From NCBI GenBank assembly GCA_033439265.1, contig JAVTVX010000024.1, forward strand, positions 434,001 to 498,000: a DNA stretch of 64,000 nt, in the 5' to 3' direction. Shown piece by piece: positions 1 to 64,000 of the stretch (its first letter is position 1; every line of letters starts with the position of its first letter). This DNA comes from Dillenia suffruticosa. Its lineage: Eukaryota; Streptophyta; Magnoliopsida; Dilleniales; Dilleniaceae. Both the position numbers and the translations under genes were made by a program. A model generated the notes under the pieces. It saw only the letters and a program-made list of their open reading frames with translations, ran no database searches and was not told the origin of the DNA.

Positions 1-2192
1 AGGTCATTTAAAATTTCGAAAAGGAAAACAAATGTGAACTTTACCTTGGAAGCTGGGAACCGTGAAACCCAATTATACTTGTGGAGTGGAGTGTGAAATT
101 CTAGATAACATATACAATACAAAGGCGGCTCTGTTTGTTTTCTTCTAATGTGGATTGAAGAAAAACGTGGTTGGACCTCCATATATTCTCACCAATCCAT
201 CCTTGTTGATGATGTTGGGACTCAAAAATTTTCAGCCAAAGCAATTTTCCAATTTCTTTAGTTCCTTTTGGCATAACATTTTCTGGTACACAATTCGAAA
301 TGAAGAGTTTACACGGGCATATCATGCATGATGGTGACTCCTTATCTTAGAAAGATTACGCAGCTATCCAATATAGACCTGTTGGGAAATACTGGATTGG
401 ACCTACGACCTATGTTTAATCTCCGTAGCGGCTTCCGTAAATCGACAACCCAGTGGAGTGCTGATATCAGCTAGTCAGTTTTTAGATATTTCATATGCCA
501 CGCCTAAATCTATGTCAAATTTACTTGGTGGATGCATGTTATATATAAATTAGATTGATTAAATCATTTAAATTATATACAATTTAATGGAATGTAAATA
601 GTGAGAGTAATGGATTAGACTCCTTTATTTTTGTGTGATGAACTAAGTTACAAATGACCATTTTTAATATTGAGTAGTGGGGGTGTAAATTTTTTGGTAG
701 TGGGATGAATCTCATTCGTAACTTTCAACATCTAATCTGCGTGCAAACATTCTAGAGAGAGAATATTAGTGAAAGAAAGGTATTTTTTTGGTGGAGTTTT
801 GAGTTCAAGTATTTGTACATAATTATTTTGAATCAAATAACAAATAGTTGGGTCATTGTATCGTGGAGGGGAGGAGTCAAACGAATTCTACTACATCGAT
901 TTTTGAGTTTTGTCTATTGTAGAAGACTCGAATTTCCTTAAAAGGAGTGAAATATTCACGTCTCAACCTGTGATTTTTTTGGAATAATTTTTCTATATTT
1001 TATAATAAATTATTATTTTTATTATATTATCCACTAGCAAATTGAAATTAGGACAGATGGCAATTGCATGCTTTCCATAACCGAGACAGGCACTTCGCCA
1101 TGCACATGAAATTTAATCCTTGTTTACAGATATTCTTGTTTGTTTCCTAATATCCCTCTTGAATTTAATTAATTGAAAATTGTGAAATTAAGTAAAATCA
1201 CCTCCTTTAAGAAAGCATATATTCTTTTCCTAGTCCTTTCCTAGACATGCTTGCTTCTCTAAACCGCAATATCTATGAAGATATGTAAAAGAATATATCA
1301 CTTCGAATAAGTAGATAAATACGAGAGAGAGAGAGAGAGAGTGAGAAGATATTATGAACATTTTGTCTTGGAGCTATTAATTATACTAAAAGAGTGTGAA
1401 CTTAAATTTGCAAAACGCAGCGTTAACAGACTCTAATGTACTGGAATACAATAAAAATAATTTAGCTAATACCTAATACCTAATAACAATAGCTTTTCCT
1501 AGAAAGAAACTAAAACAAGCTATGCCCACCCCTCCCCTAGTTAAACGCATTTCTTTTCGGTTCTTCCAACTTCACCTTTGCTTGTCTTCCACTCTAAATT
1601 TCATAGTACACACGTCAGCTTGAATTTCACAGACATTTCCTATGTTTAATATTTTTTTAATAATTACTATTTCTTTTTTTTTTTTTAATATACACTCATA
1701 AATTATTTGAGCATATTCAACAAAATCGCACAAAGCATATAAGCTAAAAAAACCTCCGTAACATAAGTCGGGACTTTTAAGACAATGGACCATTAAGTGC
1801 ATGTCTTGAAATACTAACTATAGTTATTAATATTTAAAAACAAAGCCATTGTGTATTAGATAGCACAGCTCGGATAAGTACTCTCCCGGGGGGGGGGTAT
1901 ATTTCTTGGACAGTTATGGAATTAAAAAGCTAGAGTAGGACAAAGAAGATATATAATATAAGTACCATATGAATTATAAATAATACGTGACAAAATTGGG
2001 GCCAATGGAACAACAACTGAGTTTGTGGTTTACAATGACGGAGAGGAGACAGGGTAAAGTTGGAATTGCATGCCTGAGCTTTTCCATTCTATTACGCACA
2101 CTCAAAAACAAATACAAACATGCTTACTTTTGCAATCTTGTGATAGAGACTAGTCTTCAAGAGAAAGGGTTCTGTCCACTTTTAATAAAGGG

Positions 2193-2194
<2 letters not shown>

Positions 2195-2240
<46 letters not shown>
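2195..2240. repeat. (AG)n microsatellite, about 23 units
   Basis: An uninterrupted AG dinucleotide run. A shorter CT run follows at about 2307-2328, so the two could pair as an imperfect inverted repeat. It inflates a 201-residue open frame that I do not regard as a gene. Confidence 0.97.
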
Positions 2241-2243
<3 letters not shown>

Positions 2244-3416
2244 TGGGATTATAAAAATGCGGGAGGAGATGCCTTTTGTAGGCATGTTAGTTTTGTTAGG
2301 CATGGACTCTCTCTCTCTCTCTCTCTCTGCAATGCTTGAGTTAGTGCATTGGGAGAGGGGGGTGAATGATCATTCCAAAGTGAAAAATGAAAATGAAAAG
2401 CGGGCCAACTTTACACAAACCTCCCTTTTGCATTGCATGTTCCAATTTTCAAAATTTTTCAAGAGTCCCCTCCCTCCAAACCCTTTCACGTCTCAAGATA
2501 AAGAATATTCTTCTTGTTTTGAGCAGATCTATCAGGCAGGGAAGTGGATAATAGGTTCCCTCTTTTGTATTTCAGGTAATCCTTTCGACTGAGACCCTGA
2601 AAGGACAAAACAATGGTGGGACAAGTAATGCAGTAATTCAAGAATATTTTTATGAAAGAGTTTTGGTTAAAAGGGTTAGCTTAATAATGACTTTTTCTTG
2701 TATGTATGTTGCTTTTGTTTCTTTTTTTATATTTTCTGAAAATTTATGTGATTGAGATTACTGTAATTGACAATATAATGATATATTAAAACTTTGTACT
2801 AAAAATCTCAATTATATAATATATCATGTCTATTCTTTTGTTAAAACAAACAAATGTAAACATCCCAAGTAAATCAAACAAGACCAACGACGTAAAATTC
2901 ACGCGGTTTGCCCAAAGAACCTAAACCTATGAGTAGAAAGAAAATCAAATTTATTATGTTAAAAAAGAGTTTGAAATAAATGTGCACCTAAACTACTCCT
3001 TCATTGGAAACCAAAAGAAACATCAAAATCAAGGTTTGAAATACACACACTTGACCAATGGGAAAGGGTTTGATCGTATCGGCCCATAGGCCCACTTCAA
3101 AATATCACTCCTTGGCAATTTTTATGAGTTCAAAACATATAAATTAAATTATACTCTCCAATTATATTAGTGGTTAATTTCATTAAACAGGAATCAGGCG
3201 TCAGTCAGGAGTCAGGTGCTCCCAAGGCATGAGCTGACGAGTGAAGGGAATGAAGTGTCTATCTCTGTTGTATTGTAATGTAATATATAGTTTTCTTTCG
3301 TTCGATCCTGGAGAGAGCACAGGCACGCTTGATTCGACCAAAGCACACATGCTATTGGGATGTTACGAATTCAGAGAAGATAATTATTTTTCAATTGAGC
3401 AAGAAAAAGGATAAAG

Positions 3417-3420
<4 letters not shown>

Positions 3421-3456
<36 letters not shown>
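3421..3456. repeat. (TC)n microsatellite
   Basis: A TC dinucleotide run of 18 units followed by CCCC and a further short TC run. Surrounding DNA to 3680 is strongly pyrimidine-rich on the plus strand, as in many plant 5' UTR or core-promoter regions, but no linked gene is seen. Confidence 0.97.
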
Positions 3457-3458
<2 letters not shown>

Positions 3459-3840
3459 CCTCTCTCTGCAGTTTTGCATGTCACCAGACCCTAAAAATTC
3501 CTTTCCTTTTTTTCTGTTCACTTTTCTCTTCTTCACTGCTTCCCACTCACCATCATCACCCACAAACCTCATCATTTCCAACTCCCCTCCATCTTACTTT
3601 ATTTTAATATATCCTTTATTTTCAATCTTTGGCCGGCTGCTCACTCTCTCTCTCTCTCTTGCTTTTTTTACACTTCTGCTTTTCTTCCATTTGAACATTA
3701 TTATTTACAACATTGCGCGTTATTGGTTTTCATTACAAAAGGATACTTGCATTTAATCAGTTGACTTCTAAGAATTTACCTTTTATACTTTGAGAGCGCA
3801 TATTACCTCCTTTAGCATAGACAAAGTAAAATATCATGCA

Positions 3841-3843
<3 letters not shown>

Positions 3844-3872
<29 letters not shown>
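3844..3872. repeat. (AT)n microsatellite
   Basis: AT dinucleotide run of about 14 units in AT-rich intergenic DNA. Confidence 0.95.
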
Positions 3873-3876
<4 letters not shown>

Positions 3877-4132
3877 TATCTTCATGAATTCAAAATCATA
3901 AATCTCATCACAAGATTTTGAAAATATTTCATATACATAGTCATAGTTTTACGATATAAGTAACCGATAATTCATAGAAGAAAAATACAACAAATGTTGT
4001 TGTCTCTTTCGAATATAATAAATTGTTGCTAAAGACAAAAAGTATGCAAAACCTAATTTGGCATATCGACTGTGGACTATGGAGGTTACTATAATTTACA
4101 AGACATATTATATTAAGAATTGTCTTCTCAGG

Positions 4133-4157
4133 AAAAAAAAAAAAAAAAAAAAAAAAA
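4133..4157. repeat. Poly(A) tract, 25 nt
   Basis: An A homopolymer. It could be the tail of an old retroposed sequence, but no flanking target-site duplication was recognised. Confidence 0.9.
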
Positions 4158-5113
4158 TTAGTTGTCTTCTCTAGACTTCGGTGTCCCCACCTGTTTCATT
4201 GTTAGCTCTCTGGGCATTCCCACTATGCATAGCAAATTAAAAATTGGGTGTCATGACTGTTTGTGAATATTGAAATTAAATTTAGTTAAAATTAAATAAA
4301 AATTTAGAACATGAAATTACATTTTTTTGATATTTTGTATCTTTATATATCTGTTAATTTTAATTAAAAAAAATGATATAAATTAAAAATAAATCTGGGT
4401 AAGCCTGGTTTCCGAACTGAGGGTGTTTGGATTGTGTGGAGGTATGGATGTTCTTGATCATTTTAGTATCAAATATACAAGTAATTTTAAAGCAGGAGAG
4501 GGAGTAGGAGATCATGATGAGCATCGGTGTGTAAAAAGAAAGGCAGCCATTACTGTTTTTTAATTTCAATAATCTGATGATCAAACAATGATTTTGAGCC
4601 TGAAGTTGTAATTTCCAAAATTAGTGAAACTTCATAATTTTGGGCTTATTCAAGCATCATAGGTAGCATTCAATGATGTGCATCTGATACCTTCACTTTT
4701 TTGTCATTAAAGAAGAAATCATTGCGACATAACTTTGTTACATAGCCCCTAGTGTTATTTATTTATTAATTACACAATTTAAAAAAATAAATAAAAAATC
4801 ACAAAGTGCCAAACAAATATGTTGAATAAATCATAAAGTTATAATAGAAATAAGTCTGGATTCTATATTAAAATTTAGATTTTGAAAAGACTTTCATGTA
4901 AAATAAGAAGAAAGAAAATAAGTATTAAAGTAAGAATTTAAATTTACATATTATGCCCTAACAAGTAAGGTAATCTACGTCAGACTTGGTAAATGTGCTT
5001 GATCCTAAAATACAAAATACCATGTCCCTAAATTATAAATCAGCAATTAAGTAACTTTTTAAGGTCCCAAATGAACACACAGAAATGATAGCAGGAGCTT
5101 GAAGGAGAGCTAG

Positions 5114-5132
5114 CCCCCCCCCCCCCCCCCCC
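5114..5132. repeat. Poly(C) tract, 19 nt
   Basis: An uninterrupted C run, unusual in such AT-rich DNA. Other G/C homopolymers occur at 6033-6048, 9154-9168 and 17436-17448, so the window is notably rich in poly(C)/poly(G). These runs are prone to length error in sequencing. Confidence 0.9.
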
Positions 5133-8100
5133 GTCTTGCCTCTCCAGAAAAGAAAACCCTATTCCCATGCTTGTTTGTTTGGACGAGTATTTGAATTATG
5201 TTTGGATATTCAGATTTTGAATTTTAAAATATCATATCAAAAGTCAAAACGAGATTTATCCAAATTAAACTTTAAGTTAAATGATTTGATTTCATTTATG
5301 CAAACCAATTCCACATGAAATCTATTTAATTTTAAAATAATAATTTATCCAAATTAAATTATCTGAATCAATTTACTTGAACTAATTTCATAATTTTGTT
5401 AATTGAATTTTGGGTGGAGTCTGAATAAAAAATTTTATTTTTAAAAACAAACTATTAATCTAAATTTTTAATTGGTTAAAATTACTCGATTTTTATTAAT
5501 TTGAAGTGAATAATCTGATTTTTTAATAATTTATACGGATGGACAAATGATTTGATTCAAATAATAAACCCCCAACAAAGAAAAATATTATTGAATTTGA
5601 TTAAGTTTTTGAATTTGATTTATAATTTAGATATAAAAATATTATAAGAGTATCTATTTTAAATGAATCATTATAAATTTTGAACCAAATTAATTAAATT
5701 AAAATTTTAGATATCTAACGATTTAATTATAAAAAGAAAAAAAAAATTCAGCCACCCACTTCCTCAACGCACCCCGGAAAAATCCCGTCAAGACAGATGC
5801 CCTATACAAATAAGGGTTTTGGGACTCGGACTGTCCCTGTGAGGCCAGAGGGGCCATAAAATTCCACGCTTTTTTTCCTTTTTTTTTTTTTTTATGTGCC
5901 TTTTGCATTGCATGGACGTGCGGGGGAGAGGAGAGGAGAGGAGAGGTGGGCCCCGATCACCTGACTGCGCGTGCAAAGCCGAACTTCATGGGGGCTCTCC
6001 CTCTGGGTCCCCCATCCCTCGCTCTTCCCCCGCCCCCCCCCCCCCCCCAAACAAAAAAAAAAAAAAAAAAACAAAAAGGCCTCAACAGTCCAATTCAACA
6101 CGTAATCACACAGCAGGTTCTTCTATTACTTCATACTCTTCTCAATTTCCCACCGCCACCATCATCATCGACCCTTTTCTTTATCCTAAGCAAAAACTTC
6201 ATTAACGTCCGCCCTGCAAACAAAATCAAAAGTCGAGTGCGTTTAATTGAGATTTTTTTTTCAACGATATGAGTTTTATTTTTAGATAAATTTAAAATTT
6301 TTCTTTCTAATTAATTTATTTTATTAATTAAACTAATCATATCAAATATTAAATAAATTTATTCACATAAACAAACCAAACTCTATATTTCAATTCAATT
6401 CATTTACCAAATAAAACTCAAAATTGCACGTATGGTGGAGTTAGATTGTGACGGGGCGCATGGATCAGGTAGCCCACAATTGGAAGGATAATTTTTTTAA
6501 ATAATTTACTGTAAATTTTAAAATAAATTAATTAAAATATGGATTCAGATATTTGATTAATATAATAATAAAAAAAAAACGTATATACTAAGTTGAGCAG
6601 GGATCAAACCATTAGATCTTCTCCGCAAAATCGGCCAATCTAAAATAATTTTTTTTAGGGTCGCTTGGATTTGAGCATCCTTTTAAAAGTCTTAACTCCA
6701 TGTTAGGATCAAGTTCCGACCTAAAACCAAAAGAGACAAAGATAGAAGTAACCGGCTACACAAATCACACCGTAATCAAATCATGGTGTAGCTTTAATCC
6801 AATGGTTCATATCATTTCCCTAAACACAAGTTATGATCAAACTTGTATATGCTAGTTTTTGGAAAATTATAACGTAAAAAGTGAGAATTATTAGTTTGAG
6901 ATGATAAAAGCTTTTATTTTGTCTAAAAATTATTAAGCCATTCCATGCGGTAACCAATGTTCGGAACACAGAAGAAAATTAAAAGAAAAGGGCAGTGTTG
7001 GGTGTTGGTATTCCAACATGAAATTTCATTGTTTTATTTTCCAAAAAATTTCTAAAGGGAAAACCAAGGGGTCCCACGCACTCTCGTTAATCAATTTGCC
7101 CTTTTTTTACGACATTTTTACCTGTTGAATTTTGTTTGAGTCATGATGAGATCTCGACTTGTGGAAAAGAAAAATAGATACGAGGGGTGGAGATTGTCAT
7201 GGTTGAGTCACATCGACGTTTTGTTTTGTCATCATTATTTTTCTCTTTCTACTTTCTAGAGTCAAGCCCACTCCCTCTCTCCGCCTTTACTGTTTTAAAC
7301 CTTATCACACGCTATTTGACTCCTCACTCTAATTGGCCTCTCTTTCCATGACCCTCGCCATATCTAACCTCACAGAAGAGGAGCTTTCCAGGCCCCATTC
7401 ATCCAGAAGCTTTAAGCTCATTTGGGCTTTTCTTTTGGGCATTTCATAATTTGTGAGGTTCGTCTCACATTTCCTGGACCTTAAGAGCTTGGGACTTTCA
7501 CATGGGACACGGTTTATCTATCCTTTCTTTTTTTCTTTTTTTCTTTTGGGTCCCGGGAGTTGGAGTGTCTTTTTCGACCACAAATGACGGGTGCCTTAAA
7601 AATACCAGCATCCGTACCCACCCTCAAAGGATTAACCTCAAAGAATTTCAAGGCAGATGACACTTGCTTACGTTAATTTTATTTTTATTTTTTAACTTGG
7701 TCATTATTTAAAAATCTAACTATTCCACTTTGAATAATTATAGAACCTAATTAAAGACTAACTCTCTCGATACATGGTTTTTTATTTTCAAATATCGAAT
7801 TTAAAATCTTGATTAAGATATTAAGTAGTTTAACGTAGATTTATGGATCATTGATTCCTTCATCTAAAATTGCGTTCAATTAAGTACCCGTTAAGGAATG
7901 TAAAATGATCAAAATGTGGCGCTTTCGGTGTCTCCATCAAGAAGAAGCATATAAAAACATCGTAAAATTACTCTTGCTCTTGATCTTCAGTCCTAGAAAA
8001 CAAATAATGTGATTCCACTCCTGATGTTTAGCCCTGATAAACAAATATTTTGATACCAGCTGGGTCCATAACTGCAACACCTATCCAGTCCCAGCCAGTA

Positions 8101-8141
8101 GTAATAGTTAATCACAGGAACAAGAAAGATACACAATCGTG

Positions 8142-8219
8142 TTCCTAAAGGAACAGTCTAATGGTATAAACCTTACTCTCCAATTTGATGATCCCAAATT
8201 CAAATTTTTGTATTACCAA
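8142..8219 (+). repeat. SINE-like tRNA-related repeat, copy A
   Basis: This stretch aligns with copy B about 320 bp downstream over roughly 75 nt at about 70% by eye: both read CTAAAGG/CGAAGGG, ACAGTYTARTGGT, then a TTTGATGATC/TTGGTGATC block, a box-B-like RTTCRAAT, and finally ACCAAA. Copy A has the more decayed box B. Family assignment (tRNA-derived SINE) is inference. Confidence 0.45.
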
Positions 8220-8353
8220 AAACAAGTACACAGCGATCAGCTGGGGCCTCAAAAACTTGCATGCATCCCCCTTTACGCCATCAGAGAGGCAGCCCATGAA
8301 AATAAAAATCCATTGGAACCTTGTTTACCAATCAAATATAAGTAACCTTTGAA

Positions 8354-8450
8354 ATAAGCAGGATCCCGTGAATCATCAAGTTTTTGAATGCAAGTTGCAC
8401 CCGAAGATATTAGGCCGAGGACATGCCTGTCTGGGCATCACGCATTGTGT
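8354..8450 (+). pseudogene. 5.8S rRNA 3'-half fragment with start of ITS2
   Basis: The text follows the 3' half of plant 5.8S rRNA in order: a GCAGGATCCCGTGAATCATC block, then GAATGCAAGTTGCACCCGAAG, then TTAGGCCGAGGACATGCC, then CTGGGCATCACGCATTG. It runs just past the mature 3' end into ITS2. Only the distal half is present; the 5' half, 18S and 25S sequences are not adjacent. Most differences from the conserved rRNA are C-to-T or G-to-A transitions, many at former CpG or CpNpG sites, as expected for a methylated, non-functional copy. It is a dispersed rDNA fragment and not a working gene. Confidence 0.85.
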
Positions 8451-8458
8451 AAAAAGTC

Positions 8459-8535
8459 TCCGAAGGGACAGTTTAGTGGTCACAGCCCTTCTTTCCCAAC
8501 TTGGTGATCTCGGGTTCGAATCTCTATGCAACCAA
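8459..8535 (+). repeat. SINE-like tRNA-related repeat, copy B
   Basis: It contains a box-A-like CAGTTTAGTGG (about 8469-8479) and, roughly 30 nt later, a clean box B GGTTCGAATC at 8513-8522, the spacing of an internal RNA polymerase III promoter. It is not a foldable tRNA in my reading. It begins directly after the 5.8S/ITS2 fragment and has a diverged sister copy before it, so the rRNA fragment lies between two copies of the same repeat. Confidence 0.5.
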
Positions 8536-8579
8536 ATAATCTATATTAATGTTCACTGTCCACCAGATACTAGGATTTA

Positions 8580-11291
8580 AGTACTGTGCACATCAAAAAA
8601 TGGATGCTAGAATTGCCTCCACGGTATAACATCTGGTCGCAATTGGTGTGATTCTAAGAGGGCCAACTCCTTCCTTCTCTTTCAGCTTCTGCATCTAGTT
8701 CATGTTGACTCCATCTAGCTAAGATTGAAAACTATAGTTCAAGTGTTGACCACAGTTCCTCATCAAACTAGAGTATGTTCAGCACAAGACAAAAAGGACA
8801 GCAGGGTTAATCTCAGTAAAAAAACACTTGACAACTTTAATATTTCTGCACATAAGGTGTCATATTAATCCCTTAAGACACTAAAATGATACTCGACCTA
8901 AAAATAAGGTAGCATGTTACCCCTTCCTCAGCTCTTCAAGATATAATTATTTATGTAAAAGCAACAGATACTGCAAAATGCTACTAACATTTACTCCTTT
9001 ATGCTTTCTGTCTAACCAAACATGACCTTAGAACCATATCTTCTCAACCTGAAAAAGAGTAAAAACTTTATCAGCCACATGCACCGCTCACCTGGAAATC
9101 ATGAACTAGTGATATTACTCTAGCCAGTGCTGATTTCTTTTTTTTTTTTTTTTGGGGGGGGGGGGGGGAGGGGATTCTTGGGGTTTGGTTAAGAAAGGTA
9201 CTTCACCCCTACACCCCCCCCCCCCCCGGCGGCAGCGCCCTAAAAAAAAAAGAGAAAAATTACAAATTATAATCCATGGTTGAGAATGGCTTGCTCCACA
9301 TGGAAGTAAGCACAAGTCAATTAAGTACATAACAAGGATTGCTTCCTACTTTATCCTTTATTGATTTGCCAAAGAAACAGGGCAAAGCATCCAATGTGCT
9401 AAGTTGATCTAACGTTACATGTATGGAAAGCCAGAATTGCTAAAAACGGCAATAATAAAAAACATTATCAGGATAACATTGTAGTTGGGTGGTCAATTCC
9501 CTGTGTAACAATTACCAAAGAACTGCCATTTTGCGAGCTGAACCATCACTTTCTTACAACAAAATATGTAAATTTTATTTTTCAAACTGAACAAGAGATT
9601 GATCGAGTGACTGTTATTTGCAGATTTGATGTTCCACCAACAGTATGCAAGAAGTAACAAACATGTCCATCAAACATCGAAGAACCCGGCAACAACCTTC
9701 TTTTGGGTTCTTTTTCGAAGGACCCTACTCCAAATCTAGAACCAAAACCCCTGTTCCCATACATGAGAATCAATATCATAGGAAGCACAATATTTAGTGC
9801 AACATCAGGTCCCTGACCCAATGGGCATGTGTCCCTTTGAGGCTGCATTGAAACACAGGGCAAATTGATATAACCTAATCAGAAGAAAGGCAACCCCCAC
9901 TGAACCTTACATACGAGCCCACTTAAGAATGGGGTTTCAACAACACTAATCTATTAGATATTTCCATGCTATTCACTCTCAATTTTAAGGACTTCAACCT
10001 TTACAAAACATCATTCAACGACTTATCAAGCTATTGAAAGTTGCTATCACCGTTCAAGGGATGCAACAAATCTGAAAATGAGGTGAAGCTTACAAAAGCT
10101 TAAAAGATAACCTAATCTTTTGTTAAATAATTTAGACAATTGACTTAGACTAGAACCTATAGTTCCTGGATGAAATCAGCACCCTTCCCCCCCCCTTTTT
10201 GGGCTAGTGTTCAGTTTTTGATGCTTGAAAATTTGTAGGTTCCTTTATTGCAATTCACTTTCTAGTATTTGAGCTACACTCCTTTTGTGCTCTATAGCAT
10301 TTGTCACTGCTCTTTTTAATCAAAATGGTGTAACGGCATAGATACTTTGAGAGACCGGTCACCGTGCATAAAAATTAGTTGCTGCCTGTTATTGTTGGAC
10401 AGACACCAGAACCCACTTGTAGCAGGGCTTGTGCTAGTGACTGTAAACAACAATAATGCCCATGCACTTTAAGTGTACTGGGGTACAGATTACAGGCCAT
10501 GTTTAATACCAAGAGGTTATACAAGACAAACTTTGGGGCATTTAAAAAGACTGCAACTCTGGCACATGACACAAATTAACACGAGACATCAAACATGATA
10601 TGACATTTATTTGCAAAAACTATGATGCAGAGATCCTTTCAGTACCTTTTTTTTCCATGCAAATCAATCTTGTTCACTGGAGTTCAAGCCTCCCACGTTG
10701 GAAGACAATGCGAATATCTGGTTGCAGAAATGAAAATATCTGCCAGATCAAAACAATTTCATGAAATTGTCCACATATGGCCTAGGCATTATATTTCATT
10801 TAAATCTTTTGGAAAGGAACTCATTCACCTGAAAGATAGATCCTTGAACCACATGAGCACCGCATCTGAATCAACAATGAACAGCTTAACTCGGACTTCC
10901 AAGCTGTGAAATAGTTACGATTGGTCATATCATGTATTCCACCCTGCTGAAAACCTCTTTCCCTAACCATTCACAAAATTATGTAGCCATCCTCTAGATG
11001 GATCGGCTGGGTGCCTTGATCTTTAATTCTGTACTGACATTTTAATGTGTTACTGCCATTACTCCACTCTACATGGGAGACACTGAAACACTGTATTTTA
11101 CCATATTTCTTCAGCCAAGAACCAAATGCAAACATTGCTGTTCTTACCATATTTGTTCAGTTACTTTGGTTCACCAATAAATAATGCAAGTTGTTCTCAG
11201 AGAATTCCCAAGCCAATCACCATGAAAAAGAGAAAGATGACCTAGCAAGTCAAGTTAGTAGATCTGTGACACACAAATGCCAATCACCAAT
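8580..11291. other. Intergenic or 3' flank of the PPR gene
   Basis: This 2.7-kb stretch is less AT-rich than most of the window but has no open frame I can assign. It lies downstream of the minus-strand PPR gene and may hold its 3' UTR, which in PPR genes is often long and spliced. It includes a T-run/G-run pair and a C-run at 9137-9227. Short frames at 9582-9863, 10375-10572 and 10622-10909 show no recognisable domain. Confidence 0.5.
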
Positions 11292-13778
11292 TCACCAGTA
11301 ATCTCCGCAGGAGCAAATCCCATTCTGAAAGTGGTGAAACCTATTCATGTCCCTGATAACGATAATGCGCTTCACAACCTTTGTTATTGACTTAATTGCA
11401 GCATGACAATCAACACATATACGTAGGTTCTTGATTATGCGAATGGGGCTCCCTGATGGTGTCCTAACAAGCCCATAAGCCAGTGCCAATCTTTCACTAT
11501 GTACCCATAGGAGACGTTCCTTTTCCTCATCTTCCACATCAAGCAATACAACATCATATTTAGGAATATATCCTACCTTTGCTGTTTTCAATTTTAACCA
11601 CTCCAACATCCCATAAATTAATCTCCTGTCAGGGTGTGAAGCATCCCCCACAGTGAAATAATGAACTTCACCCTGGTTCTCAATCCAGCTTAGTCCAGGC
11701 TCCTTCTTTACCCGTTTCTTTTTCATGTTATTCCTGACAGAAGCTACATTCTCCCATCTCCCTGCACTTGCATACATGTTGGACAACAATACATGAGTTG
11801 AATCGTCTTTGGGTTCAATCTCAAGCACACGCATGGCTGAAAGTCTTCCAAGCTCAATATCTTTATGTATAACACAGGCACCAAGCAAAGCTCTCCAGAC
11901 CATTACACTAGGTTCATATGGTATCTCCTCTATCAACTTTATGGCCCTATCAAGCTTTCCTGATCTTCCTAGAAGCCAGACCATACAAGTATAGTGTTCC
12001 ATACAAGGATCGATACCATAATCAGAAACCATGGAAGTAAAATATTCTTCCCCTTTATCAACCAGTCCTGTGTTACTACATGCTGATAGGATGCCTACAA
12101 ACGTCAGTTTGTTGGGTTTACAGGCTGATTCCTTCATTGCCTCAAATATTGATAATGCTTCCACAGAGAGACCATGCATGGAATATCCAGAAATCATGGC
12201 ATTCCATGAAACCTCATCTCGTTCGGTCATCGTGTCAAACACCAAATGAGCATTTTGAATATTCCCACACTTGGCATACATATCAATCAATGCATTGGCG
12301 ACCACAATATCTTTGTCAAAAATGGTTTTTATAACCAAGGAATGAATTTGACTCCCTGGATCTAAAGCTGCTAGGCTAGCACAAGCACGAAGAGCACTAG
12401 AGTAAGTTACCTCTGTCGGCTTCCCTGAGTGAGCAAGCATTTCTAGAAAGAGAGTCAATGCCACCTCACCCTTCTCCAAATTTACGTTGCCAACTATCAT
12501 AGTGTTCCAAGTCACGTCATTTCTGTTTGGTGACCTGATAAATAACTCCATTGAGCACTCCAATAATCTGCATTTAGCATACACATCAATGAGGGCATTT
12601 GACACAAATACATCAGATAGAAGTCCAATCTTCACAACATAGCAATGGATTTGCCTCCCTAGATCCAAACATTCCATGGATGCACAGGCTTGTAGCACAC
12701 TAGCCAAAGTAAACTGATTCGGGACAACAGAAGCCTGCCTCATTTGACAGAAAAGCTCAATGGCTTCTTTGCTCAGGTCAGATTGGGAATATCGAGCAAT
12801 CATGAAACTCCAAGGAATCACATCCTTTTTAGGCATCTCCTCAAAAATCTTCCGAGCTTCATGAATGTCTCCAGACTTAGTGTACAAGTCAAGCAATGAA
12901 ATACTTACATAAGGGTCATGCTCATAGCGAGATTTCAAAACACACCCATGAATGCTCTTTCCACAGTTGATGGCCTCCAAACCAATAGCCGCCTTAAACA
13001 GACTCGCAAAAGTAAAATTGTTTGGTTTGAAACCAACCATTCTCATCGTTGAGAAAAGCTCGAATGACTCCTCAAAAAACTCATTTTCAGCATAACAACC
13101 AACCATCCCAGTCCAAGAAACCATGTCCTTCCCAGCAATTGCTTCAAACACTTTCTCAGCAGAATCAACCATGCCCGAAACAGAATAAGCATCCAGCAAT
13201 GCAGTACCGACATATGCATTTGATTCGTGGCCGAGTTTGATAATGCACGTGTGTATGGCACGACCAAAATCTGCGCATTCCATACTTACAAGCACCTTGA
13301 GAATCGTAGTGAATACAAATGGGTTTAGCTCATGCCCTTCTCTTTGAAGCCTTGAAAATAATTCCGCCGCTTCGATGTATCGAAAGGACTGTGCAAAACC
13401 CTGAATCAATGTCACAAAAGAGATCGTGTTTCTATGAGGCATTTCATCGAACAGTTTTGAAGCATCATACAGTGACTCGGACTTAACATACATGTTGAGA
13501 AGGATGTTCCAAGCAAACAAGTCGAGAGATACGCCACGCTTGATAAGATTACAGCGAAGTCCATTTCCTCGTCTAATGTCCCAATTTGAGACGCAGTCTC
13601 GGATGGCTACGGAGAAAGAATGCGGAGAAATGCTAGAAGAAGTTTCAGGTTCTTGTATCCAAGCGATCGCAGGATGAGCCGACAACCTGCGTCGAAGAAA
13701 TTCAATCAAACATTTGGTTTTCGGAAGAGTTGATGTTGTCATCCATGGAAGCGACTTGTGGTAAGTTAATCTGATCAT
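11292..13778 (-). CDS. DYW-class pentatricopeptide repeat protein, organellar
   Basis: An intact intron-less 828-residue PPR protein of the PLS-DYW class, closest in sequence to Arabidopsis At5g13230 (annotated mitochondrial). Such proteins bind one organellar transcript through their repeat tract and convert specific C to U. An Arg-rich N-terminus (residues 1-35) fits an organelle transit peptide. Repeats begin near residue 85 (DLFAWNILLNMYVKS) and run to about 610, with typical pairs such as VSWNAMISGYSMHG. E and E+ motifs follow (from about WRALLGACV), then KKEPGLSWIE near 691. The C-terminal DYW domain keeps the deaminase zinc signature: HSE at 760-762, CVDCH at 788-792, HH at 815-816, CSC at 822-824, and it ends in DYW. 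The first Met of the frame is used; a second Met at residue 13 is possible. No frameshift or stop is seen. Confidence 0.97.
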   Translation of the reverse strand: MIRLTYHKSLPWMTTSTLPKTKCLIEFLRRRLSAHPAIAWIQEPETSSSISPHSFSVAIRDCVSNWDIRRGNGLRCNLIKRGVSLDLFAWNILLNMYVKSESLYDASKLFDEMPHRNTISFVTLIQGFAQSFRYIEAAELFSRLQREGHELNPFVFTTILKVLVSMECADFGRAIHTCIIKLGHESNAYVGTALLDAYSVSGMVDSAEKVFEAIAGKDMVSWTGMVGCYAENEFFEESFELFSTMRMVGFKPNNFTFASLFKAAIGLEAINCGKSIHGCVLKSRYEHDPYVSISLLDLYTKSGDIHEARKIFEEMPKKDVIPWSFMIARYSQSDLSKEAIELFCQMRQASVVPNQFTLASVLQACASMECLDLGRQIHCYVVKIGLLSDVFVSNALIDVYAKCRLLECSMELFIRSPNRNDVTWNTMIVGNVNLEKGEVALTLFLEMLAHSGKPTEVTYSSALRACASLAALDPGSQIHSLVIKTIFDKDIVVANALIDMYAKCGNIQNAHLVFDTMTERDEVSWNAMISGYSMHGLSVEALSIFEAMKESACKPNKLTFVGILSACSNTGLVDKGEEYFTSMVSDYGIDPCMEHYTCMVWLLGRSGKLDRAIKLIEEIPYEPSVMVWRALLGACVIHKDIELGRLSAMRVLEIEPKDDSTHVLLSNMYASAGRWENVASVRNNMKKKRVKKEPGLSWIENQGEVHYFTVGDASHPDRRLIYGMLEWLKLKTAKVGYIPKYDVVLLDVEDEEKERLLWVHSERLALAYGLVRTPSGSPIRIIKNLRICVDCHAAIKSITKVVKRIIVIRDMNRFHHFQNGICSCGDYW

Positions 13779-14600
13779 GCAGTTCTGATCCTTAAGGCTG
13801 AAACTCTGTCTCTGTCTGTCTTCCTCTCTAATTCTAACGTCGGATTCTAACGGGACGGAAAACTGAATTGGCCGTTACGTTGGTCGGTCAGATAAAAGAA
13901 GTGGAGGGAGCGTATGAAACGGAAGAGACGAAGATCGAGCATTCTTGGGCTTGAACGAAATCAAGAATTCTGGGCCATAGTTTTGTGGGCCCATGAAGCC
14001 CATATTTCACCCAACTCAACCTGGGCTATCGGCAGCCTTTTCTCGAGTGAAGAAGCGAGGACAACATTGGCCAATGGTCATTCATGCATTAGGGTTTCCG
14101 AGTCTCTCTCTCTCTCTCACACCTTTGCCCTACCTATATAATGATATACCCCCCTTGACGGCCAACATAACGCCAATGTATCCGATGTCAATCCTTCCTA
14201 CCTGCGACTAATGTCATGGTTGAGGAGAAGTAGAGGTGGATCTCTTCCCTTCGAAGTGGATCTCTTCCTTATGATTCCTCTGATTTTGTTGTTGTGCTTT
14301 CTGTTTATTTTATGATTTTTTATCGGGAAGGTCTGAGCAGATGATGAAAGAAATTACATTGAACTGAATAAGTTGCACGTGATGCTTCTTAAATTCGAGC
14401 TTTTTAAAACTGATGCTCAGTCTCGCCCTCTCATCTTGCTTCTTATTTGTTTTCTTTGTCTTAACCAATTAATCAGAAGTCTGATCTGATATTTCAACTT
14501 TTGGGTTTTGAGTTTTACCAGAGAAATAAAATTAAATGAAAGATCTCCCATGTTTCACGTTCGCAAAACCACAGATCTAATTTCTGTTGGGCGTCGGTGA
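13779..14600. other. 5' flank of the PPR gene
   Basis: The PPR 5' UTR and promoter should lie here, reading leftwards. The stretch is moderately GC-rich near 13.8-14.1 kb and has a CT run at 14104-14118. No clear TATA box could be assigned and no other gene is seen. Confidence 0.45.
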
Positions 14601-14608
14601 GATTTTAG

Positions 14609-15330
14609 GGGCAGGTTGGTTAAAGGGTATGGGTTTTCGGAATTGGAATGAAACCTATATCAGATGTTTGGATTAATGGGATGACAAGAAATGTATGAGA
14701 ATAAAACCCCGAGGCATGGATTCTGTGAAACCCAAGTAAATCGATGGTTTCGGCTGAAAAGGATTTGGTCACTACAGGCGTTGCAAAAGGGGAAGAGAGC
14801 CAATCCCCTGACGCAAATGGTAGAAATGGCAAGGAAGAAACAGGAATCAGAAACCCGGGTTTGAGAAGAAACCCGATTCGGGCATTATTCAGGTAGTGGG
14901 AGGGACTGCGAACGACACACTACCTGTCGTTGAGTTTGAAAAGGCAATGAGGCATGGGAAGTATTTGCTTTATACCAACGGTGGCGATAGACGCAAGAGC
15001 ATGAGTCATTACTATGGAGTTTTCTGTGTGCGTTGGTGAGTCCCGACTTAAACAGGGCTCTTGTGATGGATTAACTAAAATGTTAATAACGCAATTACAT
15101 AGAAATAAAATTTTTATAAACAATAAAATTGATAATTATAAAATTAAAAAATTAAATTAAATTAAAGAAAATAAAATAAAATAGATGATAATTTTAATTT
15201 TAAAATATTTTTATCAAAAGTAAAATTGATAATTATATAATTATTATTTTGAAATATACAAACTAAATATCGTATCAATTTTAAAATTTAAACCAAATAA
15301 TAGATATTGGATTCGATTTTTTAGGGTTTT
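14609..15330 (+). repeat. Dispersed DNA-repeat family, copy 1
   Basis: The block GGTTGGTTAAAGG, GAATGAAACCTATAT, TTTGGATTAATGGGATGA, TGTGAAACCCA and GGTTTCGGCTGAAA recurs in the same order and spacing at about 45388-45540. The AT-rich trailing part (ATAAAATTGATAAT, TTAAAATTTAAA) also recurs at 45570-45775. Two copies with matching order indicate an eroded transposon family, probably a non-autonomous DNA element. Termini and TSD were not resolved. Confidence 0.55.
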
Positions 15331-16224
15331 GTTTCAGATTTCGATTTTGGTTTTTTAAGTGCGGACCAAATGTCACCTTTTGTTTTCTTCTACGGTCACC
15401 AGACACCAAGGGGTGTTGGGCTCCTGCTCTAATTGGGCTCTTGATTGTGTTTTAGAAAGATAGCGTTTTATTTACTTCCCATGGGTTGGGTAATAAAACA
15501 ATGCTCTACCACAGGAATGTATAGAGCCAAATTTCTTTGAATTAAACGGTGGATGACTCTGTCGCATTAATCAAATTTCTCAAATTTAAGTTTTGAGAAT
15601 AACAAAAAAGGATTTGAAAAAACTAATATTTAAAATGGATTTCGGATAAAATTTAGATAATGGTAATAAAAAAAAAAAAAAAAACGAACTTGTAAAGTCT
15701 CATGCCCAAGGTAGACCTGTTCCAGGTTCAAAGTCGTACAGGACCGGACCAGAATCGACCAAAACCATAAACCATGTTCTATTTTGCTTTCGGCCGGGCT
15801 TGTCTCTGTTGGCGTTTTAGGCCAGACCAGCCCAGAAACAGGCCCAGCCTCACTGCCATTCCTCTCCACTGTATCGAGTGACGGAACCAATTATTATTAT
15901 TATTTTTTGCCCAACTCAAATTGTTCTTCTTAGCGGCTAATAGAACACCGATCGTAGTGTCGTCGGGTCTAGCCTACCTGGAACATAACAAGGGACTTAT
16001 TAATTTAATATGTACAGTTTTAACTGTATTTTTTTTTTAAAAAAAATAATGCTAAAAGTTTTTGAAATGTCACTAAAAATTTTAAAATTATAGTTAAAAT
16101 CTTTTAAAAATTATTTATTCTTAAAAAATTATAATATCCATCCCACGAGGTTAAAAGAAAGTAAGGTTGTTTTCTGCCTGCATACGAAAAAGTAAAAAAA
16201 TTAGAAACCACTAGTGGGTGACTC

Positions 16225-16540
16225 TTCTGCCACACCCTTCCACCAACATGATTAAAGTAAAGGGTTTCGTCTTAGCTGTGAAGTCTGTGAAGAAAAGCAA
16301 AGAATCCTTCACTATTTCACTAAAAATGGAAACGAAGGATCGTTCCTCAATCGAAAAGAGACGGGTTGAGCACTTGGAGAAGCACTTTAGTAAACTGGTT
16401 CATTAGACAACAATAGAGCCTAAGCCTTTTTGCCACATCGTTCCACCAAACCTAAATTTAAGCAAAATGATGAACACTCCTGAGGGTTTCGTCTTTGTAG
16501 CGAAGTCCGAAGAAAAAGCAAAGAATCTTCAACCACATCC
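16225..16540 (+). repeat. Imperfect direct duplication, about 100 bp units
   Basis: Two blocks, about 16225-16318 and 16425-16535, share the ordered words CTTTTGCCACA/TTCTGCCACA, GTTCCACCAA, GGGTTTCGTCTT, GCGAAGTC/GTGAAGTC and GAAAAGCAAAGAATC. It is a local duplication of non-coding DNA or a repeat-family pair. An open 62-residue frame over the first copy has no recognisable product. Confidence 0.5.
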
Positions 16541-17061
16541 CTCAATGCACAATCACGTTGGCAATTGAATTATGATATACTTTTTTATTAAAATTAGTCA
16601 AATACTCCAAAAGAATGACATGGGAACCTGCAATTTCTGTCTGCCCACATCTCCTAAACGAGTTCTTTGATTTGTACACACTGCGCCCCATGGACCCCAA
16701 CTTGTACGAAACCATTTGTGAACAGTTGGAAGCGTATGACAGCCTTGTCTTTTCTCTACCTATTTCTATGCTACACCATTCCACTCCAAGACGATTTTAC
16801 TTTTCTCCTAAAATAATTATTGTATAAGTAAATCCTCGCAAAATTTTTTATTTTCTCATGGTACAGAGTACGCCCTGCAAAGCCTTAATAAGCTTTGATG
16901 TAAATAAATAAATGGTACATGAGATTTATAATTATTATATCGTTATTCAATAATTATTATATTTTATATAGAAGATTATAAAACGATTTAAAGGAGAATG
17001 ATTACCATTATCGCATATACTACAGAAGAAGATGACAACAATAATTTAACAACTCCATGTT

Positions 17062-17065
<4 letters not shown>

Positions 17066-17102
<37 letters not shown>
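17066..17102. repeat. Poly(A) tract, about 37 nt
   Basis: A long pure A run following TTTATT. It may be the tail of a retroposed sequence, but a matching flanking duplication was not found. Confidence 0.92.
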
Positions 17103-17103
<1 letters not shown>

Positions 17104-18349
17104 AACACCCACTCCATCCCTTCTGCCCACAGCAATAATAGGCCAGGATTCATATACACCCGCCCAACCACGTGTTTTTAAAGGTTACAAATAAAAAGAA
17201 AAATTGGTCTCCAAACACACTCGAAGACCAAAAAGAAACAGAGGGAGAAGGTGCAAGGAAGGTAGAGCAACTAAAATATTTTTAATTGCGAAAAAAACCC
17301 TCCGCATCCCATAACTAAAACGTGATTACAAAAGTAATGTCTATGTTCTGCTCTAACATAAAGAAGAGAAGAGAGGGGATTTCTTCATCGATTCTGATTG
17401 GCTTGTTCTCTGATTTTCTTTATAGGGTCCCCAACCCCCCCCCCCCCCACCGCCCCCAAAAAAATAAGATTACTCCTTAATTCTTCTGGTCCCAAAACGC
17501 GTATGCTTTAGAACTGCCATATGGCATAGCACCAATTAGCCTGCAAGAGAAAGAATAATTCAAAACCGCGTGTTGCCTCATTCGTCAAAACATAATGACC
17601 AAGGACTCTACCCAATAAATTTCACATAAGCATTCTCAATTTTCAAAGGAACACACACGTCTTTAGTCCGGGACCACAACTCTTCCCCAATTCAAATCCT
17701 GGGATAATGAGGTTGAAATTTCGTGTAAAAAAGACAGAAAGGCAGAATACACACGTTTTATGTAATGAAATGATTCACCCGCATTAAATGTTTAGTTTCA
17801 CCAAATAGTTGATGATAGTCCTTTTCATACCCTTCAAGTTTCTTTATCCTTTTCTCTCTTTCCAGGTGGGTAGGCAACCCACCGAGTAATGTAGGCCACG
17901 TTTTTCATAATACTCAAATCACGCTTCAAATATGGGAAATTGTGGTCAATTGTGTCATTATCCGAGAAGGAGAATCTCCTCTCGGTAAAAGCTGATTCAT
18001 TGTAGTACACCACGCCATGCCAGGCCATGCCATTCCAAGTCTTTTTTTGTCTAAATTGCATTGTTTGGTGTCCTTTGACCAGAGGACATTAAATAAACAG
18101 TCGGTGTTGTTGTGCAATTTCCCACCGCATTCTTAGAAGGTTTACAACTTTTAAGGCAAAATTGAACACCAAATCATATCACATTAACAGCTAACAAAGT
18201 TTGATCAGGAATGAAGTCTCACGTGGATTATTCATAGAAGATAAATTTTATGGACTTGGAGAAATTCTCGAGTTGTTGGGGGGGGGTATATTTTACTATC
18301 CCTAGAATATGGTCGGGAATCAATAATGTCGAGATTATTATCTAATAAC

Positions 18350-18355
<6 letters not shown>

Positions 18356-18391
<36 letters not shown>

Positions 18392-18430
18392 ATATAATAG
18401 AATGATTTATAATGACCATCAATTTATAAG

Positions 18431-18472
<42 letters not shown>
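18356..18472. repeat. Two (TA)n microsatellites
   Basis: TA runs at about 18356-18386 and 18437-18472 are separated by 50 bp of AT-rich DNA. Each can form a hairpin. Confidence 0.95.
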
Positions 18473-18477
<5 letters not shown>

Positions 18478-18681
18478 ATGGAAGAGTCTGTAAACAAAAT
18501 AATCAATTCATTGCAATATAATGACCAGTGACGAAATAATTCTGTTATTTACTAAGGGAAAAAGAAGTGTTTTTTTCTTTCCTACTGATTAACTAAAACA
18601 AGCATCGGACAATTAATTAGAGAGGGAGAGAGATTAAAAGATAAGAAAGAATCTTTTGGCTAGAAAAGCTCTGACTAACTT

Positions 18682-18997
18682 TTACCATTTATTCCTCAGT
18701 CCCAATTGGAGTGGAGTAGGCATTAAACAAAGTAGTGTAATTGGGGGAGGTTTCAAATACGCTTTGTATTCTCTAGCCTGCCCTCCCCCCCCCCCCTTCC
18801 TAATTAAATAATTTATTAATTTAATTAATGCAGGTTTTTGGCTTAAGTAACAATTTATGGCACATCGCGTTGCACCGGCGGTGACATATAAAAACCTTAA
18901 GATATTCGTAGGACTTAATCTGGAACAATAATAAGATTGCTTTCCCATAATTTTAGATTGCTCCGAAAAAGATTTAAAAAAAAAAAAAAAAAAAAAA

Positions 18998-19037
<40 letters not shown>

Positions 19038-19881
19038 TATGGCGGGAAATATAAAAAAGGAATATGAACCAATATTTTGTTTTTTTACCTCTCCTTGCGC
19101 TTCTCCAGAAATCTCTGCAACGATAGTGTACGTGCCATTGGCAGATCTATTCATCAAAATTAACACTCTGAATATCACTAACTTTTCCATGAATAAATAT
19201 TTATTTTTCCCTTTAAAAAAATAAAAATAAGAATTCTAAAATAAGCAGAGGGGCAGAAAAGAAATTTACCGGCGGCAAGGTTGTTGATAAAGCGTCGTCG
19301 CTCGCGTGAAGACACTGGAGCCTTTGAAGAATCCTCTCCTGAATTTTCCATTGCGAGTTTCAAAATATTCTCCGCCTAATATAAAAAAAAAAAATTTAAA
19401 AAAAGGGTAAAGAAAAGAAAACAGAGAAAGGTAAATAGTTGTGGAAAATTTAATATAAGCAAAAATATGATAAAATGAGGGCAGGGCACCTTATCTTTGG
19501 GAACATCGAAGATGGAGACGGTACCATTGTAGAAAATTGTAAGAGGAGCTGTTTGGGAACACGCAGCAGACTCAGAGGAAGAAGAAGACTTGGGATTAGT
19601 CGGCCTATAAAGGGGCAATGGCGGAAAAGGAGTCGGATCTTGCTTGGGTGTGGACGAACCCGATTCAATCACACTTTTCAGAAGCTCCGGATTCATCTTT
19701 GAAATCGCGCTTTGTAGGTCTGTATAAATGTCAAAAATTATGAACAAAACGGAAAGCTTAAACACGGTGCAAGGTAAGAAGAAAAGAAACCTCGAAAGCT
19801 TCTGCGACGGTCGAAGGATTTTGAGGAAGACAGGTCTTTCTCCGCGCGGAAGAAGTCGAGCTCCACCATTGCTCTAGACAT
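18682..19881 (-). CDS. JAZ/TIFY jasmonate repressor, JAZ10/TIFY9-like, five exons
   Basis: JAZ proteins repress MYC transcription factors in the nucleus and are degraded through COI1 when JA-Ile is present. Exons (minus strand): 19881-19791, 19719-19490, 19375-19270, 19146-19089 and, less surely, 18919-18682. All phases agree, giving about 240 residues. The start MSRAMVELDFF is typical of JAZ proteins. Residues 22-55 (FDRRRSFRDLQSAISKMNPE) match the cryptic MYC-interaction domain known in JAZ10. The TIFY motif TIFYNGTVSIFDVP lies at 91-104. The Jas motif in exon 4 reads LPMARTLSLQRFLEKRKER (144-162): the SLxRFLxKRKxR core is intact, but the degron part has T and L where R and R/K are usual. 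The last intron interrupts the final Arg codon; reading through it gives an immediate stop, the arrangement of the conserved Jas intron. The C-terminus from exon 5 is long and unlike known JAZ tails, so that exon is tentative (about 0.4). Confidence 0.9.
18979..19032. repeat. Poly(A)/(GA)n tract inside the JAZ last intron
   Basis: On the plus strand a 21-nt A run is followed by CACAC and about 15 GA units. Read with the JAZ transcript it is a (CT)n run followed by poly(U). It lies between the donor at 19088 and the proposed acceptor at 18920, occupying about a third of this 169-nt intron, so length changes could affect splicing or retention of the intron. Confidence 0.93.
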
Positions 19882-20050
19882 TGGCTTACAGCTGGGGTAA
19901 CAGGGTGCGTGAGTTTGAGGGCGGAGGATAAATAGAACAGAAAGACAAAGGAAATTAAGGGCGGTGGGTGGTGGGGGTCATACGGCAATGAAATGGAACG
20001 GACGAGACACATGAGACACTCGTTTTTAAGTTTCAGAGATTGTCCTGTGT

Positions 20051-20059
20051 TTACTTATA
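20051..20059 (-). promoter_or_regulatory. Candidate TATA box of the JAZ gene
   Basis: On the minus strand the sequence reads GTATAAGTAAA about 175 bp upstream of the JAZ start codon. Position and sequence suit a TATA box with a 5' UTR of about 140 nt. This is inferred from sequence only. Confidence 0.35.
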
Positions 20060-20871
20060 CGGGGAAGCCTCTTGTTGCACGTCTTTCACGAGGCCCCTTC
20101 ATCGTTTACATTTACTCCAACAAAAAGAATCAACTTACCAAACTGCCCCTATCCGAATGCTCGTAAGTCATTTCGCACAGATTTTATTTTGATATAGGTA
20201 GTGCAAAGCAAGATAAGATGGACCAGAGGTTAAGTAAACTCTTTAATGGAAAAATATTAATCATATGATAATAATAATCGATATTTATTAAAATAAAATA
20301 AAAAAAAAAAAGTTTTCCGTGTTTAAGAATTTTATATTTTAATTAAAATTGATAAATATCACAAGAAAAATAGAGTTGAAATTACTAAAGTTAATTCTTA
20401 ATTATCCAATGGAGAGACAGGGTATGGCGTTGGTGGATTACAATAACATTACCAAACCAACCACTAGATTAGTAGTATCCCCTGCTCTGCTTCTCCGGAT
20501 ATTTTGGCTTGATTTGCTCTTACAAATTTGGCTATTTTATTTATATCGCCTTTTAATTAAATTAATTTTTTAAAAAATATTGCAAGTAAAATTTAATTTT
20601 TTTTCAAATATTAAAAATACCATCTAACCTCAACTTAACTCAGAATAACTATATGTATCAACTTTACACCAATAAATTTTATTTTATTTTTCATGTGTTT
20701 CTCTTTTGCATGTGCTGAAAAGACACCAAAATTGAATTGTGAAGTCCAGTAGGGTTTACTCCATGGACGGAAGACTTGGAAAATTACAATTATAAATCAT
20801 ATCAACGTTTCTAGAAAATGCAAAATATCTAGAAAGCATAGACTCGGTCCGGTCCGAAGCCTGGATTTCCG

Positions 20872-20874
<3 letters not shown>

Positions 20875-20910
<36 letters not shown>
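20875..20910. repeat. (AT)n microsatellite
   Basis: AT dinucleotide run of about 18 units. Confidence 0.95.
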
Positions 20911-20913
<3 letters not shown>

Positions 20914-21247
20914 GCAGATATAGCTTAAAACAAATAAATTTTGTGCATGCAAATTATGCTTTATGAAAAATAAGAAGTCTATGGGAGCCATTGGTATGAC
21001 CAAAGGGAAGTTTTGGTGCTTTGGACCCCCTCATGTGAATTCAATATTTTATTCCAATTCATAACAAAAACCTCTGCATTAAAAGTAGCCGATTATATCC
21101 ATTAATAATGTTAGGCAGAAGGTATCTCCCTAGAGATTAAGTGCTGAGCGAATTATATAATTTGAAACTAACAAGAATGATCACAAGAAGCGGCAACCAA
21201 CCATGGGGACCAATAACTCTGACGCCACTAAATTTAAAACAGGGCAG

Positions 21248-21248
<1 letters not shown>

Positions 21249-21279
<31 letters not shown>
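21249..21279. repeat. (TA)n microsatellite
   Basis: TA dinucleotide run of about 15 units. Confidence 0.95.
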
Positions 21280-21282
<3 letters not shown>

Positions 21283-22267
21283 AGGAGTTTGATACAAGGA
21301 CAAAACTGTAATTTGGTCATCACTCTCCCTCCCCTTTATATATTGATTTGCTAATTATGCCCTGTTGTACCTAAATCATGAAGAATAAGACATTGGTCGA
21401 TACCATTGTGGTAGTTTACTAAATAATCGATTTGGAAGAAAACAAATTTGGTTGCTGCGGTTGTTGTCTGGAGGAAGGGAAACTGGGTCCCTCTTGACCT
21501 TGTTTAAATACGGCAGCAAGTTTGTGAAATTTTCGAACCTTAATATTTATTTTTTATCATAGAAATAATCTCTTTGCCCAAGTATTTCAAACCCCCTCCC
21601 CTAAAAAGTAAAAGTAAATGGTATATGAGAATTCGTACCAATTAAATCAACTTTCTAAATCGGTCGTGACTATCATTTTTACGACCCTAGTTATAATAAC
21701 TCAAATGGTGTAACACAATTGAAAATACTTATGATAAATTACAAATTAAATACAATTGGGAGTTGTTTTATGACATTTTTCGATGAAAGCAAAGAAAGGT
21801 TGGTAATTTGGAACACATGGACTACTTTAGTAAGGTTGAAATTAATTTGTATGCCAAATTACCAACCTTCTTATGCTTTAATATAAGACGTTGACACATA
21901 TTTTATATATAGAGATTTATTTAAGTTTTTTTCAGAAAGATTTGATGTTTTTTTTTTAATTAAAAATATTATAAATAAAAGCGAGACAAATTAAAATGAG
22001 TCACGTGTATATTGCTTTGAGATCTCCAGAGGCAGTGCAATCTTTTTTCTTCAGAAGCAAGTAATGTGAAGACAGACCGATGGGATCTCAAGAGGCTCGT
22101 GAAAAAATCGTACGCAGGATTGGAGAGTCACGTGTAGAATAAGGTTAGGATGCAATCAAAGAAAAAGTCCGTTATGGGGTCATTGACCGAGTGTGAACCG
22201 GAATGGGGGTAAAAGACCGATTCCTCCTCAATAGCTCTTTAATTAAATATTAAAACAAAGAGAGTTA

Positions 22268-22318
22268 TAATAATAATAATAATAATAATAATGATAATAA
22301 TGATAATAATACAATAAT
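22268..22318. repeat. (AAT)n microsatellite
   Basis: A trinucleotide run of AAT with a few ATG interruptions towards its right end. Confidence 0.95.
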
Positions 22319-23725
22319 GATGGGACTGAAGAGCGTGACTGAGAATGCAATGCTTATGTTATTAAACAATATTATTTATACATCATCTATTAAATTAATA
22401 TTAATAAATTTAAATTCAACCAAAAACAAAAACAAAAACAATTACTAGTTGAACAAAAAATACATAAAATAGTTTTTGAAATCAAGAAGGTCTTTAACAC
22501 ATGGCAACCATGAACGCGATTAAATTGGGTTTGACGACGTAGATCAGTTATTCATATACCCATAAATCGCTGACTTACCATTAGTGCTTTGATCACCGCC
22601 TTAACCATCATAAAGAAAAGACAAGACTTGAACAAAACCAGCAAACCTAATGTTGAGAGTGGGGAGGGAGGTGACTCCCCTTCTCTAATAGAAGCGACTG
22701 GTAGGGTTGGGTTGGTGTCTTCCTTGCTAACTCATATTTAGTTCAACGTGTTTCTTTATATTTCTGGATTATAGGATTGGTGTAGCGGGTTATAGTTTGG
22801 GTCACTAAGCCAAGCTGGTTTAATGAGAATTGTTTGGTCATGGAGATTAGATTTTGGAAGATGGCTTATCTGATGTAATAGTTTCAAGAAAATTAAAACC
22901 AATTTAAATTCAAATCGTGCTTCTTTTTTTTCACACGTGTTTCCAATTCTTCTATTCACACCAGCCCCTCTCAATTACAAACTCACTCACCTTTTTCCTT
23001 CATGGACACACAACTGTAAACATTATTTCTTGTTTTCTTTTATTTTTTGTTTTCCTTAATCTAATAATTTTCACCTGCTGTTTTCATGCTCAACTTACTT
23101 TTTTCATTTTTCTTTTGGGTGAGAAATCTAAAGTTTCTTTTGTCCTTGTGTCCCAACTCTATAGTTATCATAAATATTAATGTCTATGAACTTTAATTAT
23201 TTAAAAATTATCAATTATCTACTTATTTTATTTTATAATTTAATATCGGGCAGAAACTCCTTGTAATTCAAATCGACTCCAGAATGCACCTGGTCAATTC
23301 TCAAGACCATTGACTTGGAACAAGAACCTCATTGGCAGCAATGGGGTTTTTTTTTTTTTATTTTATTTTTTATTTTTTTTCTGGTAACATACGGTTTTAG
23401 ATTTTAAACCTAGTATTCGAGGCGGAAGTATCATATGACAACCCTCCCTTGGATATTAAATGCAGTCGAGGACTTTTTCTTTCTTTAACCGATTTATTAT
23501 TTGTTCCGGTCGGTCGTCTTCAAATGATGAAATACTACCCAAGTAACAATTTTCTTAACCCGGCGAGATATTGGGGGTCCAACATGTAGGAATAGAATGT
23601 GGGCTTAGGGTATAGCAAGCAGAGGCTCATTACGAGGGAAAGATGAGAGAATTCAAGAAGAGGAGAAAAGAGCGGGCAGGCCTGAACAATGTGGCCTTTC
23701 AAGGAACGAAAATTTTTCAGTCTTG

Positions 23726-24678
23726 TAAGCCTGTCACCATTTTTTTTTTTTTGGGTGAAAAACAGAGGGTACAAATCCAACAAAGAAAACGGAGGGAAAA
23801 CAAAGAAAGAACAGAGAAATGCAAGGAACCAACTCTCAAGGAGGTTGCTTCTTAGGCCTCCTCATTCAGGCAACACCAGCGGCGTCAAGAAGCAACAGCT
23901 CCTCGACCTCCGTAGGGGGAAGAACAGCTTCATGAGTGTCTGCTGGAGACTCATGCCCCATCTTCGCAAGCTTGTCGGCGCACATGTTCGCCTCTCTGAA
24001 AACATGGATAATTTCATTAACTTTTAGCTCTTGGAGGAGCTCTTTGCAGTCAAGGATTAGATTCTTCCATGGGTGATTATCTCCGACACCTCTATTGATA
24101 GCATTAACAATGGTAAGGGCATCACACTCAACAACCAGAGGACCCAACCTCTTCCTTTTAGCTATAGATAATCCCAATGTCAAATCCCATAATTCTGTCA
24201 TCTCACCATTGGAGGTGCTGACATTGGCCCAAAAGCCATGAACCCAGCCGCCTTGGCTATCTCTAATGACACCCGCAGCTCCCGCCTTCCCATCCCCCAC
24301 TCGAGCAGCTCCATGAATATTCAGCTTGAGGAAACCTTCACAGGGTCTAGTCCAATGGACCTCTATAGCCACCCCTCCACTGCTGGTCGAGCTAGACTCA
24401 CTCATCTTCAACACCACCAAACTCAACACTCTATTCACAATTTGCTAGGGAGGCTCTTTCCACTTTTGACGCTACATTTGGACTTCCAAATATACCAAGC
24501 CGTTAGCCCAAAGACAGGAGATTCCCTCAAAAGACCCAACTTGAACTTCTTTGTCACTCCGGACTTAAGCCAATAGCTGGAATCCTCATTCCAAAACTCT
24601 ACCACCTTATCAATATCTTGAACTAATGTAGACCAAATTGCTTTAGCATGGACACATTCTCTTAAGCCTGTCACCATT
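23726..24678 (-). mobile_element. 5'-truncated LINE (L1-type) with 16-bp TSD
   Basis: The 16-nt word TAAGCCTGTCACCATT occurs at 23726-23741 and again at 24663-24678. Between them lies about 920 bp in minus orientation that ends on the left in a T run (the poly(A) tail of the element) and holds only the 3' end of a plant L1-type LINE: a short tail of the zinc-finger/RT-connection region followed by an RNase H domain. Target-primed reverse transcription explains the TSD, the tail and the 5' truncation. The exact 16-bp duplication implies a fairly recent insertion. Confidence 0.93.
23866..24438 (-). pseudogene. LINE RNase H domain fragment
   Basis: A 190-residue open frame carries a plant LINE-type RNase H fold. 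The usual LNTDGA motif reads LNIHGA, so the first catalytic Asp is His. The other positions persist: Glu in MTELWDL, Asp in VECDAL, and Asp in ANMCADKLAKMG. The upstream frame at 24435-24677 holds the preceding connection segment (LRECVHAKAIW, AWYIWKSKC) and begins inside the TSD, so its Met is accidental. As part of a truncated retrotransposon it is not an independent gene. Confidence 0.9.
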
Positions 24679-25381
24679 AGATATTACAAAATTTCTTGTT
24701 GCCAACTGTAACCATATAATCGGAAATATGTTTTTTGTAGCTTATGTGAACTTAAAAGTTCAAAGGATGTGTACCTATTGCTTTGCGTGTTAAACAAATA
24801 CTCATTGTAAAGGAGTGCCAAGTAATTATCCAACACAATTGCAGAGAAGGCAGCGAATGTCTATATTGGCTTGTAAATGCTGCCCTCAAACGACCTTAAC
24901 AGTCCACATTGGTAGCTTCTTCGCGATATATTAGCAGAGGGGGAACCAAGTATTTCTCTTTAATTTTCATCCTTTCCCTGACTCGGGACTCGTTCTAATT
25001 TACTTAATGTTAGGAAGGGTTATGTGAAAGTAGTATCTATGTAGCAGGTTGCAGCATTTAGAACCGATTAAGATTAATGAAACTTTTGTTACCAACCAAT
25101 CAGAACAAAAACGATAGACAGCGTTAAACGAAAAGCATAGAATAAAATTGGACTTGAGCACAATACAGCTGAGCAAAAGGCAACCGGAGTAACATCACAC
25201 CCATAACAAATCTTGTCTGTAACTTTATGTAAGTTTTGCAAAATGGCCCACGAATTTTCACATATGATGGAATTTCATAACATTGACAACAGCATGCTTT
25301 TATTCAGAATTTGGGGCCATTATTAGCAGCCGAAGCAGAGATGCCAACCCCAGAAAAGGCTATGGACTGATCTGTCTCACC
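24679..25381. other. Intergenic between the LINE relic and the CYSTM gene
   Basis: No coding region is seen. The right part should include the 3' UTR of the minus-strand CYSTM gene. Confidence 0.5.
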
Positions 25382-27183
25382 TTAGAAGTAGCGGCAGCAG
25401 CAGCACTGCTCCAAAATGCAGCAGCAACAGAGAGCAGCGAGGCTGAATGCATCAAAAAGACAAAGTAAGCAAAGCTCCATTCGTTTAGACAGCCATACCG
25501 TACATTCTGCTACTGAAAATAAATAAAATAACCTTGCTTTGAACCGTAAAATGTACGACGTTGATGGCTGCCACATTCTGTGCTATATCAAAATAATACC
25601 AACTTTATAGACAAACACGTTTAGATATTCTTGTAGACAAATATCTACTAAGTAATGCTAAATAGACCATGAATCATGGACTAAAAGGATCAAAATTCTA
25701 TATTACACTCTACATGAGCATATTTTGACAAATTCTTAAACAAATATTTGTTTCAATTGTTCACAACACATTGGTGATTTTATTAAAAATCGGCTAGCAC
25801 ATGCTAATGCAGATTGATGAGTAACATTTGGTCCATAATTCGTTTGCTCTGTCTAACATTATTGACATACTAATCTACACTGCTCATCATAGAGATACCA
25901 ACTTGGGTAACCCTTTTACCAGATTGAGTGCACAGAAGAGAAGGGTGTTAGTGGTTCAGTTGTTGTTAGGGTTGGGTAGTGCCAAAAAAAGGGATTTACA
26001 AAAATTGATCATAAAAAATGCAAGTTATGTAGCTAATAACCCTCCAAAATTAGTGAAGCAATGTGAAGTGAATTCAATGCAAATGCCTGCCACTAGAGTA
26101 AGGCAAAACAGATCAACCATTAGATATAGCAGCAGCAAGTACAAATCACATAAGTTTCTTCTTGACAAGAAAAGACATTTCTTCACCCAAAAAGGAAAAA
26201 GGAAATGCTTTTCATTTTTTATTTTAAAAGATCAACCTAGGATTCAAGACAAGCTGGAAAAGGTGGAGGCGAATCTTTATTGCAATCTAATTGTCAACCA
26301 AGACCACCAATTTCTTAAAATCATTACTAAGAAGCATTTCCCAATTCCAGACAACAACTTACAATTATAGTCAGTCTGCACGGGGATAAGGATCCAAAAA
26401 GGGCAGGATTTCTTAAACAGAAGGAATTTAAGAGTATAAATACCATGCTTTTAGGGATGAGAAAAAGGAAGATTCATCGGTGTAATGGTGGTGATGGTAC
26501 GTCCCATAACTTTGAGGTTGAGGAGGCGATGGTGGTGGCGGTGGAGGGTAATTTTCCCCGAAGTAACCTTGGTAACCTTCATAACCTGGTCTCGTAGGAG
26601 GTGGTGGCGGCGGCGCTTCGTAGGGTATAGCTGAAGGGTAACTTGGTGGCACAGCATCAGGTGGTCCATATCCTGAAATGCAGGTGTTTAATTCATTATG
26701 AGCACAAATGGTGGATTGTGTGTCAAACTATCAAAGTCATACAAAATGAGCACCCAGGAAAAAGAGGTACGAGGAAATTCATAGGACATCGAGTTAAAAT
26801 AGTAAGCAAAATTTTCAATATAAAATGGAAAAAGGTATTATACGATGAATCTCTGAATAATCAAGAATTCCACCCTTTTATCCCCCCCCCCCAAAAAAAA
26901 AATCGAACTAACGAGGGTTAGAACTACAAATAATTAAGAAGATTAAAACAAAACAAAATTACATAGGACGCTTGTGCCCATCAACAATTGCTAAGGCACC
27001 CATTGGGCACATGATCTTAGCCACTAATTAAATTAAAGTATAATCCAGTCGAACAAAATGATTACAAGCTTCAGAAATCCCATTAAATTAGGCAAACATA
27101 GATAGAGCAGCGTAATTGCAAAGGAGATGGGAGTACTTGCCTGGTTGAGGGCCGGAAACTTCGTGGACAGTGTGGTATCTCAT
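25382..27183 (-). CDS. CYSTM-family protein with Pro/Tyr/Gly-rich N-terminus
   Basis: A 110-residue cysteine-rich transmembrane module protein from three exons: 27183-27141, 26672-26444 and 25442-25382. Family members are small tail-anchored membrane proteins, often stress-induced. The N-terminus MRYHTVHEVSGPQPG is followed by GYGPPDAVPPSYPS, two poly-proline blocks and a HHHHY patch. The last exon completes the family's signature tail: SSLKACLAALCCCCILEQ followed by CCCCRYF and stop. Joining is forced by frame, and the Cys codon itself (TG then C) is made across the second junction. The first intron uses a GC donor, CAG|GCAAGT with TTTCAG acceptor; a GT donor nearby would shift the frame. 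The second intron is about 1.0 kb and carries an unexplained open frame on the other strand. No break is seen. Confidence 0.9.
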
Positions 27184-27269
27184 TCTTCTTGCTTAGGCCA
27201 ACTATGAGAGAGAGAGCGTGAGAGAGCAATTCAAATGATTTCGTTGGAGCTGTGTATTTGAATCGAAGG

Positions 27270-27277
27270 ATTTATAA
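27270..27277 (-). promoter_or_regulatory. Candidate TATA box of the CYSTM gene
   Basis: The minus strand reads ACTTATAAATCC about 90 bp upstream of the start codon, followed by a CT-rich leader with a (CT)n run (GAGAGAGAG on the plus strand at 27205-27215). This is a good position for a TATA box with a short 5' UTR. Confidence 0.55.
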
Positions 27278-27283
27278 GTCTAG

Positions 27284-30138
27284 AAGGTGGAGAGTTGTTC
27301 TTGGTTTGCACGGCATAAAGTTCCAAATTTCCCCATCGTCACGTGGCTAAACAAAATGATGACACTCTTGAAGGTGTCGCGCAATGTAGAAGGATCATCA
27401 TTAAATGCCAATAAGGATGAGCTTAGTAATTTTCCAGCTTGATCCATTTGGGACTGACCTTTTTGCATGATTAAATCCGTGAAATCTTGAAACTTCAAAG
27501 CCATAATTTTCATGTCCGGCAGTACCTGATTTCTTTGCAGTTTGCACAATTTACAAAGGAATTATGAACTTTTGTAGTGTCGTAAGACCTTCTCCTGTAA
27601 TTTCAAGAGGGTTGGGGGGTTGGGAGTTTTCCCCGCTACCATCATAACATATAAACAAATCAGGCAATTGGGTTGCTATACTTGGATCGAAGTACAGGGC
27701 GTAGTCCAACCGACACTATTTGTATTGGGCCCATGACAGTTTGCAGGTCAGGCCCAAAAGGAGCCCACCAGCGGGGTTCCTTGGTAAGTCGGCACTTGAT
27801 GTAAATTGTGCAATCAGGTCTCGATTTATCCAAACAATTACACATTTGTATCCGTTCCATTTTCAAGCCCGAATTTAGTCTAAGCTGGTCACGCTGATAC
27901 AAGGCCATTGAACCCTTAAACGATTTTTTTTTTTTTTTTGAAAAAAATGGCCGTGAGATTTTTATTTATTATCCTTTGGTGTATATTGACATTTTTATTG
28001 ATTATATGCATGATACTTTATAAATATTTTAGTCTATATATAATTTGTGAATTGTTGGAGATGTTTTGCCTCCGCATTCATTTATACTTCGGTTATGGGG
28101 ATTAGAAAAATCAAATAACATTCTTGTATATTGTTTATTATTGACTATTTATATGGGAAACAAGAAGTCAATTTTGTATACTATTTGTTTGAGACAAAGA
28201 TCGATCAATGTCATGAAAATTGTGTGGATTAACTATATATTTTTTTTAATACATTTTTAACCATCAAATATCACATTTATCATACTCTTAACCCCAATCC
28301 CCTTACAACCAAATAAAAAACCTTTAAATTGATGTATGAAATTCAAATTTTTAAGTAGTGGAGATTTGATATATTTAAAAACATATGGTAATATTATTGC
28401 ATATTGTTGATTTGAGTGATATATACATTTTACTTCCTTTTGAGTATATTTGAGTGAACCCTTGAAGAGAATTATTGAATCATGCCGTTTATATTTCATA
28501 AGGAGCTATTGTGATATGTAATGATTGTTTTAGTACAAAACGTTGTGAAATACTTGTTGTTTCGATTTTGTTTTCGGTTTAACTTTGATGATATTTATTG
28601 AATTGGGGGATTAGAAGAAAAATATGTTAGTTAGTTTTAAGTTTATTCGAGTTAAGAATGCTTAAGGCAAATATCATCTAGGTGTAGGAGAATTTGATAG
28701 AACTTAAATAAGTATAATATTTGTAATTGATTTTGTTTTATTTTTAAATAAATATTACACTAATATTTATATTTTGTGATATTTGATATGTTATGATTGA
28801 TAGAGAAGATTTATTAAAGAAAATGAATAAAAATGAATTAAATTGGAGCAATTATACAAAGAATGGAAAATTTGACAGTAATACTCTTTCATTAACATGC
28901 AAATACATTGATTGCAAACGGGTAATGCAAAATTTTGAACATTTACTACAGTAAAATTTCATTTCCTGGAATTGGAAATATCGAAAATTTTTTTTTTCCA
29001 TTCTTAATATTTAGGAAAAGAAATTTTTTAAAATATAAATTTTAAGTTATTTTATCTTTTAAGAAATTTTTTTATTTAAAAATTTTAGAATATTATCTTT
29101 AAGTGATTTGAATAATTTTTCTTAAAGTTAAAAATAGGAAAAATTTTCATCTTGTTTTGGGTTACTACTCCAATATTTATAATGAGTGTTACATATTGTT
29201 TGGGGAACTGTGCAACCCCAAAAGGGGCAGCAGCCGGCAGCATGAGGCAATGATACATTTTCTTTGTTTCCTTGAACAAGAGAGACATATTCTTTGTTGG
29301 AAAAGCAGCAGCCGGGTGTGAGCATCTTCCTTGTATTTTCAACACTCATTTTATTTTATTTTCCGGCATCAATAAAATCATTTGTGAGTTTTTCTTTTCC
29401 ATACTTTATTTTTAATTTATTTTCCTAATTAAAGAATTATTAAATTCTTGATTTTGTGAGATCTAATTAACTATATTAATTCAATATATCATATATATAT
29501 ATTTATTTAATTTCCATACTTTATGAATCATGATTTTTAAAATTTATTGAATAATAACCGATATTTAATAGTTTTATAATAATATACAACCAAATAAAAT
29601 GATAAATTCGTAATTGTTTGTTAATTTTAACTTAGTAGTGAATAACATATATATTATAGAATTGAATAATCTAATCTTAGCAATCTCATTGTGTGCTTAC
29701 CACGTAGAATTGAGTCTCTCTTGATCTTAATACTATCGAAATTTTAAATGCTAAGTGCTTTTCTAGGATTGTCTCTCGGTTAAAAAAATAATTAAAGAGT
29801 TTCTCTTAATTATCGATAAAATAAGAAGAAATTGGTTATTCGGCGTTCATTGAGCAAGTATAACCAATTTATCTATACTTGTTAAAATTTTTAGATAAAT
29901 CGATAAGATAAATCGATAATCAATTGAATGAAATCAAAGTAAATATAATTCTTTTAACTAGAAAATGATTAACAATTGAATTTCTTCTTGTTTAGTTATT
30001 TATTTTAAGTCAATTATTTATTTTGCTCGATTAATTTATTTATTTAGCTAAACTCAACCCCACGTTTTCTTTGTTTTTCTAAAAAGAAATAAATCCATCA
30101 TTTGCTATGGATACGATCATACTCGTATTATACTCATA
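27284..30138. other. Intergenic AT-rich DNA, probably retroelement-derived in part
   Basis: No gene is supported. Short minus-strand frames at 27280-27549 and 27660-27908 have ordinary composition but no family I recognise. From about 28.7 kb the DNA is very AT-rich. The text near 29.7-30.1 kb (GAGTCTCTCTTGATC, CTCGGTTAAAAAAATAATTAAAG, TATGGATACGATCATACTC) resembles non-coding flanks of plant gypsy-type elements, but I could not define LTRs. Confidence 0.4.
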
Positions 30139-30735
30139 TTGTTTGAAATATGTATTTTTATTTTTGGTTGGATTGACACCCACCAGGTCTTGACTGAGTT
30201 CCAGAAGCAGCGGATGAAGCATACGATCAGGCATTTAAAGAAGAAAAGTAATCAGTTAGGTAATCAGGTTTTGGCACTACAAGATGCTCTCGAGCACGGG
30301 TCGAAGGACGTAAAAGCAAAGAGGGTGTCCAATGTTGCCCTTGCCAACAAGGATGAAGAAATTAAGCAACTCTGGCTTGACTTGAGCTTGTCATTAAAAC
30401 ATTGTAAAGAGCTTGAGGTAGAGGCAAAGATTTAGGATGTGCGTTTGCAAGCTATTGAAGATCTGGTAAAGATGCAGGAGGAGTCACTCGTAGCCGTTGA
30501 ACAGAGGGTAACTAAAATGGGAGAATTTTGGTAAGGCCGTCAAGACCAATTGTCAAGTTCATCGTAGGCTAATCGAGAAGCTGTGGCGTGCCGAAAGGAT
30601 TCTTTGCCAAGTAGGTTTGAATGAGACTCTGCCGCCTGATGAAGAGGCTGTTTATCACAGGGCATCCAGTCAGGACTTAGTCCCTGTTTGTCTTAATGAT
30701 ATTTCCCAAGAGATTGCAAAACCGAATATGCCCTA
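30139..30735 (+). pseudogene. Antisense coiled-coil extra ORF of a gypsy element
   Basis: The frame gives a charged, heptad-like coiled coil (LTEFQKQRMKHTIRHLKKK, then ALANKDEEIKQLWLDLSLSL), followed by an in-frame stop at 30433-30435. The frame is open again afterwards (RLQAIEDLVKMQEESLVAVE) and continues, after a frameshift near 30530, as KTNCQVHRRLIEKLWRAERI to a stop at 30735. It lies in the 3' part of the neighbouring minus-strand gypsy relic but on the opposite strand. Plant Tat-lineage gypsy elements are known to carry such antisense extra ORFs between pol and the 3' LTR. Assignment to that class is inference; the protein's function is unknown. Confidence 0.55.
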
Positions 30736-30929
30736 AGTAACTTTAGAATCGTCTCCTCGAGAAGTTCTTAGGCTTCCTTCTGTTCAACATGAATTTGTGT
30801 AACACTTTCTACCTTGTTGACGAAGCTTTTAATGAAAAATTTCACATGCTGCCTTGTCTACATATTTTCGTTTGTTTTATTGATAGAATCCATTTGAAAG
30901 ACCCAATTAAGGGGGTGTATTATACATGT

Positions 30930-31445
30930 TCATAGGAGACCGAACAATCGGATAGGTCATGCCTACTCGTTTAGGGGTCGTGCTTACCCGTCTGGGAGTT
31001 GTATCCCTTACTAACGACATATTATGTTTGTTAGAAAACCAACCGATATGATAGACCATACCTACTCGTCTGGGAGTAGCATCCCTTATTGACGGCACAT
31101 CACGTTCATTAAGAAACCAATCGATAGGATGGACCGTATCTACTCGTCTAGGAGTAACATCCCTTATTGACGGCACGTTATGTTTATTAGAAAACCAACC
31201 GATAGGATGGACTGTGTCTACCCGTATGAGAATAGCATCTCTTATTGATGGCCCGTTACATTCATTAAAAAACCAACCGATAGAATAAAATATACCTATC
31301 CGTCTGGGAGTAGCATCCCTTATCGACAGCACATTATGTTTGTCAAGAATCTAATCAATAGAATGAGCCGTGCCAACCCTTTTGGGAGTAGCATTCTTTA
31401 TTGGTGGCATGTTACGTTCGTTAGAAAACGAATGGATAGGATGGT
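30930..31445 (-). repeat. 78-bp tandem repeat array, about 6.5 units
   Basis: The word TTAGAAAACCAACCGAT and its variants start at 31031, 31109, 31187, 31265, 31343 and 31421, an exact 78-bp step each time. Units differ by point changes only. 78 is a multiple of three, and the minus strand stays open from 31332 to 30907 as a 26-residue repeat (SIRDATPRRVDTVHPIGWF and so on), although I see no reason to believe it is translated. It is the internal minisatellite of the gypsy relic; a homologous array is found at 60.4-60.7 kb. Confidence 0.95.
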
Positions 31446-31574
31446 CTATATATTAGCTATCGATACGAAAGATGGAAATATTATTGCAGTGGAACAAAAA
31501 CCAATGTAATGAGATCCTAAGACAAAGCAGTTGAAGTGTACCTAGAGGTCGCTGACACAATAAGGGAAATAAAA

Positions 31575-32062
31575 TTATTTGGAGGGAGGTACTGGAGGTT
31601 CCTGATCGCAGGACAACATTCTGACATCAAGAGGGGTCCTAAATTTGAATCTGCTGTATTTAATACTCGGGAGAGCTTCTATTGCATTTAGTGTTGGCCT
31701 GCCCAAGATTCCATTGTAAGACAAAGGCAATTTGACCATGTTGAATATAGTAACTGTTATTACGTGGTTCGGTGGTATGTCGAAACTGACTGAGAGTGGA
31801 ACAATACCTTCAGGGTATATCCAATCATCGCCTTTGATCGGCCCGACATGGGGCCGAATGTATGTTTGATTGAAACCCATGCACCAAAAGACATCTTAGT
31901 AAAGGAGGTTACATCTGGCTCCCTGATCAATGAAAATCTTTCTCACTTCGTATTGGCTAATTTTGGCGGTAACAATGAGGGGATCGTAACGATTTGGGTT
32001 AACCCTTATTAAGTAGTCATCGGTGAAATCAATGATCGGTTTTTTTCTCTTAAGTGACTCAT
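31575..32062 (-). pseudogene. Gypsy protease-region fragment
   Basis: The minus strand reads KKPIIDFTDDYLIRVNP, then VRKIFIDQGARCN (position of the aspartic protease active site, with DQG as in many plant gypsy elements), a stop, and then LSYNGILGRPTLNA, the conserved end of the protease domain. In-frame stops show it is dead. The same blocks recur in the relic at 61.0-61.55 kb. Confidence 0.85.
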
Positions 32063-32559
32063 CAACACGGGTTGTGAGTATTTCCTAAGGGACGGTGGGG
32101 GACACTTTGGCCATGTAGAAGATTAGTGTAATCATATGTTCAACCTTGTTCGTCCATGGGCTACCTTAAAAGTGTAGATTTGGAGTAGGAAAGATGCTAG
32201 TGGGGATGTAAGGCACATGAAGATGGTGCTCATTACAGATTTGAAGGATCACTCTATCTATTCAGTTGTATGCCTATCTATCAACAGGTTGCTCATTGGA
32301 TTGTTCTCTCGTGATGGGACTTGTCGATTAGGAGAAGGAAAATCTCTCCCTTCCACGTGGATGAATCTCTACAACTTTCCGCTTCGAACCAAGAACTCAA
32401 GTTCATTCTTGAGTTTCCTACATTCATCTGTCATGTGGCCATAATATCGATGGAAGTGATAGTACTTGGTTTTGTCTTTTTTGGCATCAATTTCCGTAGA
32501 GCCAAGAGGCCATCTAAGGCGGGGCTTGTTTCTGATATGTAATAGGACCTAGCTAGGGG

Positions 32560-33400
32560 TCTCGTTCAGGGGTGTGTAGGTATTAAACCTTCGTGGAGGC
32601 TGAGATCCCTGTCGGTTTCTCTTTGGTGAGGGTTGACTAGGTAACCTGCTACGTTCCTTTTGAGATGATCAATTTCGATGTTTGTCAAATGTTTCAGCAT
32701 CTTCGGTGGCTATGTACTTCTCAACACGGGCATAGAACTCCTGAATGGTAGAAGGGGGTTCCTGGTTATAGAAATTTTCATGCCCGAGGGACGCAATCCC
32801 ATAAACAGGGCTACTAATGCTATGGAATCGTACAGAGCTGAGACCTTCATCATTTCGACTTTGAACTTATCAACAAAGTCTCTTAGGGATTCATCATCTC
32901 TCTGTCATAATGAAAGTAAGGAAGTGGATTTTCTTTTGACTCCCCAATTGATCACAAAATGAGTTTCGAATTGTTGCTAGAGTTGGAAGAAACTTTTGAT
33001 ACAAGTAGTGGGAGCGAGTCGAACCAGGTCAACGCATTACCTTTGACGATAGTGGGAAAATACTTGCACATAACCGTGTCTGTCATATCTCTCAAAACCA
33101 TTATTGTCATAAAGTTGGCGGCGTGATCGTGAGAATTAGTTATACTGTCATATCTATCCAGGGGGTAGGAGTATGTCCCGAGGCATAAGCTTTGAAGAAA
33201 CTTTCGGATCAAGGGGTGACAGATCAAAGGGGTAAGGAAGGATTTCTCCTCTTTTTGCATGGGCTCGTTTGAGTTCATCAGCAACAAGTTGTTTGATTTG
33301 TTTTCTCAGATCATCAAGGTCATGGCGAGAGGTTGCTGAGAGTTCACGATTGAAACAGGGGGCATACCGATAAGAATGCATATGCCCCGATCCTCTTGAA
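32560..33400 (-). pseudogene. Gypsy gag fragment
   Basis: Several frames together give the retrotransposon gag core: DLDDLRKQIKQLVADELKRA near the N-terminus, then LRDMTDTVMCKYFPTIVKGN and ALTWFDSLP, then ESLRDFVDKFKVEMMKVSAL at 32906-32825. Frames change between these blocks and stops intervene, so there is no functional gag. Confidence 0.88.
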
Positions 33401-33733
33401 GAAGATTATCCTACCAGTCTAAGGGAATGGCTGAGTTCCTCTAGTTGGTCTCTCGCACCCTATATCTGGGACTCGAGCCTTTCCAGTTGAGGACGATGGT
33501 CCTACAGTGCAAGTAGAAAGGCCCCTCCTATTTGAGGGAGCTGAGATCGAGCAACTGGAATGTTAACAGGATGGGTTGGTGCTGCCGGCGGAACAGCATT
33601 TGTCAAAGTGTTAGTATGCCGTCTGCGGCAGATGCGGCCTTCGAAGCACTTTTGGTCCTTCTTTTAGTGGGCATGGTTATTCAGAATGCTTGGCAGGGCT
33701 ACTCTAATATGTTTCCCACAGATAGTGTCAATG

Positions 33734-34531
33734 TGTTAGAGATGAGGTTTAACTCCACGATACTGGCTTCATTGACTTGGGTGGGAGTTTTGATAGCTGC
33801 TCCAACTGATGAGATGAAATTTACAAAAGACTGCCAGATGGTGTTTCGATGGGGGAACTCCAACGCTTAAGTTAGAAAGAGCGATTTTTGAAAGTGATAG
33901 AAACAGACTAAGTAGAGAGGAGGGCTGAGAATGAGAACCATGTGTAGTCTCGTGTGTAAAGTGTATGGTTCTAAGAGAACATATCTAGGCATCTTTGTGC
34001 ATAATGTATTTATAGGCATGTGTCCCATGAGTTGTATGTTTTTGGGGCGTGGCAACTTTAGTTTTTTTTGTGGGAATGTCCCTAGATTTTATAGCTATAT
34101 TCAAATATTTTTAAGAGATTTGGAATACTTATCATTTAGGAAAATCCGGTGGAATGAAGAAATTCTCTTATTTGGAAAGCTTATTGTATGGTTGGTTAGG
34201 TAAGTAAACATTAAGGAAAATCTTAGGCAAATATTGCCTTTGACCGATGGAGGTTTTAACGATGGGTACGATATCGAACAGTATCCAATCGAGATTATTG
34301 GTCACGAGTTGATGAGAGAGGTATTATTTGAGAGTTATCAAATAATATATACCAATTAGAATCATGAACCGATCACGCTACCGTTGTGGAGGGTCAACTG
34401 ACCGGTTATAGAAGAATGGTCTATATCTGTCTTTTTGGGAAATAGATCTCTTATCATTGACACATTTTGACATGGAGCACTCGAAGGGTTATGGGTCTGA
34501 AAAATTTTGGATTCTTACACTGGTGTACCTT
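33734..34531 (-). repeat. LTR of the gypsy relic (5' LTR)
   Basis: It begins TGTTAGAGATGAGGTTTAAC and carries the internal block GGTGTTTCGATGGGGGAACT, followed by GAAACAGACTAAG. The same order of motifs occurs in the LTRs at 37942, 38436, 58707 and 61558. The inner border at 33734 is clear; the outer border is approximate because this copy has diverged towards its right end. Confidence 0.75.
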
Positions 34532-34950
34532 TGGATCACATCCAACGTGAATAAATAAGGAAAAAAAAAAAGACTCAATCATTTTGCTTTCTGGATTGGG
34601 CTGTACTTTCGTGGTAATAGATCATATCAATAAGTTATATTGGACCTTGGAGTTTCTAAATGATCAACACGTCGGACCAATACTTGCTTAAATAATGTTT
34701 CGTCCTCAAATTCTACACTAAAAGTAAACAATTAATTTATGAAATAACTATGCACCGACTTAATCGAGATGCCATGCAAAGAGATTTCGAGACAAGGGCA
34801 ACGAACCGTAACAACAACACGTGTCATTTTTTTTATCAGAGTACCATCTGGCCCCATGTATGTATTTACGTTTTATATTTCTTTAGTATTTCTCCATCCC
34901 GCCCAAAAGTCAAAGGACTCGAGCAAGGGGGAGACCATTTTCATGCGAAG

Positions 34951-36632
34951 ATGAGTGGCGAAGGAAAACAACCAGGTGCATCATCGGCATCATCGGGACA
35001 GTCCGATGAGAAATCAAAGAAATGGGGGACCCAAGTGATGGGTGCTCCGGCAGCCACAACCACCCACCCCGACAATCAAAGGGCTGCTTTCTGGAAAGCC
35101 GAAGATTATCAACAACGGTACCATCAATACCCTTATCTCCAGTACTTTCCTGTCGAGAAACCCCACAACAATCCTTTGGAGCCCGTCATTCACATGTTCA
35201 GTTCCTGGTCCAGAAAAGCGGAAACCATCGCTTCCAACATTTGGCACCATCGTAAGTTTTGAGGTTCTCCTTAAGATCTTAATTTCACCAAATCAAAACC
35301 AATATAGTACATAGTACAAGACATTTGTTAAATTTTTGTGTAGTGAGAACGGGACCATCAGTGTCGGAGGCGGCTTGGGGAAAGGTTAATTTGACGGCGA
35401 AAGCAATTACAGAAGGAGGGTTTGAGTCTCTGTTCAAGCAAATATTTGCAACAGAGCCCAACGAGAGGTTAAAAGGGACTTTTGCTTGTTACCTCTCCAC
35501 AAGCACTGGTCCCGTTGCTGGAACTCTCTATTTATCTACGGCTCGGGTCGGGTTTTGCAGCGATCGTCCACTTTGCTTCAAAGCCCCTTCTGGACAGGAG
35601 ACTTGGAGCTATTACAAGGTAACACTAACGTTACCCTATCCCATAATAAGGAAAATTCTATGATTTCCCCGGGTATCCATATTTGTGGTAACGTTATTTG
35701 CGGTATTGTGCTCGAAAGAATTCATAGACATCGGCTTCAACGATCATGATTTCTTAGGTAAATAATGGGTAATCATTGAACGGTTATCCACCCATGCTAT
35801 CGATACTATGGTGTCGTAAAATATTCTCCCGCAATAACTTTAGATCTTCTTGGCGGTAATCCTTGTGGTGATAATTTTAGGTCTTTTTTCTGATAATGTT
35901 AAATCTTTCATTGACGCATAAGAGACATGCCGTAGGATCCCAGGACTCTATAATTGAATTTTATTTATATATATACATTAAATTTATTTATATATATATA
36001 TATATATCATAAACGTAGTAAATCAGAAAAATTAAATGGTCCCTGGTGATTATGAAATTAAACCGTCATTATAAATTTACGATATCTCAACCTAAAGTCC
36101 GATGATTTCGATATAACGAGAAATTTTGTTTTAATAAAAAATTTCTCAATCCCTCTTCATAATTTTCTCACTTTAAATATGTATCTTGCAATATGCTTTC
36201 AAAGAAAATTAATCCATCTCACGAACCCTTTGGAGAAGTTAAATCCAAAATAAGTGGTATGGAGAGATAGAGCAGAGGAGTTTTTAATCAGGGGTTAACT
36301 ATTCAATTCAAAATTTAATTTTTTTCCTTGTGATAAGAGTCTCGTGGTCATATTTACCGATAATATATTTATTGGTTTCTTAATTTGACAAAAATTATCT
36401 TTTGTTCTGGTAACAGGTGTCGATACCCCTGAGGAACATATACACAGGGGACCCAGTGACCATGAGAGAGAATCCATTCGAAAAATATATCCAGATTGTG
36501 ACTATCGATAATCATGACTTCTGGTTTATGGGTTTTGTTAATGTTGAGAAAGCATCGCATCATCTGTTGAGCTCTGTGTCTGAATTCAGGGCATTGGAGT
36601 CCGGAAAACGGGTGCCAAATGTTGTTGCCTAG
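34951..36632 (+). CDS. GEM-like GRAM-domain protein, three exons
   Basis: An intact 263-residue protein of the GEM-like/ABA-responsive GRAM family. Exons 34951-35251, 35344-35618 and 36417-36632 join in frame; the Leu of NIWHHLRTGPSV is rebuilt across the first junction. The N-terminus (MSGEGKQPGA, low complexity) leads to the family's conserved AAFWKAEDYQQRYH, then TGPSVSEAAWGKVNLTAKAI, and the GRAM domain from about residue 131 (FATEPNERLKG, STSTGPVAGTLYLS, RVGFCSDRPLCF, SGQETWSYYKV). The distal part EKYIQIVTIDNHDFWFMGFV is also conserved. GRAM domains resemble PH domains and bind membranes or partner proteins. GEM itself regulates root-hair patterning and relatives respond to ABA or cold; which role applies here is unknown. 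All splice sites are GT-AG. Intron 2 (798 bp) holds an AT run at about 35987-36007. Confidence 0.95.
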
Positions 36633-37941
36633 AGAGGTGAGGAGGAGGCTAGTTTTCGAATGACAGCCTTTGGAATTTAGATGTCTCTATTGTGTGGTTG
36701 GAGATGGATATTTTTGTCTTTTGCTTTTGATTTGTTTGGTCTTGTAGTTGTGCAATGTGTTGATTCCTCTCTCTTACTTTTTGCTCCTATTTCTTGTGCC
36801 GTGTATGTGTATTCCTGTTTCTATGCCAGTTCAGTGTGATGGACATATTGCTCATGTAAAAAGAAATGTTTTCTATGATGGCATTGTGTTATTTTCTTTA
36901 TTAGCTATGAAAAATTCAATTTTAAGAATCATGTCTGTCAATTGTGTATCAATATCAGACTTTGGTCTTAGAACAGCATAAAGCCTCCTAGCCTACCACG
37001 GTACCTATGAGATATGTTATTCGATTGCAATGTCTCAATCGAGAGACGTGGGGTAGCTTATGAGGATTAGGTGCAGCTCCATTGTCAATGACAATCTTCC
37101 ACAAAGTTCTAGAAGTGAATAGGGTAATCCATTACATAATCATCTTCTTCTATTGAGGCCCTAAAATTCTTTATCATTCGAAACCTTCATGATTTTTTTT
37201 TAGTATCACGTTTTGAACACCGTCCGATATCTGAGATTTTATCCCGACTAATCCAGACCGATTGTTGCAGTGCCTCCTTTCGAAGGGTGGGTCTCCCAAC
37301 GGGGAACTCTCCATACACACGAGAGCCCGATACTCCCAGCAAGAATTGAATTTCAGTCATATTTAAGAGTACTCAACCCCACATCCAGTTTAGTAAATCC
37401 ATGTTAGTCGATACCTTTACGATTGTTACACATTCAACTGCAAAGTGGTGCATATCCACAAAACATGGTTTGAAAATGCAAAAGAAAAACAACATTTCAT
37501 GCTTTTTAATGGAAACCCTTTATAACTACTCAACTTGAGAATATGGGACTTCGAACATTAGGTCCCTTTCTAATATTCTCAATTGGGCCGAATGGGAGGG
37601 ACCCAACTCACACTATGCCGCTCATTTCCAGGCCAATTTAGGCCATTTTGGGAATAAACAGGCATCAGACACCAACCCAGCATCTGAAAGAGCGGACCTC
37701 TCACACAAATAACCATAATTTGTTTCATGGTGCATTTGGTTGTCGTTGTTGTTGGGTTTTTATTTATTATTTATTTTTTTTGGAGAACATGTTTAATGCT
37801 TCGTCTTCTTTAGGGGATTGAGGGGTTGTCTAGCGTCAAATGCTTCGTCCACCATAGTTTATAACAAAGAGTGTAATTGCTGCTTTTCGATAATTGATCA
37901 TGTTGTCTTATTTGTATATATATCATTTTCTTTTTTCTAGA
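36633..37941. other. 3' flank of the GEM-like gene and intergenic DNA
   Basis: 36633-37000 is T-rich and probably 3' UTR. The text at 37190-37360 (CCCGACTAATCCAGACCG, GTGGGTCTCCCAACGGGGAA, ACACGAGAGCCCGATACTCC) is GC-richer than its surroundings and looks like a fragment of a dispersed repeat, but I cannot name it. Confidence 0.45.
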
Positions 37942-38435
37942 TGTCATAGAGGTAGATTTTACTTCACAATACTTACTCTAGTGGCCCGAGTGTGGAACCA
38001 GTGTGTTGGGGTGTCTTCAGGGTCTTTGTGAGTTATGAAACTTGCAAATATTGTCAAAGGGTGTTTTGGCATGAGAGATTCCGATACTCAAATAAAAAGG
38101 AGTGATTATAAAAAAATGAGAAACAAACTAAAAAGAGTCGTAAGATAGCTCTGTGTTGTTTTTGAATATAGAGCATGCACGTATAGCAAGTCATGCATTT
38201 AGGGATGTATGAACTCTAATTTTCTTGTAGAAAAAATACTAAAAATCTTTCGAAATTATAAAAACCGTAGTAAAAAATTTCGAAGAGATTTAGAATTTTA
38301 TCGGTTAAGGAAAATTCAAGATATCATAGAAATTCCTTACCTTATCGAGGATAGCTCCTGAGATTTGTTTTCTCATTGAAAATGACTTTCCCGAAAGTAT
38401 GGAAGGTTCATATCCGATTAAGGAAGGTTTAAATT
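37942..38435 (-). repeat. Truncated gypsy-family solo LTR
   Basis: It begins TGTCATAGAGGTAGATTTTAC and follows the adjoining LTR motif by motif: AGTGTGTTGGGGTGTCTTCA, AATGAGAAACAAACTAAAAA, then ATAGCAAGTCATGCATTTAG. It stops after about 500 bp at TTTAAAT where the next LTR begins at TGTTAGAGATG. Both copies have TTAAATTTGTTA at the junction point, so the join may be a microhomology event. Confidence 0.82.
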
Positions 38436-39226
38436 TGTTAGAGATGGGTTTTACTCTGCAGATATCTGCTTCGCTGACCCCAAGTATAGAACCAATGTGT
38501 TGGGGTGTCTTCAAAGTCTTCGCGAGTGATGAAATCTACAAATATCACTGGAGGGCGTTTCGATGGGGGGACTCTAATGTTCAAATCAGTAAAAGTGATT
38601 ATGAAAGAATGAGAAACAGATTGAAAAGAGTAGTAAAATAATCTTGTATTGTCTCTGTCTATTATGTGTCGAGTTAATGAATATACATGGTTGATTATTT
38701 GTGTTGACTATATATAGCATACACACATAGCAAGTCCCAAATTCGTTTAGAAGTGTATGAGCCCTAATTTTCTTAAAAAGAGATTGTTGAAATTTTTTTG
38801 AAATTACAGGGACTATAATTAATGATCTCAAAAAGACTTAGAATTTTATCGATTAAAAAAAATTCAAATTATCATGAAAATTTTCATCATTGAAAAAAAC
38901 TTCTCCAAGAGTAAAAAAGATTCATATCCAATTAAAAAAAAAATTAAATTTGTTAAAAATTTTCTTCTTTACTGGACTATCTCAAGTTGTATTTATTGCG
39001 TAATGGAATTTTTTTTGTATTAATGAAACCTATCTACTGAGAGGTAGGATAACCGAGAGGCCGGGGAGTAGCTAGCTTTATGAGAGAATAAGACTGAGAG
39101 GGTCAAAAGATATAAGTTAGAGTGCTTGACTGAGAGAGCACTCGATCAAGAGACTGAGGGTGTATTCGATCGTTCATGGGCTTTATGGACCCAGGCAATT
39201 ATGGTTTTCTGGCAATGGATAAGTGG

Positions 39227-41343
39227 TGATCCTAATTCCGAAGATAACTAACCCGGTAACTATCAATGACTATAGACCCATCACTCTCCTAAACACAGCT
39301 TACAAGATTCTTTCCAAGCTCATTGTGCAGAGGTTAAGGCCGCATCTTCAAAAGTGCATTGGACATCATCAAAACAGTTTCTTACCGGGAAGAGGAACAG
39401 TGGAGAATGTCCTAGTCACTCAGGAGATAATTCACTCGATGAGGAGGTCGAAAAGTAAGAAACACTGGATGATTATGAAGATTGATTTGAGTAAAACCTA
39501 TGATAATGTGAGTTGGCATTACTTGGGATAAGTGCTTCTAGACTTCAACCTCCCGATCCCTCTCATAAAAATTATCATGTTTGCAGTCACAAACTCTGAG
39601 GTGTCCTTAGTTTGGAATGGTGAGGTGTTGCCGCCGATGAGGACTGGGCAGGGGCTTAAGCAAGGAGATCCCTTGTCTCCATATCTCTTTATTCTAGTAA
39701 TGGAGCGACTCTCATATATTATCCAAGACAAAGTGAAGAAAGACGCTTGGAATCCTTTCAAATTTTCCCGCAATGGTCCTACTTTCTCTCATCTGTTCTT
39801 TGCATATGACCTCATGCTTTTTGCAGAAGCTGATCAACTGAATTTGAGCATAGTGAGGGAATGTCTGAAAGACTTTTCAGCAGAAAGTGGCCTCAGTATA
39901 AATGAGACCAAATCGAAGGTGTGGTTCTCCGCAAGGACGCCTGCGTTTCTTAGAAGCTCCCTAACTTATATGTGTAAGTTCACTACTATAGAGGATCTAG
40001 GCAAGTACTTGGGATTCCATCTCATCCACAATAGAGTAAATAAGGATTTCTACAACCATTTGGTGGAGAAAATCAAAGATAAATTAAATGGTTGGAGTAA
40101 GAAGCTGATGAGCCATGTTGGAAGAAGAGTTCTAATTCAGGCGGTAACTTCTGCCATTCCTTTATATACTATGCATGCTGGTTGGATCTCCACCCATACC
40201 TGCAGGAAGTTAGATAAAATCAATAGAGACTTTCTTTGGGGAAGTAGAGAGGGGAGCAGGAAGGTTCATCTAGCTAGATGGGATGTGGTCTGCAGACATA
40301 AGATGGCTGGAGGTTTGGGTATCCGAGACATGAGACAAAGCAATATAGCTATGTTAGCTAAGTTGGGGTGGTGCCTCATGAAGAAGGACCAGACTCCTTG
40401 GTGCCAAGTGATAGAGCAGAAGTACTTGAGGGGGAAGAGTTTCTTGGACCTTAGCAACAAAGCCAAGGGATCTCACATTTGGAGAGACATTCTAAAAAGC
40501 AGAGAGTGTATCAAGAGAGGCATGGTTTGGAGGGTAGGGAATGGAAGGAAGATAAACTTTTGGGAGGACACGTGGATGGGGAAGGACCTTTTAAGTGAGC
40601 ATGTTCTAAATCCTCGGGTCGTAAATGGTAGCGAGTTGAAGGTCAACCACTTCATCACAAAAGAGGGAAAGTGGAAGATTGGGGAGCTGAAGGACCTGGT
40701 CAGTGAGGAAAAGATATAAGAAATCAGAGGAGTTTTACTTCCTAGGAGAGAAGATGCGGAGGATAAACTGGGATGGTTAGTTACCAAGGATGGAGAGTTC
40801 TTAGTATCAAGTGCCTACCGTCTACTGCAAGGTAATAATTACGTTCAGATGCCAGATCAGGCTAAATGGAAATGGATTTGGAGAGCTAACTGTCTAGAGA
40901 AAGTCAAGTTCTTTATTTGGCTGGCGATGAGGGGGAAACTCATGACGAACGTAGAAAGAAAGAAGAGGAGGCTCTCGGATCAAGACAGGTGCGAAGTCTA
41001 CAATGAGGAGGAAGAGACGGTCCTACATGTATTGAGAGATTGTCGAGAAGGTAAGGAAATGTGGCGAAGGATCATTCAGAGCATAGATGATGTTAGTGAC
41101 TTCTGGGATAATAATGCTGCTGAATGGATTAGACGAGGAATTCAGGGTGTGTTCAAAGTTAAGCCTCTGCAAGAAAGTGAAGTTTGTGAGGCGACGATCT
41201 GGTGCATTTGGAAAAGAAGGTGTAGAACAGTTATAAAGAGTGTGCAGACTCCAACTAAGGTTATGGTGACAATGATCAATTGCTTTGCAGAAAATGGGAA
41301 GAGGCTCACAGACAGGAGGATTGCCAGAGCCAAAAAGAAATGA
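39227..41343 (+). pseudogene. LINE reverse transcriptase and zf-RVT region
   Basis: One frame runs from 39223 to 41343 with in-frame stops at 39529-39531 and 40717-40719. RT landmarks in order: DYRPITLLNTAYKILSKLI, MIMKIDLSKTYDNVSW, QGLKQGDPLSPYLFI and LFFAYDLMLF. The last should read FADD: the first catalytic Asp is Tyr, so the enzyme would be inactive even without the stops. The connection region (GRKINFWEDTW) and zinc-finger-like zf-RVT segment (WIWRANCLEKVKFFIWLAM, then VLHVLRDC) follow; the second Cys of the usual CxxC pair is Tyr (RCEVY). Confidence 0.93.
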
Positions 41344-41344
41344 T

Positions 41345-41884
41345 TATTGTCAAGTGGTCTCCCCTGATACAGGGAAGTTAAAGCTGAACACAGATGGCGC
41401 TTTTGACTCCAACTCTGGAATGGCTAGTGGAGGTGGTATCCTACGAAATGTAGAGGGAAATTGGGAATTGGGGTTCACCCCGAATATAGGGAAGACTAAT
41501 GTGCTATCGGCGGAAGTTTGGACTTTAAGAGAACGACTCCTGATTGCTAAGCTCAAAGGTCCTGCGGAGATTGAAGTGGAAGTGGACAATCTAGCTCTGA
41601 CTCACATGCTGAAGAAGATTGAGGAGTCTCATCCTCTCGTGCACGCTGTGATAGACTGCCGTCAGCTGTTGAGGGAGCTCGGAGTGGTGGAAGTGAAGCA
41701 CGTGTACAAGGAAGCCAACAAGTGTGCTGATCATTTAGCTAGGTTGGGCAAAGCAAGTCCTAATGGGGTGTCCATCATGGAGAGGCCGCCTAACTCTATC
41801 ATTTCCTTGCTGAGAGATGACAAATGCGGAGCAGAGGCTAGAAGGCTCCTGAGAGGTAGTTCGGTGGGCCGTGGTTGTGTGTAG
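41345..41884 (+). pseudogene. LINE RNase H domain
   Basis: It is read in a different frame from the upstream RT/zf-RVT part. The frames appear to have been shifted by small indels near 41340-41360, around TCTCCCCTGAT. The RNase H fold is otherwise complete: LKLNTDGAF, LSAEVWTLRERL, EVEVDNLAL and HVYKEANKCADHLARLG retain all four acidic catalytic positions, unlike the copy at 23.9-24.4 kb. Confidence 0.9.
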
Positions 41885-43390
41885 TCCCTTGGGCTGGGTT
41901 TTGTGTTGTTGTTTGTCCCTTACCAACCAAAAAAAAAAAGGATAAGTGGATCATGTACCATCAATATGTATTGATGTAGTTTATCATAATAGACCTAATA
42001 AACTTTGGATTTCTAGTAATTAATTTGGGGTTTAAAGATTAGCAATTTTCATTTTTCATGTAAGGAAAAATTTATAATAGGCCTAATTCGTTATATTTTT
42101 CTATATCTAGAAAGAATTTTAGTTTTACATTTTCTAATCACAAATTTTACCATGTTTAGTATAGATGATAATCCAATAAATAATTCACGAGTAACATGGT
42201 AATATTTTGGTGCGAATGCCTTGAACGCCAAACTTGCAATACAAAATGTTAGTTATCAACTCCGTTGTTAAAAGTTAAAACACGAGTTTATTTGGAAAGA
42301 AGGGTAATCTGAGCAGGCTACCGGTAGTTATAATATCTGGCCTAAGGAAATCAAACTATTAGAGGGCTGAAATGTTTTCTTTACTCTTGATAAGTGGGCG
42401 GGTTACTCATGCTCATACGAAGTAACAACGTTTGTACCAATATTTTTATAACCGTATCAATAAATAATTCAGTCAAACTATCGGTTTGTTGATTCATTTG
42501 ATCAAATCATTTTACAAATCGAATGACATCACTATGATGTCATATATATATAATTTGTATATTATATATTTTAAAATAAATAAAATATATATATTTTTAT
42601 AAAAAATGAATTTAAGTCCATGTATTTTTAAAAAAAATTAAATTGTAAAAAAAGGTTGAAAGGGAAAGAATCACAAATGCCTTTCTTTTCTGGATCACGG
42701 TTCTCTAGTTTTATTGATTATTAAATGATTTTGATCGAATTATAGAACAGGTTCAGGTTCCGGTAAAACCTATCAATCAATTTCGATTTTAAAAACATTG
42801 GCCGGTACGAACATTTGACAAATACGGGGACTTACGTGTCTGTTGGGGGTGTGGGGTACAAACATCATGCACCATGGATTGGGATGAGAATATGGATGGA
42901 GTCAAGAGACATGGAATTTACAAAATTGCTCAAAGATGGCAAGACTTTGCAAGAGACAAACAAGAACATGGTGAGACACAGAAAAGGACAAGCAGAGATT
43001 CTCTGCTCCAAGTCAAGAACTGTTTTGAATAAAAACAGAAAATTGGAAGATGGAAATTGTAAATTTGAGAGAGAGGGTGAGCTGAAACAGGAGCAGGAGT
43101 ATTTGTTGTTTTTCTCTCTTTGGGGGGGGGGGGGGCGGACCTTCCTTTCTCTTCACAGATCACACATCGAATACAAAGAGACTCCTCCCCATCATTTATT
43201 TGTATAAACTAATAGTATTTACATTGGTCAAAATGAGTCTTATATGTATCTTGAGGTGTATATGAGTTGATGGTAAGGTAATAATCAAATCTGACAAATG
43301 CGAGGGAGAAAATGGCAAAGAAGAGTATAAATAAATGATGTATCCGGCTTTTTACTCCGGTATGTATCTCCCTCCCTCTCTCTCTCCTCT

Positions 43391-43416
43391 CCATCCATCC
43401 ATCCATCCATCCATCC
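43391..43416. repeat. (CATC)n microsatellite
   Basis: A tetranucleotide run of about 6.5 units directly after a TC-rich tract (43370-43390). Confidence 0.93.
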
Positions 43417-44050
43417 TTTTCTCCAGTCCAGTGCTCTTCTGCGGTGGGTACATCTACATAGTCTCACAGATGGGGCATATCTGTCTGTCTGTCTCTCTCT
43501 CTCTCTACTGCCTAGATTCCCTTTCTGGTGACTGCCTAAAGGAAAAGTTCCCCTGTTTCCTCTGGCCGCACTCCAGTCCAGCTGTGCACAAGCCCTTCTT
43601 CCCTCTGTACCTCTTTTTCGTTTTTTCAAAAAAGCTTCTCTAATGCACCCAAAGAAATTGACACCTCTCTCTCTCTCTCTCTCTCTCTGTAATTCGAATC
43701 TCGTAGGACTGAGGGTCCACATCTACAGTGTCTCATCGAGATGGACCAACTTTACCGATATTTCTGTCAATTTTTGGCTCCGTTTTGTGCTTTGTAATTT
43801 TTATCCAATGCAATGCAAGGTTTCAAGGTGCAAAATGCCAAATATTGCCCCTTCTTTTCGCCTTAGGGCTCCATGAGCATCATCATATAAAATACGGTAA
43901 AATTATCCCTTTGAACTTTCGTATTTTTGCAAATAACCTCCCGAGTTTTTTATTTTGGACCCTCAAATTTATCAAAATTAATCCGGTATCGATTTAGGAT
44001 AATTGAAATGACGAATTTACTATTAAGCAGAACAAAAAATCTGTCTTTCC

Positions 44051-44053
<3 letters not shown>

Positions 44054-44106
<53 letters not shown>
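44054..44106. repeat. (TC)n microsatellite, about 26 units
   Basis: The longest TC run in the window. It is followed by CCCCC. Confidence 0.97.
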
Positions 44107-44108
<2 letters not shown>

Positions 44109-45387
44109 CCCTTTCTCTTATGTCATTTGGTTTAAAAAAATAATTTTTTATTAAAAAAATTAATGATAATAATTTCATAAACGTAAACAATGATTCCTGT
44201 AAGTCATATCCCCTGCGGCGATCGATACACAGAATATATTCCACGACACCACATAAAAACCCAGAAACACTCAACCCTCCCATGCCAAACTGATGGAGGC
44301 CTCTCAAGAAGATGAAGAATCTCGAGCTTCCTGAAAAACTTCTCTCTCCCTCTCCCTCCCCAATACCCACGCGCCTCCGAGTAAAGTGTTTTGCTTCTTT
44401 CTTTCAATAAGAGTAGTCTGAGGCAAAAATATGTGAAAGCAGGTAGGGTTTTCAACTGGGTCTTTGAAAGCAGGTAGGCTTTTCATCTGGGTTTTCAATT
44501 TGAAATCAAAATCCCTGATTGAATATAACAGCAACTGTCGACATAAAGGCAGAGAGATTCGATTAGGATTTCATGGCTATGCTTCAAAATCGCAAATTTC
44601 TCAACTTGCATTTGAGAAATTGGGCTTAACAACTTGTATTAAAGTAGTTTGAGTTGCCTTGCTCTGTTTTTATTAACCACCGTGCGTTGAGCTCAGCCAG
44701 CGACTTCGAATGGCAGAAGAGGCTAAAGTTAGAGATAGTGATTGAAGATTTGGATGCAGATGAGAGAGAGAGATGGGTTCGTAGTGAAGTGGATGTTTGA
44801 GAGGGAGAGAGATGGTGTTCATTTCGATTCATCTTCTTCCTCCAAATGCAAAAAATTGAAATCTACCTAATGCTACTACTATTATGATATGATCGGTGTT
44901 GTAAACATACAAAATTGCATGTGTCATCTGCAAGGCACGTAAGTCTTTAGACCAAAAAGACGGGGGAAAAACATTACAAAAATTAAAAACTCAATTGGGC
45001 TATCTATTTGTAAAAATATAATACTTCAGAGATAATTTTACACTTTCCTCTATTATAATTAGGTGCATTGCTTTATAAATCGAATGAAAACAAATAGCCA
45101 GCATAGCAATTTACCTAAAATCTAAGCTGCATCTGTCAATTAATTTTTCTTTTTTATTGGGTAACGGAAGTCGGACCCACCAACATAATTACTCTATCCG
45201 AACATTACCATAAGAAAACTTACCATTTTATAAAATTATTTAATTTGACAAGTTAAGGTGAACTTGTTACCACATCCCACCAAGGTATCATGTCTAAAAA
45301 AAATCTTTCATCACTTAAATCATTTTGTTATATTTTCACAACCAATATTCTTTAATAGGATTCAAATCTAATACCGCAGAAACATTT

Positions 45388-45680
45388 GGGGGTTGTTCGA
45401 TTAAAGAATGATACCTATATAACTTGTTTGAATTAATAGAATGAAAATAAAGATTTGTGTATAAAACCCTTAAAATATGGGTTTTGTGAAACCCAGATAC
45501 ATTCATAGGTTTCAGTCGAAACCTGTGTTTGAAACCTAACCCTAACATTTTTTTTCTAATCCTTTTTTTTTTAACATCAATAAATAAAATAAAATTTTAA
45601 AAATATTAATTTAACAATATTTTTTATTAAGTATAAAATTGATAATCGTATGATTTTTATTTTAAAAAATATATAAATTA

Positions 45681-45717
<37 letters not shown>

Positions 45718-45775
45718 TCTATTATAAAATTTAAATTAAATAGTTAATATCAAAATTGTATTGGGTTTTTAATGT
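45388..45775 (+). repeat. Dispersed DNA-repeat family, copy 2
   Basis: It shares ordered blocks with 14609-15330 (GTTCGATTAAAG, GATACCTATAT, TTTGAATTAATAGAATGA, TGTGAAACCCA, GGTTTCAGTCGAAA, then TAAAATTGATAAT and TTAAAATTT-type text). This copy has an AAT microsatellite at 45682-45717 within its AT-rich part. Confidence 0.55.
45682..45717. repeat. (AAT)n microsatellite
   Basis: A pure run of about 12 AAT units. Confidence 0.95.
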
Positions 45776-47894
45776 TTTTTTATTTTTTTATTTGGACTCC
45801 GATGTCAATTTTTGAATGCCAATCAAACCTCACGCTAAAATTTCTGAGTCACGAGTGGGGGCTACAAGGCCCAGCACAACAAGAGAACTAACAAAAAACC
45901 AAAGGACACCCGGACAAACAAAAAGTACCCAGAAGATAAAACCTCTAAATTTTCCTAATGGATGGAAAACCCTTGAATGGCGAACTATTCTTTCCCTTTT
46001 TCTGCGAGACAAACCCTTGATACTTAACATTATTTCCTACATAGGTCCAATGGCTCATTTAGTTGTGACAAGACATAAGTACCAGTTATTATCTTTATGT
46101 TTCAAGCATTTAATCGGTTGCTAGGAAATATCCTACACATGCTGATGATTGCTCCCTCAAGTAGAAAGAAACTAAACATTTTTTATTTTTGTCTGTGTGC
46201 GGGTCCTATTATTAGAGTTTGACTAGGGTATCCCAAAATTAGTGTAAGGTGGAATTTCCATATACCTAAAATTGATAGCGAGAGTGATATGCAGGAGGGC
46301 ACTACTACCAAAATGGCATTGTTCATCAATTAGCTTAGTTGAAAGTTTGAAATATGCATGTATGTATGCATGTTTTTTGTAATCTTCTTATCAGAAATAT
46401 CAATGGCAAAGAATTGTAAACCACACATAGGGTAGCCTTTTACTGAGCTCTTATATGTACCGAATAGGTTAAATAAATCATAAATCATATTTTATGTAAT
46501 AATTTATATTAGTGTATATTAACGTATTCGTAACCAAATCAACTTTTGACTAATTTAAATAAATATTTATTTAAGAATTTATTATAACATATTAATATAA
46601 ACTTATCATGTAATATTTACTCTATCTGATTCATGTTTAATTTATTTTCTCTAATATTATTCCCACAAAACAAAATTCTGCAAGTAATTTGAATAGTCTA
46701 CAAATGATTTGACTGTGGGAAACTTCGTGGAAGCTTTGGACTTCATATTAATTTAACACATGTGATTTTAATCTAAATCTACCTAAGATTGGAAGATCAT
46801 GAGGTGGACCTTAGTTGTGAATAACTAACCATATAAATGGGTCTCTGAAATTCTCACAATATTGGTTCTTCTAAGGGGGCTTTGAGTGTATGACAAGAAA
46901 TCTATGCGCCAGCAGCCACCATCCCCCACGAAATCGGAAATGTGAATGCTCTCCTCCTCCTCCTCCTCCTCCGGATCCCACAAATCATTGGGCGACTTTA
47001 TATTCTAACTAGTCTCTTCCTCGTAACCTCTTACTTGGCAGCAAAAACAGTATTAAAGAAGAGGGCCGCCTCTTTGAGAAATTATTATTCATCATGCCAA
47101 AAGAATCTAATTTGCTAGATGATTTAATAGATCATTACATTAAAACATAGGAGAATAGACATTTTACCAACTATGCTTTTGCTAACAAGGTTCAAGAGTG
47201 TTTTAACTGAGCAAGAGGACGAGAATGACAAACATAAATACTTTTTTCATATTATTATGAAAACTTTTACTAGTCAGCAAATGTTTGTTTGAACTATAAT
47301 TATTGATCATAAAATATTCCCTTATTTTTTCTTTCTCCTTCTGGCCTCTCGCTCTTTAGACTTGGTAAAAGAGAACTTAAAATTCTAATAAATAGGACGC
47401 CCTTGTTTTTGAAGAATGACATCTTCCATTATGTGTTTGATCAAAATATAGAAGAAGAAAAGAAGCTGCCTTGAAATGAACAAGATATAATTAAGCAAAC
47501 ATCCGCAAATAAAATAATGCCGACACTACCAAATTCCTCTTTTTTTTTTTTTTTTTCTTCTCTCTCTCCAGAGTGTTGTTCAACAAAAGATATAAAAGAA
47601 AAAAGAATTAACCTGGGGAGAAGAGAGAGGAGGCTATATGTTAACACATCTCAATCATTACCAAATTTTATTCTTTCTTTGTTCTATCAAATTCCATTGA
47701 CCTTGCTCTTTGCGAGCCCCATTGCCTTCACATCTTCACCGGCTCCACTCTTACCTCCTCCCCACCACCGCTAAAACAAAAGCAAGTAAAAATGCCTGAC
47801 ACAGTAAAAACATTAACCGTTCAACTCGCTCAAATGAGGTTATCAATTTATAACTGATAAATATATCACCACTCTCTTCCCCCGTCTCTCTCTC

Positions 47895-49076
47895 TCAAGG
47901 TGATTGAGCACTGTTTGGGCCCTCGAAATGGAGAAGTTGACCGCTGCATTTGGGGCACTGAGTCGCTTGTTTGGAGATCATGTAATACATGAGACAGCGC
48001 TTGCAACCTTTGACAACAAGAACACTTCCTTTGCTGTTGCTGCCACATTCATCACAGTCAAGAAGACTGCGTAGCTGCTGATCTCTTGACCCAGATGCTG
48101 GAGATGACTCCGATGAAGACTCCTCGCTGTCGCACGAACTATCCTCTCCCTCTGAATAGTACATATCAACTATTAGCCGATCCGGCCTCATCAACCTCGG
48201 ATCCTCGTTCGATTTCATTCCCGTTTTCCAGTTTATATAATATTTCTCTCCGGTCTGTACCCAACACACCAACATAGAAAATTTATTAATATCCAAGACT
48301 AAGCACCGCAGACATTATTTTTGAAGATCAAGAAAAGAATGTTTCCGAGAACCCCATCAAGGATTAATGCAAATTATCATCAAACCCGAAAGAATAATAT
48401 ACTAAAAAATTTTAAAAACACTCAAAAAATTTCTACCCCACAAATGCTTTCTTTTTTTTCTTTTTTTTTTTGTTCTTCTTTGTATTCTCCTTTTGAGTTT
48501 GCTTCTTTTGTTCAAAAGAAAAAGATGGAGGAAAAAGGGTAAATTGCCTTTTAGGGTTTATGTTGACTGGAAACCCTATATTCCAGAGAGTGTACAGAGA
48601 AAAGGAGACATCAAGATTAATAGCAATAAATTCCCAAAAAAAAAAAGTGCTCAGCAATTAATAGCCCAACCCATAAAAAGCGACAAAAGAAACACTGAGA
48701 GCAATTAAAGATCTGTTCGCCCCCTCCCCCGTCCAAAAGAAATGTCATTTATTGAAACAAAAACAAGCGAAGCGATCGAGCATACGATAAACAAAACCTA
48801 GGAAAAACAGAAAAACAACAAAAAAAAAAGGAAAGAAAGAATGAAAACCTTCAAATCGAGACATTGCTCCCAAAAATAAGGAAGAGGGATTTCAGAATTG
48901 AGTTCCACAGTTTTTTGGGAAAGAATAAGATTGTTTTCCGGTGAATCTGAAGTGGCTGAATCCCCAAATCCACCGAGTTCCACAGCGGCATCTTCGCTTC
49001 TTTCTTTAATGGTACACTTTTCTAGTAGAGATCTCTCCAACGATTCTGTATTCGTCGCCATATTTGGAGGTGTCAT
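47895..49076 (-). CDS. WW-domain protein, CURLY FLAG LEAF1-like
   Basis: Two exons, 49076-48849 and 48254-47895, join at a phase-0 GT-AG intron to give 195 residues; a second Met six codons in (MATNTES) is an equally likely start, giving 190. The WW-like domain is split by the intron: LPYFWEQCLDLK, then TGEKYYINWKTG and EDPR, with the two Trp at 69 and 85. A Ser/Glu-rich acidic stretch follows (EGEDSSCDSEESSSESS). A C-terminal Cys-rich part has CDECG, CKRC and CPKC pairs, probably binding zinc. Arabidopsis and rice relatives (CFL1) act with HD-ZIP IV factors in cuticle formation. The assignment rests on the WW motif and Cys-pair layout; the physiological role here is inferred. Confidence 0.88.
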
Positions 49077-50146
49077 ATTCCTCCCTCCCTCCTCTCGCTC
49101 TCCCCCTCTATCTATTCTATCTCCACAAAATAGCCTTTTTGAAATCTAAAACAAATCAAAGAGAGGAGAGAGAGAGATGGAGAAATTAAGGGAGGAATGA
49201 GGATTTTAAAGAGAGAGAAAATGCAAATATGGTAATATTGCTGGCGAGTGAGTGTATTTTCTCACATAATGTATTTATTTTGGTATTATTTGAGATCGAG
49301 AATAATGATTTATTTATTTATTTATTTATTAAAAGACTTATAAGCGCACTCGCAGTATGAATGCGCGTGAGAATCTTTGCACAGGAGGAAGTCGGTGGGC
49401 CAATGCCTGTCCACACCTGGCTGGAACCGAAGCTTTGTCTCAATTGGGCTCTCTGGTTCGCACATCACGCTCCTCTGTCAAGCGTGTTGGTCTTGCCTTG
49501 TGTTTTTGTGTACTATTACATCTTATATAATCTTAATGTTTATCATAATTTAAAAAAAGTCGGTGAAATTTTAATATATATATATATATATATGAACGTG
49601 GGTATGGTTAAAAGCAAAAAATGAAAAAATGTATGGGTGAGAAATTAGGTCGGTTGGGGGAGATGCATCTCTGCATAATTGCAAAATCTATTATTGACTG
49701 TCAAGGTAAAAAAAAAAAAAAAAACCGAAAGTTTTCTATATTTCAATTTTGAATTGTCTATAATATTACTCCCATGAGTGGGGTACTATTGGCACACTTG
49801 AGGTACAGTAAGAGGAAGATTATCAGATGATTAATGATAGATTAACAGAATTAATGAATATCTTGTAAAACTAATTAAGTGGACAAATAAATAAAGAAAT
49901 AAATAAACTAGTTTTTCCGTGTGTCTTTTGTCTTGTTAACCAATGATGGCACAGATACGCCCATGATAACATTAACCTCAAATTGTACGAATTTGAGAAG
50001 TGGGTAGGTGGGTGGGGTCTATGTAAGGAGCTGTGATTGAGGAAAAGAGAAAACAAGTGCAACCTAGCAAATTATTTAACATAAGATTGGCTAATTCAGT
50101 AATCCTACTTTAATTTATGTATGGTAAAGGAGATGTGATTGTAATA

Positions 50147-50196
<50 letters not shown>

Positions 50197-51954
50197 TTTG
50201 ATTTTTTTTCCCGGTGGGAGACAGAGAAAGGGACGAGGCAAATGAAGAGGGGGAAGGAGGGGAGAGCAGACAAGGCGAATGTCTTGGGGGAGACGACCGA
50301 GAACCTGACTGAGAAAAAGAGAATGGTTGAATGTTGGGAGGAGACAGAGCGAGAGAGAGATGTTTCAATCAGATAGAGAGTGAAGAATATTAAAAGAAAG
50401 AGAGAAAGCGAGAGACTTCAGACTTCAGTGTTCACGAGAACAAGGTTGGGGTTTGGGTATTGGGGTGGGGCGGTAGGGGGTAGGGGTCTCAACCCAAATG
50501 AGAGAGGCCCCGTCTATCCACCCAAAGCCCCAGACAGAATATTGTCCGGATTTTTCCTGATGGAGGAATCTATTCTTAACTCTTTTCCCCTTCACCCTCC
50601 TGACACTCACCGGTAACCACTCTCTCTACCCCCTCCCCCCGGGGATATCCTTTTCGTCCATTAGTATCATGGTGCTTTTTGCTTTGGTTAGGTGCCATTT
50701 CCATCATATTTTTAGGAGCTTGTCATTAAAGAAGAGCTATTTTAATGTTCCCACAACCTCATTTTCTTTGTCTACTTCTTATTAATAACACTACTGTTTT
50801 ATGTTTTGATGAGCAAAGGTGCTTTCGGTTTTTATAAATGGTCCCACCTAATATTTTTCATTTTACCTAATTTGAGTTTTGAGGTTTTTTTTAAGGTGAG
50901 AAATTAAAAAAAAAAAAAGGGCTTCTAACTAATTGCTTCTACTTGCTAGCAACCCACGCATTAGAAGAGCGCCTTTTAGCTGGTCATGATCACGAGGCAT
51001 TCATTTAGCCAGACAATTGCACAAGGTCAAACAAAATGCTGATATTTGCTGAATCAAAAGTTAGCAGACCAGAAGTATTCAACTAAAGTTGTACAATTTT
51101 ATTGTTGAAAGCAATTGGAAAACCAGTACCAAAAAAAAAAAAAAGAAAGCAATTGGAAAATTTAAAAGGATTTGATTCAGAAAGGTCGGGTCCTAGTTCC
51201 TACTGTGCAAACATCAAACCCCCCTTGTTTTGACATGTTTTGACTTTTGAGTGGCCTTCTCTTTCTCCTGGTAAAGCAGTTCTGCTTCCTAAAATAAAAC
51301 CTTAACTTTTTGCGTCACTTGTGATGGTTCTTTTCGGGCAGAGAATATCTCGTTTCACGGGGTTAATTCACCCTTTTGTGTTTAGAGAGAGCTTCTTGTT
51401 TTCATGCCGGGAGGATTGATTTGCGACACTCAGAAACTCTATGGGCCGAGAAATTAATAATAAGACTCCAATTTTCGTCATTTTTTTATAATTAATTAAT
51501 ATTTAAAATTATATTTTTATTAATTTGATTTGAATATTGTTAAATTTAATTTAAAAAATTCTTTTAATGTATTTTTTTAATTTTTAATTTTAAATATGAT
51601 TAAAAATATTTATACATAAAAATGCTTGGAAATCAATCGGTCTATTAGGAGTTTGCTATTTCACATTCATACTTGCCCATGCATTACATTACATGGGAAA
51701 ATGTGTCAACCTTTACTTTTCTCGGTGAGTGCTCTCTCTCTCTCTCTCTCTCTCTCGACAAGGGAAGAATCCAAGATAGTGATATAAAAGAGTTCAAATA
51801 AAAGGGGATAAACAATGCTTCTTTATTTGTACATGCATGAAGTGCACATTTCTCCCTATCAACAAGCCCTCTCTTGTTCACTAGAATTTCTTGTGAACCT
51901 ACTATTTGCATTTATGCCTTCAATCATGTACAAAAGCCAAGCAACAAAATGGCT
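49077..51954. other. 5' flank of the WW gene and intergenic DNA
   Basis: 49077-49200 contains the CT-rich leader (GA/CT runs) of the minus-strand WW gene. Beyond that no gene is supported. The segment 50200-50640 is GC- and GA-rich next to a long AT run and could be a promoter or UTR, but no coding exon was recognised. AT runs lie at 49575-49594 and 50143-50194, a TC run at 51729-51756. Confidence 0.5.
50143..50194. repeat. (AT)n microsatellite
   Basis: A long AT run with one TATT interruption near its left end. Confidence 0.95.
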
Positions 51955-52804
51955 TGTATAGAAGGTGAGTTTTGTTTTATAGATAATTGTTCCGTTGATT
52001 TAGGAAATCGGTGTTGATGAACCTTTTAGGCCTTTGAGAGAGATAGAACCTGTAAATAATTAAAGGATATTTAGAGATTTCGATATTCAAATAAAAAAAA
52101 ATAATAAAAGAATGAAAAACAGACTCAAGAAAGTTGTGGAATAGTCATGTGTTGCATTTGTGTGATTGGTGTAGAGTTCGTGAACGTGTTTGGTTGGTTG
52201 CCAGTACCGAATATATATAGCATGCATAGATAATAAGTTCTGTACATTTCTAGGGATGTAAAAATCTTAATTTTTTTTATAGAAAATTTATTAAGAAATT
52301 TTTAAAATTAAAAGATCTATGAAAGATTTAGGATCTTATTAATTAAGGGAAGTTTATATTATTATGAAGATTACCTGTCTTATTATAAGTGATTATTGAG
52401 ATTCGTTTCCTTATTGAGAAAAATTTATTCGAGATTAATTGATGCTCATATTTGATTAAAAAATATTTAAACTTTCTAGAAAATATTTTCCTTATCGGAT
52501 GATCACAAATAATAGAAATTACTTTCATATTGATATTGATGGAGAGTATTTGATAGGAGAGAGATCCGACTGCCGAGAGTTAGAATGACTAAGACGCCTG
52601 GGAATCGAGAGGTGAAGGGGCAGCTTCTCGAGAGGGCAAAACTGAGAGAGTCGGAAGACATGAGCAAGAGCACTCAACCAAGAGAGTACTCACCTGAGAC
52701 ACCGGGAGCTTGCTGAGTTGTTCACGGGCCTTACAGCCGTGGCCTAATGGGCTAATGTAGCCTCCGATCTTTGTGGTAACGAGTCATCAGATGATGTACC
52801 ATCA
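51955..52804 (-). repeat. Gypsy-family solo LTR
   Basis: It begins TGTATAGAAGGTGAGTTTTG, has the family's internal block (GAGATTTCGATATTCAAATA, then GAATGAAAAACAGACTCAAG) and ends GATGATGTACCATCA. It is about 850 bp, comparable with the LTR at 38436. No gag or pol lies next to it, so it is a solo LTR or fragment. No TSD was recognised. Confidence 0.75.
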
Positions 52805-53272
52805 ACTTGACACAGTATAAATTCACCAAAAACCTTAAAATAGGATTATAATATATAACAAGGGATATATTATTTCCCAATGATCTTAAATCAAGTATTA
52901 CTGCTATTATGATGCCTCCATTTAGCTCATTTACCTAAAAGAGAAAATTTTCTTTTTATTTGTCATTGAATTAATAACCTTAAATCTTTATACGAATTAG
53001 ATAAAATATTATCATTCTCTATAATAATTTTTGTATATCCCTATTGCAAACATTTAGTGGGATTAAATTAATAATTCTACCAATTATATAGGTAAGTAAC
53101 GATATACAAGAATTCACATAACCGACCCTTTTAAAACGGTTGATTATTGCTATTATTGTTGTAATTGATTTTGTAAGCATATCAAATTTTAACAATAATT
53201 TTATATTAACAACCAAATTTGTATGTCCAAATTGAAGATTCCATGGAAACCGGAAATCTGTGGTTACATAAT

Positions 53273-53297
53273 AAAAAAAAAAAAAAAAAAAAAAAAA
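53273..53297. repeat. Poly(A) tract, 25 nt
   Basis: An A homopolymer upstream of the LITAF-like gene. Confidence 0.93.
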
Positions 53298-53413
53298 TCG
53301 ATGGTCGCATGCTGATAAGCGGTTCGAACGCAGAATTTAGAAACCGGAAATTTGGCAATATTAACCTTTGGCTTCTGATAGATTTGTATGGTTGGTGGGC
53401 ATTAAGCACATAG

Positions 53414-53443
53414 ATTGGCATTGGCATTGGCATTGGCATTGGC
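53414..53443. repeat. (ATTGGC)n hexamer repeat, 5 units
   Basis: Five tandem ATTGGC units lie about 100 bp upstream of the LITAF-like start codon. Confidence 0.95.
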
Positions 53444-53587
53444 TTAGTTATTTATGCCACCGGGTGGCGTGCGCAAGAGCGACCCAGTAATCAGCCGCTG
53501 AATTTGCTCTTCGATCTTATTATCGTCGGCAAAGAGGAAAATGTCGAAGCCATCGAAGACAGAAGAACCGGTGGTCGGAATCCCGTA

Positions 53588-53655
53588 CATTTCACCGTTC
53601 CTGCCGCAGGGACAACAACAACATTTCACCGTTCCTGCCGCAGGGACAACAACAC
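53588..53655 (+). repeat. 34-bp tandem duplication in LITAF-like exon 1
   Basis: Two identical 34-bp copies starting CATTTCACCGTTCCTGCCGC stand head to tail. 34 is not a multiple of three, so one copy would keep the reading frame and two break it. The copies show no difference by eye, implying a recent event. Confidence 0.95.
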
Positions 53656-54620
53656 CATTTAGGGCAAAATCTGTATCAAGCCGGAATTGTCCCGCCCAAC
53701 GCCATTTTCGATGATCCCAAGGGAATTCCTTCGCAACAGACTGTCTACCGAGACACTCCCGCTCCTTTCAATTGTGTCTACTGTGGCAACACAGGTGTTA
53801 CCTCCGTCAGGTCTCCCTCTCTCTCTCTCTCTCAATTGATTGGGGTTTGACTGAATTCGATCATATTAGGGTTTTTTTAGTCGTTAAATAGCCTAACCCA
53901 GTTAAGGGGAGAATTTTGTTTGGTTGAATTTGAGTTGTTAAAATCACGTTTGAGTTGCATTAGGACTAGCCACCCCGAGGATTCCAGAAAGTAATGGTCC
54001 CTTGATAAACTTTCTTATATATCAATTCATCCTCCGATCAAATTTTATGACTGCAAGACTTAATATTGACTATGATAATGATTTAGATTTAGTATGAGAG
54101 CCTTTTCTTAAAAATGATCATGATAGTGATTTAAACTTGGTATGAGACCATTTTCTGGAAAATGACTATGATAATGATTTGAGACGCTTTCTGGTTAAAC
54201 ACTGGAAACATATTTGAAGCAAATCTTGAAAATGAGATGCAGTATGTGTATTGTGTATGTGTTTTTGATACTATTTGTTCTGTTGATTCTTTTCTTGCGC
54301 GTATTCCTTCTCCAAATGAGTTAAAACTAGGTCTTCCCACATTATTGTGGCTCTGTCTCACTTGATCCTTGTCTCTTGCTGGCACCCCACAACACAACTT
54401 TTGTATCATATGCCCATTCATCAGGGAATTTGTTTGCCAAATTGGAATCTTTTACTTTGGAATTTTGGTTCTCTTGTTTTCCCTGAGGTTGGGTTATCCT
54501 CTATTCATTCTTTTTCTTTAATGAAGTTCTTTTATCTTAGCTATCAAAGAAAGATGGAGTACTTTTTCTTCAACTTTGTGCCATTTATCCTATAAACAAG
54601 GACTTCTAAAGAGGGCCGCT

Positions 54621-54906
54621 AAGATGAGGTAGCTTTTTTTCTTTTCTTAATAAAAAAATAAATTGTATTAGATGTAACAAAGAATACACAAAAATTCCGA
54701 AGGATGAGAAATCCTCATAGATGCAAACAAGAAAAATACATAAATTAATGGATTACTGCCCTTCAATCCCTCCACAACTCTTCCAAACTATAGTCTTTAT
54801 AGATCTTAGAGGCATGAGCCCACATTGAAGTATAAAACACATTCTTATCCTATGGAAGAGAAGAATAGATAGTCTGATTTCTGAAGATTGTAACCAAGAT
54901 GAGGTA
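54621..54906 (-). mobile_element. Small retro-insertion with 11-bp TSD in LITAF-like intron 1
   Basis: AAGATGAGGTA occurs at 54621-54631 and at 54896-54906. Between them lie 264 bp beginning with a T-rich stretch (CTTTTTTTCTTTTCTT), the reverse of an A-rich tail, so the insert is in minus orientation. Its text (AATAAATTGTATTAGATGTA, GATGAGAAATCCTCATAGAT) resembles 3' ends of plant non-LTR elements. It has no coding capacity. Confidence 0.8.
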
Positions 54907-55372
54907 AGGTAGGATTAAACAGTATTCGTGGATGCAACAGTTTCTTAAAACCTTTTTTTTCTTGGTCTATCGTGAATGATACATCCCTTTACCCGTATGC
55001 CTTCTGGAAAGCTAATGGTCTATTTGCACTATAGATCAAAACCCAGTTTGGCTTCTGTTGTGGGCTGCATAATGTCTATGATGCTTGGATTTTGCCTTCT
55101 TTGCCTTTCCATGGAGTGCCTCTGGCACAAATATCACTACTGCCCAAGCTGCAAAGAAAAGGTTTCCCTTCTCAGCCCTCGCTTAACCTCATAATTTATT
55201 CTTTTCTTGTATGGGAGTTTTGTTTTTAATAATGATAAAAAAAAATAGAAAATGGCAATTATACTCACACTGACATTCTTTTCCCTGTAGATTGCTGATT
55301 TTGAGAAAAATGTATGTGCAGTAATCGGTCCGCCACACTGTCCACAAGAGCTTTGCATTGCCTACTTATTAG

Positions 55373-55626
55373 ATGAACCCTTCATTCTCTTCTTGATTGT
55401 GCTGTTTGCATATAATTTTTCCTTGTACAATTCGAATTGTTGGAACTTCATACATGGTCTGCTGTTAGACACAAACCTTCATAACAACTATAATGTCTAT
55501 GTCATGTGGTTAAAATATTTCTGTGATTTTTTCATAGTTATATTGATCTTTGATTGTGGCAACTGCACTACGGTGGGGGTAAAGAAGGGTGGCAAAAGCT
55601 ATGTGTTTGTGTATATATATTTATTT

Positions 55627-55666
<40 letters not shown>

Positions 55667-57115
55667 GCGTATTATCACTATTCAATACGGTAGAATTCTA
55701 ATTCTGACTTTTAATCTTAAAGATGATTAACTTGAACCTGAATGTACAACTAAAAAATTATTTAGCTTTTATCAACCAAGATTGTTTTTATATTGTTGCC
55801 CTACTTCGTCATAGGACTTCTAACTTTTGCAAAATATTGCAAAGAATGTTGAAAAGAATCCACAGGGAATTACCTTTTTTATTGGAAACGTTGAGGTCAT
55901 ATGATTGGCTTGACTTGTTCATGCATAAACATACAGAAGCATAGAAAACTAAAGCACTGGAACATAGATTACGTGGAACCTTTTTTGCTTGGTGGGGAGT
56001 TTGAATCTTTGCTTATATTGTGGTTAGATGCTCTGTTATTCTGAAAACTGTGTAGAATTTCAAGAGTTGAAACAGGCATGCATTTTGTGGGTGATAAAAT
56101 TCAATTTCACTAGATTCAATTGATTTTAAGTTTCATGCCAGCAGTTCCCTTTTCATGGAGTGCCATCTCTAAAATGCTTGGCAATGAGAAAATGTCACTG
56201 TCTAATTATGCATTCAAGGAAGCACCAATGTAGTTCAGAATCTGAAGTAGACATGTTGAACAGTGGAAGAAAATGCTTATGGTGGATGTTGATGAGGCGG
56301 CATTAAGTTCTCCACAGATATTCTAATTAAGCTTGTGTCTTATACTAAATGGGGTTCACTTGCCTTTATGTACTTAACCTTTCCTTAGTGGATCGGAGAC
56401 ATTTGCATACTTGCCAAAACATCGGGGAAGGAGTAGGTCTAGCATGAGAGATGAGAGGCAGTCAGGAGCCAAGGTGACCGCCTGCAAGCTTTATTGGATT
56501 CTAGTAAAGGTGCTAATGTGTAGTACCAAACCCTAGCTTAGCATGGAAAACATTTGTCTCAGTAAGCTGGCAGGCAAGTCATCCTTGGCTACCGAACTAT
56601 GACTCTCCATCCACATGTAAGACCTCTCTTCCTCTGAAGCTCTAATACTCTACTCCAGCAATCTACATTTGCATCGAAAAATGAGTTTTCTTTGTGCCCC
56701 TATTTATAACCCTAGCAATGAGTATACGAATCATCATATACTTCAAACTTATTATCCAATTCATGTTGGTGATCCTCTTAGAATATATTCTTGGGAATTG
56801 TTATGGTCCATAGTATGGAGGTCATGTTTTCTTTTCTAGGATAGGATATCATAAATCTTTATGGATAATACCGATGTTATCTCATGGTTCACGTTTTGTC
56901 CTTCTCATTATGGAAATGTAGGGAAATGGTTGTAGTGTAGTGTTGCGTCCTTGTTTTCATTGGCCCTTGTCTACTCCAAAGGTTGGTAGGAATATGGATT
57001 CATGCCCTTTCGAAGAATTTTTTGGGCTGTGATCTCAACCTTCCCTACGGTATAATGACATAAAGGGGGTTTTGACCTATCCCATACAAAGGGAGGAGGA
57101 GAACAGAATCTGATG
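55373..57115. other. Intergenic, no gene seen
   Basis: Downstream of the LITAF-like pseudogene there is a TG microsatellite (55629-55663) and unremarkable DNA. No exon of a known family was recognised on either strand. Confidence 0.5.
55629..55663. repeat. (TG)n microsatellite
   Basis: A run of about 17 TG units, the only long TG run in the window. Confidence 0.96.
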
Positions 57116-57171
57116 TAAAGCAGTCGTTTACCTTTCTCGGCCTTTTGGCTAAGATCAAGTAAAGCAGTCGT
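57116..57171 (+). pseudogene. Truncated U2 snRNA retrocopy with 12-bp TSD
   Basis: TAAAGCAGTCGT stands at 57116-57127 and again at 57160-57171. The 32 nt between them (57128-57159) match the first 32 nt of U2 snRNA: TTACCTTTCTCGG, CCTTTTGGCTAAG, ATCAAG, with only the first base differing from AUACC as I recall it. The copy stops just before the GUAGUA branch-site pairing segment of U2. There is no poly(A). It is far too short to function; it is a 3'-truncated retropseudogene. Confidence 0.87.
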
Positions 57172-58701
57172 ATATTGTGTTTTTCAGCCCAAGTTGTCTT
57201 TGAAGTCTGCAAACATGTTGATAATAATTCTTATTGGAGATATGGATAGGACAACCCTCTCCGGCCTTTGCTTTTGCACCACTACCCCATCACTTTCTCC
57301 CCACTGGCATTGAAATGAAACCTGAGGTCAATACCTCATCCTTGGAGTAGAACTTGCGAATGACCGATGCTGCGATTTGATTACCTCAGGTGCTATGGAT
57401 CTCTTCTCCGTTTGCCTTCATGCCTTTTCCTAATTCGCCATTATGGTGCATTAGTATTGGCCATTCCCTGAGAGTGACATTTCCGGTTTCACGCTTTTAT
57501 GAAACTCCAAAAGATGAGAAACCTCAAACCAAAATATGCCAAGCTTCTATTGTAAACAAAGAATAATATCTTATACTGCATTATTTTTGCCTTTCATGTC
57601 TTCATCTCTCTCTTCAGTCCTCCATTCCGACAGAATACGAATAAAACTTGTTCTAGTAAGAGGGTTAGTCGTGTCTATTATATGGTATCAGCAGCTTTTT
57701 TTTCTTTTCTCTTCTTTTATTTCTTTTGAAAAAAATAAAATTAGAGAAAAAAATTATGCTGTAGGTTTGTAATTCATGTGCTAGCAGTAATGGACTTCCA
57801 TTCTCTATTTGTCCTAATTGAGAAATGGCTGTCCAGTTACGGATGTTCGAGGTTGTGGGGGTGGAGGGTGAGTTGTTTGAGCAGTCATTGGTTGAAAATA
57901 AAACGAACTCTACATGAGAATTGAACTCGCATCTGACAAAAACATTGTGACTTATTGGAGTGAAACTTTTCATTTTCATCCAAGGATAGAAAAGAAGGTT
58001 GGTTTGTAAAGATTTTGTAGTAGGGGCAATGCAACTAAGAGGAGTAATAGAAACTAGAATCGAGAGGGTATTTGAGAAGCTAATGTTGTAGCAGCTCCTT
58101 CAAAGAGACTTAATTCATTGAATACTTCAAATTCATACATCTTAATATTTATGAGATAATAAAACATAACATAATTTATATCAAAAATTGGTTCATCTAG
58201 TTCTCGTAAGAGTGTACCTAGAATACTAAAAGTCTTATTTATATTCAACAAGCTTTAACAATAAATTTTAATCCTTAAAAAAAAAACCCTCAGAATGAAG
58301 GGTTTTCACTTAAATAGTTTACAAAATGACTTTAAATATCTATAAAGATAAGAGTTCAAGTCTTAGAAAGGATGCGAAAATATCAGTGTTTGGCAAGGCA
58401 AGTTAGCACTATGTTGTTTGAGCAAATAAGCTAAGATAAAGTAGTTGTCCGATCGGTTTAAGGAAGACACAAAAGTCGTTGTTCCCATTGAAAAAGGCCA
58501 CCGACTGGATTGGAAAGGTCCCATTCCCATTTAAAAGTTAAACTCAATCTTGCCAATAGATAACATATTGGATTAGATAAAGACCTGTGCCCTGTTTTAG
58601 TACTTGTCGTAAAACAATAATGTTGATGAGGACGACTGAGAAGTGAGAAGGAGATAGATGGAGAGCCGAAGCTTCGTGGCTTGGGCTTGAACTTGAGCAT
58701 T
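57172..58701. other. Intergenic, no gene seen
   Basis: No reading frame with a recognisable product. The region leads to the TSD of the gypsy element at 58702. Confidence 0.5.
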
Positions 58702-58706
58702 GGGTC

Positions 58707-59378
58707 TGTTGAAAGTGGGTTTAGTTTCATAGATAATGATTCTGTTGAGTCAAGCAGGGTGACTAGCCGTCTGTCGATCTCAATCAATGGAATCTACAAA
58801 ATATAGTTGGAGGGGAAGGGAGATTTCGATACTAATTAATTTTTAATAAAAGAGAAAACAAACTGAAAGAGATTCTTATATGTCTTGTGTGCTCTCAGAG
58901 AGAAAGAAGACTTATTTGGTCGGCTGAGTTAAGGACATATATATAGTCTTCCCTGGGTGAATTCCGTGTATTTTTAGGGTGCTAAAACCCTAATTTCCTT
59001 ATGAAAGTGTCTCAAAATTCATAGGTATCAAATGAAATTTTAAGAATCTAAAATCTTATCAATTGGAGAAAATTTTAATTCATGATGGGATTACTTTACT
59101 CATCGATAAGAATTCATAGATTTTCTTTCTCATTATAAGATGTCATTCTTGTGTTTTATAGAAAGATGCATATTACTCCAATATTGACCGAATGTTGAAT
59201 ATCTAGGAGGTACAGTAGCTAACCATATAACTACCGAGAAGGGTTTGGTCGTTAGGCACTGAGAAGAAGGAATGTGTCCCGTGTAAATGACGCATTTCGA
59301 CAGATCTTTAGCATACTTTGTTTGTTGGGTTTTGGGCCCCTATCATACGTTTATGGACTCTCAGACCATGTATCATGA
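58707..59378 (-). repeat. Left (3') LTR of the deleted gypsy element
   Basis: It starts TGTTGAAAGTGGGTTTAG and ends ATGTATCATGA. It aligns throughout with the right LTR: GAGTCAAGCAGGGTGACTAG, AATGGAATCTACAAAATA, GAGATTTCGATACT, CTGAAAGAGATTCTTATATG. At 672 bp it is slightly shorter than its partner; several point differences separate the two, indicating an old insertion. Confidence 0.93.
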
Positions 59379-60359
59379 GTTGCCCATTACACCTTGTGTT
59401 GTTTTAAAGAAACGACATGAGGAGTAAGCTCAAAGGTTATTACTTAAAAGGTCGCGATGATGTTAATAGAAATAACTATTAAATAAATAATTTCAGAATA
59501 AATGATTCGTGAGAAGTTAGAAAGATTGAATTTTTCATTCATTACGTACGTCTTCCATTGGAACATTTCAATTGCTGGCAATCGTAAAGGTCACGTCTTC
59601 ACGGTTATAAATAGAAAGGAGACTTTAGTGTCGCCATGAAGTGATTTCAAAAGATTGGGTGTTGGCTTCTTGATACTTTGTCACTGAGAGTTAACACACC
59701 TCATTGGTTCTAGACCCCAAAACTCTATATGTTAGAAGGCATTTGCCGATATAGGGTGCCATTAAAAATGAGACTGCCGATATAAGGCGTCATCATGTCG
59801 TTTGGGATCTTGGTGTCATGATAGAGCCTGTAGGATTCCTTGAGGATGTTGGCTTTGAGTACAGAGAGATTCTCGCTCGGACATGAGAAATTTTTTCTCA
59901 TAGTGGAGGCTCTCTTCTCAAGATCAGAATTATCATCCGGCCCCTCGACGTAACAAGTGACTTAGGGTTCTTCTTTAGCTATTTTTTGGTTGGGAGGTCG
60001 GAGGAGGCCGAACGATGGAGAAGGTGCGGAGCGTAATGCATCATTTGTCTCTTTTTGACCAATTCCTACCTTTTACAAAATTCTTTCCAACTTTTCTTGT
60101 AAAATTTTTATAATTTTTCTTTTAATTGTATGATATCTCTTTTGTACCATACGAGATCTTGTGCTTCTCATTTTGTTTGTATCTATTCTATCTTGTAATA
60201 TCATTAATGAATGAATTTCTTTCCATCTTGAAAATTGCTCTGTACTTCTATCTTGTACCTTCGATATGAAATATAATAGTATTCCTCAACATACTTTAGC
60301 CGTTTGAGTAGCGTCTTTATTTGTGTATACCTATTGTTTGTTAACTTATTACAAGTTCG

Positions 60360-60690
60360 CAATCACAAGCATGGGCTGTGCCTGCCCATCAAGGGGCTAC
60401 ATCCTTTAGTGACGACATGTCATATTCGGTAAGACCATCGGTAGAAAGTTCAAATGATAAGAAGGGCCGTGTCTACTCAACTAAGAGTTACATCTCTTAT
60501 TGACAACACGTTACGTTCGGTAAGTCACTCGATAGAGAGTTCAAATGATAGGAAGACCATATCTACCCAACTAGGAGTTACATCCCTTATTAACGACATG
60601 TTATGTTAGATAAGGCACTCAATAGAGAGTTCAAATCATAAGAAAAGTCATATCTACCAGGCTGAGAGTTACATCCCTGTTGTTAAGAGA
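60360..60690 (-). repeat. About 90-bp tandem repeat array in the gypsy element
   Basis: GTTCAAATGATA and variants start at 60448, 60539 and 60629, steps of 91 and 90 bp. The core (TCTACTCAACTAAGAGTTAC, ATCTCTTATTGACAACACG, TTACGTTCGGTAAG) is homologous to the 78-bp unit at 30.9-31.4 kb, with an additional block of about 12 bp per unit. About 3.5 units are present. Confidence 0.9.
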
Positions 60691-60739
60691 TTCTAGACTT
60701 CCACTTATATTGCACGCTAACATTTTAGTGAATACTCTC

Positions 60740-60985
60740 TCATTTTGCTTAACAGGGTTTGCGGCTGGCGTCTACAGTTAATCTATGAATCATGACCAAC
60801 AGGTGAATATTGGGCATGTCTTCTGGGGACCACGCGAAAACTTTGGAGTGCTGGTAAGGCAATCCACGATTGTGTTTTGGAGGGGTATCGGTAGGTGGGT
60901 GCCGATCTGGACCGTTTGGCCTGTTACGTCTGTGATAGGAACGACAATTACCTGCTCTCCAAGCTGGGGTTTAGATTGGTGCTGA
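60740..60985 (-). pseudogene. Gypsy pol fragment just upstream of RT
   Basis: One minus-strand frame reads KVFAWSPEDMPNIH and then IHRLTV, the conserved linker that precedes reverse transcriptase in plant gypsy polyproteins. After this the coding sequence stops at a deletion junction near 60735 and the tandem repeats begin. Confidence 0.85.
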
Positions 60986-61029
60986 GCGATATCTCTAAAC
61001 TCTAGGCTTTCTATTGAGAGTATTTTTTC

Positions 61030-61552
61030 TTATCTCGCAACAGTGGGAGTAATCAATGGGTTGTTGTTACCATGAAGAGTTGCTATCTTTAGAGGTGTTT
61101 TGAATTTGATTTTCATGTGCGTTGTACTTGGTAGTGTTTCAAGACCATCCAGACAAGGACGGCTGAGGATTGCGTTGTAAAAGGACGAGAGTTTCACCAC
61201 ATAAAAAGTGGTCTCGGTGGTAGTATGGTGAGGAGGTGTTCTTAAGATCATGACGAGCGAGATGGTACCCTTAGGATTTATACATTCGTCAATGAACCCT
61301 TTTATGGGTTTGTTGGAAAGCATCTCAAAAGAAGAGGCTCTAACGTACTACTTGGTCAACAAAGATTCTTTTAAGGAGGTAGGACCCTATTCCCGCAATG
61401 ATGATTAGCAGACCATCTCGATTTGTGTTAACTCCTATTAAATCATCGTCGTCAAAATCTATAATCAACCTCTTTCTCTTGGATGACACCATGGCTATAA
61501 CAAAGAATAGTGGTAAGAACTTGAGAAATCGGTATGTTTTCACGAATGACAC
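61030..61552 (-). pseudogene. Gypsy protease-region fragment
   Basis: Frames give LIIDFDDDDLIGVNTNRDG and KRIFVDQ (active-site region, then decayed), followed by FYNAILSRPCLDGLETLPS. It lies only a few bases inside the LTR at 61558, so gag has been removed. The blocks match those of the relic at 31.6-32.06 kb. Confidence 0.85.
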
Positions 61553-61557
61553 AAATC

Positions 61558-62253
61558 TGTTGGAGATAGGTTTAACTCCACAGATGATGGCTCTACTGAT
61601 TCAAGCAGGGTAACTAGCCATCTATCGATCTTGATTAATGGGATCTACAAAAGACCGTCGGAGGGTGCTCCAACGGGGGAGACTTCGATACTTAAGTCAG
61701 AGAACCATTTTCAATAAGAAAGAAAACAGACTGAAAGAGAGTCTTATATACCTTGTATGTTTTGTGTGGTTTTAGAGAGAGAAGACTTACCTGGTCGGCT
61801 AAATTAAGGACGTATATATAATCTTCCCTAGATAAGTCCTATGTTCTTTCGGGGTACTAAAACCCTAATTTCCTTATGGAGGTGTTCCAAGATTTAAAGG
61901 TATCAAATGAAATCTTAAAAGATTCGGAATTTTATCAATTGGAGAAAGTTTTAGTTTGCGAAGAGGTTACTTTCCTCATAAATGAGGATTTATATATTTT
62001 CTTTCTCATTATGAGATGTCATTCCCACATTTTATGGAAGGTGAATATTATTTTAATATTGACCAAATGTTGAATACCAATGAGGTATAGGAACCACGCA
62101 TGTAACTACCGAGAAAAGTTTGGTGATTAAGTGCCGAGAAGAAGGAACACGTCTCATGTAAATAATGCATTTTGGTAGGTTTTTAGCATACTTTATTCAT
62201 TGGGATCTGGGCCTATATCGCACATGCATAGGCTCTTAAACCATGTATCATCA
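61558..62253 (-). repeat. Right (5') LTR of the deleted gypsy element
   Basis: It runs from TGTTGGAGATAGGTTTAAC to CCATGTATCATCA, 696 bp. Just inside it, on the minus strand, is TTTGTGTCATTCGTGAAAAC, a degenerate match to the TTGGCGCC-type primer-binding region common in plant gypsy elements. Confidence 0.93.
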
Positions 62254-62306
62254 GGGTCTATAGCACAAGTTACTTCCAGCTAGGTGTGCATTTGGATGAT
62301 TTAGGA

Positions 62307-63136
62307 GGCGTTTGGTTCGGTTTTGGAAATCGAAATCGAAATCAAAATCATATAATCAGGATTTGGAATGGATAAAATCATTCTAATTCATTTGTTTTGT
62401 TCAGTACACTGAAATGAGTATCATAACCATAGCTGGTGTTTGGTTGGTTTTTTTCATTATAGGAATTAATAATTTTTAAATTTTATTTTTACTCCAATAT
62501 ACAATAAAAAACTATGAATAATTTAAATTAAACTATTTTAAAATATTTTATGAAATTAATTTCATTTGAAAAAAATAAATATTATATGATTTTATCAAGC
62601 AAACTTTATATTCTCTTTAAAAATAAAAAGGGAAATACTTAAATAATGAAAATTTTATATTTTTTCACTTGTTTAATTTATATATATATATATATGAAAT
62701 ATTGTAATCGAAATTTTAAAAAAGGAAATGAGATTTTGTATTAAAATCTATTTTATAAAATTAATCATGATTTCATTTATTAAAATTTGAAATCTGATTT
62801 TACAAAATTTTGAATTCATTAATTTTTTTTAAAATAAAATTGGTTTAAAAATATTGCACAATCAAGAATATGGATTTTGGCTAATTTTTTTTAGAATGTG
62901 AAAAAAGAAAAAAGTGTAAGAGTAGAGAATAATAGATAATTTTAGGTAAGTGTGAAGGTCAATAGTTATTTAGGAATGAAATGCGGATTTTAACAAAACC
63001 TACCAATTTATTTGGATTTTTTAGATTTTTAGATTTTTAGGTATGAATCCAAAATATTCATTTTGATGGTATTAACTTAAATATTATCTTTCAATTTCAT
63101 TTTCATTCTTTATTCTCATGTCCCTTACCAAACGCC
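62307..63136. mobile_element. MITE-like element with short inverted ends
   Basis: GGCGTTTGGT at 62307-62316 and its reverse complement ACCAAACGCC at 63127-63136 bound an AT-rich 830-bp stretch without coding capacity. GGCGTTTGGT ends are common in plant non-autonomous DNA elements. No clear TSD could be assigned, so the borders are provisional. Confidence 0.5.
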
Positions 63137-63169
63137 ATTTTAATAATATGCACTTGTATTGTACTAAAT

Positions 63170-64000
63170 CCAGGAGAGTTCTTGTCCTTTGCAACTCCTT
63201 TGGATGGAAAGATTAGAATAGAAAAGAAAGGATTATGAGAGAAAAATATGATTTTTTTTTTTGGTCCTCCGGGAGTTTAGCTACGAGAGAAAAAAAAAAA
63301 GGATTTCAATGGATTTAAAATTCCTCTAAATCTAAAATTTTCTCTCTGTTAAAAGCGAAAAGAAATGAAGGAGAGAGGAAATATTAGAGTTAAAAATTGT
63401 TTATATTTCAAAAATATCCTTTAAAAATTGAAAGTAAACTTTTTTATTCTTAATGAATTTGTTTTTCTTTTCTTTTCTTTTCTTTTATAAAACTTCCAAA
63501 TAACCCTTTAAAAGTTGAAAGAAATTTTTTTTATATCCAATGAGTCTGATTTCTTTTATAAAATTTTCAAATATTATGGAAAGAAAATTATAATTTTCTT
63601 TTTTTTCTTTTTCTCTAAAGAATACATTCCAAGTACAAGTATTAAGACAATTGAGTCGAGTAGTGTTAATACCCGAATTCAGTTCGAGTGTTGATTAGAT
63701 GAGCTCGAACTTAAACTCAAGTTCATCGACTTTGCATTTTTCAAGTTTGAACTCGGTTTGAAGTGTCATCAAGTAACTTGAGTTTGAGTGTCGTTAGATT
63801 TGAAATAACATTTTTGACCTTTAATTTTTTATAACTTAAAAATTATTATTTCTAATATATTATATCTATAAATATAATTTTATATATATAAATTATTTTT
63901 AAAAAATATAATTATATCAGATAATTCAATAAGATTTATGAGCTCCACATAATATGAGCTCAAACTCAAACTCAATGTCAAACTATCCAAGTCAATTTCT
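63170..64000. repeat. Dispersed repeat DNA to window end
   Basis: 63170-63640 is A/T-rich with a (TTTTC)n run at about 63464-63486. From 63645 onwards recurring GAGCTC, AACTCAA, TTCGAGT and CAAGTT words (for example GATGAGCTCGAACTTAAACT) mark a dispersed repeat type common in plant genomes; it continues past the window edge. No gene is seen. Confidence 0.5.

Follow-up and report, generated by a model that had tools for sequence, protein, structure and literature searches.

A JAZ10-type gene of Dillenia suffruticosa and its paralogue share a degron without the second basic residue

JAZ10 acts as a feedback brake of jasmonate signalling, and the locus described here raises the question of whether a JAZ10 gene with an altered degron still encodes a repressor and, if so, how readily jasmonate would remove it. 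The window, the whole stretch of 64,000 nucleotides analysed (C24:434001-498000), belongs to a D. suffruticosa assembly of 596 Mb in 37 contigs, which was also the genome searched for relatives. An initial annotation had placed a JAZ10/TIFY9-type gene with a preserved Jas helix in the window, had read its degron loop as LPMART-L with Thr in place of Arg/Lys at the sixth residue, and had argued that the change is not a misreading of splice sites. Each of these claims was borne out by the gene model and the domain matches.

The gene lies on the minus strand (19881..17477) and its five exons join in an unbroken frame, with GT-AG borders at every intron, to encode 182 aa (20.44 kDa, pI 9.71, computed; Table 1). 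Exon 4, whose product is DLPMARTLSLQRFLEKRKER, has AG directly before it and GT directly after it as splice sites, and continues the frame of exon 3. Its minus-strand codons, (G+)AT CTG CCA ATG GCA CGT ACA CTA TCG TTG CAG AGA TTT CTG GAG AAG CGC AAG GAG AG, translate as DLPMARTLSLQRFLEKRKE(R), with Arg completed across the Jas intron. The sixth degron residue is Thr. Because the Thr and Leu codons are internal to the exon, no splice-site shift can restore Arg. Cryptic splicing that bypasses the degron was considered and rejected, as use of the AG within exon 4 (TTGCAG) would lose 32 bases and break the frame. Exon 5, absent from the initial annotation, was picked from five candidate positions by its acceptor and JAZ10-like end, and a matching exon is present in the paralogue described below. 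Lying ~1.5 kb downstream of exon 4, it supplies the X5PY part and thus a full Jas motif. Retention of the Jas intron would read AG/G TAA, placing a stop directly after KER, and this predicted product presumably resembles the truncated Arabidopsis JAZ10.3-type form. CACGTG is absent within 1 kb upstream of both JAZ10 copies; CACATG-type sites in the same 1 kb number three in the window copy (-833, -816 and -132) and zero in the paralogue.

Table 1. Features of the window and exons of the JAZ10 paralogue. Positions are those of the window, except for the paralogue (L015), which is given in locus coordinates.
Feature	Position	Strand	Content
JAZ10 exon 1	19791..19881	-	ATG and first half of CMID (MSRAMVELDFF...SFDRRRSFR)
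JAZ10 exon 2	19490..19719	-	Remainder of CMID; TIFY motif (TIFYNG); phase 0 end
JAZ10 exon 3	19270..19375	-	Linker leading to Jas motif
JAZ10 exon 4	19089..19146	-	LPMART-L degron loop with Jas helix SLQRFLEKRKER; phase 2 end, within Jas Arg20
JAZ10 Jas intron	17541..19088	-	1548 bp, GT-AG
JAZ10 exon 5	17477..17540	-	X5PY end of Jas motif (LIGAMPY), ...WDQKN, stop codon
Paralogue exon 1	4269-4362		
Paralogue exon 2	4435-4676		
Paralogue exon 3	4781-4886		
Paralogue exon 4	5010-5067		
Paralogue exon 5	6470-6548		
PPR protein	11295-13874	-	Long open frame with E motif and DYW deaminase domain, organelle RNA-editing type
RNase-H-like frame	23869-24444	-	Additional to the RNase-H-like piece at 41276-41881
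Frame preceding GRAM frame	34696-35259		No Pfam match
GRAM frame	35283-35660	+	GRAM domain (Pfam); by our assumption perhaps an ABA-responsive/GEM-like gene
LINE-like element remains	39532-41881	+	Reverse transcriptase piece 39532-40716, RNase-H-like piece 41276-41881
GIR1-like frame	47898-48314	-	Frame with GIR1-like zinc ribbon

The window-copy protein scored 46.6 bits for the tify domain (PF06200, cut-off 27) and 47.6 bits for Jas_motif (PF09425, cut-off 22.1) in Pfam, far enough above both cut-offs to exclude a chance match. Its Jas motif has the form SLx2Fx2KRx2Rx5PY (SLQRFLEKRKERLIGAMPY), and exon 4 finishes with the AG of the 20th Jas codon, which puts the Jas intron in phase 2; the same position, in phase 2 of Arg20, is given for 10 of 12 Aquilaria JAZs in the available part of PMC10298640. 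Residues 20-50 match the JAZ10-type cryptic MYC-interacting domain (CMID) of PDB 5t0f (TIFY 9, E 1.1e-6), and residues 143-169 match the JAZ10 Jas peptide of PDB 5t0q (E 3.2e-6), the best match among short peptides. The 5t0q peptide (DLPIARRKSLQRFLEKRKERLVSTSPY) carries the canonical degron loop. The two matches to JAZ10 peptides identify the window gene as a JAZ10/TIFY9 member, with predicted MYC-binding CMID and Jas helix both kept, and set LPIARRK against LPMARTL position for position. The LxLxL EAR motif, a mark of the JAZ7/8 type, is present in neither JAZ10 copy.

A Jas profile search of the own genome (50 of 50 candidates scored) gave 21 matches above cut-off, all of whose Jas stretches were read. 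Twelve are JAZ-type, the window gene included, and nine end in FR(E/Q)KR(K/R)xR...KKxRY, which we take to be the typical end of CCT-domain proteins and have labelled as such. Half of the 12 JAZs have a basic pair at degron positions 5 and 6 (LPIARK, LGMSRK, VPQARK in two genes, IPIARR and MPIARR). This basic pair is not kept in the two JAZ10 copies or in four genes (L014, L021, L022 and L023) in which the degron loop is absent (GLSMKRSL or GSSVKRSL) and which presumably resemble JAZ7/8. One JAZ1-type gene (L018, C13:6276482) has the unusual degron DLGMSRKNSL, with Leu-Pro-Ile-Ala altered and Arg-Lys kept; its presumed partner, L009, has DLPIARKASL.

Searching the own genome with the full protein (19 of 19 candidates scored) gave 14 matches, nine of which are exons of two loci, the window gene on C24 and a paralogue (L015) at C26:19.96 Mb, which is the one further JAZ10-type locus among the candidates scored. 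The other five were rejected as a third JAZ10 copy, being weak (E 0.016 to 0.81; C4, C18, C35, C12 and C13) with none over the CMID exon; those on C35 and C13 correspond to L009 and L018, respectively, both of JAZ1 type. Outside the own genome, no relative came from 103 pattern matches in viral_contigs or from 55 in genome_contigs, as expected for a plant gene. The paralogue encodes 192 aa (21.42 kDa, pI 10.04, computed), and its Jas stretch is DLPMARSLSLQRFLEKRKERLIGALPY, with the degron LPMARSL. The initial annotation had named a relative with a canonical loop as evidence that would speak against it; none was found in the own genome, where the one further JAZ10-type locus identified has Ser.

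Positions 5 and 6 thus hold Arg and Thr in the window copy and Arg and Ser in the paralogue, and the two copies have in common Met at position 3, Leu at position 7 and the missing second basic residue, with codons 6-7 reading ACA CTA in the former and TCA TTA in the latter. Their 27-residue Jas stretches are identical except for T/S and a single Met/Leu exchange within X5PY. Because these three features are shared, the degron change is most likely older than the duplication. With the ancestral state taken from AtJAZ10 and from strawberry and pepper JAZ10 as described in papers, the simplest history would be Arg to Thr before the duplication, then Thr to Ser in one copy. The duplication itself does not look recent, because of the divergence of the introns (58/71, 72/96, 82/122 and 953/1346 identical aligned columns) relative to the coding sequence (494/546 nt). 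The contigs C24 and C26 also carry a VPQARK-type JAZ pair (C24:9.25 Mb and C26:11.26 Mb, with 82.6% identity across 4846 columns), in inverted order relative to the JAZ10 copies. The two JAZ pairs, together with the similarity of the JAZ10 flanks, suggest that C24 and C26 are a duplicated chromosome.

Published work indicates what loss of the second basic residue could mean. The initial annotation had held that this residue contacts the ligand, and this agrees with the literature: in the COI1 structure three COI1 arginines are coordinated, along with JAZ Arg206, by one inositol-phosphate group, and each of these residues is tied to JA-Ile too (section of PMC6724136 available), and docking with molecular dynamics linked Arg206 to the inositol phosphate (excerpt of PMC6058352). 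Replacing both basic residues of JAZ1 stabilised it in protoplasts (excerpt of PMC6953042). For strawberry JAZ1, the accessible text of PMC7347570 reports weak COR-dependent binding for IPMQAK and IPMQRA and none for IPMQAA, IPMQRK being a working non-canonical degron. A survey of 1065 JAZs requires R/K at both position 5 and position 6 before it counts a degron as functional (available part of PMC6829463), a rule by which LPMART and LPMARS would not be counted. Affinity is not predictable from the degron sequence alone, as tomato JAZs with an identical LPIARR degron range in Kd from 9.2 to 1776 nM, partly owing to neighbouring residues (PMC8245654); position 7, Leu in the window copy, falls within this neighbouring stretch. 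The third-position Met probably does little harm, given that working degrons with IPM or LAM exist, the latter in tomato LAMARR (Kd 16.2 nM, PMC8245654). The strawberry single-Ala result and the tomato Kd range favour a weakened degron, which is better supported than a non-degradable one.

We therefore consider it likely, going by the sequences compared here, that the window gene is a functional JAZ10 repressor gene whose COI1 degron became weaker in an ancestor, before the duplication, through loss of the second basic residue and a Leu at position 7. Most likely, JA-Ile-dependent COI1 binding would be weakened rather than absent and the repression modules intact. Thr would have taken the place of the second basic residue (Arg/Lys) and would since have stayed Thr or become Ser, followed in the sequence by Leu. 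MYC factors would still be docked through the CMID and Jas helix, and the NINJA/TPL corepressor still recruited through TIFY. The missing positive charge would cost one contact to JA-Ile, inositol phosphate and COI1, so that JA-Ile would drive ubiquitination weakly and the brake would live longer when jasmonate is high. Weaker COI1 binding, stability, the braking role and the history of the change are all what we infer from these comparisons. At high JA-Ile, turnover of JAZ10 may be near normal, given that the single-residue mutants retained weak COR-dependent binding.

The strongest alternative, which we regard as unlikely although it deserves weight, is that the loop is a working variant of this lineage, COI1 accepting Thr/Ser at position 6 while Arg5, the Jas helix and Leu7 compensate, so that degradation is about normal. 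The working non-canonical degrons of strawberry and tomato, the residual binding of IPMQRA and the near identity of the 27-residue Jas stretch are all consistent with it; however, the functional examples named in the accessible text of PMC7347570 and in PMC8245654 retain the basic pair at positions 5 and 6. Nor does the receptor appear to compensate. A PF18791 search gave 12 matches, eight of them obtained as loci and four as short stretches, comprising two COI1 genes, on C34 and C16, and ten others more distant from COI1. The two were read exon by exon, as aligned pieces, against the Arabidopsis COI1 sequence, and no stop codon occurs within the aligned pieces of either. The checklist of 22 hormone- or inositol-phosphate-site residues combined those named in the available part of PMC6058352 with further contact residues of the structure. 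The C34 copy keeps 21 of the 22 (Lys144 to Arg) and the C16 copy 20 (Arg120 to Lys, Lys144 to Arg), hence both are near-standard, with no compensating change evident at the checked residues.

Decay is a less probable account, and we think it improbable: one or both JAZ10 copies would be relaxed or unexpressed, with the degron change the first step of loss. JAZ10 is one among several redundant repressors, and the copies diverge in their linkers and C-terminal tails, with dN 0.135 against dS 0.184 in the linker before the Jas motif (NG86). Against this, both reading frames are full, all introns are GT-AG, exons 1-5 differ in length by 3, 12, 0, 0 and 15 bases, and the change common to both copies means that both survived after it arose. 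Furthermore, both copies are under purifying selection across the whole CDS, with pN (0.072) well below pS (0.171; NG86-type counts, Fisher p = 0.0015). Its strength varies with method, dN/dS being ~0.39 by NG86 (0.075/0.193), ~0.36 by LWL85 (0.072/0.201) and, more weakly constrained, ~0.66 by YN00 (0.089/0.134); these values describe the whole CDS and not the degron, whose T/S codon is among those that differ. By NG86 the tify region is the most constrained (dN 0.017, dS 0.201), and the 27-residue Jas region has dN 0.034 and dS 0.107. With both copies intact, the degron change would be tolerated or useful, and neither a fresh lesion nor a sequencing error. Misassembly or miscalled bases in the degron codons can in practice be set aside, as Met, Leu and the loss of Arg recur, through different codons, at an independent locus on a second contig.

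A weakened ancestral degron is the reading that we carry forward, and it has two bolder extensions. In the first, which is possible but tentative, the entire JAZ10 clade of the lineage would be JA-Ile-insensitive at full length, a hard-coded long-lived feedback brake comparable to the Arabidopsis splice form JAZ10.4. The second, suggested by residue class, is highly improbable: Thr/Ser replacing Arg beside the COI1 arginine cluster would form a degron phosphorylation switch.

Compared with known systems, the window gene resembles AtJAZ10/TIFY9 in its CMID and Jas motif, as well as in the TIFY motif and Jas intron that are also typical of JAZ genes, and differs in its loop (DLPIARRKSL in AtJAZ10, DLPMARTLSL in the window copy, DLPMARSLSL in the paralogue). 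JAZ10.3 is a JAZ10 splice form that is missing part of the Jas motif and brakes the response. The same is said of AtJAZ10.4 in work cited in the relevant passage of PMC8245654; both forms arise by alternative splicing, whereas the window gene is altered in its full-length coding sequence. AtJAZ7/8/13, JAZs without a functional degron, share with the JAZ10 copies a predicted poor JA-Ile-dependent COI1 binding and a kept repressor part, but JAZ8 carries an LxLxL EAR motif and lacks an LPIAR-like loop (excerpt of PMC10298640), whereas the JAZ10 copies keep LPxAR. Tomato SlJAZ9-11 (QPQTVK; Kd 402-1107 nM for JA-Ile, PMC8245654) also have a naturally changed loop, although their position 5 is Val and their position 6 Lys, whereas the JAZ10 copies keep Arg5 and lack a basic residue at position 6. 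For the pepper allele CA255_JAZ9_1, the part of PMC13111379 available describes a natural and putatively loss-of-function change in which the site that anchors the hormone loses its basic residue (Lys to Asn); that allele belongs to one accession and to another JAZ subclade, whereas here the loss affects both JAZ10 copies. Degron-defective JAZs are already known from these Arabidopsis, tomato and pepper examples. The apparently new element is the loss of the second basic residue across a full-length JAZ10 clade, in both copies found: among the matches listed from open-access main texts, there was no report of a whole JAZ10 clade with such a loss, nor of LPMART, LPMARS or related degron strings in a JAZ.

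If this reading is true, a genome with both JAZ10 tags crippled, and with COI1 and six of 12 JAZs standard, would allow one to ask, in a natural setting, whether plants tolerate or favour a stable JAZ, and would give insight into the balance of defence and growth in such plants. The gene would also offer a natural single-residue variant for measuring the contribution of Arg206.
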